From contig NZ_JAIQZB010000001.1 of NCBI RefSeq assembly GCF_020164555.1, positions 1-64,000 of the forward strand: a stretch of DNA of 64,000 nucleotides, read 5' to 3'. This document shows positions 1 to 64,000 of the stretch, in pieces; the first letter of the stretch is position 1, and each line of letters opens with the position of its first letter. A program made the position numbers and the translations under genes. Under the pieces are notes generated by a model. That model was given only the letters and a program-made list of their open reading frames with translations, did not search any database and had not been told where the DNA came from. This DNA is from Salegentibacter lacus. GTDB lineage: Bacteria > Bacteroidota > Bacteroidia > Flavobacteriales > Flavobacteriaceae.

Positions 1-197
1 GCAGTGGCAGATTCGATATGGTGGCAAATATTGCATTGCCTGGCAAAATCCTTACGTACTTGACAAGCATTGTGGTTACATCTTGTACATTTAAAGCCAT
101 TTTTGGACTTGATTGAAGCAAGGTATTGCTTGCAATCCTCGTTAGATTTGAACCGATCAGAGAACTCCAGAAGATTTTGACCCTTAAAAACATCCAT
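1..197 (-). CDS. IS1595-family transposase, N-terminal part (runs off left edge)
   Basis: The frame is open from an ATG at 197 to the window edge and reads MDVFKGQNLLEFSDRFKSNE at the start. A zinc ribbon follows: Cys pairs FKCTRCNHNAC and RQCNICHHIESAT. This is the N-terminal zinc-ribbon layout of IS1595-type (ISSod11-like) transposases, which move the element by a DDE/DDN mechanism. The catalytic domain lies outside the window. The gene points away from the broken peptidase gene to its right, as expected if the element inserted into it. Confidence 0.75.
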   Translation of the reverse strand, partial: MDVFKGQNLLEFSDRFKSNEDCKQYLASIKSKNGFKCTRCNHNACQVRKDFARQCNICHHIESAT

Positions 198-255
198 AAT
201 TTTAAATATTTACTGGTAATTAAGATACGTATTTAAATACTGACCTCTATAAAAT
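1..255. mobile_element. Right end of an IS1595-like insertion sequence
   Basis: The transposase start at 197 is followed by a short AT-rich tail containing a 12-bp palindrome, GTATTTAAATAC (229-240). Sequence homologous to an M16 peptidase begins at about 261, so the element should end between about 241 and 262. The exact inverted repeat and target duplication cannot be set because the other end is outside the window. Confidence 0.55.
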
Positions 256-260
256 TATAT

Positions 261-1253
261 TCCAGTAAAAAAGATTTCGAGACGATGCTTCAACTAATTA
301 ATCTATTTTTTACTAAGGCTAAAGTTTCAAAGGTTGCCTTCCAGGATTGGAAGCAAATTGAGCAAAATCTATATCAACATCCTATAGGAGATTTAAAATA
401 TTTAGATTTAAACGTCTTAGGAAAAAATGCTATTAATGACCACTCCGGGGTAACCTATGGTACTGCTAGGTTTAAAGGTTTGGAAAAAACAGATATTAAT
501 CAAGGATTTAAAATGTATAATAAGGTTTTCGGTAATATAGAGGAATTCACTTTTTTAGTAAGTGGAAATTTTAACCCTGAAGTCCTCTTACCGCTACTCA
601 ATAAATATCTTGGTAGTATTCCAAATTCTAGCGATATCCCAAGTAAAAATCCACCTAAGAAAAATACTTTACCATCCGGTCCCATTTTTCAGGAATTTTC
701 ATTTCCTGATGCTTACAATAAAAATAATATAATGTATATGCCAAAATATATCAAAAGTAAGGATACTTTGGATGATTGGAAAGAAAGAATAAGGGTTGAA
801 GCATTAGGGGCGGTAACCAACTCCAAAGTTTGGGGCCTCCGTTTTGATAAAGGTTATTCCTTATATATCACAGGGACTTCAGGAAAAGAAAATTATGAAA
901 TGGATCGATATGAAATAAATACTTCTTTCGATTGTGTACCGGATGAGCTACCCTTTATAAAAAAAGAATTTAATATCATTATAAATGATTTACGAAAAAA
1001 ATTAGTTTCCCCTGATCACCTTCAACAAGGTTTGAATAGAATGAAGATGCTTTACAATCCAAAGGGAAGGGGAAATAGTCAACGAGCAATGCAAGAAAAA
1101 TTATATAAACATTATCGGTTTGGTAGTAAATGGATTAGTAACGGCAAAATTTTACAGTTCATAAATAGCCTTACTCCAAAAGATATCCTAGAAGCAGCTA
1201 ATAAATATTACCAAAAAAATAATTATTACCAATTTGTTTTAAAATCCGATTAA
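261..1253 (+). pseudogene. M16 (insulinase/PqqL-like) peptidase, 5'-truncated remnant
   Basis: About 330 residues match the C-terminal half of two-domain M16 zinc peptidases. Typical segments are FTFLVSGNFNPEVLLPLLNK and the preceding YGTARF region. The HxxEH zinc motif of the N-terminal domain is absent. The homology does not start at the first ATG (285): the frame continues upstream through SSKKDFET (261-284), a family-typical stretch, and is then cut by the IS-like sequence. The fragment is therefore the product of an insertion, not a short gene with its own start. It lacks the residues needed for catalysis. The coding frame itself is undamaged up to the stop at 1253, which suggests a recent event. 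Confidence 0.75.
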
Positions 1254-1353
1254 ACTTGCATTACATTTTATAGGAATTCTATCCCAAAAAATATATCTCA
1301 GTTTATCTGAGTAATTTCATCACTATAAACGGAAAGATTTCAAAGTTTCCATA

Positions 1354-1387
1354 AAAAAGACAAGCCGGGATTGACCGGCTTGCTTTT
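1354..1387. terminator. Bidirectional Rho-independent terminator
   Basis: An 8-bp perfect stem, CAAGCCGG (1361-1368) with CCGGCTTG (1375-1382), is followed by CTTTTTC on the plus strand and by a T-run on the minus strand. It sits between the converging peptidase remnant and the DUF6520-like gene and can serve both. Confidence 0.8.
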
Positions 1388-1409
1388 TCAAGAACGTATT
1401 CCTAATAAT

Positions 1410-1706
1410 TTAATACAATTCAACAACTTGACCACTTCCTTTTTTTCTGTTTTTAAGGGCTTGATCATCAAATACTGGATAAGCAGGTTCCCCTTCCGCC
1501 AACCGGGCTTCACAATTTATTTCTCCCATGCCACAGTTTATTTCAGCAATAGCCACGACACCATCTGGAGTAAGGACATAATCCTGAGCCTCCATTTCAA
1601 TCATTTCTAAATCTGGCTTAAGGTCTACTGTAGCAAAAGCCATTCCTATGGCAAATACAAATGCCATCATCGGTAAAATTAATTTTTTAAGTTTCATAAT
1701 TTTCAA
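1410..1706 (-). CDS. DUF6520-like small exported protein
   Basis: A 98-residue protein with a Lys-rich start, a hydrophobic segment (PMMAFVFAIGMAFA) and an Ala-x-Ala-like cleavage region, so probably exported. The remaining part is short and acidic with two Cys (INCGMGEINC). It resembles the Bacteroidota-specific DUF6520 peptides, which have no known function. An internal Met (MKLKK, start 1697) is an equally good start. It ends at the bidirectional terminator at 1361-1382 and stands alone. Confidence 0.6.
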   Translation of the reverse strand: MKIMKLKKLILPMMAFVFAIGMAFATVDLKPDLEMIEMEAQDYVLTPDGVVAIAEINCGMGEINCEARLAEGEPAYPVFDDQALKNRKKGSGQVVELY

Positions 1707-1946
1707 ATTTAATTATTAATGAATATGCCGTTGTAAAACAGGTATTCGGCCTCACCTGCATCATCGCGCAATAATATTTTAGTACTATTCTGTTTCTATA
1801 TCCTTGAATTTCAACCTGAATATTGAGTTTAAAAATTTTATAAACCCAGAATAGTTTTTTCTTTTTCTATGAGTATAAAGGTCTGCAATAATCATATTCC
1901 AGAGGAACCATGGAATGTTCTGGGAAGGTATTTTTCGGTTCCTGGC

Positions 1947-2885
1947 CTAATTATGCTTATTAAAGAAGGCCTTCTTTCGGAATTGCAAGGGTGTAATTCC
2001 ATATTTTTTACGAAAGCGGCTGATGTAGTGTGAAGCTGTCTTAAAACCATAATTTTTAGATACTTCCTTTATTTCAATATCGCTCTCCTTAAGTAAAAAA
2101 GTACTGGCCTCAAGACGCTTTTCCATATCGTATTTTAATACTGCCTTGCCGTAACGATCTTTAAAAGCTTTCTGCATGGCACTTATACTGGCTCCTGCCT
2201 CACTTGCTATAACCTCTAAAGAAGGAATGGAAGAAGTTTGGTGTTTAAGAAGTGCATCGTGAACCCGTTGTGCCAGCAAAAAATCACCAATAGTTTTAGA
2301 ATTATTTTTAGCCTTTTTACTGCGAAAAGTTTTTAAAGTATCTTGCTCTTTTGTGCGCAATGAAGGAACCGGCTGTTGGGGATCAAAACCCAAAATATAA
2401 TACCAGGAATCCTCTAGCAAAGCGCTGCTCTGTCTAACCTGAATATGTAATGGGACCAATAATTCAGTCTCTCCCCGGAAATCCAGGATTCCCATATCGT
2501 AACAGCCTAAGGTTTTCTTATCCCATTTATACCAATGTTTTGAGAATATCTTCTTTCCTTTTACGGATAACAAGTCGTTTAGTGTTTTTGGTATTAACTC
2601 TTTTGAGATAATTTGGTGGTTCTCATCCGTATGCGTCAGCAATTCTTTCTTTGAATTTATTAGAAGAATAATTTGGGGATGTGTAAAAACCTGGGTTTTC
2701 TTGATTTCATTAAACATAGTGTTTAGACGAATATTCGTTTTGTTGATTAACATACCAAGGGTGTCTTTCCAGTCTCTAGCGTCGGAAATGGGAATTCTGT
2801 ATAAGAAATTACCTGAAGCCATTTTTAGCAAAGCCTTTACTAATTGCATGAACCTGTGATCGTATATCGCATGTGGGGTGAGCAT
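1947..2885 (-). CDS. AraC-family transcriptional regulator
   Basis: A 312-residue protein. The C-terminal ~100 residues form an AraC double helix-turn-helix: the first helix pair lies around SISAMQKAFKDRYGKAVLKY, and the signature region is KEVSKNYGFKTASHYISRFR followed by KKYGITPLQFRK. The N-terminal ~200 residues are not an arabinose cupin and look like a PAS-like or Bacteroidota-specific sensor region of unknown ligand. It follows the small gene at 2887-3270 with one base between them, so the two are very likely co-transcribed and functionally linked. The target is unknown. Confidence 0.8.
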   Translation of the reverse strand: MLTPHAIYDHRFMQLVKALLKMASGNFLYRIPISDARDWKDTLGMLINKTNIRLNTMFNEIKKTQVFTHPQIILLINSKKELLTHTDENHQIISKELIPKTLNDLLSVKGKKIFSKHWYKWDKKTLGCYDMGILDFRGETELLVPLHIQVRQSSALLEDSWYYILGFDPQQPVPSLRTKEQDTLKTFRSKKAKNNSKTIGDFLLAQRVHDALLKHQTSSIPSLEVIASEAGASISAMQKAFKDRYGKAVLKYDMEKRLEASTFLLKESDIEIKEVSKNYGFKTASHYISRFRKKYGITPLQFRKKAFFNKHN

Positions 2886-2886
2886 T

Positions 2887-3270
2887 TCAAAAGGATTTTT
2901 TTTGTATAAACTTTTGGAGATAATCCAGCGCTTCTTGTTTGTTACTGAAAATTTGAATAGGTTTTGCGAGGTTATGAAATTTTATAAACACTTCTGCCAG
3001 TACACGGTGATAATAAGAATTGCATAGTAATGCTATAGCTGGGATCAAGGCAATCCCTTCCGTGGCGAGGTAATCCGCAGCCTCTTCACTTACAGTCTTA
3101 AGGTTATAAATGTTGCATAAAACAGGATAGGGAGTTTTATTCTGAAACTTAAGCCTACTGGCGACAAGTATTTCCGCTTTCTTCAGGTCAAGTTCAGCTA
3201 TAGGTTTAAATGTAAAAAAAAGAATTCCCTCACTAACCCACATCGTGGCATATTTAGATTCTTCCTGCAT
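2887..3270 (-). CDS. Conserved hypothetical protein, STAS/SEC14-like (DUF7793-type)
   Basis: A 127-residue soluble protein with no signal peptide. The pattern (WVSEGILFFTFKPIAELDLKKAE, a central PVLCNIYNLK strand, then SNKQEALDYLQKF) matches short alpha/beta proteins of the SpoIIAA/STAS-SEC14 type common in Flavobacteriaceae. It is encoded directly upstream of the AraC regulator in one transcription unit, so it may be a partner or sensor for it. That link is inference from position only. Confidence 0.5.
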   Translation of the reverse strand: MQEESKYATMWVSEGILFFTFKPIAELDLKKAEILVASRLKFQNKTPYPVLCNIYNLKTVSEEAADYLATEGIALIPAIALLCNSYYHRVLAEVFIKFHNLAKPIQIFSNKQEALDYLQKFIQKKSF

Positions 3271-3517
3271 ATTGTTTTAATTCCAGGTGAAATCTATCGG
3301 GTAGGGCTCAAGAATTATTGGGCAATATAAATATAATAAGTTTTTTGTTTACTCAGGAAATTGCCTGGTAAGCCTAAAAAGTGTTCTAAAAAGTTTTATT
3401 TGAGTAAAGAAAGATGAATCAACCACCTTCAGAGTTAAATAAGTTTTGGAAAAATAGCAAAATTTTGAAAGAAGGCTGGTTAAACAAAATTACGGGTAAC
3501 GACCTCTAATTTTTTAT

Positions 3518-3991
3518 CTAAATAACCTCTTTGGTTTGGACTTCTACCGTAAACCCCAGATGGGGTAGTACGAAGCGCATTTTTCTTTTTCCTATATTAC
3601 GAATAATGGCTTCCTGCTGTTTGAATGCTCCGTTTTTAATGGTGATTTTATCTCCGGCGCTAAGATGCTCTACTTTAGCGTCATCAACCTTATCTTCCTC
3701 CAGCCATTCGCGTATTACCTTAATCTCTTCATCTCTTACAATAGCCGGTTTACCCAACCAGAATAAATACCGCACCACGCCCGGCACCTCAAAAACCCGG
3801 TTACGTTTTTTTTCTTCCAGCTTTATAAAAACATAAGATTTAAAGAGCGGGGTTTCAATCTTCTTTTTACGATCGCTCCATTGTTTTATTTCTGTGATTA
3901 AAGGACAATAGACCTCTACCCCCATTTTTTCCAAACCTTCGGCTACTCTTTTTTCTGTTCTGGGTTTGGTATATAAAACGTACCACGACAT
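3518..3991 (-). CDS. UpxY/RfaH-type NusG paralogue (transcription antiterminator)
   Basis: A 157-residue protein with an N-terminal NGN domain (MSWYVLYTKPRTEKRVAEGL, then PLFKSYVFIKL and VPGVVRYLFWLGKPA) and a C-terminal KOW domain (around residues 110-150, HLSAGDKITIKNGAF). UpxY proteins bind RNA polymerase and let it read through terminators in long capsule or polysaccharide operons, usually encoded right behind them. Here no glycosyltransferase or polymer-export gene follows: the next genes downstream are the small STAS-like gene and the AraC regulator, after about 250 bases. It may act in trans or be left over from a lost locus. Confidence 0.8.
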   Translation of the reverse strand: MSWYVLYTKPRTEKRVAEGLEKMGVEVYCPLITEIKQWSDRKKKIETPLFKSYVFIKLEEKKRNRVFEVPGVVRYLFWLGKPAIVRDEEIKVIREWLEEDKVDDAKVEHLSAGDKITIKNGAFKQQEAIIRNIGKRKMRFVLPHLGFTVEVQTKEVI

Positions 3992-4284
3992 ATTTAAGAT
4001 TTATTTGCCTGCAAAAGATGCAGGAACTAATTCTTTATCTCTTCGCAGTAGGGTAATGTTGAAGAAATTTAAATTGAATTGCTAGTTAGTAAATCAAAAA
4101 TACAAAGATTTGGAGTAATTATAAGAATGCACAAGCCCTGAAATAAAAATCAATTTACGAAGCACTCAGGCATAGTCTGTTGTAAAAGAAGCTCGGTAAT
4201 TTAGTGAAAGTGCTTTTATAATTTTTCATAAATCAGATTTAAAGAAATAAAAAAAACAGGATTAAGACCCTTCAATTTACCATC

Positions 4285-5385
4285 TCATCGACTGGCATTC
4301 TCGTTATATTTTATATTTGTTACTTCTAATTTTAACCAGGTCCAATCCCTATCGTCAAGTTTCCAGGTTGCAGTCATTCTCGCAGGAACTTTAATACCTT
4401 CAAATGTTTTGTAAGCATCAACTAACAAAACCCATTCATGTCTTTTTGCATCTGTTTCATTGCCACGATAACGCATAGCAGAATATTTAATAAAATCCCC
4501 TTCAGAATTGAATAAAAATGTCCCACTTCCCTGAGTTCCCTTATAAGTCATAGTTGCTTTTGCCGCAGTATCATTTAACGCTTCCCAGGTAATGTATGGA
4601 CTTAAAGCCAATGAAAGAAACCATACCATTTCCCCCAGGTATCTTTGTATAGTGCCTTCATCTAATTTTGGCCCTTTTTCATTTACAACATTGATTAACG
4701 AATTCATTTTAATCAGCATTTCTCCTTTTCCATTTTCAAATTTATCTCTGCCCTGAAAGTTCAGGAACGAATTCATTTTTACATCAACAGTCCAAATAAA
4801 AGCAGGTTTGTCGATAGTAGTATATTGAATTGCAGAAGCCGGCATCCAGTTATTTTGGTCGGGCTTCATTTTCATTTCTGCTTTCTGCATAACCTTTCCA
4901 ACACTAATAAAAGGTCTCCCAATCGCTCCCGAATTACGCAGCCATTTTTTAACAGGTTCGGGCAAGTCTTTAATATCATTCTCAGTAATCTTATTTTTAT
5001 TATGGATTTTATCCCGGTTTACTAAAGTGTTTGTTTCTTGTTGAACCTGTTTATGAAAGTTGTAGTGACCAAATGATATGAGTGACATCACTAGAATGAC
5101 AATATTAGGAATGGTCCCTAATTTGGCATCTTGCCAGAACATTATGATAAGAATTTGGGAAATTCCCACAGCTGCAAATCCAACAAGCCAGGCGTATTTG
5201 GAACTTATAAAATCTAAAATACTGTAAGTCAAAAATAGAACAGCTGCAGTGAGCCAAAAAAGACCCATTGGTTTAGAAATGGGAAGTGTCAATTCTTTTA
5301 CCTCTTTAAGTCCAAAACCTTTTACAAATCCCAGTAAGTGGATTAATCCATGAAGTAAGACGATTATAAAAAATAATATTCTCAT
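4285..5385 (-). CDS. Membrane protein with DUF6544/DUF6920-type domain
   Basis: A 366-residue protein. The first ~110 residues contain four predicted membrane helices, starting MRILFFIIVLLHGLIHLLGF. The rest is a soluble beta-rich domain with LPEPVKKWLRNSGAIGRP and a late WKLDDRDWTW segment. This combination is found in bacterial proteins of the DUF6544 (formerly DUF6920) group, whose function is unknown. It stands alone, with no obvious operon partner. The start is supported by the fit of the first helix to the family's usual N-terminus. Confidence 0.6.
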   Translation of the reverse strand: MRILFFIIVLLHGLIHLLGFVKGFGLKEVKELTLPISKPMGLFWLTAAVLFLTYSILDFISSKYAWLVGFAAVGISQILIIMFWQDAKLGTIPNIVILVMSLISFGHYNFHKQVQQETNTLVNRDKIHNKNKITENDIKDLPEPVKKWLRNSGAIGRPFISVGKVMQKAEMKMKPDQNNWMPASAIQYTTIDKPAFIWTVDVKMNSFLNFQGRDKFENGKGEMLIKMNSLINVVNEKGPKLDEGTIQRYLGEMVWFLSLALSPYITWEALNDTAAKATMTYKGTQGSGTFLFNSEGDFIKYSAMRYRGNETDAKRHEWVLLVDAYKTFEGIKVPARMTATWKLDDRDWTWLKLEVTNIKYNENASR

Positions 5386-5582
5386 TCTGGTCGTCTGTTT
5401 TAATTATGCCTATCGCTAAGGTTAAATTAGCTATATAAATTCAGCAATAATCTTAGAATTACTGGCTGTATCGCTTATAAAAATAACACCTTCTCTTTTA
5501 AAAATGTAACAAAATTTGAGATATGATACCAATAAGCTACAATCTAAATTGCTTATTATGAAACATACCAACCAGGCTTCTA

Positions 5583-5717
5583 GTGGCTAAACTGAAATTA
5601 TCTGATAATAAGAATAGGATTTTATGGATGATTACAGGATTGAGCATCCTTTTTCTTATAGTTTGGCAAATGGGTGATTTATTTGGAAAGGTATTTTATT
5701 ATCTCAGCCATAGTTAG
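5583..5717 (+). CDS. Possible small single-pass membrane protein (44 aa)
   Basis: In the 440-base gap between two longer genes, a short frame from GTG 5583 to TAG 5715 encodes a Lys-rich start and one hydrophobic helix (ILWMITGLSILFLIVW). No homologue is recognised, no good ribosome site is visible, and the start is uncertain. Apart from this I see nothing in 5386-5825. Confidence 0.3.
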   Translation: MAKLKLSDNKNRILWMITGLSILFLIVWQMGDLFGKVFYYLSHS

Positions 5718-5825
5718 TAAAAGTTTTGAAATTCCTGATTTATTTTTTCTGACCAATGCATACCAAACCAATTCCAGCCTACATGCAAATGTCACCGCTA
5801 ATCAAAGCCATTTTAAACTTCAAAA

Positions 5826-6320
5826 TTGAAAAGTAAAACCAACTTTTTCTTATTAACAAGCATTCTACTTGCGACAATTATCACCGGATGGCTGTATTAT
5901 CAAACCGTTAATAGAGTTGGAGATTTAAGTAAGAATAAACAGCAGGATGCCAATTTTCAGGTTTGCAATGAGGATAAGATTTTTCAGTATTATAATCTGG
6001 ACACAGATTATCAAGGAGGTAAAAAAGCAATAAAAACCGGAATTTTTGAAGATCTGGAAAGCTTGAACTTTAAAAACCCAGGCTTAATAACATCTCGTTT
6101 TATTGTGAACTGCAAAGGTGAACCAGGAAGATTTAGGTATAAATCGACTGATTTAGATTTAAAGGAAATGAAGGTTGATAGCGAAAATATTGAAAAGATA
6201 AAATCAGCTGTACTAAAACTGGAGAACTGGAAACCTGCAAAAAGCGAGAATAACCTTTATGATAGTTATTACGTCTTAAATTTCAAAATCAGGAATAATA
6301 AGATCGTAGATATATTTTAG
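5826..6320 (+). CDS. Hypothetical membrane-anchored protein
   Basis: A 164-residue protein with one N-terminal membrane helix (FFLLTSILLATIITGWLYY) and a periplasmic remainder. The C-terminal part (FIVNCKGEPGRFRYKS, then LENWKPAKSENNLYDSYYVLNFKI) has the rhythm of the C-terminal domain of TonB-like proteins, with a single WKPA turn, but it is divergent and I do not assign it. The start is a TTG at 5826; no better start lies nearby. The TPR gene begins four bases after its stop, so the two form an operon. Confidence 0.45.
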   Translation: MKSKTNFFLLTSILLATIITGWLYYQTVNRVGDLSKNKQQDANFQVCNEDKIFQYYNLDTDYQGGKKAIKTGIFEDLESLNFKNPGLITSRFIVNCKGEPGRFRYKSTDLDLKEMKVDSENIEKIKSAVLKLENWKPAKSENNLYDSYYVLNFKIRNNKIVDIF

Positions 6321-6324
6321 CCGG

Positions 6325-7116
6325 ATGAAAAGATTTTTCAAAATACTCAAATTAATTTTCGCAACTCTGCTTACATTATTTTCAGCGGCAATTATTTATT
6401 TACTTTTATTTTCCCCAACAGAAAAGCGATATGATAGCGCGGCTCACCTTCAGGGAAGTTTTTTGTCCCAATCGCTTTTCGAAATTTTAAAATTCCAGGA
6501 TCCTGAAATTTATTTTGAGCAGTCTGTAGCGTTTAATAAGCGAGGTGATTATAAAAAAGGATTTGAATTGCTTGACCAGGCTGTAGAATTAAATTCTAAA
6601 GCACACCTCGGTTATAGAGGATACATGAAACTTCGGTTTTTAAGGGATTTTAATGGTGCTTTAAAAGATTTTAATCGGTTAGACTCTTTAACCCCGAATT
6701 TCGTAGATGCGCCCTGGAGCGAAGACATTAACTTTTTGAGAGGAGAATCGTATTTCGGTTTAGAAGATTATGAAAAAGCAAAATCTTATTTCGAAAAGAG
6801 TATAGAAACTCAAGGGGAAAACTGGGTAGATATACAAGCATTTGTTTATGCCGGAATTTGTGAATATAAAATGGATAAGCCGGTAGAAGCTATCACTTTT
6901 TATAAAAAAGCGTTGGAACAATCAAAATATACCGTTGAAGCCCATTTAGGACTAGCAAAAATATATCTGGAAATAGACGATTTAGAAAACGCAAAATTAC
7001 ATTCAGATTTGGCGCAGAAATACTATACCTATAAAAGAACTGATCCTTATAATGAATATTTAAATGAGGTATATAAAAATGATATTGAACAGCTAAAAAG
7101 TACAATCATTAAATAA
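6325..7116 (+). CDS. TPR-repeat membrane-anchored protein
   Basis: A 263-residue protein with an N-terminal membrane anchor (residues ~10-30) followed by tetratricopeptide repeats: clear helices at FNKRGDYKKGFELLDQAVEL, FGLEDYEKAKSYFEKSIE, YKMDKPVEAITFYKKALE and EIDDLENAKLHSDLA. Such domains hold protein partners together. It is co-transcribed with the preceding membrane-anchored gene, so the two probably form a periplasmic pair. The process they serve cannot be told from sequence. Confidence 0.6.
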   Translation: MKRFFKILKLIFATLLTLFSAAIIYLLLFSPTEKRYDSAAHLQGSFLSQSLFEILKFQDPEIYFEQSVAFNKRGDYKKGFELLDQAVELNSKAHLGYRGYMKLRFLRDFNGALKDFNRLDSLTPNFVDAPWSEDINFLRGESYFGLEDYEKAKSYFEKSIETQGENWVDIQAFVYAGICEYKMDKPVEAITFYKKALEQSKYTVEAHLGLAKIYLEIDDLENAKLHSDLAQKYYTYKRTDPYNEYLNEVYKNDIEQLKSTIIK

Positions 7117-7167
7117 AATTCATAAAAAAGTATCATCCATTAAAAATCATTAATCAACATTTTCAAT

Positions 7168-7641
7168 ATGAAAACACTTAGTTTATTATTTTTCTTACTC
7201 TTAGGAATAAATTCCCTTTCTGCCCAGGAAATCCAGTCCGAAAAAGTATTCCTTGGCTACAAATTCACGATGAACAATAAGACATTAGATTTTAAAGGAA
7301 TGCAAAAGCTTATGATCGCAGATACAGAAGCTACGCGTCTAATTAAAAAAGCACGGAAAAATAACACTATTTCAACTATTCTGGGAAGTGTAGGTGGGAG
7401 TTTTGTAGGAATTCCAATAGGAGCAGCTGTTGCCAATGGAGATGCACCCTGGGTATTAGCTGGGGTTGGAGCAGCTTTTATTGGGGTAGCTATACCTATT
7501 TCTATTAAAGCTAATAATCAAGCGCTTCAGGCAGCAGAAAGAATTAATCAGGTTAATTCATCGCAACCTAATCCTTTATTACCGGTTACATTTAAACTCA
7601 CAGGAAATCAGCAAGGGCTTGGCCTGGCATTATCTTTCTAA
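7168..7641 (+). CDS. Hypothetical secreted/membrane protein, Gly-rich helices
   Basis: A 157-residue protein with a signal peptide ending ...NSLSAQE and two adjoining hydrophobic, Gly-rich helices (STILGSVGGSFVGIPIGAAVA and WVLAGVGAAFIGVAIPISI), spaced like a glycine-zipper hairpin. It sits 50 bases after the TPR gene on the same strand and may belong to that group. No function is recognised. Confidence 0.45.
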   Translation: MKTLSLLFFLLLGINSLSAQEIQSEKVFLGYKFTMNNKTLDFKGMQKLMIADTEATRLIKKARKNNTISTILGSVGGSFVGIPIGAAVANGDAPWVLAGVGAAFIGVAIPISIKANNQALQAAERINQVNSSQPNPLLPVTFKLTGNQQGLGLALSF

Positions 7642-7721
7642 CTTTAACTACAAAGTATTTTCTTCCCTTTTATCTGAATTTAAGTCCACGGGCAACCAAA
7701 TTATAGATCCAGACTATTAAG

Positions 7722-8147
7722 ATGAAAACAACCATATCCACCGATCCCAGGCTAATTGATGTCTTCAGGAATTATCCGGATTTTGTACGTCCCCAATTGG
7801 AATATTTAAGGGAGCTTATAATAGAAACTGCTGCAGAAACCGAAAGCGTATCAGAATTGGAAGAAACCCTCAAATGGAATGAACCCAGTTTTGTGACCAA
7901 ATTTGGAAGTACTTTACGAATAGACTGGAAAGAAAAACAACCCAATCAATACGCTATGTATTTTCAATGCAACAGCAGGTTGGTAGATACTTTCCGATTA
8001 GTTTTTAATGAGACCTTTGAATTTGAAGGAAAACGAGCTATAATCTTCCAATTAGACCAGCAAATATCAAAAACCGAATTAAAACAATGCATTAGAACCG
8101 CGCTAACCTACCATAAAGTAAAGCATATGATAAGTTTAGGCTTATAA
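7722..8147 (+). CDS. DUF1801 domain protein
   Basis: A 141-residue cytoplasmic protein. The central pattern LEETLKWNEPSFVTKFGSTLRIDWK is the DUF1801 core (YdhG/YdeI-like fold), where the Lys-Trp-Asn/Gly-x-Pro stretch is conserved. The function of the family is not established. It has its own transcription unit, ending at the hairpin at 8201-8230. Confidence 0.65.
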   Translation: MKTTISTDPRLIDVFRNYPDFVRPQLEYLRELIIETAAETESVSELEETLKWNEPSFVTKFGSTLRIDWKEKQPNQYAMYFQCNSRLVDTFRLVFNETFEFEGKRAIIFQLDQQISKTELKQCIRTALTYHKVKHMISLGL

Positions 8148-8200
8148 TTGTACGGTTATTCGCTTAAAAAAAAGGAATGATTATCGTTTTCTGTCCATAA

Positions 8201-8230
8201 AAAAGTCCGCAGCGAAAGCTACGGACTTTT
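8201..8230. terminator. Rho-independent terminator
   Basis: AAAAGTCCG and CGGACTTTT pair around an inner AGC/GCT step and a GAAA tetraloop, flanked by T-rich sequence. It ends the DUF1801 gene on plus. It also has the same position relative to the tRNA-like remnant at 8241 as the terminator at 15393 has to tRNA-Arg. Confidence 0.75.
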
Positions 8231-8240
8231 CATTCATCCG

Positions 8241-8264
8241 TGACCCCGGCAGGAGTCAGTTTAG
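8241..8264 (-). pseudogene. 3' end of a decayed or truncated tRNA gene
   Basis: TGACCCCGGCAGGAGTC on plus is the complement of a tRNA 3' end: a discriminator A, an acceptor strand and the 3' half of a T-stem. It aligns base for base with the 3' end of the intact tRNA-Arg at 15430, and the terminator is at the same distance. Beyond the T-loop the match stops, so no complete cloverleaf exists. It could be an old integration scar. Confidence 0.4.
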
Positions 8265-8372
8265 GCTATCGCACCCTGTATGTATAAAGGTTTTTCTATT
8301 CTGTGTTGATGATTTGTGAACCTTAATTTTGAATCGTTTTGTACTAATTTAGTAATAAGGTTTGACTCCCGG

Positions 8373-8405
8373 AAAAAAAGTCCGGCTAAAAAGTTGGACT
8401 TTTTT
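8373..8405. terminator. Rho-independent terminator
   Basis: AAAAAAGTCC and GGACTTTTTT form a 10-bp stem with T-runs on both sides. It lies just beyond the stop of the oxidoreductase gene on the minus strand. The remaining sequence between 8148 and 8416 holds no gene. Confidence 0.75.
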
Positions 8406-8416
8406 ATTTTATAATT

Positions 8417-9859
8417 TCAACTGAAATGATCCTTGATAGCTTGTTTAGCTGCGTTATACCCACCCATTCCGTGAACGCCCCCGCCGGGAGGAGTTGAAGA
8501 AGAGCACAAAAAAACATTATTATTGGAAGTCTTATAAGGGGAAATTTTAGCTACAGGTCTTGTAAATAATTGGGTAATATCCTGCCGCCCGCCGTTGATA
8601 TCGCCTCCCACCAAATTAGGATTAAAAACTTCCAATTCCCTGGTGTTCATCGTGTTTTTAGCAAGTATCAAATTTTTAAATCCCGGGGCAGCTTTTTCTA
8701 TTTGATTTTCGATAATCCTGGTACAATCTTCTTCACTGCCATTAGGTACGTGGCAATAGGCCCAGGCAGTATGTTTCCCTTCCGGCGCCCTGGTTTTATC
8801 AAAAACGCTGGGCTGTACCAATAACACATAAGGCTGGTCTGAAATTTTTCCTTCGGCCGTAAGTTGTTCCGACTTTTCCATTTCCTCCGGACTAAATCCA
8901 ATGTGAATGGTACCCGAGTGCCTACATTTATCGCTTGTAAAAGGAATAGGTCCGTCTAATGCCCAATCTATTTTGAAGACTCCGGCGCCATATTTATAAT
9001 TTTCTAATCGTTTTCTATAACTCGAACTTAGATCCAGGTCTTGAATTTGTAATAATTGCCGGGGTGTGAGATCATAAATTTGAACTTTAGTCTGGGGAAG
9101 TTCAGAAGCTTTCTTAACGGGAGCATTTAAAACTAACTCTCCGCCCATATCTTTATAGTAATCTAATAATGCTTCAATTAGTTTTCCCGAACCTTGTTTA
9201 GGAAATGGCCAACCATTTAAATGCGCCATCAATCCAAGTACTATCCCGAAGGACGAAGAAAACAAGTTCGTTAAGGGTAAGGTAGAATGTGCAGCTGCAC
9301 CATAAAACAAAGCTTTAGCATCCTCCTCTTTAAAAAGGGAATTAGTCAGAAATTTAGCGGAAGGAAAAGCCTTTAAGCCAAACTTTAAAAATTTCATAGG
9401 ATGAGAAGGAATCCCCAATGGGCCGAGTACATCTTCCCCAATGTCGCCCCAGTTTTCGACTAAAGGCTTCATAAAATCAATATAACTCTCCTTATCCTTT
9501 CCTAGCTGAGCAGCGGTTTTTTCAATGCTTTTATAGCAGGCTACTGCCCTACCATTCTCCAGCGTTTGCGAAAAAGGAATTTCCGGGTAGATCCATTCTA
9601 AACCGTATTTTTCTAAGGGAAGTTGCTGAAAAAAAGGAGAACTATACGCCATAGGAAGCACCGTAGAACCGATATCATGTTTAAAGCCTGGCAATGTAAT
9701 TTCAGCCGTTTTTGTTGCCCCGCCTGGAACAGATGATTTCTCGTAGATCACCGTGCTTAAACCTTGCTGTTGAAGATGGATAGCTGCCGCAATACCATTG
9801 GAGCCACTACCGATAATTATGGCATCATATTTTCTTGAATGTGGCTTACTGACTTCCAT
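8417..9859 (-). CDS. FAD-dependent oxidoreductase of the phytoene desaturase/PYROXD2 group
   Basis: A 480-residue flavoprotein. It starts with a Rossmann FAD-binding motif (IIIGSGSNGIAAAIHLQQQG, followed by VIYEKSSVPGGATKT) and ends with the flavin-ring motif FLCSSSTPPGGGVHGMGGYN. The family includes carotenoid desaturases, ketolases and the eukaryotic PYROXD2 proteins. No other carotenoid gene is adjacent, so the substrate is open. It shares strand and short spacing (45 bases) with the upstream SDR gene, pointing to a two-gene unit. Confidence 0.75.
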   Translation of the reverse strand: MEVSKPHSRKYDAIIIGSGSNGIAAAIHLQQQGLSTVIYEKSSVPGGATKTAEITLPGFKHDIGSTVLPMAYSSPFFQQLPLEKYGLEWIYPEIPFSQTLENGRAVACYKSIEKTAAQLGKDKESYIDFMKPLVENWGDIGEDVLGPLGIPSHPMKFLKFGLKAFPSAKFLTNSLFKEEDAKALFYGAAAHSTLPLTNLFSSSFGIVLGLMAHLNGWPFPKQGSGKLIEALLDYYKDMGGELVLNAPVKKASELPQTKVQIYDLTPRQLLQIQDLDLSSSYRKRLENYKYGAGVFKIDWALDGPIPFTSDKCRHSGTIHIGFSPEEMEKSEQLTAEGKISDQPYVLLVQPSVFDKTRAPEGKHTAWAYCHVPNGSEEDCTRIIENQIEKAAPGFKNLILAKNTMNTRELEVFNPNLVGGDINGGRQDITQLFTRPVAKISPYKTSNNNVFLCSSSTPPGGGVHGMGGYNAAKQAIKDHFS

Positions 9860-9904
9860 TTTGTAAAATTAAGAGGAATTAATTCTGAACTTCTTAAGAG
9901 TGGT

Positions 9905-10774
9905 TTACTCAATATTATCCAGATCAATTTGATTCAAGTAATCCTTAAAAGTTAATGTTCCCCTGGATTGGCCTATCATATCATTACTCATAATGTAACT
10001 AAAATAATCCAGCTTATGACCCAGGTTTTCTTTAGCAAAAAGCTTGGGGACTTCACTACCGGTTTTGGCTATGGCCTCCGGTACTTTAATTATCTTCCCT
10101 CCTATTTTTTCCTGAATCATCACAGCCATTTCCTCCCGGGTATGAATTTTTGGTCCACCTATTTCTAAAATTTCAGGTAATCCAGTAAAGTTATTGCTTA
10201 TAAAGCTCGCCAAATCCCCGTGAAAAATACTATTCGTCTTAGCTTTTCCATCTCCAACGAGCGGAATCACCTTCTTCCTGGCCATAATAATTAGATCGTG
10301 TAAACCGGAATAAAATCCAACAGGTCTTATTATGGAATAACTCAGGCCTGAATTCTGGATCTCCTTCTCCGTTTTTCTATGGGTACCAGGAATTTTAAAT
10401 TCAGAGGCGGTATCTGCTCCCAACATAGAAACATATATAAACTTTTTTACCCCATATTTTTTCGCATCTTCCAGCAGGTGACTATTAGCTTTGTAATTAC
10501 TTTCATAAAAAGTATCAGAATCGGGATGAAAGAGGCTAATGGATTTTCCCAAAGCTGAGACCACATAATCCATACCTTTGGTAAGTCCTTCTAATTTCCC
10601 TTTATCTTCACTGGCATCCAGGTAATGGATATCTTCCACCTCTCCTTTGAGTTTCTCCAGGCCTTCTTCTGAATGGGTTAATACCCTCACTTTAAAATCC
10701 TGGGATTGAAAATCCTTAAGAAGTTTGAAACCCAGAGCACCCGAAGCACCGGCAATTAAAATTGATTTAGACAT
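9905..10774 (-). CDS. NAD(P)-binding SDR / NmrA-like epimerase family protein
   Basis: A 289-residue atypical short-chain dehydrogenase. The nucleotide motif is ILIAGASGALGFKLLKDF (GxxGxxG), and the family's YxxxK catalytic motif is not evident. Segments KKFIYVSMLGADTA and SYSIIRPVGFYSG match NmrA-like and DUF2867-type proteins that act as redox sensors or reductases. It precedes the FAD oxidoreductase and is probably co-transcribed with it. Confidence 0.75.
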   Translation of the reverse strand: MSKSILIAGASGALGFKLLKDFQSQDFKVRVLTHSEEGLEKLKGEVEDIHYLDASEDKGKLEGLTKGMDYVVSALGKSISLFHPDSDTFYESNYKANSHLLEDAKKYGVKKFIYVSMLGADTASEFKIPGTHRKTEKEIQNSGLSYSIIRPVGFYSGLHDLIIMARKKVIPLVGDGKAKTNSIFHGDLASFISNNFTGLPEILEIGGPKIHTREEMAVMIQEKIGGKIIKVPEAIAKTGSEVPKLFAKENLGHKLDYFSYIMSNDMIGQSRGTLTFKDYLNQIDLDNIE

Positions 10775-10951
10775 TAGCTTTAATTTATTCGAAATTAGAA
10801 AACGCGACCTATTTTCTAAAGTTAAGTAATGCCAAAGGAAAAAGGCTGCATCTTAAGATTTTGGAAAGAAATTATAGGAAAATTTTAGACTTTTCAGAAT
10901 TGAAATCAAAAGCTCAAATACTCTTTATTTTTTTACAAAAATCGGTTTATA

Positions 10952-11140
10952 CTATTTCGTTGTTTTAGTTCCAGATTTCTTCCTGAATTTTGAAATAAGA
11001 AATCCTGAAATTCCCAGGGTTACGAGGAAAAGCGGAATTGCTCCTGGTTCACTATCAACTACTATTTTAAAGATCAACAAGATCACTCCAATAGCAATTA
11101 TTGAAAGCCACAGTATATTTAGAATTTTAATTGTCTTCAT
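10952..11140 (-). CDS. Small two-helix membrane protein
   Basis: A 62-residue protein with two hydrophobic helices (ILWLSIIAIGVILLIFKIV and AIPLFLVTLGISGFLIS) and a basic tail. It has no recognised family. The start is at a good ATG after an A-rich leader. Confidence 0.5.
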   Translation of the reverse strand: MKTIKILNILWLSIIAIGVILLIFKIVVDSEPGAIPLFLVTLGISGFLISKFRKKSGTKTTK

Positions 11141-11535
11141 TTTTTAAATGTTTTAACCAATAGAGCCCTGATAAACAAAATTATACAAAAATAGCTTTGG
11201 TGATTTTTATTTGTCAGAATTTATAAGTGGCGTATTTTCAGCAAGCCAGAGTTTTCAGTCCAAAAACTTTAGAATGCTGTTTTGAATATTGAACTAATAA
11301 TGTTTTCATAAAGACCAGCTATCTCTTTAATGAAAAACAATTCAAAGGAATAAATAGGTTAAGCTCGAGATTTTCTTTGCTACGGCTAAGCTATTATAAT
11401 AAATTATTGAATTCTGGATATTCCCATCATCAACTTTTGTATTTAAATGATAGGAAGTTTAATATCTGTATCATTTTCAGTAAACGAATAAGTGCCCCGT
11501 TTAGCTGCTTAAATGGAATTTCACAGCTTTAGTGC
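11141..11535. other. Gene-free intergenic region
   Basis: About 395 bases, AT-rich, without a supportable frame on either strand or an RNA gene that I can recognise. At its right end a 13-bp palindrome, AGTGCTTAGCACT, overlaps the stop of rlmF and may form part of a weak terminator. Confidence 0.5.
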
Positions 11536-12486
11536 TTAGCACTCTTCTATCCAAACCTTTTGTTCTTTCTTTGAGAGGAACGTCCAGGCTACAATTCGGC
11601 TGCTTTTATTGCCGGTTCCCATGGCAATGGTTTTAGACTGAGCGGGTTTTACTTTTTCCAGTAATTTATAAATACCCTTAAGATTAGATTGCTTTGATAC
11701 CAAAGTTGAAAACCAGAAACAGCTTTTAGCAAATTCTTCACTTTCGAGAATCATGTTTTTGATGAATTGATATTCTCCTCCTTCGTAGATAAGTTCATTT
11801 TTAGCTCCTGAGAAATTTAGTTTAGCTTCATTTCTTTTATTCCCGGAGAGGTTCTTTACTTTTCGTTTACTACCTCTTTGAGCGTCCTCAACAGAGGCGT
11901 GAAAGGGTGGGTTGCAAATAGTGAAATCAATCTTATCATTTTTATCGATTATTCCTAGAAAAATTGCAGTCGGATCTTTTTGTAATCTACAATCTACTTT
12001 GTCTTTTAAAGATGGATTTGAATTGATAATTTGCTGAGCTGAGGCAATTGATTTGGGATCAATGTCAGAAGCTATAAAGTTCCAATCGTATTCTGTAACG
12101 CCAATAATTGGGTAGATGCAAGTTGCTCCAACTCCAACATCAAGACCACAAATTTGACTGCCTTTTTGTATTTTATCGGCATTGCTTTCGCTTAGCAAGT
12201 CAGCAATATAGTGAAGGTAATCAGCTCTACCCGGGATGGGTGGACATAAATTCTCATCAGGGAACTCCCAGTTGTTTATACTATAATAATACTTTAGAAG
12301 CGCTTGATTTAGAAGTTTTACGGCTTTTGGATTTGAAAAATCTACTGAATCTCCTCCATATTTATTGGGCTTTATATGATTTTTTAATTTTGGAATAGCA
12401 TCTACCAGAGCTTTCAAGTCGTAAGGTTCCCGGTTTCTATTCCGCTTATGAAGCCTGGTTTTGATTGGTGGATTTTTTGATGGCAT
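11536..12486 (-). CDS. rlmF: 23S rRNA (adenine(1618)-N(6))-methyltransferase RlmF
   Basis: A 316-residue methyltransferase that methylates A1618 of 23S rRNA using SAM. The family's N-terminus is recognisable (RNREPYDLKALVDAIPKLK, FSNPKAVKLLNQALL, FPDENLCPPIPGRADYLHYI). The SAM motif is GLDVGVGATCIYPIIG, and the catalytic NPPF tetrapeptide lies in FTICNPPFHAS. A basic stretch with KRKVKNLSGNKR is also usual for the family. It is a single-gene unit. Confidence 0.93.
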   Translation of the reverse strand: MPSKNPPIKTRLHKRNRNREPYDLKALVDAIPKLKNHIKPNKYGGDSVDFSNPKAVKLLNQALLKYYYSINNWEFPDENLCPPIPGRADYLHYIADLLSESNADKIQKGSQICGLDVGVGATCIYPIIGVTEYDWNFIASDIDPKSIASAQQIINSNPSLKDKVDCRLQKDPTAIFLGIIDKNDKIDFTICNPPFHASVEDAQRGSKRKVKNLSGNKRNEAKLNFSGAKNELIYEGGEYQFIKNMILESEEFAKSCFWFSTLVSKQSNLKGIYKLLEKVKPAQSKTIAMGTGNKSSRIVAWTFLSKKEQKVWIEEC

Positions 12487-12677
12487 AGAATGCTAAGGTT
12501 TCTTAGATATACATTAGATAATACTCCACTTTGCAACGGTCTAGCATATCGTTACTTGTAGAGTAAGAGAATAGATTTTTCGGCTTAGTATTGGTTCGGC
12601 GGTCAAGTTAATTATTTCCTTTCTAAGGCTGCTGGCTATAGGCAAAATTATTGATCAAGGGCCTTAACTAAACCCAA

Positions 12678-14552
12678 TCATCGAGCAAAATCAAATTCAA
12701 TATGAGTTCCATCCTCTACCCGTTCCCTCATTTTCCCATTGAGTTGTTGAGTAAGTAATTTCACCAATTGGGACCCAAAACCGGTTCCTTTGGGAGCAAG
12801 CCCCCTGATTTTACCTACACCATTATCCCTGATTTCCAATTTCAAGATCTGATCGCTGTATTTTTCTAAACTGATATTGATAACGCCCTCTTTTTGATCA
12901 GGAAATGCATATTTAAGCGCATTAGTAAGTAGCTCATTTACAATAAGACCAATTGGAACCGCCGTATCCACATCCAGTTCCAGGTTATCCATAGCACATT
13001 CGATTTTCACTTTATCTGCTGCATTAAAACTATCTAAAATACCTTCACTCAGATTTATGAAATAATCCTTCATTTCAATACTTCCCAGGTTTTCTCCCTG
13101 ATATAATTTCTGATGAATAATTCCCATAGACTGTACCCTGTTCTGGCTGGCTATCATAGCGTCTTTAGTGGCCGGATCATCTATTTGAGCCGATTGCAAA
13201 GCGATTAAGCTTTTCACCATTTCCAGGTTATTCTTTACGCGGTGGTGTATTTCTTTCAGCAATAATTCTTTTTCGGCATTTTTAGCCCGTATAATTTTAG
13301 TGGCTTTTTTATTCTTGTAGAAGAAATAAAGTAAAGAAAGCAGAAACAAAAGCAATAATGAGGCTATCACAATAAAGAGCGTTTGCGTCTTATTTTTTTG
13401 TTCGATCAATGCAGCCTGAGATGCCAGGGCTTCATCCTTTTTTTCGGTTTCATACTTTATAGCCATTTCAGATTCAATACTACTAATCTTGTCCTCAAGC
13501 ATCTTTTCTGAATTGGTATATGCTTTTTCTCTATAGCGCAGGGCATTTTCAAAATCGCCTAACTGCCTGTAAGTTTCCGATAGATCTAAATAAGGTTGAA
13601 CAAAACCAATTTGGCCTTTATCTTCATAAGCGTTTACCCCGGCTAAAAGGTGATCTAAAGCTTGCTCATATTCTTTCTGCAACAAATATATTTTCCCAAT
13701 TTCGGTACGATAAGTGGCGCAACGTTCTTCTCCAATATGTTCTATACACAGTTCCCAGGCTTTTAAATAATCTTTTAAAGCATTCCCATAATCCTCTGCT
13801 TTAATATAGACGTCGCCGCGGTAGGAATATGCCCTAACCGGCACAAAAATTTCTTCCGGAACTTTTGTTCTAACAATTTCCAGGCATTCTTCTGTTGCTG
13901 CATAAGCTTTTTCATACTCCCCCAATTCGCCATAACCAATAATTAAATTGAATTGGGCGATGGCTAAAGAACTGTAATTTTCGGTTTTTTCTAATAAAGG
14001 AATCGCCTGGTTTGTGTAAGCTACAGATTTTTCAAAATCTCCGGTCACGCGGTATTTCACCCCTAAAGTACGATAAGCACTTCCCAGGCCCCCATCGTCA
14101 TTTAATTCTTCATATAAGTCGATTGACTTAAACAAGACTTCCTGTGCTTTTTCTAATTCTCCTGTATTTAAATAATCAATGGAAAGTGACCTGTAAGTAT
14201 CAGCAATTTTCTTTTTATCATTCGCCTTTATATGATAATCCAGTGCTTTTTCTGCGTGGTACACTACCGAGTCTGGAGAAAACACTCCATTATAAGAATG
14301 CCAACTCGCTAAAGATTCGTGAATTTGGGCAGTTATACTATCTGGCCCTGATTTTAAGCTACGCTTTAAAGTGTTAAGGGCAATGGGATGGAATTCTTCT
14401 AAATACTCATCTGAAGTTTCGTGAGAGCGCATCCAGCTAAGGCTCGAGTCTATAGGCTGATCTTTTAGATCAGTTCCGTTTAAAGTTTTGGACTGCGAAA
14501 AACCGAGCCCAGCATAAAAACAAACCAGTACAATTGCGAAAATTATTTTCAT
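12678..14552 (-). CDS. TPR-containing sensor histidine kinase (HisKA_2 type)
   Basis: A 624-residue protein: a signal peptide (residues 1-20), a periplasmic tetratricopeptide array (about 80-350), a coiled stretch, one membrane helix (TLFIVIASLLLLFLLSLLYFFY, about 393-413), and a cytoplasmic kinase. The phosphorylated His is in EIHHRVKNNLEMVKSLIALQ, and the ATP-binding domain has NELLTNALKYAFP, DNGVG and GTGFGSQLV. This HisKA_2 architecture is typical of Bacteroidota two-component sensors that often pair with LytTR regulators. No response regulator is adjacent, so the partner is encoded elsewhere. Confidence 0.88.
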   Translation of the reverse strand: MKIIFAIVLVCFYAGLGFSQSKTLNGTDLKDQPIDSSLSWMRSHETSDEYLEEFHPIALNTLKRSLKSGPDSITAQIHESLASWHSYNGVFSPDSVVYHAEKALDYHIKANDKKKIADTYRSLSIDYLNTGELEKAQEVLFKSIDLYEELNDDGGLGSAYRTLGVKYRVTGDFEKSVAYTNQAIPLLEKTENYSSLAIAQFNLIIGYGELGEYEKAYAATEECLEIVRTKVPEEIFVPVRAYSYRGDVYIKAEDYGNALKDYLKAWELCIEHIGEERCATYRTEIGKIYLLQKEYEQALDHLLAGVNAYEDKGQIGFVQPYLDLSETYRQLGDFENALRYREKAYTNSEKMLEDKISSIESEMAIKYETEKKDEALASQAALIEQKNKTQTLFIVIASLLLLFLLSLLYFFYKNKKATKIIRAKNAEKELLLKEIHHRVKNNLEMVKSLIALQSAQIDDPATKDAMIASQNRVQSMGIIHQKLYQGENLGSIEMKDYFINLSEGILDSFNAADKVKIECAMDNLELDVDTAVPIGLIVNELLTNALKYAFPDQKEGVINISLEKYSDQILKLEIRDNGVGKIRGLAPKGTGFGSQLVKLLTQQLNGKMRERVEDGTHIEFDFAR

Positions 14553-14798
14553 AGCTATTGAAATACTGGGAGCAAAGTATAGCTATGAAGATACAACAAT
14601 CTCTCTTAAAATTTACAGGGATAATTTTATAAAAAATTGAATTACAGTTAATTTACTGTAGTCCTGGATTACTTCAGAAGAATATGATATTATATCACTT
14701 GGAAAGCGTTATTGTTCTCGGGTTTTATTTTCGAGTCTTCCGGCAAATATGGCCTATGTATCTTACCGGGTAATAATTTAATAGACTAAAGAATAGAA

Positions 14799-15233
14799 TT
14801 AAGCATCGTCGGTTTCAAAATACAAATGATAATGATTACTGCATCCCGGGTTAAAGCTGGCTTTACAATTTGGGCAGGTATTGCTGGACTCCATATAATC
14901 CTGGATACTAAGTTCATGGCCACAAACGCCACATAAAATGGCTTTTTCAGTAAACTCAGTTTTAGGCCATACCTCGTGTTCGTGGTCAGCCGCTTCTTCG
15001 TGACATGAAAAGCACGGATAGTATTTACCGCAACATTTAAATTTTATAGCAATTACATCCAATGCTGAATGCCAATGTATACAACGAGTTTGTTTGTCTA
15101 TAGATTGGCCGTAAACAGTAGTCCCATTAAGCTGAAAAATATTAGTAGATTCCGGCATCTTTTCCTGGGCGTAAGTTGCGTTGAAACAAAACAATACTAT
15201 TAAGAAGTTGATTAGATGCGTTATTTTCGTCAT
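14799..15233 (-). CDS. CHY zinc-finger protein with an N-terminal signal-like extension
   Basis: A 144-residue protein. The C-terminal ~100 residues are a CHY zinc finger: TRCIHWHSALDVIAIKFKCC, then YYPCFSCHEEAADHEHEVW, CGVCGH and CPNC. Bacterial CHY proteins are usually cytoplasmic and begin close to the TRCIH motif. Here about 45 extra residues precede it and read like a signal peptide (LINFLIVLFCFNATYAQ). Either the protein is exported or the true start is internal (MPESTN). The frame and length favour the long form. Function is unknown. Confidence 0.75.
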   Translation of the reverse strand: MTKITHLINFLIVLFCFNATYAQEKMPESTNIFQLNGTTVYGQSIDKQTRCIHWHSALDVIAIKFKCCGKYYPCFSCHEEAADHEHEVWPKTEFTEKAILCGVCGHELSIQDYMESSNTCPNCKASFNPGCSNHYHLYFETDDA

Positions 15234-15392
15234 TTGGTAATTCTTTTCAAGTCTTCATGAATTGCACTTCCAGACAAGGTTTCAAAAGTAAGTATTTTGT
15301 GGGTGCTGTTTCCAAAAGATCATCAAAACATTGATTTGATAAGCTTTAAATTTAATAAATCTTCAGGCAAGCTCAGATTTTTTGGGGAAATA

Positions 15393-15422
15393 AAAAAGTC
15401 TACACTGGAGTGCAGACTTTTT
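15393..15422. terminator. Rho-independent terminator behind tRNA-Arg
   Basis: AAAAAGTCT and AGACTTTTT pair with an inner CACT/AGTG step. It lies eight bases past the tRNA 3' end on the minus strand and can also act on the plus strand. Confidence 0.8.
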
Positions 15423-15429
15423 GCTTTAG

Positions 15430-15503
15430 TGACCGCGGCAGGATTCAAACCTGCAACCCTCAGAGCCGAAATCTGATGCGCTATTCAGTTGCGCCACGCG
15501 GCC
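15430..15503 (-). tRNA. tRNA-Arg (anticodon TCG)
   Basis: The minus strand folds into a complete cloverleaf: acceptor GGCCGCG/CGCGGTC, D-stem GCGC/GCGC, anticodon stem TCAGA/TCTGA around TTTCGGC, and T-stem GCAGG/CCTGC around TTTGAAT. Anticodon TCG reads CGA/CGN arginine codons. The discriminator is A and CCA is not encoded, as is usual in Bacteroidota. Length is 74 nt. Confidence 0.95.
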
Positions 15504-15590
15504 AGTATAAAAATAGCCTGATTGAAAAGTTCTATGTTCGCCAAGTTGAACTTGTTTCAACATCTAATATACTTTAATTAGCAAAAACTT

Positions 15591-15617
15591 AGATCCTGAA
15601 ATAAATTCAGGATGACG
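15591..15617. repeat. Dispersed palindromic repeat (TCCTGAA...TTCAGGATGACG type)
   Basis: TCCTGAA and TTCAGGA form a short inverted repeat followed by TGACG. Related copies sit at 19197-19224 and 30400-30425. It is a small interspersed element family of this genome, of unknown role. Confidence 0.5.
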
Positions 15618-15653
15618 ATTTATAAAACTTTTTATACAGTCTAAAATCAATAA

Positions 15654-16106
15654 TTATTTGCTCAATTTACTTTTTACAATAGTGGAAATCGTTTTGCCAT
15701 CAGCTTTACCAGCTAATTCGTTACTAGCCATTCCCATTACTTTTCCCATATCCTGCATTCCGCTGGCACCGGTTTTAGCGATAATTTCGTCTACTTTGGC
15801 TTCAATCTCAGCTTCGCTTAATTGTTCAGGTAAAAAAGACTCAATTACAGCGGCTTGCTTTTCTTCAGGCTCTGCCAAATCTGGTCTGTTCTGCTCCCGA
15901 TAAATTGCAGCGCTTTCTTTGCGTTGCTTTACTAGTTTCTGCAAAATTTTAAGCTCCTCATCTTCAGTTAAACCTTCTTTTGCAGAGCTCTCAGTATTGG
16001 CCAATAAAATAGCACTTTTAACCGATCGTAAAGCCTCCAGCTTTTCGCTGTCTTTAGCCTTCATAGCAGCCTTCATCTCTGCCATTACTTTATCCTGTAA
16101 ACTCAT
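15654..16106 (-). CDS. GatB/YqeY domain protein
   Basis: A 150-residue helical protein of the YqeY family, full length (LQDKVMAEMKAAMKAKDSEK at the start; ESFLPEQLSEAEIEAKVDEI in the middle; MGKVMGMASNELAGKADGKT near the end). The fold is shared with the tail of the GatB subunit of Glu/Asp-tRNA amidotransferase, but stand-alone YqeY has no settled function. tRNA-Arg lies downstream, transcribed in the same direction. Confidence 0.88.
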   Translation of the reverse strand: MSLQDKVMAEMKAAMKAKDSEKLEALRSVKSAILLANTESSAKEGLTEDEELKILQKLVKQRKESAAIYREQNRPDLAEPEEKQAAVIESFLPEQLSEAEIEAKVDEIIAKTGASGMQDMGKVMGMASNELAGKADGKTISTIVKSKLSK

Positions 16107-16214
16107 AGCTTTTTAATCTAATTTCCGCAGCGAAGATAAAATATTAAAATTAAAATCCCCACTTATTCTCCCTGCAAAATTGAGTATCTTGAAGCTTCCT
16201 AAAATATCTTGCTT

Positions 16215-16406
16215 ATGAAAGATTTGATTTCCATTGGTTTATTTCTGATAAGCTTTTCAATTTCAGCACAACAGCGATTTATAGATGATTCTTTTCAGTT
16301 GAAAGACACTGAAACCAAAACCTATGCAACCAAAAACGGAGAAGCATTAAAGCTGGACATTTATCAACCTGAAAATGATACCATGCAGCAAAGGCCGCTA
16401 CACTGA
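16215..16406 (+). pseudogene. N-terminal fragment of an exported esterase/lipase
   Basis: Sixty-three residues from ATG 16215: a signal peptide (LISIGLFLISFSISAQQ), then TYATKNGEALKLDIYQPEND, the usual start of alpha/beta-hydrolase esterases, where a conserved HGG oxyanion segment should follow. The frame instead ends after QQRPLH. No serine nucleophile or other catalytic part exists, and the next gene starts 80 bases on. It looks like the remnant of a deletion. Confidence 0.55.
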
Positions 16407-16437
16407 AACCTATCCGGGCTTTAATAATTAGTATTTA

Positions 16438-16471
16438 ATCCAAAATATAGGATTTTTTCCTATTTTTGGAT
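16438..16471. promoter_or_regulatory. Long palindrome overlapping a promoter -7 box
   Basis: ATCCAAAATATAGGA (16438-16452) and TCCTATTTTTGGAT (16458-16471) are near-perfect inverted repeats differing by one base. The right arm contains TATTTTTG (16461-16468), a match to the Bacteroidota TAnnTTTG box, 18 bases before the radical-SAM gene. A dimeric repressor site is the simplest reading; a transcribed hairpin is the alternative. Confidence 0.45.
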
Positions 16472-16485
16472 CAAACTTCAAGACT

Positions 16486-17745
16486 ATGATGTTTGATCGA
16501 ATAAAGGAAAAACTGGAAATTCTGGCTGACGCAGCGAAATACGATGTTTCCTGTTCCAGCAGTGGTAGCAAACGCTCTAATAAAAATAAAGGCCTGGGAA
16601 ATTCTGACGGAATGGGAATTTGCCATTCCTATACCGAAGATGGGCGTTGTGTTTCTTTGCTTAAAATCCTGCTTACCAATCATTGTATTTTTGATTGCGC
16701 TTATTGCGTGACTAGGAGAAGCAATGACATAAAACGGGCAGCGTTTAAAGTGCAGGAAGTTGTAGATCTCACTATTAATTTTTACCGAAGAAATTACATT
16801 GAAGGACTATTTCTAAGTTCCGGAATTTTTAAAAATGCCGATTTCACGATGGAACGTTTAATCCAGGTTGCTAAGAAATTACGCCTGGAAGAAAATTTTA
16901 ACGGCTATATTCATTTAAAATCAATTCCCGGTACTAGCGATGAGTTAATGTATGAAGCCGGACTTTATGCCGATAGACTAAGTGTAAATATTGAAATTCC
17001 CACAGTTTCCGGCTTAAAAAAATTAGCTCCCGAGAAAGATCACGCCGATTTTATAAAACCTATGGAAAAGGTTAAAAATGAAATCATGCAATACAACTCC
17101 GAAAAAAAAATTATAAAAAGCACCCCAAAATACGCACCGGCGGGACAAAGCACGCAAATGATAGTGGGTGCAACGGGAGAAAGTGACCGGGAAATTATGC
17201 TTTCCGCAAATCATTATTATAAAAATTATAATATGAAACGGGTGTATTATTCCGGTTATGTGCCCATTCGAAACGATCCAAGATTACCTTCCCTGGGTTC
17301 GCAGGTTCCCATGCTAAGGGAAAACCGATTGTATCAAACCGATTGGTTAATGAGATTTTATGGTTTTAATGTAAATGAATTATTAAACCAGCAGTTTCCT
17401 AATTTGGATGTGGAAGTAGATCCAAAATTAAGCTGGGCTTTGAGAAACCCGCAGCATTTCCCGGTAGATATTAATCGTGCAGAAAAAGAGACTTTGCTAA
17501 GAATTCCCGGTATTGGTTTAAAATCGGTAAGCAAGATTTTGAACGCGAGAAAATATAGAAAACTAAATTACGATCATTTAAAAGCTATTGGCGTTGCCCT
17601 TAACCGGGCGCGATATTTTATAATCTGTGATTCTCGTGGTTGGGAAACAAGGGACTTAGGTTCAGCGAAAATCAAATCGCTTATTCTTCGAAATTCGGTT
17701 GGAAAATTCAGAAAAGAATATAGTAGCCAATTAAGTCTATTCTAA
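16486..17745 (+). CDS. Putative DNA modification/repair radical SAM protein (TIGR03916 type)
   Basis: A 419-residue radical-SAM enzyme. The iron-sulfur motif is CIFDCAYC (CX3CX2C, near residue 67), after the family's N-terminal YDVSCSSSGSKR segment. The C-terminus has a helix-hairpin-helix (DINRAEKETLLRIPGIGLKS), a DNA-binding element. The family is known as 'rSAM linked to a UDG-like protein', and the gene is nearly always followed by a DUF4130/TIGR03915 gene, as it is here with no gap. The chemistry is not established. A palindrome covers its promoter. Confidence 0.9.
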   Translation: MMFDRIKEKLEILADAAKYDVSCSSSGSKRSNKNKGLGNSDGMGICHSYTEDGRCVSLLKILLTNHCIFDCAYCVTRRSNDIKRAAFKVQEVVDLTINFYRRNYIEGLFLSSGIFKNADFTMERLIQVAKKLRLEENFNGYIHLKSIPGTSDELMYEAGLYADRLSVNIEIPTVSGLKKLAPEKDHADFIKPMEKVKNEIMQYNSEKKIIKSTPKYAPAGQSTQMIVGATGESDREIMLSANHYYKNYNMKRVYYSGYVPIRNDPRLPSLGSQVPMLRENRLYQTDWLMRFYGFNVNELLNQQFPNLDVEVDPKLSWALRNPQHFPVDINRAEKETLLRIPGIGLKSVSKILNARKYRKLNYDHLKAIGVALNRARYFIICDSRGWETRDLGSAKIKSLILRNSVGKFRKEYSSQLSLF

Positions 17746-18528
17746 ATGCAGCCAACAACTTCATTAATTTACGACGGCACTTTTAATGGTTTACTTAGCG
17801 GTATTTTCTTAAGCTATGAGGAAAAATTACAGGTGGTGGCGATAAACCCTCCGGGACTTGCCAATGAGGAATTATTTAGCGAAAGTCTTGAAGTAATAAC
17901 AGATAAATCTAAGGCGGATAGGGTTTGGAAAGCTTTTAAAAAGATTGCTTCTCCTCGCGGTACAAACGCTGTATATTATGCTTACTTAAGCGAAGAACCG
18001 GGAATTGAATTAGAAATTTTAAAGTATTTTCAACACACTTTTCACTATAAAAAAAGTATAGATGGAGATTTTGCGAATTCACATGTGCTTAAAATTGCAC
18101 AAATCGCTAAAAAGGTAAGTCGGGAAAAACACCGTATAGAAGCCTTTGTAAGATTTCAATTAACAAAAGACAACATCTATTTTGCAAAGATTGAACCTGA
18201 TTTTAATGTACTTCCTATTATAAAAAAACATTTTACAACCCGCTACAGCGACCAGGAATGGATAATTTATGATGTGAAGCGTAAATTCGGGCTCTATTAT
18301 AATCTACATAAAACTGAAATCATCAATATCGATTTTTCTGAAAATTTGGGTTCATCAGAAGAAAACCGGTATTTCTTTGATGGCAGTGAAAATGATTTTC
18401 AGAAATTATGGAAAAGTTATTTTGGTGCTACCACAATCAAATCCCGCATAAACACAAGGCTTCACCAACAGCATGTCCCCAGGCGATACTGGAAATATTT
18501 GACTGAAAAGAATCCCTTGCATAATTAA
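17746..18528 (+). CDS. TIGR03915/DUF4130 putative DNA-repair protein
   Basis: A 260-residue protein starting directly after the stop of the radical-SAM gene. It has the DUF4130 features SLIYDGTFNGLLSGIF, FANSHVLKIAQIAKKVSREKHR and FVRFQLTKDNIYFAKIEPDFNVLP, and the end HVPRRYWKYLTEK. In other bacteria this domain is fused to a uracil-DNA glycosylase domain; here it stands alone. The pair is thought to act on damaged or modified DNA. Confidence 0.9.
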   Translation: MQPTTSLIYDGTFNGLLSGIFLSYEEKLQVVAINPPGLANEELFSESLEVITDKSKADRVWKAFKKIASPRGTNAVYYAYLSEEPGIELEILKYFQHTFHYKKSIDGDFANSHVLKIAQIAKKVSREKHRIEAFVRFQLTKDNIYFAKIEPDFNVLPIIKKHFTTRYSDQEWIIYDVKRKFGLYYNLHKTEIINIDFSENLGSSEENRYFFDGSENDFQKLWKSYFGATTIKSRINTRLHQQHVPRRYWKYLTEKNPLHN

Positions 18529-18545
18529 AAAATAGTTTAAATTTG
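18517..18545 (+). promoter_or_regulatory. Bacteroidota-type promoter for the acidic lipoprotein gene
   Basis: TTG (18517-18519), an 18-nt spacer and TAAATTTG (18538-18545) fit the flavobacterial consensus TTG-N17-23-TAnnTTTG. It lies 30 bases before the start at 18575, overlapping the end of the upstream gene. Confidence 0.6.
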
Positions 18546-18574
18546 TTCCTTCAACTAATTAACATATTTCTAAA

Positions 18575-18811
18575 ATGAAAAAATTATTTTTACTTTTTGC
18601 TGTTGCAACAATGTCACTTTCTATCTACTCTTGTAGAGAAACTACTGAAGAAAAAACAGAAGACGCTATGGAGTCTGCTGGTGAAGACATCGAAAACGCT
18701 GCTGAAGAAGCAGGAGATGAGATGGAAGAAGCTGGTAACGAAATAGAAGCTGAAGCTGAAGAAGCTGAGCAAGAAATGGAAGAAGAAATGAACGAAGACG
18801 ACAATATGTAA
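18575..18811 (+). CDS. Small acidic lipoprotein (paralogue 1)
   Basis: A 78-residue protein with a lipobox (MSLSIYSC) and a mature part made almost only of Glu, Ala, Asp and Met in a heptad-like pattern (ENAAEEAGDEMEEAGNEIEA), predicting one long acidic helix. It is probably anchored in the cell envelope. Its paralogue follows at 18891 with the shared motif SCRETT.EKTEDA. Function is unknown. Confidence 0.7.
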   Translation: MKKLFLLFAVATMSLSIYSCRETTEEKTEDAMESAGEDIENAAEEAGDEMEEAGNEIEAEAEEAEQEMEEEMNEDDNM

Positions 18812-18834
18812 TCGTTTCTTTCAAAGAAATTTTA

Positions 18835-18868
18835 AAGCTGCTTTCTTAACTGAAGGTGGCTTTTTTAG
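18835..18868 (+). terminator. Rho-independent terminator between the lipoprotein paralogues
   Basis: AAGCTGCTTTC and GAAGGTGGCTT pair fully (with G-U pairs) around a 6-nt loop and are followed by a T-run. It separates the two paralogues into different transcripts or makes the second subject to read-through. Confidence 0.65.
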
Positions 18869-18890
18869 TTTAAACAAAAACCAGATTACC

Positions 18891-19121
18891 GTGAAAAAGT
18901 TAGTATTTATTTTAGTTGCATTTTTTGCACTCAGTTTATATTCCTGCCGTGAAACTACCCAGGAAAAAACTGAAGATGCTGTAGAAGCTATAGGCGAAGA
19001 CATCGAAGACAATGTGAATAAAGCCGGCGAAAAAGTGAAAGAGGGTGCCAGAAAAGTTGAGGAAGGTGCAGAAAAAGTAGAAAGAGAAATAGATGAAGAA
19101 ATTCACGAAGACGATATTTAA
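18891..19121 (+). CDS. Small charged lipoprotein (paralogue 2)
   Basis: A 76-residue protein starting at GTG 18891 (MKKLVFILVAFFALSLYSC lipobox). It shares SCRETTQEKTEDA and an IGEDIED region with paralogue 1, but the rest is a mixed Lys/Glu repeat (KVKEGARKVEEGAEKVEREI) instead of purely acidic, so the copies have diverged in charge. A membrane-anchored helical spacer or stress lipoprotein is possible. Confidence 0.65.
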   Translation: MKKLVFILVAFFALSLYSCRETTQEKTEDAVEAIGEDIEDNVNKAGEKVKEGARKVEEGAEKVEREIDEEIHEDDI

Positions 19122-19196
19122 TGGATAAACTCTTTAAAAATGACTAAGGTTGTTTTGTAGAAATCAGAATACCACGAACGGTTTTCAATAGGATTT

Positions 19197-19224
19197 TAGA
19201 CCCTGAAACAAGTTCAAGGTGACG
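19197..19224. repeat. Dispersed palindromic repeat copy
   Basis: TAGACCCTGAAACAAGTTCA followed by AGGTGACGG is a degenerate copy of the CCTGAA...TTCAGG element also found at 15591 and 30400. It lies between the lipoprotein and the polyprenyl synthase gene. Confidence 0.4.
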
Positions 19225-19242
19225 GTATACTACAAAGCAGCC

Positions 19243-20220
19243 TTATTTTTTACGTTCTATCACGTAATTCACCATAAGCTCCAAAGATTCACGATAAGGT
19301 GAAGCCGGATAGTCTTCCAGAATCACCATAGCTTCCCGCTGAAATTCTTCCATACGTCTCACCGCATAGTCCAGACCGTCCTTGTCTTTCACAAACTGAA
19401 TTACCTCTTTTACCCGCTTCTTGTCTTTATTGTGATTTTTAACCGAATTGATTACCCAATCTTTTTCTTTTTTAGTCGAATTATTAAGCGCATAAATCAA
19501 AGGCAAAGTCATTTTTTGTTCCTTAATATCAATCCCGGTGGGCTTTCCTATTTGTTCATCGCCATAATCAAAAAGGTCATCCTTTATCTGAAAAGCCATC
19601 CCGATTAACTCACCAAAACGTCTCATTTTAGCAATCTCATCAGAATCTGGCTTGACAGAAGCAGCGCCCAAACTACAGCAAGCCGCAATTAAAGTCGCAG
19701 TTTTTTGCCGAATAATGTCGTAATAAACCGTTTCGGTAATATCTAAACGCCTGGCTTTTTCAATTTGCAGCAACTCACCCTCACTCATTTCCCGAACGGC
19801 TACTGAAATAATTTTCAGCAGGTCGAAATCATTATTATCTATAGAAAGCAACAAACCTTTGGAGAGTAAATAATCCCCCACCAAAACCGCGATCTTATTT
19901 TTCCATAAAGCATTTATGCTGAAGAACCCGCGACGCCGGTTAGAATCGTCCACAACATCATCGTGCACTAAAGTAGCAGTGTGAATAAGCTCTATAACAG
20001 AAGCTCCCCGATAGGTGCGTTCGTTTACGCTGCCGTCCGAAACCATTTTGGCAACAAGGAAAACGAACATAGGGCGCATTTGCTTCCCTTTGCGGTTAAC
20101 GATGTAATGAGTGATCCTGTTAAGAAGCGCCACTTTAGAAGACATGGCTTCCAGGAACTTTTTCTCGAAAAGTTCCATCTCTTTCTCAACCGGAAGTTTT
20201 ATTTGGGAAATTACTTTCAT
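19243..20220 (-). CDS. Polyprenyl diphosphate synthase
   Basis: A 325-residue trans-prenyltransferase of full length. It has the two Asp-rich magnesium motifs, HDDVVDDSNRRRG (first) and KDDLFDYGD (second), and the substrate-binding RKGKQMRP. It condenses isopentenyl diphosphate with allylic diphosphates to give the menaquinone side chain, probably a heptaprenyl or octaprenyl chain. It is closest to IspB-type enzymes. Chain length cannot be read reliably. Confidence 0.88.
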   Translation of the reverse strand: MKVISQIKLPVEKEMELFEKKFLEAMSSKVALLNRITHYIVNRKGKQMRPMFVFLVAKMVSDGSVNERTYRGASVIELIHTATLVHDDVVDDSNRRRGFFSINALWKNKIAVLVGDYLLSKGLLLSIDNNDFDLLKIISVAVREMSEGELLQIEKARRLDITETVYYDIIRQKTATLIAACCSLGAASVKPDSDEIAKMRRFGELIGMAFQIKDDLFDYGDEQIGKPTGIDIKEQKMTLPLIYALNNSTKKEKDWVINSVKNHNKDKKRVKEVIQFVKDKDGLDYAVRRMEEFQREAMVILEDYPASPYRESLELMVNYVIERKK

Positions 20221-20299
20221 TAAGCCACCAAAGATAATTATTTATAGAGAATATTCATCGAGGGTTTTTCTTTCAAAATCAAGAAGCCAAAATGAAGGA

Positions 20300-21343
20300 T
20301 TATGCCGATTTATTAGCCAACTGGCCACAAGCGGCATCGATATCTTTTCCGCGGGAACGTCTCACTGTTACTGTAATTCCATTACGTTCCAAAATTTGCT
20401 GGTACATATCTGTTGCACTAGAAGATGCTTGCTGGAAATTACCATCATCTATAGGATTGTACTCAATTAAATTCACTTTACACGGTACATAATTGCAGAA
20501 ACGCACCAGGGCTTCCGCATCTTTTCGCGTGTCGTTAATATCTTTCCAAACGATATACTCGTAAGTAATTCGGCTTTTGGTTTTTGAATACCAATATTCC
20601 AAAGCTTCCCGAAGATCGGCTAATGGAAAAGTTTCATTAAAAGGCATTATTTGCGTTCGCACCTCGTCTATTGCGGAATGAAGGGAAACCGCAAGTTTGA
20701 TTTTAGCTTCATCATCGGCCAGTTTCTTGATCATTTTTGGCACTCCTGAGGTTGAAATGGTAATTCGTTTTGGAGACATTCCCAAACCTTCGGGAGAAGT
20801 GATCTTTTCTACCGCTTTCATTACGTTATTATAGTTCATAAGCGGTTCACCCATTCCCATAAAAACGATGTTGCTCAGCGGCCTGTCGAAATATAAACGG
20901 CTTTCATTATCTATGGCTACTACCTGATCGTAAATCTCATCGGGATTCAGGTTGCGCATTCTTTTTAATTTTGCTGTGGCACAAAACTGGCAATCTAAAC
21001 TGCAACCTACCTGGGAAGAAACACAGGCCGTAGTTCTACTAGACGTAGGAATTAAAACAGATTCTACCGTAAGTTGATCGTGCAGCTTAACGGCATTTTT
21101 AATGGTTCCATCGCTGCTCCGTTGCATCCGGTCTACCCTAATGTGGTTGATCACAAAGTTCTCGTCCAGCATTTCACGCGTGGCCTTAGAGATATTGGTC
21201 ATCGCCTCAAAGCTATGAGCGCCTTTATTCCAAAGCCATTCGTATACCTGACTACCGCGGAAAGATTTATCGCCATTGGCTACAAAAAATTCTTGCAGTT
21301 GTACTTTGGTAAGTGCCCGTATGTCTTTCTTCTTGTTTTTCAC
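20300..21343 (-). CDS. rlmN: Dual-specificity 23S rRNA/tRNA methyltransferase RlmN
   Basis: A 347-residue radical-SAM enzyme that makes m2A2503 in 23S rRNA and m2A37 in tRNA. Motifs: FRGSQVYEWLW (N-terminal), CSLDCQFCAT (iron-sulfur CX3CX2C), GMGEPLMNYNNV, and the C-terminal Cys in DIDAACGQL. The start is GTG at 21343. This codon is inside the 17-bp direct repeat at the left border of the integrated element, so everything upstream of codon 1 has been replaced by the element. Joining the two outer flanks restores GTG AAA directly after a TACTTTTG box. Confidence 0.92.
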   Translation of the reverse strand: MKNKKKDIRALTKVQLQEFFVANGDKSFRGSQVYEWLWNKGAHSFEAMTNISKATREMLDENFVINHIRVDRMQRSSDGTIKNAVKLHDQLTVESVLIPTSSRTTACVSSQVGCSLDCQFCATAKLKRMRNLNPDEIYDQVVAIDNESRLYFDRPLSNIVFMGMGEPLMNYNNVMKAVEKITSPEGLGMSPKRITISTSGVPKMIKKLADDEAKIKLAVSLHSAIDEVRTQIMPFNETFPLADLREALEYWYSKTKSRITYEYIVWKDINDTRKDAEALVRFCNYVPCKVNLIEYNPIDDGNFQQASSSATDMYQQILERNGITVTVRRSRGKDIDAACGQLANKSA

Positions 21344-21352
21344 GCTGTAAAA
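21336..21352. repeat. Left attachment repeat of the integrated element
   Basis: TTTTTCACGCTGTAAAA matches TTTTACACGCTGCAAAA at 25839-25855 in 15 of 17 positions, with the core CACGCTG exact. The two lie on either side of the integrase-bearing segment and at the start codon of rlmN, as expected of attL and attR. Confidence 0.75.
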
Positions 21353-21410
21353 TAATAATTATTTGTAATTAATTGATAAGCAATACATTATAAATTAATA
21401 ATCTAAATTC

Positions 21411-21429
21411 GTACAACATTAGTACAACA
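21411..21429 (+). other. Arm-type integrase-binding sites, left end
   Basis: GTACAACATT at 21411-21420 is followed directly by a partial copy, GTACAACA (21422-21429). The full decamer recurs twice at the right end of the element (25753-25762 and, inverted, 25780-25789). Repeats of this kind near both ends of an integrase element are typical of arm sites. Confidence 0.6.
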
Positions 21430-21964
21430 AACTATGATTTTTAAGATTTTATTAACAGAATTATGTCGTATTGAAGCAATCAATTAGCTGACAAAGGTAA
21501 TCAATTTATACCCCCCAAAAAATTACCTGATTTTTCTATTAAAAATTTTTAATGGAAACCCGCATGGTGATTCACGAAACTGTTTTTTTTTACCTATTGT
21601 AAGAGCGGAGTTGGTGATTTTTAATTGATTATTTGATACTATCTAAAATTTGGGCTACAGTGGGGAGGACTTTAACCAGCCCCCCCCTACATACCCAGGG
21701 AGGAAGGAGTAATGTTCATTATGATAAACCAGAACCGAAATTGAAACTGTCCTTACACACTAACCTACCTTTTTTAAGGGTTTTGATAGTGTTTCCTGTA
21801 TTTTACACCAAATACACCTCCTATTTAAGTTGTCATATACTAATGATATAGTTACAATAATTCTTGTTATCTACACCATTTATAAATCTTCTATTCTATA
21901 TACCTCATCTCCTCACAAGAGATATTTACCCAGTATCATAGTTAAGCAATCACTACTTTAATAC
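21430..21964. other. Non-coding left segment of the element, possible replication origin
   Basis: About 535 bases without a convincing gene. It includes GGGG (21662-21665) and a run of eight C (21680-21687) that can pair, then a purine-rich GGGAGGAAGGAG stretch (21698-21709), in otherwise AT-rich DNA. It lies directly downstream of the Rep gene, where a nicking site or origin would be plausible. This is inference only. Confidence 0.35.
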
Positions 21965-23005
21965 TTATTTTTCCAAAATGAACTGAAGTGGTGTATTATA
22001 CATCCAGGCACCTGCATTAACTTCACAAAAGTACTCTTTATATAAATCCTCAAATTTCACACGATATTTAAACGCATTGTTCGCATTCAATGATGCGGTA
22101 ATATCTTCTATTGCTGCTGAATAACTTTGACCCGAATCCAATTTAGACTTGAGCAATTCAAATAACATTTGCTGGGCTGGTGGTAGCTGAGGTTTCACTA
22201 TATTCTGTTTCACTTTACGGAAATCAACTACACGCCCCAAAACCTCTTGTTTAATTTCATTTTTCCTTTGGTCAGTTAAGCTCAAAATCCCAAATAAGGA
22301 GCAATCAAAAATTTCATATCTGGTAAAGTGTTTTTTGTTTTTAAGGTTAAACTCAATCCTTCTCAGACCATGAGTGTTGGCTCCGCTCAAGAACTTACTT
22401 TTAAAGACTTGATTCTTCTTTTGTTGTATTTCCTCATGCTTATCATATAATTCCACAAACGGATGCGAAACAGGTGCCTGTGCCCTTCTATTCCACGTTA
22501 TCCCAGTATTAAATTCCATATAACCAATGTTCAATTTCTGAGATAAAGGGGTAGCCCTTTTCATCTCATTTTTCATCCTATCATATACTTCATTCGTACA
22601 AACAAAATCTTGTTTGATTTCCACGTCAGTACATATAGACTTATTTAGAAACACATCAAAATCAAAATGTACAATATCAAGGTATTGAATTTTATCATAC
22701 ACTTTTCTTATATTATCTATTGTTATGCCTTCCAAATATTGATGTTCAAGTATTTTGGCATTCAGGGTCATCACAAGATAATGCTCTGCGTATCCCCTAT
22801 ATTTTTTATCCTGCAATGAGAAGTAAATTTCATAACCGTCTAACTCTCTAATTAATCGCTTACTACGTTCACTATCTTCCATTTCTTGAGTATCTACATT
22901 GTAGTGTACCCACGTATCGCAGATTCCTGATTCCTTATTAACCCTAACATCTTCGTAAGGTATTCTAAGTAAACAGGAATCCAAACTTATTTTTCCTGCA
23001 ACCAC
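21965..23005 (-). CDS. Replication initiation protein, filamentous-phage gpII/X-like
   Basis: A 346-residue protein. It follows the order of phage/plasmid II/X replication proteins: an N-terminal DSCLLRIPYEDV strand, a VMTLNAKILEHQYLEGI segment, an acidic HFDFDVFLNKSICTDVEIK stretch, then NTGITWNRRAQAP and VELYDKHEEIQQK, and RRIEFNLKNKKHF. In M13 gpII the matching parts read TVTWNE and YLKHVEL. Such proteins nick one strand to start rolling-circle replication. The start is a GTG at 23005, and no upstream ATG is in frame. No packaging genes accompany it. Confidence 0.6.
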   Translation of the reverse strand: MVAGKISLDSCLLRIPYEDVRVNKESGICDTWVHYNVDTQEMEDSERSKRLIRELDGYEIYFSLQDKKYRGYAEHYLVMTLNAKILEHQYLEGITIDNIRKVYDKIQYLDIVHFDFDVFLNKSICTDVEIKQDFVCTNEVYDRMKNEMKRATPLSQKLNIGYMEFNTGITWNRRAQAPVSHPFVELYDKHEEIQQKKNQVFKSKFLSGANTHGLRRIEFNLKNKKHFTRYEIFDCSLFGILSLTDQRKNEIKQEVLGRVVDFRKVKQNIVKPQLPPAQQMLFELLKSKLDSGQSYSAAIEDITASLNANNAFKYRVKFEDLYKEYFCEVNAGAWMYNTPLQFILEK

Positions 23006-23103
23006 TTTAATAGTGATTAATGAGCTACTTATGGTTTTCTTATAAATAAACGGTGCCGAAAACCACTATCAAAAGCCGCCTCTTGCTCTCCTTATTTTTG
23101 CAC

Positions 23104-23439
23104 CTATTCGTGATCTGGCTGTGCCAGATCACAATCTATTATTTCAATAAACATATCATATAGCTCTTGAACCTCAGCCCTTCTATCATCCCTGTCAGCT
23201 ATTCTTCCATCGAAATGTTCATAGGAAGGAAGGTATGGAGGATATAGACATTCCGCATACTTCTGCGCCAATAGCTTCTTACCTGAGAGTCCGAACCTGT
23301 TCCCGATGGTCACCATCAAAAAAACTGTTTCCCTCTTATTCGCTGGCAGCTCATGAAATGCCGCCACATTTTTCAATCTTACCACATCACCAACTTTGGT
23401 GGTGTAATAATCAAATCTTACTCCTGTTTCAATTTCCAT
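23104..23439 (-). CDS. Small protein of unknown function in the element
   Basis: A 111-residue protein if the ATG at 23439 (MEIETGVRFDYYTTKVGD) is used. A longer frame from GTG 23499 exists, but its extra part overlaps a strong promoter (23479-23507), so the short start is preferred. The sequence is soluble, with an acidic end (RRAEVQELYDMFIEIIDCDL). I recognise no family. It lies upstream of rep on the same strand with about 100 bases between, so it may be an accessory or control protein of replication. Confidence 0.5.
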   Translation of the reverse strand: MEIETGVRFDYYTTKVGDVVRLKNVAAFHELPANKRETVFLMVTIGNRFGLSGKKLLAQKYAECLYPPYLPSYEHFDGRIADRDDRRAEVQELYDMFIEIIDCDLAQPDHE

Positions 23440-23478
23440 TTTTTTAGTTAATAAATCAGTTATAATTATATATACACC

Positions 23479-23507
23479 ATTATACTCTATTCGCACCACA
23501 AAGTCAA
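23479..23507 (-). promoter_or_regulatory. Sigma-70-like promoter inside the element
   Basis: On the minus strand TTGACT (23507-23502), a 17-nt spacer and TATAAT (23484-23479) match the enterobacterial-type consensus almost perfectly. This is unlike the TTG/TAnnTTTG boxes of the host genes. It would start transcription about 30 bases before ATG 23439 and probably continue into rep. Confidence 0.5.
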
Positions 23508-23656
23508 TAGTCCATGTAAATATATTTTTCTCTGCCCCCGAATAGCCCAGCAGATAGGCATCACTTAGGAAAGAAATTTAAATAAAAAATAACATTTTTT
23601 TTGTAGGTATGAAAAAACACGTAGATTGCCGCTCATAAAAAATCAAAAAAACTATA

Positions 23657-24223
23657 ATGCAGAAAATTCTTTTAATCCTCGCTTTCCTATCATTACCGTT
23701 CATTGGTACATCCCAAACCTCCACCAGTGTTGAAAACTCTACATATGGTGTCCAAACAGGTTTCTTAGGAATTTGGGGTTACAATGAATCAAGATTATCA
23801 AATGAGATTGCTCTACGGACTGAGATTGGTCTTGACGCTTCTATATTTGGGGGTGCTTTTCTACCAAAGACAGGAGTAATTTTTGTTCCTACAATTAATC
23901 TTGAACCAAGATGGTACTATAACCTGAGTAAAAGAGAGAATAAATCCAAAAGAATTGAGAACAACAGCGGAAATTTCCTTTCATTAAAGGGGACATATCG
24001 CCCAGACTTGTTCACCATCTCCAATTATGATAATATATCAGTGATACCCAATTTATCATTAATTCCAACTTGGGGAATAAGAAGACACATTGGAAGCCAC
24101 TTTAATTATGAAGCAGGGATTGGTTTCGGTTACAATCACATCTTTGCTAAGAGTGCAGGTTATGCGGAAGATGAAGGAGAACTTGCGGTCAACCTACATT
24201 TACGCATAGGTTACAGTTTTTAA
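23657..24223 (+). CDS. Outer-membrane beta-barrel protein (cargo of the element)
   Basis: A 188-residue protein with a signal peptide (ILLILAFLSLPFIGTSQ) and alternating amphipathic strands (ALRTEIGLDASIFGG, INLEPRWYYNLSKR, EAGIGFGYNHIF, NLHLRIGYSF), ending in an aromatic residue as barrel proteins do. It is the only plus-strand gene of the element and faces the integrase gene tail to tail with 19 bases between. A role in changing the host surface, for example excluding related phages, is possible but unproven. Confidence 0.6.
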   Translation: MQKILLILAFLSLPFIGTSQTSTSVENSTYGVQTGFLGIWGYNESRLSNEIALRTEIGLDASIFGGAFLPKTGVIFVPTINLEPRWYYNLSKRENKSKRIENNSGNFLSLKGTYRPDLFTISNYDNISVIPNLSLIPTWGIRRHIGSHFNYEAGIGFGYNHIFAKSAGYAEDEGELAVNLHLRIGYSF

Positions 24224-24242
24224 TTTTCACACCACCTCAATC

Positions 24243-25712
24243 TTAAAATATATCTTGTAATTTTTCATTAACCTTATCAAGTGAGGATGAATCCATATCA
24301 CGGAGATAATTTGCTGTAATCTCAATAGAAGAATGCCCCATGGCTTTTGATATAAAATACACGTTGAGGTTATTATCTGAAAGAAATTGGGCATAGGTAT
24401 GCCTTGCCTGGTGAGATGTAATTGGGGGATAATTTAGTTTTTTACATATCACTTTTAAGTGATAATTATACTTTAATGTAGCCCTATGAATAATCTTTAA
24501 ACTTCTTTTGGTTACTACACCGCTACGGTGTATTTCAGAGGCGTCTATAAACCCAAAAATAGTTTTTTGTGGATTTGCCTGTTCCCTGCTTATAATTTCC
24601 TTATAGGTCTTAAAAATCTTTTTGTTGATTGATTTCAACTGAAGATTGAGGTAAGCAATGGTGGCTTCTTTATCAACAGGTGCTTCATCACTATTTGTGG
24701 GTAAACGGTAATCTCGCTCATCAAAATCAATCATACTATCCTGCGTTTCCACAAATAAATCATACTCATTTAATTTCTCTTTTTTATCTTTTATCCTTTC
24801 AGCTAATATTGAAACCTTTTCCTGGTACTCCTCTATCAACTTAACCTCAGCTGGATAATTTTCATTTAAGACCCTATGTAGGCACTTCATAGCAACTAAG
24901 GGAATCTTTGGCACCATCTCCGTTCTTGATTTCCCTTGTCTATAATAAAGTTTTACTTCATCATCATGGAATTTAACATTGTTCCAACTTAACATTAAGA
25001 AATCACCCACACGCATACCACCACACATAATTTGAAATAAAAACATATCCCTAACAAAGGCTTGATTTGGTTTGAACTCAAAGTCTTGAATATCCTTAAG
25101 AAATTCTTTACTTACTGTCTTAGGCTTTTTATTCCGAAATGGTTTGAACTTCACATTCACAAATGGATTTACCTTATAATAAACAAGTTCTTCATTCTTA
25201 GCCTTATTTACAACAGCTTTTAAAAAACCCATATAGGTTTTGGTGGATTCTGGGGTTAACCCCACCTCGGACAGATACTTATTGAACATGTCCACATGAT
25301 TTGGTGCTAATTGCGAGAAGGTCAACTCACTTTGCCCTTGAATACCAAGAAATTTAGTGAAATGATTAAATGCGGTGCTCCTGATTGCTTCAGTCGATGC
25401 TTTCGGGGTTGTTTTGATATATGAGTACCAATAATTTAAAATAGTGGTAGAATCATCATCAAGGCTTGTAATGTTATTTTGATTATCGTTTAAATCTCTT
25501 AAGACCTTAGAAATCTCAGAATTAAAATTCTTATACTCATTTTTAAGGCTGGGTAATACACGTTGATTAGCCTCATCCCAATGCTTAGCCGACAGTTTTA
25601 TTCCAAGACTCCTAAATTTTGATACCCTATTTGCGGTTGTCCTAACGTGAAGATGCCCTATTTTAGAACTCTTTCGGGATTTTCGGAATACAATTTTAAC
25701 AGTGGTACTCAT
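24243..25712 (-). CDS. Tyrosine-type site-specific integrase
   Basis: A 489-residue recombinase. It has an N-terminal arm-binding domain (KIGHLHVRTTANRVSKFRSL), a SAM-like core-binding domain, and a catalytic domain with the first Arg in GGMRVGDFLMLSW, HQARHTYAQFL (HxxR), GHSSIEITANYLR (second His and the nucleophile Tyr). It is longer than usual because of a coiled insertion (about residues 285-380). It would catalyse integration and excision at CACGCTG. Its promoter overlaps an arm site. Confidence 0.93.
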   Translation of the reverse strand: MSTTVKIVFRKSRKSSKIGHLHVRTTANRVSKFRSLGIKLSAKHWDEANQRVLPSLKNEYKNFNSEISKVLRDLNDNQNNITSLDDDSTTILNYWYSYIKTTPKASTEAIRSTAFNHFTKFLGIQGQSELTFSQLAPNHVDMFNKYLSEVGLTPESTKTYMGFLKAVVNKAKNEELVYYKVNPFVNVKFKPFRNKKPKTVSKEFLKDIQDFEFKPNQAFVRDMFLFQIMCGGMRVGDFLMLSWNNVKFHDDEVKLYYRQGKSRTEMVPKIPLVAMKCLHRVLNENYPAEVKLIEEYQEKVSILAERIKDKKEKLNEYDLFVETQDSMIDFDERDYRLPTNSDEAPVDKEATIAYLNLQLKSINKKIFKTYKEIISREQANPQKTIFGFIDASEIHRSGVVTKRSLKIIHRATLKYNYHLKVICKKLNYPPITSHQARHTYAQFLSDNNLNVYFISKAMGHSSIEITANYLRDMDSSSLDKVNEKLQDIF

Positions 25713-25728
25713 GTTGGTGATGTTTTCC

Positions 25729-25758
25729 CAAATATAGGAAAATACAACATGCGTACAA
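25729..25758 (-). promoter_or_regulatory. Integrase promoter overlapping an arm site
   Basis: TTG (25758-25756), a 19-nt spacer and TATATTTG (25736-25729) match the Bacteroidota consensus. The TTG lies inside the arm repeat at 25753-25762, so integrase bound there would cover its own promoter. This suggests autoregulation. Confidence 0.55.
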
Positions 25759-25789
25759 CATTTTCATAAAAATATAAGCAATGTTGTAC
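25743..25789. other. Arm-type integrase-binding sites, right end
   Basis: A partial copy TACAACAT (25743-25750), a full GTACAACATT (25753-25762) and a full inverted AATGTTGTAC (25780-25789) lie between the integrase start and the right attachment repeat. Confidence 0.6.
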
Positions 25790-25838
25790 TCAACATATCT
25801 CATCACACCAGTAAAATCAATACTTAATCCATTTCTTA

Positions 25839-25855
25839 TTTTACACGCTGCAAAA
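25839..25855. repeat. Right attachment repeat of the integrated element
   Basis: TTTTACACGCTGCAAAA is the partner of 21336-21352. Outside it, the minus strand reads TACTTTTG (25858-25851) next to the core, a TAnnTTTG box that would have been the rlmN promoter element before integration. Confidence 0.75.
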
Positions 25856-25930
25856 GTATGAAGAATTAAAGGATTTTTAAGTTAAGCTGAAGCTAAGTGT
25901 TTTAATTTCTGATGCTAAGCAAAATCAAAA

Positions 25931-25962
25931 AAGCCACAACCTAATTTTATAAGCTGTGGCTT
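25931..25962 (-). terminator. Terminator of queA
   Basis: AAGCCACA (25931-25938) pairs with TGTGGCTT (25955-25962), and the minus strand continues with TTTTTTGATTTT. It lies just after the queA stop. Confidence 0.8.
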
Positions 25963-25984
25963 CTGTATTTAAAACTTTTTTCAG

Positions 25985-27040
25985 TTAGATGATCAACATC
26001 GCATCTCCATAAGTATAGAAACGATATTTCTCTTTTACCGCTTCTTCATAAGCACGCTTCATAAAGTCATGACCGGCAAAGGCCGAGATCATCATTAAAA
26101 GAGTAGATTTTGGTGTATGAAAGTTAGTGATCATACAATTGGCAATACTAAAATCGTAAGGAGGAAAGATAAATTTATTGGTCCAGCCACCAAACTCGTT
26201 TAAGGTATGGTTTGAAGAAACCGCGCTCTCCAACACACGCATTACAGTAGTACCTACTGCACAAACACGTCTGTTTTCCAGTTTTGCTTTGTTTATGGTT
26301 TGCGTAGCTTTTCTTTCAATAAAAGCTTCTTCGCTGTCCATTTTATGTTTGCTAAGGTCTTCCACCTCTACCGGGCTAAAAGTTCCTAAACCAACATGTA
26401 GGGTTACTTCAGCGAAATCTACTCCTTTTATCTCCAAGCGCTTTAAAAGATGCTTAGAAAAGTGAAGTCCGGCAGTTGGGGCAGCTACAGCTCCTTCTTC
26501 TTTTGCGTAAATGGTTTGGTAACGTTCCTGATCTTCAGGTTCCACATCACGCTTTATATATTTTGGAAGTGGAGTTTCCCCTAGTTCCTTAAGTTTCTTT
26601 CTGAAATCTTCGTAAGAACCATCGTAAAGAAAACGTAGGGTTCTTCCGCGGGAAGTAGTGTTATCTATAACTTCTGCAACTAAACTTTCGTCTTCACCAA
26701 AATAAAGCTTATTCCCGATTCTGATTTTTCTCGCAGGATCTACAAGAACATCCCAAAGTTTGGTTTCAGGATTTAATTCCCTTAAAAGAAAAACTTCGAT
26801 TCTCGCACCGGTTTTTTCTTTATTACCATATAAACGTGCCGGAAATACTTTAGTATTGTTCAATACCATTACATCTTCAGGCTCGAAATAATCCAGAATA
26901 TCTTTAAATTGTTTATGTTCAATTGTTTGTTCTTTTCGGTTAAGAACCATTAACCTGGCTTCGTCCCTGTTCTCTGAAGGGTACTCGGCCAGAAGTTCAT
27001 CCGGAAGTTCAAAATTGAAGTGTGAAAGTTTCATTCCCAT
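25985..27040 (-). CDS. queA: tRNA preQ1(34) S-adenosylmethionine ribosyltransferase-isomerase QueA
   Basis: A 351-residue enzyme of queuosine biosynthesis that transfers the ribosyl part of SAM to preQ1 in the tRNA anticodon. Diagnostic segments: [63 protein letters not shown] and [18 protein letters not shown]. Full length. It is the last gene of the minus-strand run with aroA, mazG-like, dtd and rsgA, separated from aroA by 81 bases. A second possible start (MKLSHF) lies two codons in. Confidence 0.95.
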
Positions 27041-27121
27041 AATTGCATTTTTAGAAGCGGCAAATATACAATCTCAAGGTAGGGGTTGTCAAGTAATTAA
27101 CGGTTTATTTAAAAAAAGCTT

Positions 27122-28351
27122 TTAAATTGATGTTTTTTCAATCTCGAAATTAAGTTTTTCGAAATCTTCCCAAAACCCCGGATAGGATTTTGAAACAACT
27201 TCAGCATCCTCAATGTCAAATGGAACCTTGAGTCCCAGCGGAGCAAAAGCCATCGCCATACGGTGATCGTTATAAGTTGCTACGGAAACATTTTCTGAAA
27301 AATCTTTCTGCGGAAAAAGCTCCAAACTGTTATGGGTGACTTTTACTTTACTTCCAAATTTTTCAATTTCCGTTTTTAAAGCTTCCAGCCTGTCGGTTTC
27401 TTTAATTTTCAAGGTATGTAAACCGGTTAAATGGCAGGGTACGTTTAAGGCCAGGCAGGTTACCGCTATGGTTTGGGCGATATCTGGTGAATTTTGAAGG
27501 TTTTCTTCAATATGTTTTGGTTTACTACCCGGGCGTTTCTCAAGGATAATATGATCGCCTTCAAATTTAGTAGTAACCCCAAATTGTTTATAAATTTCCG
27601 CAAGACAGGAATCTCCCTGCAAACTGGTTTTTCTATACGTACTTAACTTAAGGTCGGCAGTTTCGCTTATCGCCGCCAGACTATAGTAGTAAGAAGCCGA
27701 ACTCCAATCTGATTCTACCGCTAATGTTTGGTTTTCTACTACTGGAGTAGGTTCTATTTTGATGGTATTTCCTTCAAAAATTCCTTCAACTCCCGCTCGC
27801 TGCAAGATTTCCAAAGTCATCTTAATATAAGGAGTAGAAGTTATTTTACCTTCCAGATTAATCTCGAGTCCGTTGGGTAGGGAAGGAGCAATAAGCATCA
27901 AAGCAGAAATATACTGACTACTAATATTAGCCTCCAAAGAAACACGATTCGCGGTAAGTTTTTTTCCTTTAATTCTTATAGGTGGGTAGCCTTCGTTTTG
28001 TTCGTAAGAAATATCGGCTCCCATTTGTTTTAGCGCATCCACCAAAAGTTTAACAGGACGCTCGGTCATTCTCTTACTTCCGGTTAAAACCACTTCCCGG
28101 CCTTCTTGAGCCGAAAAATAGGCAGTTAAAAACCGCATTGCCGTCCCGGCGTGATGAATATCTACTAATTCCTCTTCACTTTGTAGGGCTTTTTGCAAAT
28201 AATGGGAATCGTCACTATTGGAAAGATTACTGATCTTTAAGTTGGGATATAAAGCCTGTAAAATAAGTAAGCGATTAGATTCACTTTTAGAGCCGGTAAT
28301 TTTTATATTTCCAGCAAGATGCTTTTTGGTATTCGAAATCTTTAAATTCAT
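27122..28351 (-). CDS. aroA: 3-phosphoshikimate 1-carboxyvinyltransferase (EPSP synthase)
   Basis: A 409-residue enzyme of the shikimate pathway that joins phosphoenolpyruvate to shikimate 3-phosphate. Motifs: SKSESNRLLILQAL (N-terminal), HHAGTAMRFLTAYFS, LEANISSQYISALMLIAPSL, and the C-terminal LKIKETDRLEALKTEI and YNDHRMAMAFAPL. It starts 12 bases after a small membrane gene. The other aromatic genes lie upstream on the same strand, beyond the 30.4-kb repeat. Confidence 0.94.
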   Translation of the reverse strand: MNLKISNTKKHLAGNIKITGSKSESNRLLILQALYPNLKISNLSNSDDSHYLQKALQSEEELVDIHHAGTAMRFLTAYFSAQEGREVVLTGSKRMTERPVKLLVDALKQMGADISYEQNEGYPPIRIKGKKLTANRVSLEANISSQYISALMLIAPSLPNGLEINLEGKITSTPYIKMTLEILQRAGVEGIFEGNTIKIEPTPVVENQTLAVESDWSSASYYYSLAAISETADLKLSTYRKTSLQGDSCLAEIYKQFGVTTKFEGDHIILEKRPGSKPKHIEENLQNSPDIAQTIAVTCLALNVPCHLTGLHTLKIKETDRLEALKTEIEKFGSKVKVTHNSLELFPQKDFSENVSVATYNDHRMAMAFAPLGLKVPFDIEDAEVVSKSYPGFWEDFEKLNFEIEKTSI

Positions 28352-28363
28352 TAATTGGCTGTA

Positions 28364-28627
28364 TTAATTTTCAGCATCTTTCTTTTGTTTTGCTCTAAAC
28401 TGCCCAAACGATATTATAAAACCATAAGCAAAAGCTGCAAGCAGTTGGCCCGCGATAAAACGAAATAACTTTCCGTCTTCTGTACGTTCGGTAAAATAGG
28501 CTTCAAAATGAAATCCGCCGTATTCAAACAGCATACTTACGATATCATATACAATCAGGAAGCCGATGCCAAGAAATAAAACCGATTTCCAGAAAGGCCT
28601 TTGCGAAATCATCTCTTTGAACTTCAT
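28364..28627 (-). CDS. Conserved small membrane protein
   Basis: An 87-residue protein with two hydrophobic segments (SVLFLGIGFLIVYDIVSMLF and FIAGQLLAAFAYGFIISFG) and a basic end. Its start overlaps the stop of the mazG-like gene by one base, so it is translated from the same operon. No function is known; the position suggests only that it is a conserved passenger. Confidence 0.6.
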   Translation of the reverse strand: MKFKEMISQRPFWKSVLFLGIGFLIVYDIVSMLFEYGGFHFEAYFTERTEDGKLFRFIAGQLLAAFAYGFIISFGQFRAKQKKDAEN

Positions 28628-28953
28628 TATTTTAACTTTTCGTTATTATGATGCCTGTCGTGGTCTCTTTTTGTTTTTAAATCCAATTTTTTATCAAAAG
28701 CTTCCTGAAGATCCACCCCTGTTTGATTGGCAAGACATAGCACTACAAACATTACATCTGCCAGCTCTTCTCCCAGGTCCTTTTCTTTATCAGATTCCTT
28801 TTCGCTTTGTTCGCCATAACGGCGGGCTATTATCCTGGCAACTTCCCCTACTTCCTCGGTAAGTTGCGCCATATTAGTGAGTTCGTTAAAATACCGAACT
28901 CCATGTTCTTTTATCCAATCGTCTACAGCCTTTTGAGCGTTTTCTATGTTCAT
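28627..28953 (-). CDS. MazG-like nucleotide pyrophosphohydrolase
   Basis: A 108-residue all-alpha NTP-PPase. The metal-binding acidic residues are in MAQLTEEVGEVARIIARRYGE (ExxE) and LGEELADVMFVVLCLANQ (ExxD). It probably hydrolyses non-canonical or surplus nucleoside triphosphates. It lies two bases after dtd and overlaps the next gene, so all belong to one operon of housekeeping functions. Confidence 0.85.
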   Translation of the reverse strand: MNIENAQKAVDDWIKEHGVRYFNELTNMAQLTEEVGEVARIIARRYGEQSEKESDKEKDLGEELADVMFVVLCLANQTGVDLQEAFDKKLDLKTKRDHDRHHNNEKLK

Positions 28954-28955
28954 TT

Positions 28956-29408
28956 TTATTCCCTTTGTTTTGAATCTACAATTATTGTCACCGGTCCATC
29001 ATTAATTAACTCCACTTTCATATCGGCACCAAATTCTCCGGTCCCAACTGGTTTTCCTAATGTTTCTTCCAGTTTTTCGATGAATTTCTCATAAAGCGGA
29101 ACAGCAACATCTGGTTTGGCAGCTTTTATAAAACTCGGCCGGTTTCCTTTTTTGGTAGAAGCGTGTAAAGTAAACTGACTCACCACAATGGCGTCACCGT
29201 TAACATCTAATAGTGAGAGATTCATCGCGTCATTTTCATCGTTAAAAATGCGCATTTTTACAATTTTATTGCAAAGCCAGTCTATATCCTCCTGGGTATC
29301 TTCGTTCTCGATGCCTAGTAAAATCAATAAACCGGTACGCATTACAGCATTAATTTTGTGGTTTATTTGTACGGAAGCCTTAGAAACCCGTTGTAAAACT
29401 ATTCTCAT
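28956..29408 (-). CDS. dtd: D-aminoacyl-tRNA deacylase
   Basis: A 150-residue enzyme that removes D-amino acids wrongly attached to tRNA. Family marks: MRIVLQRVSKASVQI, GLLILLGIENEDTQED, the substrate motif VSQFTLHASTKKGNRPSF and the C-terminal MKVELINDGPVTIIVDS (Gly-cisPro region as NDGPVT). It overlaps the end of rsgA by four bases (ATGA), which indicates translational coupling. Confidence 0.95.
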   Translation of the reverse strand: MRIVLQRVSKASVQINHKINAVMRTGLLILLGIENEDTQEDIDWLCNKIVKMRIFNDENDAMNLSLLDVNGDAIVVSQFTLHASTKKGNRPSFIKAAKPDVAVPLYEKFIEKLEETLGKPVGTGEFGADMKVELINDGPVTIIVDSKQRE

Positions 29409-30355
29409 TTTTTTGGATAAATATCTGTTCTGTAATTGTCTTCTTCTCCTTCTAAAATCTGCAAATAACTTTTATAACGGCTCCAGGCGATCTCGCCTTC
29501 TTCCAGTGCATCTTTTACCGCGCATTGCGGCTCTTCCAGGTGTAGACAATTATGGAATTTACAATCCTGCTTCATCTTAAAGAACTCAGGGAAGTAATTT
29601 CCCAGCTCTTCCTTTTCTATTTCTACCACACCAAAACCTTTAATTCCGGGGGTGTCAATTATCCTGGCGTCAAAATTAAGGTCGAACATTTCAGCAAAAG
29701 TGGTGGTATGTTGGCCTTGTTTATGTTGTTCAGAAATTTGAGAAGTTTTTAAATTCAAACCGGGTTCAATCGCATTGATCAATGTGGATTTTCCGGTTCC
29801 GCTATGGCCCGCAAACATACTGGTTTTACCTAGCATCATCTCCTTTACCTTATCCACATTTTTTCCGGTGGCAGCAGAAATCCCGATACAATCGTAACCT
29901 GCATTTCTATAAATAGCGGCGAGATATTTAATCTCTACCAGCTCGTCTTCGTTATAGGTATCTACCTTATTAAAAAGCAAAACCGCCTTTACGTGGTAAG
30001 CTTCCGCAGTAACCAAAAACCGATCTATAAAAGTGGTAAGTGTGGGCGGATTATTAAGTGTAATAAGTAAAAAAACCTGGTCTATATTCGCCGCAATAAT
30101 ATGGGTTTGCTTAGAAAGGTTAACCGATTTACGAATAATGTAGTTTTCGCGTGTATCGATTTTCTTGATTACTCCCTGCTCCGCACCTTCCTTGTCTTCA
30201 ATATCAAATTCCACGCGGTCACCCACTGCAACCGGGTTGGTACTTTTAATACCTTTAATTCGGAATTTTCCTTTAATACGGCAATCGTAAAACTTTCCGG
30301 CTTCACTTTTTACCTGGTACCAGCTTCCGGTAGATTTATAAACGGTTCCTTTCAT
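29405..30355 (-). CDS. rsgA: Ribosome small-subunit GTPase RsgA
   Basis: A 316-residue circularly permuted GTPase that checks maturation of the 30S subunit. It has an N-terminal OB-fold (GTVYKSTGSWYQVKSEAGKF), the permuted G motifs LFNKVD (G4) and GHSGTGKSTLIN (G1), DTPGIKGFG (G3), and a C-terminal zinc knuckle (CKFHNCLHLEEPQCAV). It is the first gene of the rsgA-dtd-mazG group, with the MITE-like repeat in front. Confidence 0.95.
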   Translation of the reverse strand: MKGTVYKSTGSWYQVKSEAGKFYDCRIKGKFRIKGIKSTNPVAVGDRVEFDIEDKEGAEQGVIKKIDTRENYIIRKSVNLSKQTHIIAANIDQVFLLITLNNPPTLTTFIDRFLVTAEAYHVKAVLLFNKVDTYNEDELVEIKYLAAIYRNAGYDCIGISAATGKNVDKVKEMMLGKTSMFAGHSGTGKSTLINAIEPGLNLKTSQISEQHKQGQHTTTFAEMFDLNFDARIIDTPGIKGFGVVEIEKEELGNYFPEFFKMKQDCKFHNCLHLEEPQCAVKDALEEGEIAWSRYKSYLQILEGEEDNYRTDIYPKK

Positions 30356-30372
30356 TCACATTATGGTTTTTT

Positions 30373-30508
30373 AAGTGGCTGGTTGAAAGTTTTGGAAACG
30401 TCATCCTGAACTCGTTTCAGGATCTAAGTTGTTCATATTAGATATTAGATCCTAAATCCCGAAGCTTCGGGACAGCTTGACGAAAAAAAGTCTTTCAAAC
30501 AGCCACTT
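30373..30508. repeat. MITE-like palindromic element
   Basis: Terminal inverted repeats AAGTGGCTGGTTGAAAG (30373-30389) and CTTTCAAACAGCCACTT (30492-30508) match in 16 of 17 positions. The inside holds the TCATCCTGAA...TTCAGGATCT dispersed repeat (about 30400-30425) and a 16-bp perfect palindrome, TCCCGAAGCTTCGGGA (30458-30473). There is no open frame. It sits between the DAHP synthase and rsgA genes and may end or modulate read-through from the aromatic operon. Confidence 0.65.
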
Positions 30509-30575
30509 TGCTAAAATAGCAAATGCAGCATTCACTACTTGCCTTTAAACCAAAAATCATGGAAAACAAGGTTTA

Positions 30576-31658
30576 TTATGCTTTCATAATTTTTTCCTGG
30601 TGGTTAATGGATTCCTGGTGAACCGCTTTGAATAAACGCAGAATAAATTCTTCGCTCAAACCGTGCTGCTCTCCCTCCAGAACCATATTTCCAAGAATTT
30701 CGTTCCATCTTTTCGTCTGTAAAACAGAAACGTTCTGTGATTTTTTAACCTGACCTATTTCATCGGAAATTTTCATTCGTTTTGAAAGCAGCTCGATCAA
30801 TTGGTTGTCGGCTACATCAATTTTAGCTCTTAAAGTGTTCAATTTATTCTTAAAATCTTCACTTTCTGAAACCTCTTTTCTAATCTTCAAATCTTTCATA
30901 ATCTGAACAAGTGTTGCGGGGGTGATTTGCTGTGCAGCGTCACTCCAGGCATCATCAGGAGTGTGATGAGTCTCAACCATAAGTCCGTCATAATTGAGGT
31001 CTAAAGCAGTTTGACAAAGATCAAAAATGATATCCCTACGTCCCGCGATATGCGAAGGATCTAAAATTAGCGGAAGATCTGGGAATTTATTCTGAAGCTC
31101 AATAGCGATCTGCCATTCAGGATTATTTCTGTATTTGGTTTTTTCGTAAGCTGAAAATCCACGGTGAATTACCCCTAGATTTTTGATATCGGCAGTATGA
31201 AATCTTTCTACCGCACCTAACCAAAGTGAAAGATCCGGGTTTACCGGGTTTTTAACCAAAACGGTTTTATCGGTTCCTTTAAGTGCATCAGCAATATCCT
31301 GAACAATAAATGGCGAAACCGTTGTTCTGGCGCCAATCCATAGAATATCAACATCGTTTTCCAAAGCAAGGTCTACATGGTTCGCATTTGCAACTTCGGT
31401 AGTGGTTAACATTCCGGTTTCTTCTTTGGCTTTTTTCAACCATTTTAAACCAAGCGCACCAACACCTTCAAAGTTTCCCGGTCTTGTTCTTGGTTTCCAG
31501 ATTCCGGCACGTAAAACTGTGGCGTCAGTATCTTTTAATTGGTGAGCGATCTTTAAAACCTGCTCTTCAGTTTCAGCGCTACAAGGGCCTGCGATTACCA
31601 GTGGATGATCTAATCCGAAATCATCAAGCCATTTTCTTTGTTCTTTGTTGTTTTCCAT
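30576..31658 (-). CDS. Bifunctional DAHP synthase / chorismate mutase
   Basis: A 360-residue fusion. Residues ~1-255 are a DAHP synthase of the KDO8P-synthase-like type (VIAGPCSAETEEQ, RAGIWKPRTRPGNFEGVG, DPSHIAGRRD). Residues ~265-350 are an AroQ chorismate mutase (LRAKIDVADNQLIELLSKRMKI). It makes the first compound of the shikimate pathway and converts chorismate to prephenate; the mutase part often lends allosteric control to the synthase. Last gene of the pheA-aminotransferase-tyrA operon. Confidence 0.93.
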   Translation of the reverse strand: MENNKEQRKWLDDFGLDHPLVIAGPCSAETEEQVLKIAHQLKDTDATVLRAGIWKPRTRPGNFEGVGALGLKWLKKAKEETGMLTTTEVANANHVDLALENDVDILWIGARTTVSPFIVQDIADALKGTDKTVLVKNPVNPDLSLWLGAVERFHTADIKNLGVIHRGFSAYEKTKYRNNPEWQIAIELQNKFPDLPLILDPSHIAGRRDIIFDLCQTALDLNYDGLMVETHHTPDDAWSDAAQQITPATLVQIMKDLKIRKEVSESEDFKNKLNTLRAKIDVADNQLIELLSKRMKISDEIGQVKKSQNVSVLQTKRWNEILGNMVLEGEQHGLSEEFILRLFKAVHQESINHQEKIMKA

Positions 31659-31681
31659 AATTTAAAATTTAATCCTGATTT

Positions 31682-32530
31682 TTAATTTATTCCGTTTAAA
31701 ATTGATTTAATATGATTGGTGCGTTGCATTTCATTATAAACTTCCTGGAAATCATCATTTTCCAGCAAGTCTTTAAAATGCGTAAGATTATTAATATATT
31801 CAGTTAAAGTTTCCAGCACATTCTCTTTATTTTCTCTGAAGATTGGCGACCACATTGCCGGGGAACTTTTTGCAAGTCTTACGGTAGAAGCAAATCCACT
31901 ACCCGCTAAATCGAAAATATCACGTTCGTTTCGTTCTTTTTCCAAAACTGTTTTTCCCAGCATAAACGAACTTATATGCGATAAATGCGATACATAAGCA
32001 ATATGCCGGTCGTGGGAAACAGGATCCATATACCTGATGCGCATTCCCAGTTTCTGAAAAATATCCAACGCCCGCTCCTGAAGTTTAAAAGCCGTCTTTT
32101 CAACCTCACAAATAATATTGGTTTTATCCCGGTACAGATTAGAAATCGCTGCTTCAGGACCGGAAAACTCGGTTCCCGCAATAGGATGAGCGGCTAAGAA
32201 ATTTCTTCTATTTTTATGATTAGCAATCTCTTTACAAAGTCTCGATTTTGTGGAACCTGCATCAAAAACCAGTGTGTTTTCGTTAACCAGGTCTAAAACA
32301 TCAGCAACTACTTTATTCGCTACATCTACCGGAACTGCGATCAAAACAACATCAGCGTGCTCAACATCTTCAATTTTCGCCGGGTGATCTATAATCCCAA
32401 GTTCCTGCGCCTTCTTCAAATTCTTTTCATCGGCATCACTTCCAAAGATTTCTGCTTCAGGAAAAGCCGATTTAATATCCAGCGCAAAAGAGCCGCCTAT
32501 AAGTCCGATTCCTATTATTTGAACTTTCAT
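31682..32530 (-). CDS. tyrA: Prephenate dehydrogenase
   Basis: A 282-residue NAD-dependent enzyme that turns prephenate into 4-hydroxyphenylpyruvate for tyrosine. The dinucleotide motif is IIGIGLIGGSFALDI, and the active-site region is AAHPIAGTEFSGPEAA with SHLSHISSFML. It has no fused mutase or ACT domain; the mutase lies in the next gene. It overlaps the aminotransferase gene by four bases. Confidence 0.93.
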   Translation of the reverse strand: MKVQIIGIGLIGGSFALDIKSAFPEAEIFGSDADEKNLKKAQELGIIDHPAKIEDVEHADVVLIAVPVDVANKVVADVLDLVNENTLVFDAGSTKSRLCKEIANHKNRRNFLAAHPIAGTEFSGPEAAISNLYRDKTNIICEVEKTAFKLQERALDIFQKLGMRIRYMDPVSHDRHIAYVSHLSHISSFMLGKTVLEKERNERDIFDLAGSGFASTVRLAKSSPAMWSPIFRENKENVLETLTEYINNLTHFKDLLENDDFQEVYNEMQRTNHIKSILNGIN

Positions 32531-33675
32531 TCTACTATCCTTTTGATTGCCCGGTTAATATTCTCCTCGGTTGCGCAAAGTGAAAACCGTATATAACCTT
32601 CGCCATTACTTCCAAAAATAAAACCCGGCGCAGTAAAAATGTGGTATTTATTCAACAGAAAATCCACAAAAGCTTCTGCGTTTGTTCCCTTTGGAACCTT
32701 TGCCCAAACAAACATCCCGGTTTGGTCTTTTTCGGGTTCGCATTGTAAAGCTTCAGCAAGCTCCAATACTTTTTCTTTTCGGCTTTGATAAATTTCATTT
32801 TGAGCAGAAAACCAGTCACTATTTAATCTTAAAGCAGCAGCTGCTCCGGCCTGAAGCGGATAAAACATCCCGCTATCCATATTGGTTTTCACTTTCAGTA
32901 CAGTGTTCAGATTCTTTTCGCTTCCGCAGAGCATTCCTATTCGCCAGCCGGCCATATTAAAGCTTTTGCTTAAAGAATTCAATTCCAAAACCACGTCTTT
33001 AGCACCTTCAGCTTTTAGAATACTTTTGGGATTATCGTTAAGAATAAAACTGTAGGGATTATCGTTCACGATCAAAATTTTATTGGCTTTGGCAAATGCT
33101 ACCAGTTCTTTAAAAAGGCTTTCGTTTGCAGAAGCTCCGGTGGGCATATGCGGGTAATTCACCCACATGAGTTTTACTTTGCTTAGATCTTTTTTAGCCA
33201 GTTCTTCTAAATTTGGCAGCCAGCTTCCTTCGCCATTCAAATCGTAATAAACCGCTTTAGCTCCTACAAGTTCGGTAACCGAAGAATAAGTAGGATAGCC
33301 GGGATTTGGAATAAGCACCCCATCACCTTCATTTAAAAAAGCCATAGAAATATGGGTGATTCCTTCCTTACTACCCATAAGTGGCAGGATTTCGGTCTCT
33401 GGATCGAGAGCTACCTGGTAATGATTTTGATAAAATTCAGCAATTGCATTTCTAAAATCGGGAGTGCCTTTATAAGGCTGATATTGGTGTGCCCCGGGAT
33501 TTACCAAAGCTTCATTCAACGCCGAAATTACCTGCTGCGGTGGCGCCAAATCGGGGCTACCAATGCCCAGATTAATAATATCTTTCCCGGCAGCCGCCAT
33601 AGCACGTACTTCCTTCAATTTTGTAGAAAAATAGTACTCTTTTACGTTACTCAACCTTTTGGCCTGCTCTATCAT
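32527..33675 (-). CDS. PLP-dependent class I/II aminotransferase (aromatic pathway)
   Basis: A 382-residue fold-type I aminotransferase. The PLP lysine is in LNSLSKSFNMAGWRIGML; other marks are INLGIGSPDLAPP, NPGYPTYSS and WVNYPHMPTGA. Close relatives are LL-diaminopimelate and aspartate/aromatic aminotransferases. Its place between pheA and tyrA, with overlaps on both sides, suggests that it converts phenylpyruvate and hydroxyphenylpyruvate to Phe and Tyr. That is inference from context. Confidence 0.88.
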   Translation of the reverse strand: MIEQAKRLSNVKEYYFSTKLKEVRAMAAAGKDIINLGIGSPDLAPPQQVISALNEALVNPGAHQYQPYKGTPDFRNAIAEFYQNHYQVALDPETEILPLMGSKEGITHISMAFLNEGDGVLIPNPGYPTYSSVTELVGAKAVYYDLNGEGSWLPNLEELAKKDLSKVKLMWVNYPHMPTGASANESLFKELVAFAKANKILIVNDNPYSFILNDNPKSILKAEGAKDVVLELNSLSKSFNMAGWRIGMLCGSEKNLNTVLKVKTNMDSGMFYPLQAGAAAALRLNSDWFSAQNEIYQSRKEKVLELAEALQCEPEKDQTGMFVWAKVPKGTNAEAFVDFLLNKYHIFTAPGFIFGSNGEGYIRFSLCATEENINRAIKRIVE

Positions 33676-34499
33676 TACAAACTGTTTTTGTAGGTTCCTA
33701 AAATTGTTAATCGCTCGGTCATTACTTCCAAAATATCCATGGCTTTTTGAAATTCTTCGTATTCTTCAAAGATCACATCGATAAAAAATGAATATTTCCA
33801 CGGAAATTCAATAATGGGCATACTCTGTATCTTGGTCATATCCAGGTTAAAATCCCTTAAAATATTTAACACTGAAACCAGGCTCCCGCGTTTGCTTTCC
33901 AGTTCAAACTTTAAAGAAGCTTTGTCTATTTTATCACCGTTTGGCTCTTTCTTTTTTGTGCTTATGATCAAAAAACGCGTCGCATTACTTTTCTTCGTAT
34001 GAATGCTTTCTGCTAAAATTTCAAGTCCGAATAAATGCGCCGCAGCTTTACTGGCCACCGCCGCTACCTTTGTACTTCCTTTTTCTGAAATTCTCCTGGC
34101 AACTTCAGCGGTATCGGTATCTTCAATCAATTTAATGTGCGGGTGCTTTTTAAAGAATTCTTTGCACTGCAAAAGCGCCATAGGGTGCGAATAGACTTTT
34201 TTGATGTTTTCTATCTTTTGCCCCGGCATTGCCATAAAATTCATATCTATTGGGATGTAATGCTCCCCAACTACTTTTAGATTATTTTCATCTATAAGCG
34301 CGTAATTCGGTAAAATAGAACCCGCAATAGAATTTTCTATAGCCATCACGCCTTCATTGGCTTCACCTTTTAGAAGGCTTTTTGTGAGTTCGGCAAAAGA
34401 CATACATTCTAAAACCTCAACCTCCTTATGGTAATATTCCTGTGCCACCAAATGGTGAAATGAACCCTGTACCCCCTGAATTGCAATAATTTTATCCAT
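33675..34499 (-). CDS. pheA: Prephenate dehydratase
   Basis: A 274-residue stand-alone prephenate dehydratase making phenylpyruvate. The catalytic domain shows AIQGVQGSFHHLVAQEYY and GVMAIENSIAGSILPNYAL, with the catalytic Thr in KSNATRFLIIS. The C-terminal ACT domain (about residues 190-270) includes FELESKRGSLVSVLNILRDF, the phenylalanine-sensing ESR-type motif. First structural gene of the operon; it shares a TAATG junction with the aminotransferase. Transcription is preceded by the aromatic leader peptide at 34676-34753. Confidence 0.94.
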   Translation of the reverse strand: MDKIIAIQGVQGSFHHLVAQEYYHKEVEVLECMSFAELTKSLLKGEANEGVMAIENSIAGSILPNYALIDENNLKVVGEHYIPIDMNFMAMPGQKIENIKKVYSHPMALLQCKEFFKKHPHIKLIEDTDTAEVARRISEKGSTKVAAVASKAAAHLFGLEILAESIHTKKSNATRFLIISTKKKEPNGDKIDKASLKFELESKRGSLVSVLNILRDFNLDMTKIQSMPIIEFPWKYSFFIDVIFEEYEEFQKAMDILEVMTERLTILGTYKNSL

Positions 34500-34624
34500 T
34501 AATTTTTTATAATAAATCTCACTTAGCAGATTAATATTCTACAGTGAAGCCAACACACATTAAGTTGAAAAAACAAAACATTTAAACTCTAACGCTACAC
34601 AAATTAAATCTCCCTTAGTGAGCA

Positions 34625-34658
34625 AAAAAAAAGTCCCGATTTTATCGGGACTTTTTTA
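34625..34658 (-). terminator. Attenuator terminator before pheA
   Basis: On the minus strand AGTCCCGAT (34652-34644) and ATCGGGACT (34640-34632) form a 9-bp perfect stem with a short loop, followed by about ten T. It lies between the leader peptide stop and pheA, about 130 bases before the gene, where it would end transcription before the operon. It could also end transcripts coming from the right. Confidence 0.85.
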
Positions 34659-34675
34659 TATAATATTTTTCTTAA

Positions 34676-34753
34676 TTACATAGCATTCCCGTTCCTATCT
34701 CTGAAATAGAAATAAAAAAAATAGAATGCGTTCCAGCTAATTAAGTGATTCAT
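34676..34753 (-). CDS. Phe/Tyr-rich leader peptide of the pheA operon
   Basis: A 25-residue frame starts MNHLISWNAFYFFYFYF and ends RDRNGNAM, with eight aromatic residues in a row (F-Y-F-F-Y-F-Y-F). Twenty bases past its stop comes the terminator at 34625-34658. Alternative pairings are visible: GCATTC (34729-34724) with GAATGC (34689-34684), and the overlapping CGGGA (34691-34687) with the TCCCG of the terminator's first arm. This is the full logic of ribosome-mediated attenuation: stalling at Phe/Tyr codons frees the second segment and prevents the terminator. A weak -7 box (TAATTTAG) lies about 25 bases upstream. Confidence 0.82.
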   Translation of the reverse strand: MNHLISWNAFYFFYFYFRDRNGNAM

Positions 34754-34990
34754 TGTTTCTTTGTTACGGGGCTAAATTAGAATATAATTCTTTAATGAAA
34801 AACCATTTTTTAGAATTTTTTAAGCTTTTAGAGGCTTTTTACAGACTTGGCTTTTTTTATACAGAATCATCGAAAATTTTCTAATAGGGTTTAAAATAAA
34901 CACTTAGTAATTCCGAAATCTACAATGAAAATACTTTTTATAACCGGAATAAATGCTGATTCGACCTATTTCCGGCGATTTAAAAATCCT

Positions 34991-34998
34991 TACTTTTG
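34991..34998 (+). promoter_or_regulatory. -7 promoter box of gldA
   Basis: TACTTTTG fits TAnnTTTG and lies 14 bases before ATG 35013. The -33 box is not clear. It shows that a longer reading frame from 34953 would start upstream of transcription and is not the real start. Confidence 0.5.
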
Positions 34999-35012
34999 AA
35001 AAAATGCTTGCT

Positions 35013-35918
35013 ATGTCTATTCATGTTGAAGGAATTTCAAAATTTTACGGTGAACAAAAAGCACTAGATTCTGTTTCTTTTAGATTGAACAAAGGAGAAA
35101 TTGTGGGCTTTTTGGGACCAAACGGCGCGGGAAAATCTACTTTAATGAAAATCCTTACCGGTTATTTAGCTGCTTCCGAAGGAAAAGCTGAAGTAAACGG
35201 AATTTCCCTTGAAGACGATTTACATAAAATTCAGCAGCAAATTGGCTATTTACCAGAGCATAATCCGTTATACACTGAAATGTATGTGCGTGAATATTTA
35301 GAATTCAACACTAAAATTTATAAAACCGCTAAATCACGAATAGAAGAAGTTATCGAACTTACCGGCCTAATGCCGGAAGCCAATAAAAAAATCGAGCAAC
35401 TTTCTAAAGGGTACCGCCAACGTGTGGGACTCGCCACCGCCCTGTTACACGACCCCGAGGTTTTGATTTTAGATGAACCTACCACAGGACTGGATCCTAA
35501 TCAATTGGTGGAAATCAGGAACCTCATTAAAAATATCGGAAAAGAAAAATCTGGTAAAACTATTTTTCTTTCTACTCACATTATGCAGGAAGTAGAAGCT
35601 ATTTGCGACCGTGTGATTATTATTAGTAAAGGAAAAGTTGTTGCTGATAAAAATTTGAAAGATCTACGCGAAGAAAATGAACAGGTGATTTTAGTTGAAT
35701 TTGATTACCGGGTTGAGCAAATTGCACTTCAGAAAATACCACATCTTCTTTCTGCTAAAAATGTTGGCGGATTTGCCTATGAACTCACTTTCGATACTAA
35801 AGAAGATATGCGCCCAGCAGTTTTCGATTTTGCCCACGATAACGGATTAAAAACACTTCAGTTAAATCAAAAAACCAAGAATCTGGATAGTTTATTTGCT
35901 GAACTTACTCAAAAATAA
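35013..35918 (+). CDS. gldA: Gliding-motility ABC transporter ATP-binding subunit GldA
   Basis: A ~301-residue ATPase. Walker A is GPNGAGKSTLMK, the signature is QLSKGYRQRVGLATALL and Walker B is VLILDEPTTGLDP; the H-loop is STHIMQEVE. The full sequence, including the C-terminal part (NLDSLFAELTQK), matches GldA, the ATPase of the GldA-GldF-GldG transporter required for gliding in flavobacteria. GldF and GldG are not adjacent. The start is set at MSIHVEG because upstream sequence contains the promoter box; ATG 35004 is the alternative. Its 3' end overlaps the converging gene by 14 bases. Confidence 0.88.
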   Translation: MSIHVEGISKFYGEQKALDSVSFRLNKGEIVGFLGPNGAGKSTLMKILTGYLAASEGKAEVNGISLEDDLHKIQQQIGYLPEHNPLYTEMYVREYLEFNTKIYKTAKSRIEEVIELTGLMPEANKKIEQLSKGYRQRVGLATALLHDPEVLILDEPTTGLDPNQLVEIRNLIKNIGKEKSGKTIFLSTHIMQEVEAICDRVIIISKGKVVADKNLKDLREENEQVILVEFDYRVEQIALQKIPHLLSAKNVGGFAYELTFDTKEDMRPAVFDFAHDNGLKTLQLNQKTKNLDSLFAELTQK

Positions 35919-36660
35919 GTCGCCCGGTGTAGTGTTCTTCTATGCTTACTTCGGTTGGGCGGTTTTTAGAAATAATATCTCCAAACCCAAAAATATCCCC
36001 TCTTAAAGATTGCTGCGGATTGATGATTAATTTATTGGTTCCACGATGTAAAATATCATAATGTTGCACGATAAACTCACCTGCTTCCAGCCTTCCGTCT
36101 CCATTCGCAAAAAACAGGTTTACTTTTTCGGCACTTCCAGTGAGGAAATAATTGGAAATATTATCGTTGGTAATTCTTAGATTTTCTACTTCCAGGTCAA
36201 GAATAAAATCACCGTTGGTATGAATATCGGGATTACGTTCCTGGTTAAAAGATCGTAACCAAAGCTCCGGGAAATTTAGTGTACCAATACTTTCTATAGC
36301 ACTTCCGCTGCTGTTTTGCAACCAGTTTAAACTCGGTGTGGTTACATAAATTTTTGTGATCTCATAATCCCGAAAAAGATTGCAGGAATTTTCATTTCTG
36401 AGTTCAAGTCGGTTATTTACAACTTCAGCATATACATTTTCCCGAAGGTTTTCCCCGGTTTCAATCTTCACCCTATGTTCATCGCCCTGTTCAACAAAGA
36501 GCTTAACACGTTCGTAGACCATAATTTCTTCAAAGGAATCAACAGTGAATTCTTCAGAAATTATCTCCCCTGAAGTTTGTATGCAGGTGGGCGCTTCTTC
36601 AGAATCACATCCTAAAAAGATAAAAACCAATATCGCTATGCTTAAAATTCCTTTTTTCAT
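35905..36660 (-). CDS. DUF2807 (putative auto-transporter adhesin head, GIN) lipoprotein
   Basis: A 251-residue lipoprotein from the ATG at 36660 (MKKGILSIAILVFIFLGC lipobox). The mature part is a repeated beta-structure typical of DUF2807 (VDSFEEIMVYERVKLFVEQG, YAEVVNNRLELRNE, NSSGSAIESIGTLN, ANGDGRLEAGEF). It is surface or periplasmic, of unknown role. The ATGA overlap with the upstream gene supports this start over a longer frame from 36732. The 3' end overlaps gldA. Confidence 0.8.
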   Translation of the reverse strand: MKKGILSIAILVFIFLGCDSEEAPTCIQTSGEIISEEFTVDSFEEIMVYERVKLFVEQGDEHRVKIETGENLRENVYAEVVNNRLELRNENSCNLFRDYEITKIYVTTPSLNWLQNSSGSAIESIGTLNFPELWLRSFNQERNPDIHTNGDFILDLEVENLRITNDNISNYFLTGSAEKVNLFFANGDGRLEAGEFIVQHYDILHRGTNKLIINPQQSLRGDIFGFGDIISKNRPTEVSIEEHYTGRLIFE

Positions 36661-37766
36661 AATCGATACCCTATTGAAAGTTCTACAGCTTCCGCATTGG
36701 CATAATGAGATCGCACGGTAAGTGAAGCCCAAAGATTCTCGGTAATTTTTCTTTGCAAACCAACCCTGTTATATAATTGATCTACAAAATGTTCGTAAGG
36801 ATAATACACATAGTAACCCAAATGCGTGATCACCGATAGTTTATTGAAATTCAACTGGTGACCAACAAAAACCCCAACCCGTTTAGAATCCTCATTCCCG
36901 GTGGTATTTCCTGAAGGAAAAGCTACCGACTGGTAATAAATACGTTCTTCCATGGCTTTTGAAAAGAAAACTTCTGTTCCCGCCTGAAGCGTACTTTTAT
37001 GGTTAAGCACCTTATCGGCATAAGCTGAAAAAGTCAAAAATGGGTATTGCTTAGACCCGATAATTCCCATAGTATTTACGCCACTTCGCAAAGCAAAATT
37101 AAGATGAATCGGCTCTGTATATTTTTCTTTTGGTCCTTTTGGAATATAATTGGGCAGGTTTTGATGATCCAGTGTATAATTTACTCCCAGGTTAAAAGTA
37201 ATCGTATTGGTGCTGGCATTGGGCGATTTAAAATCGGCGTTGGAATAATGAATCAACGAAAGCCCCGCCTGCACGCCCAGACCTTCAAAAATATTTTCTT
37301 TTTTATAATTCGCCATCAGGTAAGTAGAGCTCAGCAAGCGTGAACCGTAAGCATTATTCTTATAATTATCATCCGGATGGTAAGGATTGGAAGCATAAGC
37401 CATCCCCTGTCCTATCCTAAACATTAAATTGCGTTTAAGCAGGTAGAAGTTCATATGAGCGTAAAGTCCGTAATTTTCTCCTAAACTCGGATTTTTCATA
37501 TCCTGGTAGGTAAAAGAAGCACCTATATCGGGATAATTGTAGCGCTTTTCCCAGGTTTCAAATCCGAAACTTTTTTTGTTGAACCCCAGAATTAAACCCG
37601 TGGGATGCCCGGTAATTAAATGGGCAATATCCGGACTGTGCTTGGCAATGGTCCCGTAGAAATAATTCGCATCAAAAGAATAATAGTTCTTCCCGGAATC
37701 CTGGGCCGAAATATCAGCAAGGATAAAAAGAAAAATAAGGGCGGTAATTTTCTTCATTATCCGCAA
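36657..37766 (-). CDS. Acyloxyacyl hydrolase / PagL-like lipid A deacylase
   Basis: A 369-residue outer-membrane barrel protein with a signal peptide (LIFLFILADISAQD) and many amphipathic strands ending in SIGYRL. The segment GLSLIHYSNADF contains the His-x-Ser-Asn of the PagL active site. PagL removes the 3-acyl chain of lipid A; the protein is longer than Pseudomonas PagL, as Bacteroidota members usually are. It is translationally coupled to the DUF2807 lipoprotein gene. Confidence 0.7.
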   Translation of the reverse strand: MRIMKKITALIFLFILADISAQDSGKNYYSFDANYFYGTIAKHSPDIAHLITGHPTGLILGFNKKSFGFETWEKRYNYPDIGASFTYQDMKNPSLGENYGLYAHMNFYLLKRNLMFRIGQGMAYASNPYHPDDNYKNNAYGSRLLSSTYLMANYKKENIFEGLGVQAGLSLIHYSNADFKSPNASTNTITFNLGVNYTLDHQNLPNYIPKGPKEKYTEPIHLNFALRSGVNTMGIIGSKQYPFLTFSAYADKVLNHKSTLQAGTEVFFSKAMEERIYYQSVAFPSGNTTGNEDSKRVGVFVGHQLNFNKLSVITHLGYYVYYPYEHFVDQLYNRVGLQRKITENLWASLTVRSHYANAEAVELSIGYRL

Positions 37767-37781
37767 ATGTAGCCTAATATT

Positions 37782-38738
37782 TTAAAAAACCGCCTCCGCA
37801 ATTTTCTGAACATTAGTACTTTTTCCCATTGAATAATAATGCAAAACTGGAACTCCGGCTTCTTTCAGTTCTTTAGATTGCGCTATAGCCCATTCAATAC
37901 CTACTTTTCTTACTTCCTTATTATTATCACAGGCTTCTACACTTTTTATTAGTTCCTCGGGTAAATCTATACTGAAAACCTGCGGTAATAATTGCAAATG
38001 TTTTTTAACTGCTATGGGTTTTATACCCGGAATTATAGGCACAGTAATCCCTGCTTCCCTTGCCTGGGCCACAAAATCAAAATAGGCCTGGTTATTAAAA
38101 AACATTTGGGTAACTACATAATCTGCACCGGCATCAATTTTTTCCTTAAGCCTTTTTAGGTCGGTTTGCAGAGAAGGTGATTCCAGGTGTTTTTCGGGAT
38201 AACCGGCCACACCAATACAAAAATCGGCGTTATTATCAGATTCAATAACTTCGTTTAGGTATTTTCCTTCTCCCAAATCTTTAATTTGTGTTACCAGCTC
38301 ACTGGCAAAACAGTTTCCACCATTTGTAGGTTCAAAATAGCGCTGGTGTTTCATCGCATCCCCACGCAAGGCCATTACATTTTCAATTCCCAGGTAATGA
38401 CAGTCTACCAGTAAATACTCGGTTTCCTCCCTGGTAAAACCGCCACAAAGGACGTGCGGAATAGTGTCTACATTATATTTTTGCTTTATTGCGGCACAAA
38501 TACCAACCGTTCCGGGTCGCATACGGGTAATTTTTCTTTCCAGTAAACCGTCCTCCTTTTTAATATATATGTGTTCTTCCCGCGAGGTAGTCACATCTAT
38601 AAACGGCGGATTAAATTCCATTAACGGATCTATATTATTATAAAGATCCTGAATATTTCTTCCCTTTTGTGGCGGAACAATTTCAAAAGAAAACAAGGTT
38701 TCTCCTTTTGCCCGGTTTATATGTTCTGTTACTTTCAT
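37782..38738 (-). CDS. metF: 5,10-methylenetetrahydrofolate reductase
   Basis: A 318-residue flavoenzyme that makes 5-methyl-THF for methionine synthase. Marks: GETLFSFEIVPPQKG, FIDVTTSREEH, PHVLCGGFTREE, NVMALRGDAMKH, GADYVVTQMFFNNQAYFDF and VPIIPGIKPI. It follows metH on the same strand after about 80 bases and supplies its methyl donor, so the SAM-I riboswitch before metH may control it too. Confidence 0.95.
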   Translation of the reverse strand: MKVTEHINRAKGETLFSFEIVPPQKGRNIQDLYNNIDPLMEFNPPFIDVTTSREEHIYIKKEDGLLERKITRMRPGTVGICAAIKQKYNVDTIPHVLCGGFTREETEYLLVDCHYLGIENVMALRGDAMKHQRYFEPTNGGNCFASELVTQIKDLGEGKYLNEVIESDNNADFCIGVAGYPEKHLESPSLQTDLKRLKEKIDAGADYVVTQMFFNNQAYFDFVAQAREAGITVPIIPGIKPIAVKKHLQLLPQVFSIDLPEELIKSVEACDNNKEVRKVGIEWAIAQSKELKEAGVPVLHYYSMGKSTNVQKIAEAVF

Positions 38739-38821
38739 TTAATTTTTATTGTAAACTATCGATTGTAAATTGTAATTTCCTGCTTCATTTTTACAATCTA
38801 CCTTATACTATTTATTGCGTT

Positions 38822-41800
38822 TTAATCTGCGATATTCGGGTTTAGCCATTTTTCGGCTTTTTTCAACGGAATTCCTTTTCTTTCGGCAAAGTCCCTCACC
38901 TGGTCGTCTTTAATTTTTCCAAGGCCGAAATAACGTGCTTCAGGATTGGCGAAATAATAACCGCTCACACTGGCTGCCGGCCACATCGCCAAACTTTCGG
39001 TAAGTTCAACGCCTATGCGCTCTTTTACCTTTAAAACTTCCCAAATACTTAGTTTCTCTAAATGATCGGGACAGGCCGGGTAACCCGGTGCCGGCCGAAT
39101 TCCCTTATAAGTTTCTTTTATTAATTCTTCGTTGCTTAAATTTTCTTCTGGAGCATATCCCCAGTCTTCCCGCCTTATTTTCTTATGTAAATATTCGGCA
39201 AAAGCTTCCGCGAGACGATCGGCCAGGGCTTTTATCATAATCGAATTATAATCGTCAAAATCTTCCTCAAATTTTGCGGCCAGTTCTGCAGTTCCAAAAC
39301 CTGTTGTCACACAAAAACACCCGATATAATCCTGAATTCCCGTTTCTTTTGGCGCAATAAAATCGGAAAGTGCAAAGTTTGGTTTTCCTCCGTGTTTTTT
39401 TAATTGCTGCCGAAGCGTTCTGAAAAGAATCGTTTTTTCTTCGGAATCTTCTTCATAAGCAACTTCAATATCATCATCATTAACCGTATTCGCCGGAAAC
39501 AACCCATAAACCGCTTTTGCTTTTAGTAATTTCTCGTCAAGGATTCTTTTCAGCAAAACTTTTGCATCGGCAAATAAAGAAGTTGCCTGTTCGCCTACCA
39601 CTTTATCCTCTAAAATATCGGGATATCTTCCGTGTAAATCCCAGCTTCTAAAAAACGGGCTCCAGTCTATAAAAGGCTCAAGTTCTTTTAAATCGAAATC
39701 ATCAATCTGCTGAATTCCCGGCTTATTTGGCTTAGTGATTTGAGTAGTTTCCCACTTAATCGAATACTTGTTTTTTCTTGCTTCTTCTATAGGTAAAAAG
39801 GATTTCACCTTACTCCTTTTCTTAAAATTAATCCTGAATTTATCATATTCAGCTTTAAGATCACTCATATATTTTATGCGCGTATCTTCCCGCAATAAAT
39901 CACCAATTACAGTAACTGCACGGGAAGCATCGTTTACGTGGGCAACCGCATTTTTGTACTGCGGATCTATTTTTACCGCCGTGTGCGCTTTTGAAGTTGT
40001 AGCGCCGCCAATTAGCAAAGGCACATCAAAATTCTGCCGTTCCATCTCTTTGGCCAGGAAAACCATCTCGTCTAAAGAAGGTGTAATTAAGCCACTTAAC
40101 CCGATAGCATCAACGCCTTCTGCTTTAGCAGTTGCGATAATTTTTTCTGAAGGCACCATAACGCCCAGGTCTATAATTTCATAATTATTGCAGCTCAATA
40201 CCACACTTACGATATTCTTTCCTATATCATGAACATCTCCCTTTACGGTGGCCATTAAAACTTTTCCTGCCCCTCCCGCACTCGAGGGAGGAGCCTTTTT
40301 AAGCATTCTGGAGATTTTATTTAAAACGCTGTCCAGGTCAGAACGTATATCATCGCCCTTAAACCTAATAATTCGGAACTCGTGCTCTTTAAGCCAGGCC
40401 GTTCTTTCTTCGTTATTCGTTTTATCTTCGGGCAATTGATGGATCAAACCATCAATTGCTACCACAAGCTTTTCTTTAAGGCACACAAAATCGGCGATAT
40501 AACTTCCTATTATATGTTGTTTCTTAAACTCATAATCCTGTAAGTCCCCACTACCTAAAGCATCCCCCAAAATGGTCTCAGCTTCACTAATATTATTATA
40601 ACGTTGTTTTTCGGCAAATTCCTTCATGGAGGCAAAGAGTTCAGGCTCTTCCTTTTGCCAATACTCTTCCCCTTTTGGAGGTTGGGGAGCTTTTTTTGCT
40701 GCTTCAATATAAGGTAACAAGTATGCTACCGCTTTCTTCATTACCCGCGCGGATTTAACTACCTGGGGAAGGAACATCTTTCCGCTACCAAAAAGATCAC
40801 CCACAACATTCATCCCTATCATTAAATGGCCTTCTATAACTTCAATAGGTTCCTCGGCTTCCTGGCGGGCCTGCTCTATATCTTCTATAATATAAGCGTC
40901 TATTCCCTTTACAAGCGCGTGGGTAACCCTGTCCTGCAAAGGTTTTTCCCTCCAGGAAAGATCTACTTTGCTCTCTTTTTTAGAACCTACCACTGTTTCG
41001 GCAAAGTCAAGTAGGCGCTCGGTGGCATCTTCTCTCCTGTCAAGGATTACGTCTTCAACGTGCTCCAAAAGATCTTTCGGGATATTATCATAAACTTCAA
41101 GCAGCGCGGGATTTACTATCCCGATATTCATTCCGGCCTTGATCGCATAATATAAAAACACCGAATGCATCGCTTCCCGAACCGGATTATTTCCGCGGAA
41201 GGAAAACGAAACATTACTTACCCCACCGCTAATACTACAATGTGGAAGGTTTTCTCTTACCCAACGCGTGGCTTCAATAAAATCTATGGCATTGCGTTTA
41301 TGCTCGTCCATTCCGGTTCCTACCGGGAAAATATTCAGGTCAAATATGATGTCCTCAGGTGGGAAGTTTACTTTATTGACAAGGATGTCATAAGAACGCT
41401 TCGCTATTTCAATTCGGCGGTCATAATTATCGGCCTGTCCCACTTCATCAAAAGCCATAACAATTACTGCAGCCCCGTAGCGTTTTATTTTCTTAGCGTG
41501 ATCTATAAATTCTGCTTCGCCTTCTTTCAGGCTTATAGAATTCACCACGCATTTTCCCTGCACCACCTGCAAACCGGCTTCAATAATCTCCCATTTTGAA
41601 CTGTCTATCATAATAGGCACCCGGGAAATATCGGGTTCGGCTACAATGAGATTTAGGAACTTGACCATCGCCTCTTTACCTTCAATAAGGCCATCGTCCA
41701 TATTGATGTCGATGATCTGTGCACCACCGTCTACCTGGTCCCTGGCGACTTCCAGGGCTTCTTCAAAATTCTCCTCTTTAATTAAGCGCAGGAATTTTTT

Positions 41801-41962
41801 AGAACCAGCCACATTGGTTCTTTCCCCAACATTTACAAAATTACTGTCGGGGGTGATTATTAAAGGTTCAAGGCCCGATAATTTTAAAGGTCTCACCTCT
41901 CGCTGTTCTCTTTCCGAAGAAATTTCTTCCTGTTTATTTTCTTTTTTCACTGTTTCTATCAT
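38822..41962 (-). CDS. metH: Cobalamin-dependent methionine synthase, folate/B12/activation part, with in-frame DUF559 insertion
   Basis: A 1046-residue C-terminal part of a split MetH. Residues ~25-320 are the pterin-binding domain ([28 protein letters not shown]); ~330-425 the B12 cap domain; ~565-690 the B12-binding domain with [12 protein letters not shown] (DxHxxG); ~730-1040 the SAM-binding reactivation domain ([12 protein letters not shown]). Between cap and B12 domain, residues ~425-562 are foreign: a DUF559-like fold with [30 protein letters not shown] and [11 protein letters not shown]. The reading frame stays open through the insertion, so a full product may be made. It overlaps the preceding homocysteine methyltransferase gene by four bases. 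Confidence 0.93.
40274..40690 (-). mobile_element. DUF559-domain insertion inside metH
   Basis: Approximate limits of the extra segment. Both borders carry C-rich then G-rich short hairpins: CCTCCC/GGGAGG (40272-40291) and CCCC/GGGG (40669-40687), each next to GGAGC(C)TTTTT on plus. DUF559 is a Vsr/PD-(D/E)xK-like endonuclease domain. The usual acidic residue before the IDG motif is Ala here (VVAIDG), so nuclease activity may be lost. The border hairpins resemble the intergenic repeat at 47301-47345. Confidence 0.75.
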
Positions 41963-42975
41963 AAAGCGGTGGAAAATTCAGGTTTCTCTATTTTTCGCGG
42001 ATTATAATCTTTGGCAATTTGTGCAATAGCTTTAATATGCTCGGGGGTGGTACCGCAGCAACCTCCCAAGATATTTACCAGTCCTTTTTCTAAATATTCC
42101 CTGATCTGTCTTGCCATTTCTTCAGCATCCTGGTCGTATTCTCCAAAGGCATTTGGTAAACCCGCATTCGGATAAGCCGAAACTCCACAATTCGCAAAAC
42201 GATTTAAAACCTCGAGATGAGGTGTTAATTGTTCAGCGCCCAGAGCGCAGTTAAATCCCACACTCAGCAACGGAATATGCGATACTGAAATAAGAAAAGC
42301 TTCAGCAGTTTGCCCCGATAAGGTTCGCCCGGAAGCATCGGTAATGGTTCCGCTTACCATTATTGGAATAGCTATTTGCAATTCTTCCTTAAGTTCCTCC
42401 AAAGCAAAAAGCGCGGCTTTAGCGTTTAAAGTATCAAAAACAGTTTCTACCAGCAGAATATCCACTCCGCCTTTTATTAGCGCCCTGGCTTGTTGTTTAT
42501 AAGCCACACGCAATTGATCAAAAGAAATTGCCCTGAAACCGGGATCGTTTACATCCGGGCTCATACTGGCGGTTTTGTTGGTTGGACCAATAGCGCCAGC
42601 TACAAAACGCGGTTTTTCAGGATTTTCTTCAGTCATTTTCACGGCGACTTCCTTGGCAATCCTGGCCGACTCATAATTGAGTTCGTCTACCAGTTCTTCC
42701 ATTTTATAATCGGCCATAGCTATGGTGGTTGCAGAAAAAGTGTTGGTTTCCACAATATCGGCGCCGGCTTCAAAATATTTGCGGTGTATTGTTGCTATTG
42801 CCTCGGGCTGGGTAATAGATAACAGGTCGTTATTTCCCTGTACGGAAACCGGCCAATCTGCAAAACGTTTTCCACGGAAGTCCTCTTCAGAAAATTTGTA
42901 TTCCTGAAGCATCGTGCCCATGGCACCGTCTAAAATGAGTATATTTTTTTGAAGTTGTTCTTCTAATTTCGACAT
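41959..42975 (-). CDS. metH: Homocysteine S-methyltransferase domain of split MetH
   Basis: A 338-residue protein that is the N-terminal domain of methionine synthase as a separate gene. Marks: [58 protein letters not shown] and the zinc-binding Cys pair in [14 protein letters not shown]. The next gene supplies the folate, B12 and activation domains; a four-base overlap couples them. The SAM-I riboswitch lies about 55 bases upstream. Confidence 0.95.
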
Positions 42976-43007
42976 ATAATTTTATCTAAAATCACTATCA
43001 AAAAAAG

Positions 43008-43028
43008 AAGCGGGAAAGAATTCTTTCT
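43008..43028 (-). terminator. Expression-platform hairpin of the metH SAM-I riboswitch
   Basis: GAAAGAATTCTTTC (43015-43028) is a perfect palindrome, followed on the minus strand by CCGCTTC and seven T. It comes directly after the aptamer and could end transcription when SAM is bound. Confidence 0.5.
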
Positions 43029-43029
43029 T

Positions 43030-43134
43030 GTTATCTATCTGCGCCAAAAGCGAAGTAGAATGTAGCACCTTCTCCCATTACAGGAGGGTTGCCAAGGTTT
43101 CAACGGGTCTATTCCCTCAACCTTTCTTGATAAC
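43030..43134 (-). promoter_or_regulatory. SAM-I (S-box) riboswitch upstream of metH
   Basis: The minus strand contains the S-box core in order: TTATCAAGAAAGG (P1 and AGA turn), GAGGGAATAGACCCG, TTGAAACCTTGGCAACC, a GGAG hairpin, AAGGTGCTACATTC, a short stem and AGATAGATAAC closing P1. It senses S-adenosylmethionine and would shut off metH when SAM is plentiful. Confidence 0.92.
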
Positions 43135-43329
43135 GATGTTATAAACAATGAACTTGAACCAGCAAATATACGGCACAGCCTTTTAAATGCAAGGCCCGGG
43201 AGTAATTTTTATGAATTATGTATTTAATAGGATTTCCAGAATTATATTTTCAGAAAAATAGAAAAAACAATACTTAAAAATTAAAGAATGCTCCTAAAGC
43301 AGGCTTTAATTTCCATATTTTCTATAGTA

Positions 43330-43836
43330 TTAAAACGCAGAATTACCGAATTTCTTTATTTCAAGTGCATCAGCAGCATTTAATTCATTTAGAAAAATTT
43401 TCAGCTCTTCTTTCTTTTGTTTATTCTGAAGAATGATCTCATAATTATATTTCTCACCCGAAAGCGTAGTAAAATAAATATGATTTTTGTTTCCGTATAA
43501 AGTATACTTCCAGAAACTGGCGTAACCTCCATATTTAAAGCCAATTTCTCGTAAATCGGAAATTAAAAATTCCTTTTTGGAATTGGCTAAATCTATTTTC
43601 ACCCTGGTTTCATCTATTTCAATATTACCGCGATATTTCGGCTTAACAAAAGACTGACTTAAAGCACCAAACATTCCCAGCATAAAAGCAATACTACCGG
43701 TAACTCTAAGCCAATTTTCTTCTACCTCAAAAATCGATGTGAGCGCACTACCTCCAAGAAGGAGAATAATAAAAACAATCCTTAAAAACACCGAAGGCTT
43801 CCAGGTACTAACTATCCTGGTTTCAAAAGATTTCAT
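43330..43836 (-). CDS. Hypothetical membrane protein with PH-like domain
   Basis: A 168-residue protein with two N-terminal membrane helices (VFLRIVFIILLLGGSALTS and VTGSIAFMLGMFGALS) and a soluble C-terminal part with beta-strands (RGNIEIDETRVKIDL, FLISDLREIGFKYG), reminiscent of bacterial PH-like domains. It starts directly after the OsmC-like gene, sharing its transcript. Function is unknown. Confidence 0.5.
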   Translation of the reverse strand: MKSFETRIVSTWKPSVFLRIVFIILLLGGSALTSIFEVEENWLRVTGSIAFMLGMFGALSQSFVKPKYRGNIEIDETRVKIDLANSKKEFLISDLREIGFKYGGYASFWKYTLYGNKNHIYFTTLSGEKYNYEIILQNKQKKEELKIFLNELNAADALEIKKFGNSAF

Positions 43837-44262
43837 CTAGTTAATAAGCTCGCCATTTAAAGTGATCGCATAATTGATCTCGGCTGCCTTTTCCAGCATT
43901 TTAGAAACCGAACAATATTTCTCCATAGATAGATCTACCGCGCGTTTTGCTTTTGCTGCCGGTACCTCACCTTTTAAAAGAAAATTAAGCTGAATTTTCT
44001 TAAAAACATTGGGTACCGCACCATCTTCCCTAAAACCTTCAACCTCAACCTGAAGATCCTCCAGTTCCAGGTGTTGCTTTTTAAGAATCATTACAATATC
44101 AATGCTGCTGCAACCGGCAATGGCACGTAATAAAAGATCCATTGGGCTGGCACCCTTTGGCTCGGCATCGGTTTTATTGTCTAAATGAACAATGTCTCCA
44201 CGCTCGTTTACGGTTTCAAAATGATAATCTTTATTGAGTCTTTTAAGGTTGATCTTCATCAT
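43837..44262 (-). CDS. OsmC-family peroxiredoxin-like protein
   Basis: A 141-residue OsmC/YhfA-type protein. The first conserved Cys is in LLLRAIAGCSSIDIVMIL and the second in MEKYCSVSKML. Such proteins reduce organic hydroperoxides or handle related thiol chemistry. It is full length, and the PH-like membrane gene follows with no gap. Confidence 0.85.
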   Translation of the reverse strand: MMKINLKRLNKDYHFETVNERGDIVHLDNKTDAEPKGASPMDLLLRAIAGCSSIDIVMILKKQHLELEDLQVEVEGFREDGAVPNVFKKIQLNFLLKGEVPAAKAKRAVDLSMEKYCSVSKMLEKAAEINYAITLNGELIN

Positions 44263-44493
44263 AATCTTGTTTTAAACAAATTTAGGGAAAGCTTAATAAA
44301 AAACCTATAGTTCTAAAGCTTATGCCGGGTTTAGGGTTTTCCGTAAACGATATTAACGAATTTTTGATAGATTTACAGGAAGCTTAGAATAAAAATGCTT
44401 TTATCCTGAATACGAACTTTGCTATCGTTTGGAAAGCTGGGGATATAATGAGTTGTATAAAATTTTAATATAAAAATCTAGGAAATAAACCCA

Positions 44494-46215
44494 ATGAACC
44501 TAAAACGCTTAATCGAAAGAGGATATTTTCCAAAAGAACTACCTCCACCTTTCCATTCCGGAATTTTTGCAGAAAAATTTAGATACGTAAATACTAAATG
44601 GAGTAAAATTATCAATGAAGAAAAACTAAAGCAACACGGAGAAAGTAGAAGTGCAGCTAGAAGAAGATTTAATGATTCTTATGGTAAATATAACAGCTCT
44701 CAACTTGCAATATATGGTTTGGCGAAAGGAATATATTCAAGAAGAAAACTCGGAATACCAAATCCTAAACAATTTTCGGATTTATCTGAAGCTATCATAG
44801 ATAATTGGAAACTTTTAAGAAGCACCTATAAGCTCAGTAACTATTCAGAAAGTACCCCTGTTGAAATTCGTGCACGTAGAGCCGTAAGGACAAAAAGTAT
44901 TTCATGGGATAACTTTAAATTTCAATTAATTGAAAAATCTTTTGATAAACGAGTAGAATTGAGATTAGATATCGCACAATTTTATCCAGCAATTTATACT
45001 CATTCAATCCCATGGGCTATTTTAGGTAAAACCAAAGCCAAGAGACTATTCAATATTGCTAGCACAAATCAGACTAGATGGGAAAGTCTTTTAAGAACAA
45101 ATCCTGATGCAAAAGCTTATCGATCAGCCGACTTTATTGATACTTTAGTAAGAAATTGTAATGATCGCCAAAGTGTAGGATTATGTATAGGCCCAGATAC
45201 TTCTCATATTTTAGCAGAAGTAATTGGTAATAGAATTGATTTTGAAATTGATAAGAGGTTAAAAAATATAACACATTCAGGAACCAGATATTATGATGAT
45301 TATTACATCTATTTCAATAGCGTTAGCGACGCGGAGAATGCTTTAAAAATAATTCAACAAGTTCTTTATGAGTTTCAGTTAGAAACAAATGAAAATAAAG
45401 TAAGTATAAAGGAATTACCTTTTCAATATATTGAGGTCTGGTCAGAGGATTTTGACAAATTTCAATTTGTTAATGTAGATAAATTTGAATTAAGAAATTA
45501 TTTTTCAATTCTTCATAATTCTATTCAATCGAACAAAAAAAACTCCTCATGGGTAATAAAATACGCCTTAAAAACCTTTAAGACTGGTACAACAGTCGTT
45601 GAATTAGAAAATTGGGATACTTTTCTTTCTTTTCTTTTACAAACATTAATTATCGACTCTAGTACAATTGATCTGATCTTTGAGATCATATTTATTTATG
45701 AAGAGTATTTAGATAGTCAATCAAAAAAGAAAATTAAAAATGTATTAGCTGATATAATAAAAGATCACTTGGTCCTTAACCATTCTTATGAAGTTTCTTG
45801 GGCTTTATGGATTTTTATCACTTTTCATATTAAAGCTCCAAAGAATTTAATTGAGGCAGTATTTGATAGCAAAGACTCAATTTCGAAAATTCTATGTCTT
45901 CATCTAATAAAAGAAGGACTATATGAAGGGCGAAAACCTAGTTTAAAACAGGTAGAATCCTTAATTAAAAATTCAAGCACCTTCGGGGAGAATTGGCTTT
46001 TAATATATGAAACCATAGCGAAGGAATGGATTTCATTTACCGATAAAAACTCAATCCTAAATAATGAGTTTTTTGAAATAATGTTAGAGTATGGTATTTC
46101 ATTTTATGACTACGAAAAACAGATTCGTCCAAAAGTAAAAATGGAATATGATTTCTTTGAAGGTTATAGAATGGTAGAAGTTGAATATGATATCGAGGAA
46201 GATGGTTGGTATTAA
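44494..46215 (+). CDS. Abi/UG-type reverse transcriptase, probable anti-phage DRT
   Basis: A 573-residue RNA-directed DNA polymerase. Palm motifs: A, RLDIAQFYPAIYTHSI (157-172); B, GLCIGPDTSHILAEVIGNRID (229-249); C, RYYDDYYIYF (265-274); D, LETNENKVSI (296-305). The N-terminus has ERGYFPKELPPPF. The C-terminal ~230 residues are helical, with a repeat-like pattern (SYEVSWALWIFITFHIKAP, SISKILCLHLIKEG), as in the Abi/unknown-group RTs that act in phage defence. It has no group II intron maturase domain and no retron msr/msd that I recognise. It is more AT-rich than neighbouring housekeeping genes and stands alone, suggesting transfer. The precise subtype is not assigned. Confidence 0.8.
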   Translation: MNLKRLIERGYFPKELPPPFHSGIFAEKFRYVNTKWSKIINEEKLKQHGESRSAARRRFNDSYGKYNSSQLAIYGLAKGIYSRRKLGIPNPKQFSDLSEAIIDNWKLLRSTYKLSNYSESTPVEIRARRAVRTKSISWDNFKFQLIEKSFDKRVELRLDIAQFYPAIYTHSIPWAILGKTKAKRLFNIASTNQTRWESLLRTNPDAKAYRSADFIDTLVRNCNDRQSVGLCIGPDTSHILAEVIGNRIDFEIDKRLKNITHSGTRYYDDYYIYFNSVSDAENALKIIQQVLYEFQLETNENKVSIKELPFQYIEVWSEDFDKFQFVNVDKFELRNYFSILHNSIQSNKKNSSWVIKYALKTFKTGTTVVELENWDTFLSFLLQTLIIDSSTIDLIFEIIFIYEEYLDSQSKKKIKNVLADIIKDHLVLNHSYEVSWALWIFITFHIKAPKNLIEAVFDSKDSISKILCLHLIKEGLYEGRKPSLKQVESLIKNSSTFGENWLLIYETIAKEWISFTDKNSILNNEFFEIMLEYGISFYDYEKQIRPKVKMEYDFFEGYRMVEVEYDIEEDGWY

Positions 46216-46375
46216 AACTTCAAACAACAACGGCTCATCGCAATTAACTGTTATTTCCGAAAAAGTGTAATTTTAGAAACCAGTTAAAAATGATTAAGCC
46301 GACAAGTCCGTATCCTTACTTCAACTTTCGATAACCGCAACTTTGGTTAACATTTTTTTCAAAATCCTGCTGTCA

Positions 46376-46391
46376 TTACGGAAAACCGTAA
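46376..46391. other. Short perfect hairpin downstream of the reverse transcriptase
   Basis: TTACGG and CCGTAA pair around AAAA. No T-run follows, so it is not a standard terminator. It lies between the reverse transcriptase and the lipoprotein gene. The rest of 46216-46457 shows nothing clear. Confidence 0.4.
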
Positions 46392-46457
46392 GGTTAATCA
46401 ATAAAATCTCTTTTAATTTGATTTTACTAAAAAGTATTAATCAATTAATTAAATCTT

Positions 46458-46814
46458 ATGAAAAAATTATTACTTCGTATTTCCTTTATTTTGTGTATTA
46501 CAGTTTTATTTTCAAGTTGCGCTGCAGGCCTTACCGGGTATATGAACAATTCAGCTGCATTGAGCTCAAATAACTACACCTATGTAAAGAAAGATCTCCA
46601 GGGAATGTCTCAAGCAACATATGTTCTTGGAATTGGAGGTATGAATAGAGAAGCCATTGTAGATGAAGCAAAACAAAAAATGCTCGAAAACTACACACTA
46701 GAGGATGGGCAGACGTTAGCGAATACAACAGTAAACTTTAAATATTCAAATTTCTTGGGTATAGTTGCTACTACAAAATGCTTTGTTACAGCAGATATTG
46801 TAGAATTTAAATAA
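46458..46814 (+). CDS. DUF6567-like lipoprotein
   Basis: A 118-residue lipoprotein (lipobox LFSSC) with GMNREAIVDEAKQKMLENYTLEDGQTLANTTVNFKYSNFLGIV and a final TADIVEF. It resembles the Bacteroidota DUF6567 group, small lipoproteins of unknown function that are often next to similar genes. A strong terminator follows at 46832-46870. Confidence 0.6.
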   Translation: MKKLLLRISFILCITVLFSSCAAGLTGYMNNSAALSSNNYTYVKKDLQGMSQATYVLGIGGMNREAIVDEAKQKMLENYTLEDGQTLANTTVNFKYSNFLGIVATTKCFVTADIVEFK

Positions 46815-46831
46815 ATTACAATTTAGTTTAT

Positions 46832-46870
46832 AAAACGGATTGAACTAAATAGTTTGATCCGTTTTTTTTT
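46832..46870 (+). terminator. Rho-independent terminator
   Basis: AAAACGGAT and ATCCGTTTT pair, with an inner AACT/AGTT step, followed by about ten T. It separates the DUF6567-like gene from the PEGA gene. Confidence 0.8.
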
Positions 46871-46882
46871 AACTTATCGAAA

Positions 46883-47230
46883 ATGAAATTAAGAAACCTA
46901 TATACTTTTACACTAGCCTCCATTTTATTATTTTCAAGTTGCGCTAGCTCAACAATAATTGATTCTTCTCCCTCAAATGCCAAGATTTACGTTAATGGGG
47001 AGAATGTTGGAACTACTCCTTACAAACATAGAGACACAAAAATTGTAGGTAGTACAAATCAAGTAAGAATTGAAAAGGAAGGTTATAAAACATATAATAC
47101 CACATTTTCAAAGAATGAAGAAATAGCAGTTGGTCCGTTAATAGGAGGTCTTTTTGTATTAGTTCCCTATTTATGGATAATGAAATATAAAAAAGCAAGA
47201 GTTTTTGATCTAACTCCCAGAAGTGATTAG
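46883..47230 (+). CDS. PEGA-domain lipoprotein
   Basis: A 115-residue protein with a lipobox (LLFSSC) and a PEGA domain (IIDSSPSNAKIYVNGENVGTTPYKHRDTKI, then QVRIEKEGYKTYN), followed by one hydrophobic segment (VGPLIGGLFVLVPYLWIM) and a basic end. PEGA domains are small surface beta-domains. Its signal resembles that of the preceding lipoprotein, but the mature parts differ. Confidence 0.75.
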   Translation: MKLRNLYTFTLASILLFSSCASSTIIDSSPSNAKIYVNGENVGTTPYKHRDTKIVGSTNQVRIEKEGYKTYNTTFSKNEEIAVGPLIGGLFVLVPYLWIMKYKKARVFDLTPRSD

Positions 47231-47300
47231 AGATAAAATTATTTAGTTAAAAAAAACTCCTCCTTTTGTGAAGAAAAGCTAGCATTCAGAAAAAAGTTCA

Positions 47301-47345
47301 ACCACCCCGGCCTATCGGCCACCCCTCCTTAAAAAGGAGGGGTGC
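47301..47345. repeat. Intergenic GC-rich double-hairpin repeat
   Basis: GGCC/GGCC is followed by CACCCCTCCTT (47320-47330) and AAGGAGGGGTG (47334-47344), an 11-bp perfect stem. Elements of this composition also border the DUF559 insertion in metH. It lies between the PEGA gene and the end of the sulfur cluster and could end transcription from both sides. Confidence 0.55.
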
Positions 47346-47407
47346 TTAATAAGCTTTAAAACTTTGGTATTTTATTCTAATTAATTCCCCTCGGAGATAA
47401 ATGACAA

Positions 47408-48475
47408 TTAAACGCCAATACTCTGTACCACTTCTTTTTTGGCTTCTTTTTTACTACCATCAAATCCGTTTACACCACCAACGGTAGTATATTTAAGCAC
47501 ATATTTTTTATCAGGAAAAATTCGCTGATAGGCACTTTGACACATAATAGCCGCTTCGTGAAAACCGGAAAGGATCAATTTCAACTTTCCTTTGTAGGTA
47601 TTTACATCGCCAATGGCATAAACCCCGGGAATGTTGGTTTGATAATCGTAAGAATTATCAACTTTAATCGCGTTTTTTTCTATTTCCAGTCCCCAGCTTC
47701 CAATTGGTCCCAGTTTAGGCGACAATCCGAAAAGCGGGATAAATTCATCTACATCTTTAAATTCCTCTCCGCGGGCTTCATCTTTATGTCGAATCACCAC
47801 CTGCTCCAATTGATCTTCACCTCTCAGGCCAACCACCTCGGCATTGGTGATCATCTCGATCTTACCGAGTTTTGCCAATTCTGAAACTCTTTCCACAGAA
47901 TCTAATGCCCCACGGAATTCAGCCCTACGGTGTACCAGGGCAACTTCAGCAGCAACATCGGCCAGGTAAATGGCCCAGTCTAAAGCTGAATCGCCACCCC
48001 CGGCAATCACCACTTTTTTATCACGGTAAACTTCCGGATCTTTAATAAAATAAGAAACGCCCTTATCTTCAAAATCTGTAATATTAGCAATTGGGGGTTT
48101 TCTGGGTTCAAAAGAACCCAATCCGCCGGCAATTGCTACCACCGGTGCGTGGTGTTTTGTTCCTTTATTGGTGGTCACTATAAAAGTACCATCGTCCAGT
48201 TTTTCCAAAGTTTCGGCGCGTTCGCCCAAAGTGAAGCCTGGTTCAAAAGGTTTTATTTGCTCCATGAGGTTTCCAACCAAATCTCCCGCTAAAATCTCTG
48301 GAAATGCCGGAATATCATAAATGGGTTTTTTAGGATATATCTCAGAACATTGCCCGCCGGGTTGCGGCAGCGCGTCTATTAAATGGGTTTTTAACTTTAG
48401 TAATCCCGCTTCAAAAACGGTAAACAAACCGGTTGGGCCGGCCCCAATTATCAGGATATCTGTCTTAATCATCAC
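47408..48475 (-). CDS. Ferredoxin/flavodoxin-NADP reductase (thioredoxin-reductase-like type)
   Basis: A 355-residue FAD and NADPH enzyme. The FAD motif is ILIIGAGPTGLFTVFEAGL, the NADPH motif VVIAGGGDSALDWAIYLA, and the second FAD motif GVYAIGDVNTYKGKLKLILSGFHEAA. It lacks the Cys-x-x-Cys of thioredoxin reductase, which fits ferredoxin-NADP reductases of the Bacillus YumC type. As the last gene of the sulfur cluster it probably supplies electrons to the sulfite reductase through ferredoxin. It overlaps sirC by 11 bases. Confidence 0.85.
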   Translation of the reverse strand: MMIKTDILIIGAGPTGLFTVFEAGLLKLKTHLIDALPQPGGQCSEIYPKKPIYDIPAFPEILAGDLVGNLMEQIKPFEPGFTLGERAETLEKLDDGTFIVTTNKGTKHHAPVVAIAGGLGSFEPRKPPIANITDFEDKGVSYFIKDPEVYRDKKVVIAGGGDSALDWAIYLADVAAEVALVHRRAEFRGALDSVERVSELAKLGKIEMITNAEVVGLRGEDQLEQVVIRHKDEARGEEFKDVDEFIPLFGLSPKLGPIGSWGLEIEKNAIKVDNSYDYQTNIPGVYAIGDVNTYKGKLKLILSGFHEAAIMCQSAYQRIFPDKKYVLKYTTVGGVNGFDGSKKEAKKEVVQSIGV

Positions 48476-49058
48476 TCTTGTTTTTAACTTTTAAAGATTC
48501 GGTTATAGAATTCATTTGCTCTACTTTGGCTTCAAAATCGCCCTTTATAGTGCTTCGGTATTCATTCAGGTTTTCTACCATTTGGTTCACGTCTTCAGGA
48601 ATTACTTCCTCAAAAAACTGGCGTAAACGCTTTGCCGCTGTAGGCGATTTCCCGTTCGTGGAAATCGCTATTTTCACGTGACCTTTGTTTACAATTCCAC
48701 CCATATAGAAATCACAGAGTTCCGGGGTATCGGCTATGTTGGCCAGTAAATACCGCTTTTTGGCATGTTTGTACACCCGTTTGTTCAATTTCGCATCGTT
48801 GGTCGCCGCGACTACAAAATGACGGTTTTTTAGGTATTTTCTTCTATACCTGCCTTTGGTTAATTTGGCCCCGTGTTTTTTTGCCAGTTCTTCTGTTTCA
48901 GGCAAAAACCATTTCGCCACAATTTCTACATTGGCATTCGGACTAGATTTAAACAGGAAATGCAATTTTTCGTGTCCCACCTGTCCGCCTCCAACGACCA
49001 GGATATTTAGCTTATTGACCTTTAAAAAGACCGGGTATAATTCGTTTCTTTCTTCCAT
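48465..49058 (-). CDS. Precorrin-2 dehydrogenase/sirohydrochlorin ferrochelatase-like (Met8/SirC type)
   Basis: A 197-residue protein equal to the N-terminal part of CysG. The NAD motif is ILVVGGGQVGHEKLHFLF; GKSPTAAKRLRQFFEEVIP matches the dimer helix. It oxidises precorrin-2 to sirohydrochlorin, on the way to the siroheme of the sulfite reductase encoded two genes upstream. It lies three bases after cobA. Confidence 0.87.
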   Translation of the reverse strand: MEERNELYPVFLKVNKLNILVVGGGQVGHEKLHFLFKSSPNANVEIVAKWFLPETEELAKKHGAKLTKGRYRRKYLKNRHFVVAATNDAKLNKRVYKHAKKRYLLANIADTPELCDFYMGGIVNKGHVKIAISTNGKSPTAAKRLRQFFEEVIPEDVNQMVENLNEYRSTIKGDFEAKVEQMNSITESLKVKNKSDD

Positions 49059-49061
49059 AGC

Positions 49062-49844
49062 CTAGTCTAAAATTGGGGAATTTCGAAATTCGTATTCCTT
49101 GACATTTTTAAACACCGCTTTAAGCTGTCCGCTTTCGCGAACTACTTCCCCGATTACGATAATGGCAGGAGCGGTTAATTGTTTTTCAGCAACTACTTTT
49201 TCAATACTTTTAATGGTTCCAAAGCCCGATTGCTCATTAGCTGTAGTTCCATTTTGAATAATCCCTACCGGAATATTTTCTTTTCCGTAGTGGCTAAAAA
49301 TTTCTACAATTTCAGCGAGTTTCGCCATTCCCATTAAAATCACCACTGTTGCGGTAGATTGTGCTGCCAGGCGAACATCTTCAGAAAGTTTCTTTTGCGT
49401 AGTTGTCCCGGTAATCACCCAAAAACTTTCAGAAGTTCCCCGTTGAGTTAGCGGAATCCCAACATTTGCCGGAACTGCTATTGAGGAAGTAATTCCTGAA
49501 ACCACAGCCGTTTCCAAACCTTTGCTTTTGGCATAATTAATCTCTTCAGATCCCCTTCCGAAGATAAATGGATCGCCACCTTTTAATCGTACCACGTGGC
49601 CTCTTTCCAGGGCATATTTGACGATAAGCTCGTTAATTTCATCCTGCGAATAGCGGTGCTTATCTTTTCGTTTTCCTACAAAAATATGCTCGGCTTGCGG
49701 TGCATATTCTAAAAGATCACGGTTGATTAGCGCATCAAAGAGCACTACTTTCGCGTCTTTTAAAGTATTTAAAGCCTTTATGGTGATTAGTTCCGGATCT
49801 CCCGGCCCGGCGCCAACCACGCTTAATTTTGGTGAATTATACAT
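49062..49844 (-). CDS. cobA: Uroporphyrinogen-III C-methyltransferase
   Basis: A ~260-residue SAM-dependent enzyme that methylates uroporphyrinogen III to precorrin-2. Marks: LSVVGAGPGDPELITIKAL, GHVVRLKGGDPFIFGRGSEE, VSGITSSIAVPANVGIPLTQRG and VVILMGMAKLAEIV. The start is set at MYNSPKL (49844), because the longer frame from 49871 adds residues not typical of the family; the gene still overlaps the sulfite reductase by eight bases. Siroheme branch of the cluster. Confidence 0.92.
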   Translation of the reverse strand: MYNSPKLSVVGAGPGDPELITIKALNTLKDAKVVLFDALINRDLLEYAPQAEHIFVGKRKDKHRYSQDEINELIVKYALERGHVVRLKGGDPFIFGRGSEEINYAKSKGLETAVVSGITSSIAVPANVGIPLTQRGTSESFWVITGTTTQKKLSEDVRLAAQSTATVVILMGMAKLAEIVEIFSHYGKENIPVGIIQNGTTANEQSGFGTIKSIEKVVAEKQLTAPAIIVIGEVVRESGQLKAVFKNVKEYEFRNSPILD

Positions 49845-51930
49845 TTTGCACCTCCTTCGTTCTAAATGCATCTACTCTTTTTAAGAATAAATGCGCGTCT
49901 TCTAAATATTTATTGGCAAAAGCTTCAGTCGGCTCGTGCTCATTCATTTGGTAAACGAATTCTTTAAAAGAAGTCGATAACTCAATTTTTTTGGTATCTA
50001 CAAACAACTCGTCAAACTGAGAAATAATCCCAGCCTGGGTGTTGGTCTTTACATCCTCAGCAAGCAATAATGCCTTAGCAGAATTCACGATTGATGTATA
50101 GGAATGATAAATACTATCTGCCCAGGCTTTTCTTTCTAAAGCGCTTTTTGCATTGTCGATCTTTTCTTCACTTTCAAATAAAAGTGTAGCGATAAGGTCT
50201 ATTACCACTCCGGCACATTCACCCACACCAACTGCTTTTATATAAGGTTCTTCGTGGCCCCAGTCTACAAATTCGTTCGCTGTTAGGTTTGAAGTATCGG
50301 CCAGTTCTTTTAATAGATCGTAGAAATAAGTTTTTCCCTGGCGATCGTAATATGCTGCAAATTTTTCTTCAGTATTCGCATTTGCTTCAAAATCGTTTAG
50401 CAAAAAGCGTAAAGCTTCTGGCCCACGTTTACTAGGCACTTTTACCACTTTATCGGCAAATCGGCCCTGGCCATCTCCAAGGGTTCCGCCGCCCAATAAT
50501 ACCTGAAGTGCCGGTGCCACAGTTTTGCCAACTTTAACCGACATTCCCTGGAAACCGATCTCGGCCATATTATGCTGCCCACAGGCGTTCATACAACCAC
50601 TTATTTTTATAGTAATATCTTTCCCGTTTATAAATTGCGGATATTCTTCTTTTAAAACATCTTCCAGCACATCGGCAATCCCGGTACTACTGGCAATCCC
50701 CAGGTTACAGGTATCCGTTCCCGGGCAGGCGGTGATGTCTACTGTTTTATCATAACCGTTTTCAGCATAATCCAGCTTTTTTAATTCTGAATAGAAAAAT
50801 GGTAAAAATTCTTCCCGCACGTGGCGAATTAAAATATCCTGTCTTAAACTCAGCCTGATCTCATTCCCGGCGTATTTTTTAACTAAATCTGCCAGTTTCC
50901 TGGCGCCACCGGTATAAAAATCTCCTAGCGGAACACGAATTCCAACCGCAAATAAGCCTTCCTGTTTCTGCGGAAGTACATTAGTACTTTTCCAGGTTTC
51001 AAAATCTTTCTGGTCCTCTATTGTTACTGCAGGAACCTCAACCTCCTGAAGTGACGGTGCAGTTTCAAATTTTTCAACTTCAAATTTCGGATGGTTTTTT
51101 GAAAGCGCCGTATTTTGTTCGGCTACGAGTTCCATAAAAGCCTCTTTTCCTATATCTTTTACAAGAAATTTCATCCTTGCTTTTAAGCGTTTTGCACGTT
51201 CGCCGTAACGATCAAAAACTCTTAGAACACCTTCTATCAGCGGTAGCAATTCTTCGGCAGGAAGAAAATCATAAAGTTCATCGGCGTGTCTTGGCTGAGA
51301 ACCGAGTCCGCCGCCAAGCATCACTTTGAAGCCGCGTTTTCCGTCTTTCAATTTTGCGATAAAACCAAGATCGTGAATGTAACTCAGCGCAGTATCCTCA
51401 TCTGAAGAAGAGAAAGAAATTTTAAATTTCCTTCCCATTTCCTGGCAAATCGGGTTCCGGAGGAAAAACTGAAAAGTTCCGTGCGCATAGGGCGAAACAT
51501 CAAAAGGTTCGTTTACATCAATTCCCGCAGTTGGCGAAGCGGTTACGTTTCTTACCGTATTTCCGCAAGCCTCACGCAAAGTAATATCATCTTTTTCCAG
51601 CTGTGCCCAAAGTTCCGGCGTTCTGTCTAAACTCACGTGGTGAATCTGGATATCCTGGCGCGTAGTGATATGCAAACGCCCTTTGGAATATTCATCTGAA
51701 ACATCGGCTATTCTGTGCAGTTGTTCTGAAGTTACTTTTCCAAATGGCAGTTTTATTCGAACCATTTGTACTCCCGCCTGTCGTTGCCCGTAAACTCCAC
51801 GTGCTAAACGCAGGCTTCGGAATTTCTCTTCATCTGCTTTTCCCTCACGAAACAACCTGATTTTCTTTTCTAAATCAAGGATGTCTTGCTCTACAATTGG
51901 GTTCTCTATTTCGGTTCTAAAACTTTGCAT
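49837..51930 (-). CDS. Assimilatory sulfite reductase with C-terminal HEPN-like domain
   Basis: A 697-residue protein. Residues ~1-520 are a siroheme-[4Fe-4S] nitrite/sulfite reductase: GKVTSEQLHRIADVSDEYS, LHITTRQDIQIH, and the cluster ligands TACPGTDTCNLG and SGCMNACGQHN. The reductase uses six electrons to turn sulfite into sulfide. Residues ~560-690 form a helical domain (KSALERKAWADSIYHSYTSIVNSAKALLL) resembling HEPN domains, a fusion characteristic of Bacteroidota. A Cys-leader attenuator precedes it. Confidence 0.88.
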   Translation of the reverse strand: MQSFRTEIENPIVEQDILDLEKKIRLFREGKADEEKFRSLRLARGVYGQRQAGVQMVRIKLPFGKVTSEQLHRIADVSDEYSKGRLHITTRQDIQIHHVSLDRTPELWAQLEKDDITLREACGNTVRNVTASPTAGIDVNEPFDVSPYAHGTFQFFLRNPICQEMGRKFKISFSSSDEDTALSYIHDLGFIAKLKDGKRGFKVMLGGGLGSQPRHADELYDFLPAEELLPLIEGVLRVFDRYGERAKRLKARMKFLVKDIGKEAFMELVAEQNTALSKNHPKFEVEKFETAPSLQEVEVPAVTIEDQKDFETWKSTNVLPQKQEGLFAVGIRVPLGDFYTGGARKLADLVKKYAGNEIRLSLRQDILIRHVREEFLPFFYSELKKLDYAENGYDKTVDITACPGTDTCNLGIASSTGIADVLEDVLKEEYPQFINGKDITIKISGCMNACGQHNMAEIGFQGMSVKVGKTVAPALQVLLGGGTLGDGQGRFADKVVKVPSKRGPEALRFLLNDFEANANTEEKFAAYYDRQGKTYFYDLLKELADTSNLTANEFVDWGHEEPYIKAVGVGECAGVVIDLIATLLFESEEKIDNAKSALERKAWADSIYHSYTSIVNSAKALLLAEDVKTNTQAGIISQFDELFVDTKKIELSTSFKEFVYQMNEHEPTEAFANKYLEDAHLFLKRVDAFRTKEVQNV

Positions 51931-51972
51931 TATGGATAATTTTTAAGTTGAAACCTGAACAACAGGTATTTA

Positions 51973-52010
51973 ATAAAAAAGTCCTTTTTGAATTTCATTT
52001 AAAAGGACCT
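51973..52010 (-). terminator. Attenuator terminator before the sulfite reductase gene
   Basis: On the minus strand GTCCTTTT (52008-52001) and AAAAGGAC (51988-51981) form an 8-bp stem with a 12-nt loop, followed by TTTTTTATT. It lies between the Cys leader peptide and the sulfite reductase start. Confidence 0.78.
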
Positions 52011-52036
52011 TTTATAATTTTTATAAAAAGCTTCTT

Positions 52037-52099
52037 TTAAGTGCAGAGAATACACATTAGTGAACGGTACATCACAGTATATTTTTGCTCTTTTTTCAT
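52037..52099 (-). CDS. Cys/Met-containing leader peptide between cysH and sulfite reductase
   Basis: A 20-residue frame (MKKEQKYTVMYRSLMCILCT) starts nine bases after the cysH stop. It places Cys codons TGT and TGC within the last five codons and is followed by a terminator. TTAAAAG (52040-52034), at the stop codon, can pair with CTTTTAA (52005-51999) in the terminator's first arm. Stalling at the Cys codons would thus prevent termination. The Cys load is modest, so confidence is lower than for the Phe/Tyr and Met leaders. Confidence 0.6.
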   Translation of the reverse strand: MKKEQKYTVMYRSLMCILCT

Positions 52100-52108
52100 T
52101 TGAATTTA

Positions 52109-52738
52109 TTAAGCGTGAAGGCCACATTCACGGTTTTCCAAAACTTTAGTGGGATCAAAATATTTAAACTCATTGGGCAATTCGTGTTGCTCTAAATAAG
52201 CATCCAGTTTTTCGTCACTCCAATGGTAAAACGGACTTACTTTTAAAATTCCGTCTTTGCTATAGCTTAAAATATCTATACTATCCCTAAAACTAGTCTG
52301 GCCTTTTCGAAGATTCGTAAACCAAACATCAGGATTTTGCTGGCGCATAGCCCGCAGAAAAGGCTCCAGTTTTACCTGTTTGGTAAACTCTTCGTGCTGC
52401 GGATTATTAATATCCGGGATTCCGCCAAAAAGCGCATCACGATAGGCCGCTGTTTGCTTTGGTGTGTAAAGTTTTACATTAAGCGATAACTGGTCTATCA
52501 CCTGTTTCGCGTGCTTGTAAGTTTGCGGCGTATTGTAACCGGTATCGCACCAAATTACTTTTATTACCGGGTCAATCTCTGAAACCGCGTGTAAAATTGC
52601 AGCTTCATAAGGTCTAAAATTAGTGGTAATCACCGGCCTGGCCGAGTTTGATATTACCCATTGCACAATCTCTGCCGGCGTAATTCCTTTAAACTGCTGG
52701 TTGAGGATCTTTAATTCTTTTTCGCTGTACCGTTTCAT
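52109..52738 (-). CDS. cysH: Phosphoadenylyl-/adenylylsulfate reductase
   Basis: A 209-residue enzyme reducing PAPS or APS to sulfite with thioredoxin. Marks: VITTNFRPYEAAILHAVSEI, VIWCDTGYNTPQTYKHA, WFTNLRKGQTSFRD, KVSPFYHWSD and the catalytic C-terminal ECGLH. The Cys-Cys pairs of iron-sulfur APS reductases are absent, which favours PAPS as substrate. The sulfate-activation genes cysD and cysN are not in the window. Confidence 0.9.
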   Translation of the reverse strand: MKRYSEKELKILNQQFKGITPAEIVQWVISNSARPVITTNFRPYEAAILHAVSEIDPVIKVIWCDTGYNTPQTYKHAKQVIDQLSLNVKLYTPKQTAAYRDALFGGIPDINNPQHEEFTKQVKLEPFLRAMRQQNPDVWFTNLRKGQTSFRDSIDILSYSKDGILKVSPFYHWSDEKLDAYLEQHELPNEFKYFDPTKVLENRECGLHA

Positions 52739-52807
52739 CTTTTACAAATTTTCTGGCCCTTTTCCGAACCTAACTATACTTTATATACTTTCTGAAATAT
52801 ATTTTTA

Positions 52808-52820
52808 CTCGATAATCGAG
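52808..52820. other. 13-bp palindrome in the DUF2061-cysH gap
   Basis: CTCGAT-A-ATCGAG is a perfect inverted repeat about 70 bases before cysH. An imperfect repeat with CCTCG and CGAGG arms lies at 52873-52895. These may be mRNA processing hairpins or a regulatory site. Confidence 0.35.
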
Positions 52821-52898
52821 ATTTAAATGCTCCTATGCTTGCCTCGAAAACTAAACAATGTTCTTCATCAATGCCTCGTGAGTTTAATCCGAGGTAGT

Positions 52899-53150
52899 TT
52901 ACTCTTTCCCAAAACTGATCATATTCCAAAGCCGCTCGTGGCCAAAATATAAGATCATCTTAGTTACTAATTCTACGGACCCAATTGCAAGTGCGGTTTC
53001 GATCTCCCCTGTAAGAACCCAGGAAATAACTATCGTATCTATGGTTCCTACAATTCTCCAACTCACCGTTTTTAAAATACTGCGCAAGGGCTTTTCTGAA
53101 GTCCTGTCTTTTTTATAAGTGGTTTTAGATTTTACCTGATCCAGTATCAT
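52899..53150 (-). CDS. DUF2061 membrane protein
   Basis: An 83-residue protein with the DUF2061 pattern (RSILKTVSWRIVGTIDTIVISWVLTGEIETALAIGSVELVTKMILYFGHERLWNM reads across two helices). DUF2061 genes often accompany sulfate-assimilation genes in Bacteroidota and proteobacteria. It is the first gene of the cysH transcript, with promoter and operator just upstream. A role in sulfate transport or regulation is suggested by context only. Confidence 0.82.
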   Translation of the reverse strand: MILDQVKSKTTYKKDRTSEKPLRSILKTVSWRIVGTIDTIVISWVLTGEIETALAIGSVELVTKMILYFGHERLWNMISFGKE

Positions 53151-53173
53151 ACTACTTTTTCTTTAAATTCTAT

Positions 53174-53196
53174 TAACCTATCGGATTAGTAGGTTA
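53174..53196. promoter_or_regulatory. Inverted repeat, candidate Rrf2 operator
   Basis: TAACCTA (53174-53180) and TAGGTTA (53190-53196) are separated by 9 bases. The site begins six bases past the -7 box of the promoter at 53202-53232, over the expected transcription start. CCTA...TAGG dyads of this size are the kind of site Rrf2 dimers bind, and the Rrf2 gene is adjacent. Confidence 0.55.
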
Positions 53197-53201
53197 TAAA
53201 A

Positions 53202-53232
53202 CAAAAGTAACTTTGTTTTTTTATCAGACCAA
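53202..53232 (-). promoter_or_regulatory. Promoter of the DUF2061-cysH-sulfite reductase operon
   Basis: On the minus strand TTG (53232-53230), a 20-nt spacer and TACTTTTG (53209-53202) match the Bacteroidota consensus. It lies about 50 bases before the DUF2061 start. Confidence 0.65.
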
Positions 53233-53279
53233 TTATTAAAGGCCTAAATTTCAGTATTTAACATTTAATTTTTGAATTC

Positions 53280-53696
53280 TTATTTTTTCGCAGAAATATC
53301 AGCTAAAGTATTATCACCCAGCACTTTTAATGTACTATCTCTAACCTGAATCATCAAACTATGAACAGAACAGGCTTCTTCACTGGGGCAATCGTCACAC
53401 TTTTCGTAATAATTTAGGCTTACACAAGGTACCATCGCAATAGGACCTTCCAACACCCGAATTACTGAAGTCATTAGGATATCTTCCGGTTCTTTAATTA
53501 AATAATAGCCACCGCCTTTACCTTTTTTAGACCCTAAAAATCCCGATTTTCGCAATTCCAGAAGTATGCTTTCAAGGAATTTTTGCGAGATATTTTCACT
53601 TTTTGAAATTTCAGAAGTTTGCACCGGTTTTTTATCACCTCTTTTTGCGATAAACGCCAGGGCTTTAATACCGTATTTGGTCTTTTTTGAAAGCAT
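53280..53696 (-). CDS. Rrf2-family transcriptional regulator
   Basis: A 138-residue regulator from MLSKKTKYG (53696). The winged helix is MLSKKTKYGIKALAFIAK...SEISKSENISQKFLESILLELRKSGFLGSKKGKGGGYYL. The C-terminal Cys set (PCVSLNYYEKCDDCPSEEAC) is like that of iron-sulfur Rrf2 proteins (IscR, NsrR). A longer frame to 53789 adds residues not found in the family. Set inside the sulfur cluster, it is the likely cysteine or sulfur sensor, comparable to CymR. It lies between the methionine genes and the cysH operon. Confidence 0.85.
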   Translation of the reverse strand: MLSKKTKYGIKALAFIAKRGDKKPVQTSEISKSENISQKFLESILLELRKSGFLGSKKGKGGGYYLIKEPEDILMTSVIRVLEGPIAMVPCVSLNYYEKCDDCPSEEACSVHSLMIQVRDSTLKVLGDNTLADISAKK

Positions 53697-53791
53697 ATTG
53701 CGAATATACTTAAAGTTTGACTTTTTCGCATTCATAATTGAATTCTCTACGGAAAAATCAAAAAGTCCGGTTCCTGCTAAAATTACCATAA

Positions 53792-54955
53792 CTAAATTGA
53801 GTTTAGTGCCTGTTTTAAATCGGCTATCACATCTTCCACATGTTCTAATCCTACTGAAACTCTTACCAAGCCAGGTTTTATTCCTGCTTCTAATCTATCT
53901 TCTTCACTCAACTTGCTGTGGGTGGTAGAAGCAGGATGTGTAACAATACTCCTGGTATCACCCAAATTAGCCGATCTTGAACAGAGTTTAATTGCATCTA
54001 TAAACTTTCTTCCAGATTCAATGCCTCCCTTAATCTCAAATGAAACAATATTTCCGCCTTTCTTCATCTGCTTTTTGGCAATCTCGTACTGTGGGTGCGA
54101 CTTTAAAAATGGATATTTTACATTTTCGGCATTGGCTTCGGTCTCTAAAAATTCTGCTACTTTTTCAGCATTTTCACAATGCTTATCCAAACGTACCGCG
54201 AGCGTTTCCAAACTTTTAGAAAGCACCCAGGCATTAAACGGCGACAGAGCCGGCCCCGTATTCCTTGAGAACAGGTAGATTTCCCTAATAAGATCGGCAT
54301 TTCCAACTGTTACACCGCCCAGAACGCGGCCCTGACCGTCTATTAATTTTGTAGCCGAATGTATTACCAAATGCGCCCCGAATTTAATAGGATTCTGTAA
54401 CCAGGGCGTAGCAAAACAATTGTCTATAATTAAAATAAGATTGTGCTTTTTTGCAATTTGCCCTAAAACTTCCAAATCCAAAACATCTACACCGGGATTG
54501 GTAGGCGTTTCTGCAAAAATAATTTTGGTTTCCGGCTTTATTAAACTTTCAATTTTATCCACTTCGTCCACATTAAAATAAGTATGTGAAATATTCCATT
54601 TTGGAAAAAACTTAGTAAACAAACTATGCGTAGAACCAAAAACCGATCTCGCTGAAATGATATGGTCTCCACTATTTAAAAGTGCCGCCAGGCTAGAAAA
54701 TACAGCGCTCATTCCGGTTGCAAAAGCGAACCCGGCTTCTGCCCCTTCCATTTTGGCAATTTTCTCAGTGAATTCTGAAGTATTGGGATTGGTAAATCGG
54801 CTGTAAATATTGCGTTCTTTTTCTTCAGAAAATGAAGCTCTCATATCTTCGGCATCATCAAAAACATAACTGGACGTTAAGTACAGGGGCGTGGAGTGCT
54901 CCTGGAACTGGGTACGTTCGTTTTGTGTTCTAATAGCTTCGGTTTCAAAATGCAT
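53792..54955 (-). CDS. Trans-sulfuration PLP enzyme (O-succinylhomoserine sulfhydrylase/cystathionine synthase-like)
   Basis: A 387-residue Cys/Met-metabolism enzyme. The PLP lysine is in LVIHSATKLIDGQGRVLGG; other marks are SSYVFDDAEDMRASF, YSRFTNPNTSEF and SIVTHPASTTHSKLSEE. It is closest to MetZ-type sulfhydrylases. It is the second enzyme of this superfamily in the cluster (the other is metY), so one may use sulfide and the other cysteine; the sequence does not decide. It is 20 bases after hom. Confidence 0.85.
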   Translation of the reverse strand: MHFETEAIRTQNERTQFQEHSTPLYLTSSYVFDDAEDMRASFSEEKERNIYSRFTNPNTSEFTEKIAKMEGAEAGFAFATGMSAVFSSLAALLNSGDHIISARSVFGSTHSLFTKFFPKWNISHTYFNVDEVDKIESLIKPETKIIFAETPTNPGVDVLDLEVLGQIAKKHNLILIIDNCFATPWLQNPIKFGAHLVIHSATKLIDGQGRVLGGVTVGNADLIREIYLFSRNTGPALSPFNAWVLSKSLETLAVRLDKHCENAEKVAEFLETEANAENVKYPFLKSHPQYEIAKKQMKKGGNIVSFEIKGGIESGRKFIDAIKLCSRSANLGDTRSIVTHPASTTHSKLSEEDRLEAGIKPGLVRVSVGLEHVEDVIADLKQALNSI

Positions 54956-54975
54956 AATTGTTGGTTTTGTTGTTT

Positions 54976-56049
54976 TTAATTTAATCTTTGGGATAATTTA
55001 AGCACATCGCTAACTACACCACGCGCAGTTACCGCTGCTCCTGCCCCGGCTCCCTGAATTACTAGCGGTTGATCACCGTAAGATTCAGTATAAATCTCAA
55101 AAATATTATCTGCGCCTTTAATTTGTCCCAGCGCGGTATTTTTTGGTTCAGAAATAAGTTTTGCCTCCAGGTTGGCGCTCCCTACTTCAATTTCCCCAAT
55201 GTACCGCAGCACGTGATCTTTATTTTGATCTTTTTTATGCTGAAAAAATATTTCATCCAGTTCTCCTATTCTACGCTGAAATTCTTCTGCGGAAGTCTGT
55301 CCGTTTAATTTCTCCGGAATTAATGATTGGATTTTAATTTCCTGAAATTCCTTTTCCAGCTGAAGTTCGCGAGCCAGGATCAATAATTTTCTTCCCACAT
55401 CGTTTCCGGAAAGATCTTCGCGGGCATCAGGTTCTGTATATCCCAATTTTCCGGCTTTTCGCAATACATCAGAGAATTTCTCCTTGTTTTCAGAAAATGT
55501 ATTGAAAATAAAACTCAACGAACCGGAAAATACACCTCGAATTTTGGTAACTTTTTCACCAGCCTGGTGCAAGCCCTGTACGGTTTGAACAATTGGTAAG
55601 CCTGCGCCCACGTTGGTTTCGTAATAAAAATATTTCCCGTGGTAATCTAGTTCTTTTCGTAGTTTGTTATAAAAATCGGCAGAAAGGGTGTTGGCTACTT
55701 TATTGGCGGCTACCAGGTTAAAGCCGTTTTGAATTAGCCGAATATAAAGCGCTACAAATTCCTTACTCGCCGTAGCGTCTATCGCGATAAGATGTTCCAG
55801 GTCGTTCTCTTTTGTAAAATCGAGAATATCTTCGAGTTTGTATTTTTCAGCAGATTTTTTGAAATCTTTCTGCCAGTTTTCAGAAATTCCTTCTGCATTA
55901 AAAAGGGCTTTTTTTGAATTCGCAATCACGGGAATACTTACCGAAACCCCGGAATGCCTTTCCCATTGCTCTTTTGCGCTGAGTAATTGCTGGATTAAGG
56001 TACTGCCTACGTTACCTATTCCAAACAAGATGATGTTCACTTTTTTCAT
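54976..56049 (-). CDS. hom: Homoserine dehydrogenase
   Basis: A 357-residue NAD(P)-dependent enzyme making homoserine. The nucleotide motif is IILFGIGNVGSTLIQQLL. Catalytic region: AANKVANTLSADFYNKLRK, YYYETNVGAGLPIVQTVQGL, GVFSGSLSFIFNTFSE and GYTEPDAREDLSGNDVGRKL. It has no aspartokinase or ACT domain. Its 5' end overlaps metX by 38 bases, so translation is coupled. Dedicated methionine-branch copy. Confidence 0.92.
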   Translation of the reverse strand: MKKVNIILFGIGNVGSTLIQQLLSAKEQWERHSGVSVSIPVIANSKKALFNAEGISENWQKDFKKSAEKYKLEDILDFTKENDLEHLIAIDATASKEFVALYIRLIQNGFNLVAANKVANTLSADFYNKLRKELDYHGKYFYYETNVGAGLPIVQTVQGLHQAGEKVTKIRGVFSGSLSFIFNTFSENKEKFSDVLRKAGKLGYTEPDAREDLSGNDVGRKLLILARELQLEKEFQEIKIQSLIPEKLNGQTSAEEFQRRIGELDEIFFQHKKDQNKDHVLRYIGEIEVGSANLEAKLISEPKNTALGQIKGADNIFEIYTESYGDQPLVIQGAGAGAAVTARGVVSDVLKLSQRLN

Positions 56050-57025
56050 TTTCTTTATTGTTGGTTTTAAATACAGGTTTTAAAAATCTGGACAATTGCG
56101 AAGCTTCAATTAAAAATGCATCGTGCCCGTGAATTGATCTAATTTCGTGAATACTCACATTACTTTTTACTAGGGAAAGATTTACATAAGTGTCCCAATT
56201 CTCATCGGCCAGGAAAAACCAATCTGAATTTACGGTTACAATATGAACATCCCCTTCAATTTTCTTTGCAGCTTCCAGGTAATTACCGCTGCCTTTGCTA
56301 ATGTCTATAGTAGTTAGCAAATGATTCATAAACTTATAAGAAGCCAATTGAAAACGTTCCTCTAGTTTATCACCGTGGTATTGCAACCAGCCTTCAACTT
56401 TATAACAAGGCTTCACCTCTTCTTTGGTCCGGTTGAATTTCTTGCTTAAAGATTGCGGGGTTCGGTAAAAAGTCATTGCGTGCATTCTGGCATCTTTTAC
56501 CGGCTCTTTGGAATTATTCAAAATTTGCTCTTGAACTTTACAATTTGCCAGCACCCAATCTGTCGCTTTATAATCTGTGGCGATTGGAATAATATTTTCA
56601 GATAAACCAGGTTTTAAAGCAGCCAGTTCCCACGCTAAAGCTCCACCAATAGAACCGCCAATTATGGCAAAAAGTTTTTCTATTTTCAGTTCCTGAAGCG
56701 CTAAAGCCTGAATTCTGGCAATATCCCGAAGCGTAAATTCCTTGTAATTTTCAATTAGATGTTCTTTTTTTCCGTTAAACCCATTTCCCGGAATATTAAA
56801 AGCCAGGATGCTGAACTTATCGGTATCAATACATTTCTGAGGGCCAACTATATTTGTCCACCAGCCGAGTTTTCCTGTTATTTGGGAGTTTCCGGTAAGC
56901 GCGTGGTTTATTAAAACAACCGGCGCAGTTTCGGAATTTTGCCCAAATTGCTGAAAACATAAATAAATATCCTGAACCGTTCCTGCGGAATTTTCAAAAT
57001 CTTTTAAACAGAGTTCCTGAAGCAT
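56012..57025 (-). CDS. metX: Homoserine O-acetyltransferase-like alpha/beta hydrolase
   Basis: A ~337-residue protein of the MetX fold. The nucleophile Ser is in IGGSIGGALAWELAAL; the final His is in SIHGHDAFLIEASQLS; the oxyanion region is VVLINHALTGNSQI, and GPQKCIDTDKFSILAFNIPGNG is typical. It acetylates homoserine to give the substrate of MetY. Start set at MLQELCL because the 10 residues before it are poly-Lys and atypical. Between metY and hom in one operon. Confidence 0.88.
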   Translation of the reverse strand: MLQELCLKDFENSAGTVQDIYLCFQQFGQNSETAPVVLINHALTGNSQITGKLGWWTNIVGPQKCIDTDKFSILAFNIPGNGFNGKKEHLIENYKEFTLRDIARIQALALQELKIEKLFAIIGGSIGGALAWELAALKPGLSENIIPIATDYKATDWVLANCKVQEQILNNSKEPVKDARMHAMTFYRTPQSLSKKFNRTKEEVKPCYKVEGWLQYHGDKLEERFQLASYKFMNHLLTTIDISKGSGNYLEAAKKIEGDVHIVTVNSDWFFLADENWDTYVNLSLVKSNVSIHEIRSIHGHDAFLIEASQLSRFLKPVFKTNNKENEKSEHHLVWNR

Positions 57026-57110
57026 TTTTTTCTTTTTTTGAGTTAGAAAGAGCAAAAGGAAAAAGACTTAACCTGGCTGCTTTTTCCTTTGCCTTTCCAC
57101 CAACAATAAA

Positions 57111-58403
57111 TTATACCAGTGCTTTTTTCTGAATTTTAGCAAAAGCCTCTTTTAGGTCTGCTTTTAAATCTTCTACAGCTTCTAAACCTACCGATATACG
57201 AATAAGATCTTGCGTAACTCCGGCGGTTGCCTGTTGTTTTTCGTCCAGTTGCTGATGCGTGGTGCTTGCAGGATGAATTATCAATGATTTAGTATCTCCT
57301 ATATTAGCAACCAGGGAGAAAAGTTTGGTTTCATCTGCCACAACTTTAGCCGATTCAAAACCGCCTTCTACTCCAAAAGTAACCACGCCACTTTGCCCTT
57401 TTGGAAGGTATTCTTTGGCGAGTTTATTATACTTGCTGCTTTCCAGCCCGGGATAATTTACCCATTTCACTTCTTCCTGCTGCTCCAGCCAGGTGGCGAG
57501 CTCTAAAGCATTTTCACTATGCTGTTTTATTCTAATTTCCAGGGTTTCCAAACCTTGTATAATCTGAAATGCGTTATACGGGCTTAATGCCGCACCGTGA
57601 TCACGTAAACCTTCAATTCTAACCTTGGCAATAAAAGCGGCTTCCTTTAAAGCTTCGTGGTAAACGAGTCCGTGATATCCCGGCGAAGGTTCGGTGAATT
57701 CAGGAAATTTTCCATTTGCCCAGTTAAAATTACCGGCATCTATAATGGCTCCTCCAAGGGAAGTTCCGTTACCGCTAATATATTTAGTAAGCGATTCTAT
57801 AACAATATCGGCTCCGTGTTCAATAGGTTTTAAAAGTGATGGCGTCGCAACCGTATTATCCACTATAAATGGAACTTTAAGCGCATTAGCTTGTGCAGAA
57901 ATTGCTTTAAGATCTAAGACATCTAATTTTGGATTCCCCAGTGATTCCACGAAAATTGCACGAGTATTTTCCTTTGCTGCCTTTTTAAAATTCTCTGGAT
58001 TCTCGGGATCTACGAAAGTGGTAGTAATTCCAAATCGCGGTAAAGTCACACTCAGGAGATTGTATGTACCGCCATATAAGCTACTGGAAGCTACAATATG
58101 ATCACCGGATTTTAAAAGCGTTAAAAGTGTGGTATTAATTGCTGCTGTTCCTGATGCAGTAACTACCGCTGCAATTCCGCCTTCCAGCGCTGCAAGGCGT
58201 TGTTCCAGGATATCGTTAGTAGGGTTATTTAAACGGGTATAAATGTAACCGGGTTCTGCGAGTGAAAATAGGTTGGCAGCGTGATCTGAATTATTAAAAA
58301 CATAAGAAGTTGTTTGGTAAATAGGCACCGCCCTTGTACCTCCGTTTTCTTTTGTATCGTGACCTGCGTGTAATGCGTTTGTTGAAAATTTTTGAGTACT
58401 CAT
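57111..58403 (-). CDS. metY: O-acetylhomoserine sulfhydrylase
   Basis: A 430-residue PLP enzyme that makes homocysteine from O-acetylhomoserine and sulfide. Marks: FSTNALHAGHDTKENGGTRAVPIYQTTSYVF, the PLP lysine in IESLTKYISGNGTSLGG, and SLIIHPASTTHQQLDEKQ. Length ~430 fits MetY rather than MetB/MetZ (~380-390). It is the first enzyme gene of the operon, preceded by two Met-rich leader peptides with terminators. Confidence 0.93.
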   Translation of the reverse strand: MSTQKFSTNALHAGHDTKENGGTRAVPIYQTTSYVFNNSDHAANLFSLAEPGYIYTRLNNPTNDILEQRLAALEGGIAAVVTASGTAAINTTLLTLLKSGDHIVASSSLYGGTYNLLSVTLPRFGITTTFVDPENPENFKKAAKENTRAIFVESLGNPKLDVLDLKAISAQANALKVPFIVDNTVATPSLLKPIEHGADIVIESLTKYISGNGTSLGGAIIDAGNFNWANGKFPEFTEPSPGYHGLVYHEALKEAAFIAKVRIEGLRDHGAALSPYNAFQIIQGLETLEIRIKQHSENALELATWLEQQEEVKWVNYPGLESSKYNKLAKEYLPKGQSGVVTFGVEGGFESAKVVADETKLFSLVANIGDTKSLIIHPASTTHQQLDEKQQATAGVTQDLIRISVGLEAVEDLKADLKEAFAKIQKKALV

Positions 58404-58458
58404 AATTTCTAATTTTTTAAAGTTTTGCTTCGATTTTTGGAAGCTTGATTTTGTTTTT

Positions 58459-58483
58459 TGGATTTCCGCCTGCGCAGAAATGA
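58459..58483. repeat. 25-bp direct repeat, copy A
   Basis: TGGATTTCCGCCTGCGCAGA followed by AATGA. It matches 58762-58786 in 22 of 25 positions and contains a short inverted repeat (TTTC...GAAA). The two copies bracket leader peptide 2 and its terminator. Confidence 0.55.
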
Positions 58484-58495
58484 TTTGTTTTAAAT

Positions 58496-58534
58496 AAAAA
58501 AAGCCCCCTTAAGTAGCTATTACCAAGGGGACCT
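58496..58534 (-). terminator. Met attenuator terminator 2 (before metY)
   Basis: On the minus strand GTCCCCTT and AAGGGGGC pair, with an inner GTA/TAC step, and are followed by seven T. The first arm and loop include TTGGTAATAGC (58526-58516), which can pair instead with GCTATTGCCAA in leader 2. Confidence 0.88.
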
Positions 58535-58560
58535 TTAAATTGAACTCTAAACAAACTAAG

Positions 58561-58659
58561 TTACATCCGGTTTTGGCAATAGCATTTCATGTGTCGCATA
58601 CACATACACATCATCATAGTGCGCATCATCATAGTGTTTATTGCCTTAATATTTTTCAT
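58561..58659 (-). CDS. Met/Cys-rich leader peptide 2 of the metY operon
   Basis: A 32-residue frame begins MKNIKAINT, then MMMRTMMMCMCMRHMKCYC, and ends QNRM: eleven Met and four Cys. Three mutually exclusive pairings are visible: GGCAATA (58645-58639) with TATTGCC; GCTATTGCCAA (58583-58573) with TTGGTAATAGC (58526-58516, one G-U pair); and the terminator itself. This is a complete 1:2, 2:3, 3:4 attenuator. Stalling on Met (or Cys) codons would favour 2:3 and let transcription reach metY. Confidence 0.88.
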   Translation of the reverse strand: MKNIKAINTMMMRTMMMCMCMRHMKCYCQNRM

Positions 58660-58761
58660 CTTTTAATTTTTGTCACTCCCGCAAAAGCCGGAATCTTATT
58701 TTTAAACTTCTACTCTTTGTCTCCTTCTTCGGAATTTAATTTTCTATTTCAATAATTATTC

Positions 58762-58786
58762 TGGATTTCCGCCTCCGTGGAAATGA
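58762..58786. repeat. 25-bp direct repeat, copy B
   Basis: TGGATTTCCGCCTCCGTGGA followed by AATGA; partner of 58459-58483. A related fragment (CTCCCGCAAAAGCCGGAATC) lies at 58676-58695. Confidence 0.55.
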
Positions 58787-58800
58787 CCAATTTTTTGCAT

Positions 58801-58827
58801 AAAAAAAACCGCTGCGATTGGCAGCGG
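58801..58827 (-). terminator. Met attenuator terminator 1
   Basis: On the minus strand CCGCTGC (58827-58821) and GCAGCGG (58815-58809) form a 7-bp perfect GC-rich stem with a 5-nt loop, followed by eight T. GCAGCG in the leader just upstream can pair with the first arm instead. Confidence 0.85.
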
Positions 58828-58853
58828 CTTTTTGCAATTTATATCTTTTCAGA

Positions 58854-58925
58854 TTAAGCAATAGAGCGCGCTGCGGAAGTTCTCCACATCATCATACGCA
58901 TCATATTGCAAATTATCTGGTACAT
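58854..58925 (-). CDS. Met-rich leader peptide 1 of the metY operon
   Basis: A 23-residue frame reads MYQIICNMMRMMMW, then RTSAARSIA: six Met, with five in a cluster of six codons. It starts about 20 bases after a good promoter and is followed by terminator 1. The codons after the Met cluster contain GCAGCG (in TCC GCA GCG), which pairs with CGCTGC of the terminator. GCAATA near the Met cluster can pair with TATTGC at the peptide's end. The arrangement is a second, independent Met attenuator in series with leader 2. Confidence 0.83.
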   Translation of the reverse strand: MYQIICNMMRMMMWRTSAARSIA

Positions 58926-58944
58926 TTCGTTGTTTTGTTGGATA

Positions 58945-58977
58945 CAAATATAAGGGCATAAATTTTTAATATCCAAA
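58945..58977 (-). promoter_or_regulatory. Promoter of the metY operon leader
   Basis: On the minus strand TTTG (58977-58974), a 21-nt spacer and TATATTTG (58952-58945) match the Bacteroidota consensus. No second promoter is seen between leader 1 and leader 2, so one transcript should pass both attenuators. Confidence 0.65.
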
Positions 58978-59212
58978 CCCAAACTTCATTTTTACGAAAA
59001 AAAAATTATTATCCATTTAAAATGAATAATCAGGAATTTAAGTGCCGTAACAATGCTTATAATTTATTTTTAATCAAAAAACAAAAGACAACAAGCTCTA
59101 TTTCAGCAGTATAGAATGATCTATAAATATATCAATAGTAAAATTGATTTCCGAAACATTTAAACACTGCGAAAAAGAAAGTTAAAGAAAGTTTCAGTTT
59201 GGGTTATTTTTA

Positions 59213-59220
59213 TACATTTG
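59213..59220 (+). promoter_or_regulatory. -7 promoter box of metK
   Basis: TACATTTG fits TAnnTTTG. A -33 box is not evident at the usual distance. Transcription would begin near 59227, at the start of the structured leader. Confidence 0.5.
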
Positions 59221-59229
59221 TACCCGAAT

Positions 59230-59340
59230 TAATAGAGGGAAGGATTTGACTGATTGCAACCCTTTTATACTTTTAAGAAAGTGTAAGAAAAATGCTAAAG
59301 CAGTATCACTACTCCCTTAGCTTTTCGTCAAATTCAACCC
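59230..59340 (+). promoter_or_regulatory. Structured leader of metK, SAM-riboswitch-like candidate
   Basis: The leader reads GAGGGAAGGATTTGACTGAT, then TGCAACCC, a hairpin TATACTTT/AAAGTGTA, then AAATGCTAAAGCAGT. ATTTGAC (59246-59252) pairs with GTCAAAT (59328-59334), ACTG with CAGT, and GAGGGA/TCCC can close the base. GAGGGA, GCAACC and TGCTAA occur in the same order as in the SAM-I aptamer before metH, but spacing and P3 differ. It could be a SAM-I-clan variant. Confidence 0.5.
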
Positions 59341-59365
59341 GTATTTTTTAAACTAATTTAAAAAT

Positions 59366-60622
59366 ATGGCTTATTTATTTACTTCAGAAAGTGTTTCTGA
59401 AGGACACCCCGATAAAATCGCCGATCAGATTAGCGATACTTTACTCGATAATTTCCTTGCATTTGATGAAAATTCTAAAGTCGCCTGCGAAACTTTGGTT
59501 ACTACCGGCCAGGTAGTCCTTGCCGGTGAGGTTAGAAGCGATACCTATTTAGACGTGCAAAACATAGCTCGTGAAGTAATTAATGATATTGGTTATACCA
59601 AAGGCGCTTATAAATTTAGCGGGGATTCCTGTGGCGTTATCTCTTTAATCCACGAACAATCCCAGGAAATTTACCAGGGTGTAGATCGTGAAAATAAAGA
59701 AGAACAGGGCGCAGGAGACCAGGGTATGATGTTTGGCTATGCTACCAACGAGACCGAAAACTATATGCCCCTGGCCTTAGATATCTCTCACAAAATACTT
59801 ATTGAACTGGCAAAATTAAGGCGCGAAGGAAAAGATATTCCTTATCTGCGACCAGATTCTAAAAGCCAGGTTACTATAGAATATAGCGACGATAATGTTC
59901 CGCAGAAAATTGTAGCTATTGTAGTTTCTACCCAGCACGACGATTTTGATGAGGATGATGATCAAATGCTGAAAAAAATCAAAAAAGATATTCTTGAAAT
60001 TCTTATTCCGCGAGTAAAGGAACAGTTACCTGAATATGTTCAGAAACTATTTAATGATGATATTACTTATCATATAAATCCAACAGGAAAGTTTGTTATT
60101 GGTGGGCCTCACGGCGATGCCGGACTTACCGGAAGAAAAATTATCGTAGACACCTACGGTGGTAAAGGCGCTCACGGTGGTGGTGCTTTCTCCGGGAAAG
60201 ATCCCAGTAAAGTTGACCGCTCAGCTGCCTACGCATCACGTCACGTTGCCAAAAACCTTGTTGCTGCGGGACTTGCAGATGAAGTTCTAGTACAGGTTTC
60301 TTACGCGATTGGAGTGGTAAAACCAACTTCAATTTCAGTAGAAACTTATGGCACCTCTAAAGTGGATATGAAAGATGGGGAAATCGCTAAAAAAGTAGCA
60401 GAAATATTTGATATGCGTCCCTGGGCCATTGAAAACCGTTTAAAGCTTAGAAATCCTATTTATAGGGAAACTGCAGCATACGGGCATATGGGCAAAGAAC
60501 CAAGAACAGTAACCAAAATCTTTAAAAGTCCATATTCCGGAGAAATAAAAAAAGAAGTCGAGCTCTTTACCTGGGAAAAACTTGACTATGTAGATAAGGT
60601 TAAAGAGGCTTTTAATCTATAA
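59366..60622 (+). CDS. metK: S-adenosylmethionine synthetase
   Basis: A 418-residue enzyme making SAM from methionine and ATP. Marks: [57 protein letters not shown] and [21 protein letters not shown], followed by a typical C-terminus. It is slightly longer than the usual ~385 residues because of an acidic stretch around residue 195 (DDFDEDDDQ). Transcribed opposite to the methionine operon and preceded by a structured leader. Confidence 0.96.
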
Positions 60623-60642
60623 ATTTGAAGTCATAATTTTTT

Positions 60643-60675
60643 AAAAATACCGCTGTAATCAGCGGTATTTTTTTT
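60643..60675 (+). terminator. Terminator of metK
   Basis: AAAAATACCGCTG (60643-60655) and CAGCGGTATTTTT (60660-60672) form a 13-bp perfect stem with a TAAT loop and further T. Confidence 0.92.
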
Positions 60676-60753
60676 GACGTTTTCTTCGGAAAGCTTTAAC
60701 AACCGGACGCAGTTTTAATTCCTAATTTTAGAACTACACCAATCAAGCACCTT

Positions 60754-62118
60754 ATGTCCGTTTTCAGAAAAATAAAAAACACCATCAACCTATTGAAGTC
60801 GGTTGATATCGATCAATTAGCGAAAATAAATGAGCAAATAGACCTTTCAGAAGCGATGAAAAGTTTAGGCCATCTAGACGAGCGTCAACTCAAGGGTTTG
60901 ATGAAAATGTTAAAAACCAAGCAGAAAAAAGGCCAGAGTGACCTTCCACCAATCACCGGAGATTTTTACAATTTAGACCTTAAACTTACCGAGGAACAGC
61001 GTAAGCTTCAAATGGATGTGCGCAATTTTATGGAAGATGAAGTTCGCCCTTTGGTAAACGACCATTGGAACCGAGCCAAATTTCCGCACGAAATTATTGA
61101 AAAATTCAAAAAACTAAATATTACCGGTGTTCCGTACGAAGGTTACGGTTGCCCAAATCTTCCGTTTTTAATGGAAGGCATCATCGCACAGGAAATTGCC
61201 CGGGTAGATGTTTCGATCTCCACTTTTTTCGGGGTGCATAGCGGACTCGCCATGGGATCTATTTATCTCTGTGGAAGTGAAGAACAAAAGCAGGAATGGC
61301 TTCCGAAGATGCAAAAACTTGATGCTATTGGGGCCTTTGGTTTGACTGAGCCCAATGTTGGATCAGGTGTGGCCGGCGGGCTTGAAACTACCTGTAAGTT
61401 TGATGGTGAAAACTGGATCTTAAACGGACAGAAAAAATGGATTGGGAACGCCACTTTTGCCGATGTGATTATTATTTGGGCACGGGATGAAGACAGCAAC
61501 CAGGTTAAAGGTTTTCTTGTAAGAAAAGGAAATCCGGGATATAAAGCAGAGAAAATGGAGGATAAAATGGCCTTGCGAATTGTGCAAAATGCCATTATAA
61601 CTTTAACCGATTGCGTAATACCTGAAAGTGACAGGTTACAAAAAGCAGATTCCTTTAAAGATACCGCAAAAGTACTTAGAATGACCCGCGCAGGAGTAGC
61701 CTGGCAGGCGGTTGGCTGTGCGCGTGGAGCTTACGAAAGTGCTCTTAAATATACCAGAAAAAGAGAACAATTCGGGAGGCCGATTGCTTCCTATCAATTA
61801 ATTCAAAATCATTTGGTAGAAATGGTTTCCAACCTTACCGCAATGCAAACTTTAGTTTTCAGGCTTTCTGAAATGCAGGATGCCGACTTACTCACAGATG
61901 AACACGCATCTTTGGCAAAAGTTTTCTGTAGCATGCGCACCAGGGATGTGGTGAGCCGTGCCCGTGAAGTTATGGGCGGAAACGGTATTCTACTTGAACA
62001 CGATGTCGCACGTTTTGTAGCCGATGCGGAGGCCATTTATAGTTACGAAGGAACAAAAGAAATTAATTCGCTCATTGTAGGCCGTGCCATTACCGGGTAC
62101 AGCGCCTTTGTGAGCTAA
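60754..62118 (+). CDS. Acyl-CoA dehydrogenase (glutaryl-CoA dehydrogenase-like)
   Basis: A 454-residue flavoprotein. After a ~70-residue helical extension comes the usual acyl-CoA dehydrogenase fold: AFGLTEPNVGSGVAGGLETT, GQKKWIGNATFADVIIIWAR, KREQFGRPIASYQLIQN, REVMGGNGILLEHDVAR and the catalytic Glu in YSYEGTKEINSLIVGR. The last motif and position of Glu suit glutaryl-CoA or short branched-chain enzymes. The N-terminal extension is longer than usual and is its one odd feature. Own promoter region after the metK terminator. Confidence 0.88.
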   Translation: MSVFRKIKNTINLLKSVDIDQLAKINEQIDLSEAMKSLGHLDERQLKGLMKMLKTKQKKGQSDLPPITGDFYNLDLKLTEEQRKLQMDVRNFMEDEVRPLVNDHWNRAKFPHEIIEKFKKLNITGVPYEGYGCPNLPFLMEGIIAQEIARVDVSISTFFGVHSGLAMGSIYLCGSEEQKQEWLPKMQKLDAIGAFGLTEPNVGSGVAGGLETTCKFDGENWILNGQKKWIGNATFADVIIIWARDEDSNQVKGFLVRKGNPGYKAEKMEDKMALRIVQNAIITLTDCVIPESDRLQKADSFKDTAKVLRMTRAGVAWQAVGCARGAYESALKYTRKREQFGRPIASYQLIQNHLVEMVSNLTAMQTLVFRLSEMQDADLLTDEHASLAKVFCSMRTRDVVSRAREVMGGNGILLEHDVARFVADAEAIYSYEGTKEINSLIVGRAITGYSAFVS

Positions 62119-62147
62119 ATATTAACCATTCAAAAAAATAAATAAGA

Positions 62148-63077
62148 ATGTCATTTTTAGTTGTTAGTCCGGGAAAAGACCCGAAAGCTTGGGTTGAAGC
62201 TTTAAAAAATCAACATCCAGGTATGGATATTTATGTGTATCCCGAAGATCACGATAAGGAAGAAGTAGAGTTTGCCTTAACCTGGAACCACCCTCGAGGA
62301 ATTTTTCAAAACTACCCAAATCTTAAAGTTATTGCATCTATGGGTGCAGGGGTAGACCATATTACCAGTGATGAAGAGCTTCCGGAAAATGTAAAGATCA
62401 CCAAAGTGGTAGATGAACGTTTGGAAGAAGATATGGGAACTTTTGTGCTAAGCCTTGTTTTGGCTCACCAAAGAAACCTTTTACATTATAGGGAAAGCCA
62501 AATTAACGAGAAATGGGAACCTGTTCCTTACACTAGAAATAACGATGTTAAGGTTGGAATTTTAGGGATAGGTAATCTTGGACAAAGTGTAGCCAATAGT
62601 TTACTAAAAAACGGTTTCCAGGTTATAGGATTTTCAAAGCATAAAAAAGAATTTGAAAACGTAGAAAGCTTTGCCGGAGAAGATGAATTAGATGATTTTC
62701 TAGAGCAGTCCAATATTTTGATAAATATGTTACCCTTAACTCCTGAAACTGAAAAAATTCTCAACAAAGAATTATTCGAAAAATTACCCGAAGGAGCTTA
62801 TGTAATAAATGTTGCCCGTGGTGAACATTTAGTGGAACAGGATCTACTTGCTAAAGTAGACGACGGCCATCTTTCTGGTGCTGCATTAGATGTATTTTGG
62901 GAAGAACCTATAAGAGACGAACACCCATTTTGGAAACATTCTAAAATTAGGGTTACACCTCACATTGCCAGTGTTACACACCCAAATTCTGTAGTTCCTC
63001 AAATAATAGAGAACTATGAGAGAATGAAAGACGACGAAGAACTAAAAAACGTAGTTAAACGAGATAGAGGATACTAA
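62148..63077 (+). CDS. D-2-hydroxyacid dehydrogenase, glyoxylate/hydroxypyruvate reductase A-like
   Basis: A 309-residue NAD(P)-dependent enzyme. SMGAGVDHITSDEELPEN (substrate loop), VGILGIGNLGQSVANSLLKNG (nucleotide motif), NVARGEHLVEQDLL (Arg), DVFWEEPIRDEHPFWKHSKIRVTPHIASVTHP (Glu and His). Overall closest to GhrA. It reduces glyoxylate or hydroxypyruvate, or a related 2-oxoacid. Follows the acyl-CoA dehydrogenase by 29 bases and precedes a UspA gene by 15, so all three may share one transcript. Confidence 0.87.
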   Translation: MSFLVVSPGKDPKAWVEALKNQHPGMDIYVYPEDHDKEEVEFALTWNHPRGIFQNYPNLKVIASMGAGVDHITSDEELPENVKITKVVDERLEEDMGTFVLSLVLAHQRNLLHYRESQINEKWEPVPYTRNNDVKVGILGIGNLGQSVANSLLKNGFQVIGFSKHKKEFENVESFAGEDELDDFLEQSNILINMLPLTPETEKILNKELFEKLPEGAYVINVARGEHLVEQDLLAKVDDGHLSGAALDVFWEEPIRDEHPFWKHSKIRVTPHIASVTHPNSVVPQIIENYERMKDDEELKNVVKRDRGY

Positions 63078-63092
63078 TCAAAACTTCAGCCT

Positions 63093-63545
63093 ATGAAAAC
63101 CTTTAAAAATATTCTTGTAGCAGTAGATTTTAATGATGCTGTTGGAGAACTAATCTCATACGCTGAAAGTATTGCAGAAAAATTCGGGGCAAAGATCTGG
63201 GTGGTCCACGTGGCCGCCCCAGATCCCGATTTTGTAGGATACGATACAGGCCCCCAATACATAAGGGACATGCGTGCCGATGAACTGAAAGACGAGCATA
63301 AAGAATTACAGCAAATTCGAGATATGTTTATTGACAAAAACATAGAATCTGATGCGCTTTTAATTCAGGGTTCTACCGTTGAAACGGTGCTTGAAGAAGC
63401 CAAAAAATTGAAAGCAGATATTTTAATTGTGGGCACCCATAAACACAGTTTTTTCTATAATCTTTTTGCTGAAAGTGTTTCGGTTGAATTGTTTAAAAAT
63501 TCTGAAATCCCGGTGCTTTCTATTCCTATTGAAGGAGAGAAATAA
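63093..63545 (+). CDS. Universal stress protein (UspA family)
   Basis: A 150-residue single-domain protein: FKNILVAVDFNDAVGELISYA at the start, IQGSTVETVLEEAKKLKADILIVGTHKH near the end, and SVSVELFKNSEIPVLSIP. The ATP-binding G-x2-G-x9-G-(S/T) motif is degenerate (VGTHKHSFFYNLFAESVS), so it may not bind ATP. Co-directional with the dehydrogenases upstream. Confidence 0.87.
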   Translation: MKTFKNILVAVDFNDAVGELISYAESIAEKFGAKIWVVHVAAPDPDFVGYDTGPQYIRDMRADELKDEHKELQQIRDMFIDKNIESDALLIQGSTVETVLEEAKKLKADILIVGTHKHSFFYNLFAESVSVELFKNSEIPVLSIPIEGEK

Positions 63546-63616
63546 CTTCACGCAGCTAGATTATACTTTTTTGCTGAATTAAATTCCATTAATTTTATTG
63601 ATCGAAATAAGTCACA

Positions 63617-64000
63617 ATGATCAGTAAAGAAGAGTTTACAAAACTACATTCAGAAATTTCATCTTACATTCACCGCACCCCGGTGTTAACTTCAGATTTA
63701 TTAAACCAAATAGCCGAAACTGAAATCTTCTTTAAATGTGAGAATTTTCAGAAAATGGGAGCTTTTAAAATGCGCGGTGCTACAGCTGCAATTTTAGCTT
63801 TAAGCGATAAAGAAAGAGCGAAGGGAGTGGTAACGCATTCTTCGGGAAATTTTGCCCAGGCCGTTTCACTATCGGCAAAAAGTTTAGGTATCCCTGCTTA
63901 TATTGTGATGCCATCTTCTGCACCACAAGTGAAAAAAAACGCGGTAAAAACCTACGGCGGCCAGATCACTGAATGTGTACCCAACCTTAAAGCACGTGAA
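63617..64000 (+). CDS. Threonine/serine dehydratase-like PLP enzyme (cut by right edge)
   Basis: The frame is open from ATG 63617 to the window end (128 residues). It reads IHRTPVLTSDLLNQ, then FFKCENFQKMGAFKMRGATAA, with the PLP lysine in GAFKMRGA, and VVTHSSGNFAQAVSLSAKSLG. This is fold-type II, nearest to serine racemase and catabolic threonine dehydratases. The C-terminal part, which would tell whether an ACT regulatory domain exists, is outside the window. Confidence 0.88.
   Translation, partial: MISKEEFTKLHSEISSYIHRTPVLTSDLLNQIAETEIFFKCENFQKMGAFKMRGATAAILALSDKERAKGVVTHSSGNFAQAVSLSAKSLGIPAYIVMPSSAPQVKKNAVKTYGGQITECVPNLKARE

Follow-up and report, generated by a model that had tools for sequence, protein, structure and literature searches.

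Two putative leader-peptide attenuators in series, with methionine and cysteine codons, ahead of the metY operon of Salegentibacter and other Flavobacteriaceae

Introduction

In the attenuators of amino acid operons (trp, his, thr, phe, and leu), a short open reading frame (ORF) with codons for the operon's product, a set of RNA regions numbered 1 to 4, and a terminator stand before the operon. The SAM-I riboswitch senses SAM directly. In 2010, the authors of one study stated that they knew of demonstrated cases of such attenuators only from Proteobacteria and Actinobacteria, to which they added Firmicutes (PMC2965389, in the portion of the text available). By what the accessible part of PMC3641672 describes, the nearest described tandem is that of the mgtCBR operon of Salmonella, in which mgtM and mgtP are two short leader ORFs, each within an attenuator; the signals of the two attenuators differ, being ATP and proline, and their effects are independent and additive. 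In Actinobacteria, runs of Cys codons are reported in short ORFs ahead of cys genes; by the extracts of that article, a conserved terminator hairpin was not found in the Mycobacterium cases, nor a conserved RNA structure ahead of the methionine operons of Actinobacteria (PMC1262725). Strong clues to leader peptide attenuation are reported ahead of amino acid biosynthesis operons in Flavobacterium psychrophilum (PMC9723704, as far as the text could be consulted). No Met leader attenuator was among the results listed for the literature searched, whose scope left out most subscription journals, and the available parts of PMC7366714 and PMC4833913 contain nothing on Met leaders.

Here we describe two Met/Cys-rich leaders ahead of metY in Salegentibacter lacus, within a stretch of 64,000 nucleotides that was analyzed as a whole (the window). 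Our main reading, to which we assign a probability of roughly 0.83, is that they are two ribosome-mediated transcription attenuators which read Met and Cys codons and through which, one after the other, transcription from a single promoter must pass to enter the metY operon. This reading draws on sequence evidence alone: the anatomy of the locus, its conservation, the covariation of rival helices, a fixed spacing, a single promoter-like site, and the mutual exclusion with SAM-I riboswitches.

Results and Discussion

Anatomy of the locus

The earlier note on this DNA had proposed that a single promoter leads through leader 1 and terminator 1 to leader 2, terminator 2, and metY, and all of these parts are present on the minus strand. 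The first, TTG-N21-TATATTTG (58976-58945; score 9/9), resembles promoters of the Bacteroidota type and is made up of TTG (58976-58974), a 21-nt spacer, and TATATTTG (58952-58945); we infer that transcription starts a few nucleotides 3' of it, about 13 to 15 nt ahead of the leader 1 ATG. The Met/Cys-rich ORF of leader 1 encodes MYQIICNMMRMMMWRTSAARSIA (58925-58854). Its region 2 (GCAGCG, 58874-58869, followed by an inner TTGC) lies within the ORF, 15 nt from where the last Met codon begins, and forms the 5' strand of an antiterminator, pairing with CGCTGC of region 3 (58826-58821), with an additional inner TTGC:GCAA pairing; the earlier note does not mention this antiterminator. Region 3 is common to the antiterminator and to the 5' arm of the terminator 1 hairpin (58833-58803; core GCCGCTGC/GCAGCGGT), whose T-run extends to about 58796. 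A linker (58795-58660; 143 nt when counted from the end of hairpin 1 to the second ATG) separates the two gates and holds no promoter-like site, its best score being 6/9.

The second ORF, MKNIKAINTMMMRTMMMCMCMRHMKCYCQNRM (58659-58561), is likewise Met/Cys-rich, and the rival pairings of 7, 11, and 8 or more base pairs that had been ascribed to this leader were found as stated. Region 1 (GGCAATA, 58645-58639), just 5' of the Met cluster, pairs with TATTGCC of region 2 over 7 bp; region 2 (GCTATTGCCAA, 58583-58573) pairs with region 3 (TTGGTAATAGC, 58526-58516) over 11 bp, with one wobble position read as G.U; and region 3, the 3' strand of the antiterminator, overlaps one arm and the loop of the terminator 2 hairpin (58536-58499; core GTCCCCTT/AAGGGGGC), which has a stem of at least 8 bp and a T-run to about 58494. 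The first gene past both gates is metY, encoding O-acetylhomoserine sulfhydrylase (58403-57111; TIGR01326 above its cut-off). It is followed on the same strand by metX-like, homoserine dehydrogenase, metZ-like, Rrf2 regulator, DUF2061, and cysH-like genes (57055-52109), where the NCBIfam matches of metX, metZ, and cysH fall below their cut-offs. From metY on, the genes form a methionine and sulfur assimilation set; that they share one transcript is inferred and not shown.

A census of the short ORFs of the window (12 to 60 aa, both strands; n = 455) singled out the two leaders as the only ones with at least 5 Met/Cys in 8 codons: their maxima were 6 and 7, and the next best was 4, in one ORF. 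An exact search of the organism's own genome for the ATG pattern gave no match. We considered whether the ATG clusters might be alternative start codons and set this aside, since the clusters also contain Cys codons, which argues against such a role. In some relatives, leader 2 has more than one in-frame ATG, leaving its start codon ambiguous. As a separate observation, palindromes resembling REP elements (GGCGGAAATCC type, recognized by eye) occur on the minus strand in the linker (58660-58795) and after terminator 2 (58440-58490), and those around the gates differ among species.

Covariation of the rival helices

Across relatives, GCAGCG of leader 1 is replaced by GCAGAG or GCAGGG, and in most of the altered rows both partners change to match. 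A partner-swap test compared the helix stability of native pairings with that of random cross-species pairings in 34 representatives of leader 1 and 33 of leader 2. For the 2:3 helix, none of 20,000 random pairings equaled the native stability in either leader; for the 1:2 helix, the corresponding counts were 0/20000 in leader 2 and 3/20000 in leader 1. The first 14 representatives had given 0/20000 for 2:3 and a nonsignificant 1891/20000 for 1:2 in leader 1, and 10/20000 and 9/20000, respectively, in leader 2. Taken one at a time, most leader 1 sequences have a 1:2 helix that does not surpass shuffled controls. As a genus may contribute several representatives, the test reduces the effect of relatedness without removing it.

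Pairs were counted over 77 leader 1 and 76 leader 2 sequences (alignments A5 and A6 without L185, L186, L188, and L190, which are repeats, and L255; L260 was further omitted from A5 and L199 from A6). In leader 1, the antiterminator is 99.1% paired, with changes on both sides in 36 cells, and the terminator 99.7%, with 71 such cells; in leader 2, the values are 92.9% with 19 cells and 97.0% with 97 cells. For all four helices, no shuffle out of 500 reached these two measures. The count of pairs changed on both sides is unremarkable in shuffles for the leader 1 antiterminator (reached by 72/500) and for terminator 2 (107/500). When terminator 2 is moved by one column, 79.3% is still paired; the named structures were derived from the sequences of the window and are thus favored against slid registers. 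Folding of the isolated stretches against shuffles marked leader 1 as unusual (z = -2.37) and leader 2 as not unusual (z = -0.72). At the level of these alignments, the antiterminator and terminator helices of both leaders covary.

Spacing between codons and helices, and the proposed mechanism

The distance from the start of the last Met/Cys codon of leader 1 to the core of region 2 is nearly fixed, at 14 to 15 nt in 68 of 71 loci (15 nt in 57, 14 nt in 11, 12 nt in 2, and 9 nt in 1); 8 of 79 leader 1 units lack a recognizable core. Sixty loci have the core in frame 0 and 11 have it in frame 2, the 14-nt group being the one in the other frame. Thus, the core changes frame while its distance from the codons holds, which indicates that the RNA has been kept and the peptide has not. 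This bears on the proposal that the leaders serve to produce a functional Met/Cys-rich peptide, the RNA structure being incidental. Short peptides of this composition resemble metal-binding ones, and the Met/Cys clusters are indeed conserved; however, the C-terminal residues shift frame while the RNA core stays, the order and ratio of Met to Cys vary across loci, and the terminator and antiterminator strands covary, so that we consider a working peptide highly improbable.

Under the attenuator reading, a ribosome would follow RNA polymerase into the short leader ORF at each gate, which is Met-rich and, across relatives, also Cys-rich. When charged tRNA is ample, it would reach the stop codon and cover region 2, the terminator would form, and transcription would stop. 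Under a shortage of Met-tRNA or Cys-tRNA, the ribosome would stall within the Met/Cys cluster; region 2, left uncovered, could then pair with region 3 ahead of the synthesis of region 4, so that the polymerase would read on. The polymerase would have to clear both gates before reaching metY. Translation of the leaders, stalling of the ribosome, the response to Met and Cys, and a multiplicative, and hence sharper, output of the two gates are all inferences, with no experiment behind them.

The spacing expected of such a switch (region 2 free on stalling and covered at the stop codon) is found in both leaders if a ribosome footprint is assumed. With a footprint of 12 nt, 10 of the 14 Met/Cys codons of leader 2 in the window would leave region 2 free. 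A masking model with the same assumed footprint, applied to 26 units per leader, predicted for leader 1 that the 5' arm of the terminator is captured at 0.57 to 1.0 with the ribosome stalled versus 0.01 to 0.33 with it at the stop codon. For leader 2, the predicted values are 0.42 to 0.97 versus 0.19 to 0.54, with overlapping ranges (0.70 and 0.53 in the window). At full-length equilibrium, the terminator is favored in nearly every sequence whether the ribosome is stalled or not, and the switch must therefore be kinetic.

Conservation and distribution of the pair

Both the conservation and the covariance across Flavobacteriaceae that the earlier note named as a check of its reading are seen. 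The two leaders stand ahead of metY in all 15 Salegentibacter genomes examined, with the leader 2 model again matching in 15/15. Among 80 named metY loci, some of which are from genomes also in the Salegentibacter set, 54 have both leaders, 2 have leader 1 only, 1 has leader 2 only (at a contig edge), and 23 have neither (thresholds: from 63.8 bits up for the leader 1 model and from 55.8 bits up for the leader 2 model); genera with both include Christiangramia, Salinimicrobium, Mesonia, and Flavobacterium. The leader 1 model at an E value of ≤0.01 matches 355 of 397 family genomes; below about 50 bits it matches generic terminators, and only matches of at least 50 bits were therefore used in the family survey. 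On that basis, leader 1 was recovered in 34 of the 397 genomes (hand count), leader 2 at an E value of ≤0.01 in 29, and adjacent matches to both in 24 (hand count); in one further genome (G329) the two matches lie 3 kb apart, and in G313 and G021 metY is not directly downstream of the pair. The leader 2 model matched 14 of 196 order genomes and 11 of 247 phylum genomes, sets in which family members were included, with no match outside Flavobacteriaceae; these surveys used stricter filters, under which leaders of altered codons would escape, and the leader 1 model was searched in the family only.

The suggestion that one gate might also sense Cys does not describe the pattern, because Cys codons occur in both leaders across relatives (absent from leader 1 in only 7/79 units and from leader 2 in 1/78).

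Might only one gate matter, the other being a decaying or redundant copy? Single-leader forms do exist ahead of metY (L034, L120/L144, L143, L151, and L152). In some loci, each of the two leader models weakly picks up the other leader, as would be expected after duplication; such mutual matches fit duplication but also a shared composition. Against this, 76 of 81 loci keep both leaders after 11 loci repeating others were removed (a set built mainly from tandem matches), and both leaders, even though their sequences have changed greatly, retain covarying antiterminators, terminators, and their Met/Cys clusters. We therefore regard a redundant copy as unlikely, without dismissing it.

One promoter-like site for two proposed gates, and separated pairs

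Close pairs, with repeats removed, number 65 (15 from Salegentibacter and 50 others), and in 62 of them a promoter-like site scoring 8 or 9 of 9 stands ahead of leader 1. In 23 of 25 loci, TA..TTTG stands 26 to 29 nt upstream of the first ATG; the mean score of shuffled controls ahead of leader 1 was 6.31 (in the set before repeat removal). A separate promoter directly before leader 2 would have refuted the serial arrangement according to the earlier note, and in close pairs there is hardly any sign of one: among the 49 linkers of at least 40 nt, a score of 8 was reached in 1 and a score of 7 of 9 in 11. The linker score lies slightly above that of shuffles (5.47 versus 5.05, before repeat removal).

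Eleven loci (10 named Flavobacterium and one Flavobacteriaceae: L229, L231, L232, L242, L245, L246, L252, L254, L255, L257, and L263) are arranged differently, with a 948-aa ORF parting leader 1 from leader 2. The ORF is a TonB-dependent receptor by Pfam in L254, the only locus run. Leader 2 lies ahead of metY, some 3.2 to 3.4 kb beyond leader 1, and has its own promoter-like site in 11/11 (8/9, with shuffles at 6.63). These loci lend some weight to the notion that the leaders are separate transcription units with promoters of their own and do not act as serial gates. For the close pairs, however, the near absence of linker sites, the linker length of under 45 nt in 21/65, and the low score in the window make this very unlikely. 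The split pairs show that the modules can lie apart; in the window they are in series.

Some loci carry related elements elsewhere. In Flavobacterium, another pair of leaders, comparable in layout but with few Met codons, was observed (L254:7865-8200, L221:8639-8975, L247:7836-8158, and L250:6418-6760) ahead of a metX and aspartokinase region (genes named by eye). In other Flavobacteriaceae, the leader 2 model matches ahead of metX-, OsmC-, and sulfite reductase-like genes (L169, L180, and L181; by eye).

Leaders in the place of SAM-I riboswitches

We examined 106 metY loci outside Salegentibacter (L016 to L122 without L019, a locus cut by a contig end). SAM-I stands ahead of metY in 87, always in the metY sense, the leaders in 13, SAM-II in 2, and neither sensor in 4, with no locus having both SAM-I and leaders (Fisher P = 1.7 × 10−12, relatedness ignored). 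Of the four without either, L083 carries a short ORF with Met/Cys codons, but of a different type. The 23 named metY loci without leaders are excluded from this tally. Both the 106 and the 80 loci are best matches to the metY of the window and so lean towards its relatives. SAM-I was not found ahead of metY in the window or in the other 14 Salegentibacter loci (L002 to L015). By sequence, the leader pair occupies the place of the SAM-I found in most Flavobacteriaceae metY operons examined, and the alternation of leader and SAM-I ahead of the same operon clearly illustrates a sensor swap, even within one genus. Two species of one genus differ in this way: L034 (G121) has leader 1 alone before metY, and L060 (G319) has SAM-I. 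A SAM-I can also lie 3' of metY, as in one genome with the leader pair ahead of that gene (L023:2965-3070).

Elsewhere in the window, a SAM-I riboswitch (43028-43136, minus strand) stands ahead of metH- and metF-like genes (named by eye) and a SAM-II riboswitch (59230-59308, plus strand, opposite to the leaders) ahead of metK. Together with the Met/Cys leaders, from which both are no more than about 16 kb away, they bring the kinds of sensor in this pathway to three.

That the pair stands where SAM-I stands in most relatives examined also raises the idea of an unrecognized ligand-binding riboswitch or T-box at the leader position. A search with Rfam 15 (which includes T-box, leader families, SAM-I RF00162, and SAM-II RF01726) gave no match at gathering score at the leaders; with relaxed filters over 58400-59000, the lowest E value was 0.38, and the Thr and Phe leader models scored 18 to 21 bits against cut-offs of 55. 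Conservation is mainly in the helices and the Met/Cys codons, and such an aptamer or T-box seems to us barely conceivable.

Combining these strands, we entertain a fuller account to which we would give even odds: the two gates would be homologous, made by duplication, each reading both Met-tRNA and Cys-tRNA, with a multiplicative and hence steep response of the sulfur amino acid operon to a lack of either; in this lineage they would have replaced SAM-I, a metabolite sensor, by a double sensor of charged tRNA at the same operon; and in Flavobacterium the pair would have been split, with gate 1 alone controlling a TonB-dependent receptor.

Comparison with known systems

If the attenuator reading is true, leader-peptide attenuators also read methionine, with cysteine, and do so in a phylum with few described examples and in a series arrangement that is unusually conserved. 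It would open the questions of what a second, similar gate adds and of whether transcription and translation in Bacteroidota are coupled tightly enough for ribosome-mediated attenuation.

The claim that no tandem Met attenuator has been described stood in part: none came to light in the literature, but tandem leader-ORF attenuators as such are known from Salmonella mgtCBR, on the evidence of the available text of PMC3641672. That operon and the metY pair (the latter by inference) both have two leader-ORF attenuators behind one promoter; the metY leaders, however, share Met/Cys codons, and the mgtCBR operon is unrelated. Compared with the Cys leaders of Actinobacteria as given in the extracts of PMC1262725, the metY pair differs in having terminators and antiterminators. 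The clues from Flavobacterium psychrophilum concern the same family and mechanism, with no operon or amino acid named in the accessible portion of PMC9723704, and it is possible that the data of that study include an earlier sighting of the metY leader element. The SAM-I riboswitches of other Flavobacteriaceae share with the pair the genomic place and metY as the first gene, whereas they have no leader ORF. The trp, his, thr, phe, and leu attenuators resemble the predicted metY gates in the ORF with product codons, the rival regions 1 to 4, and the intrinsic terminator; the metY pair is set apart from them by Met and Cys as control codons, by two serial units, and by its Bacteroidota host.
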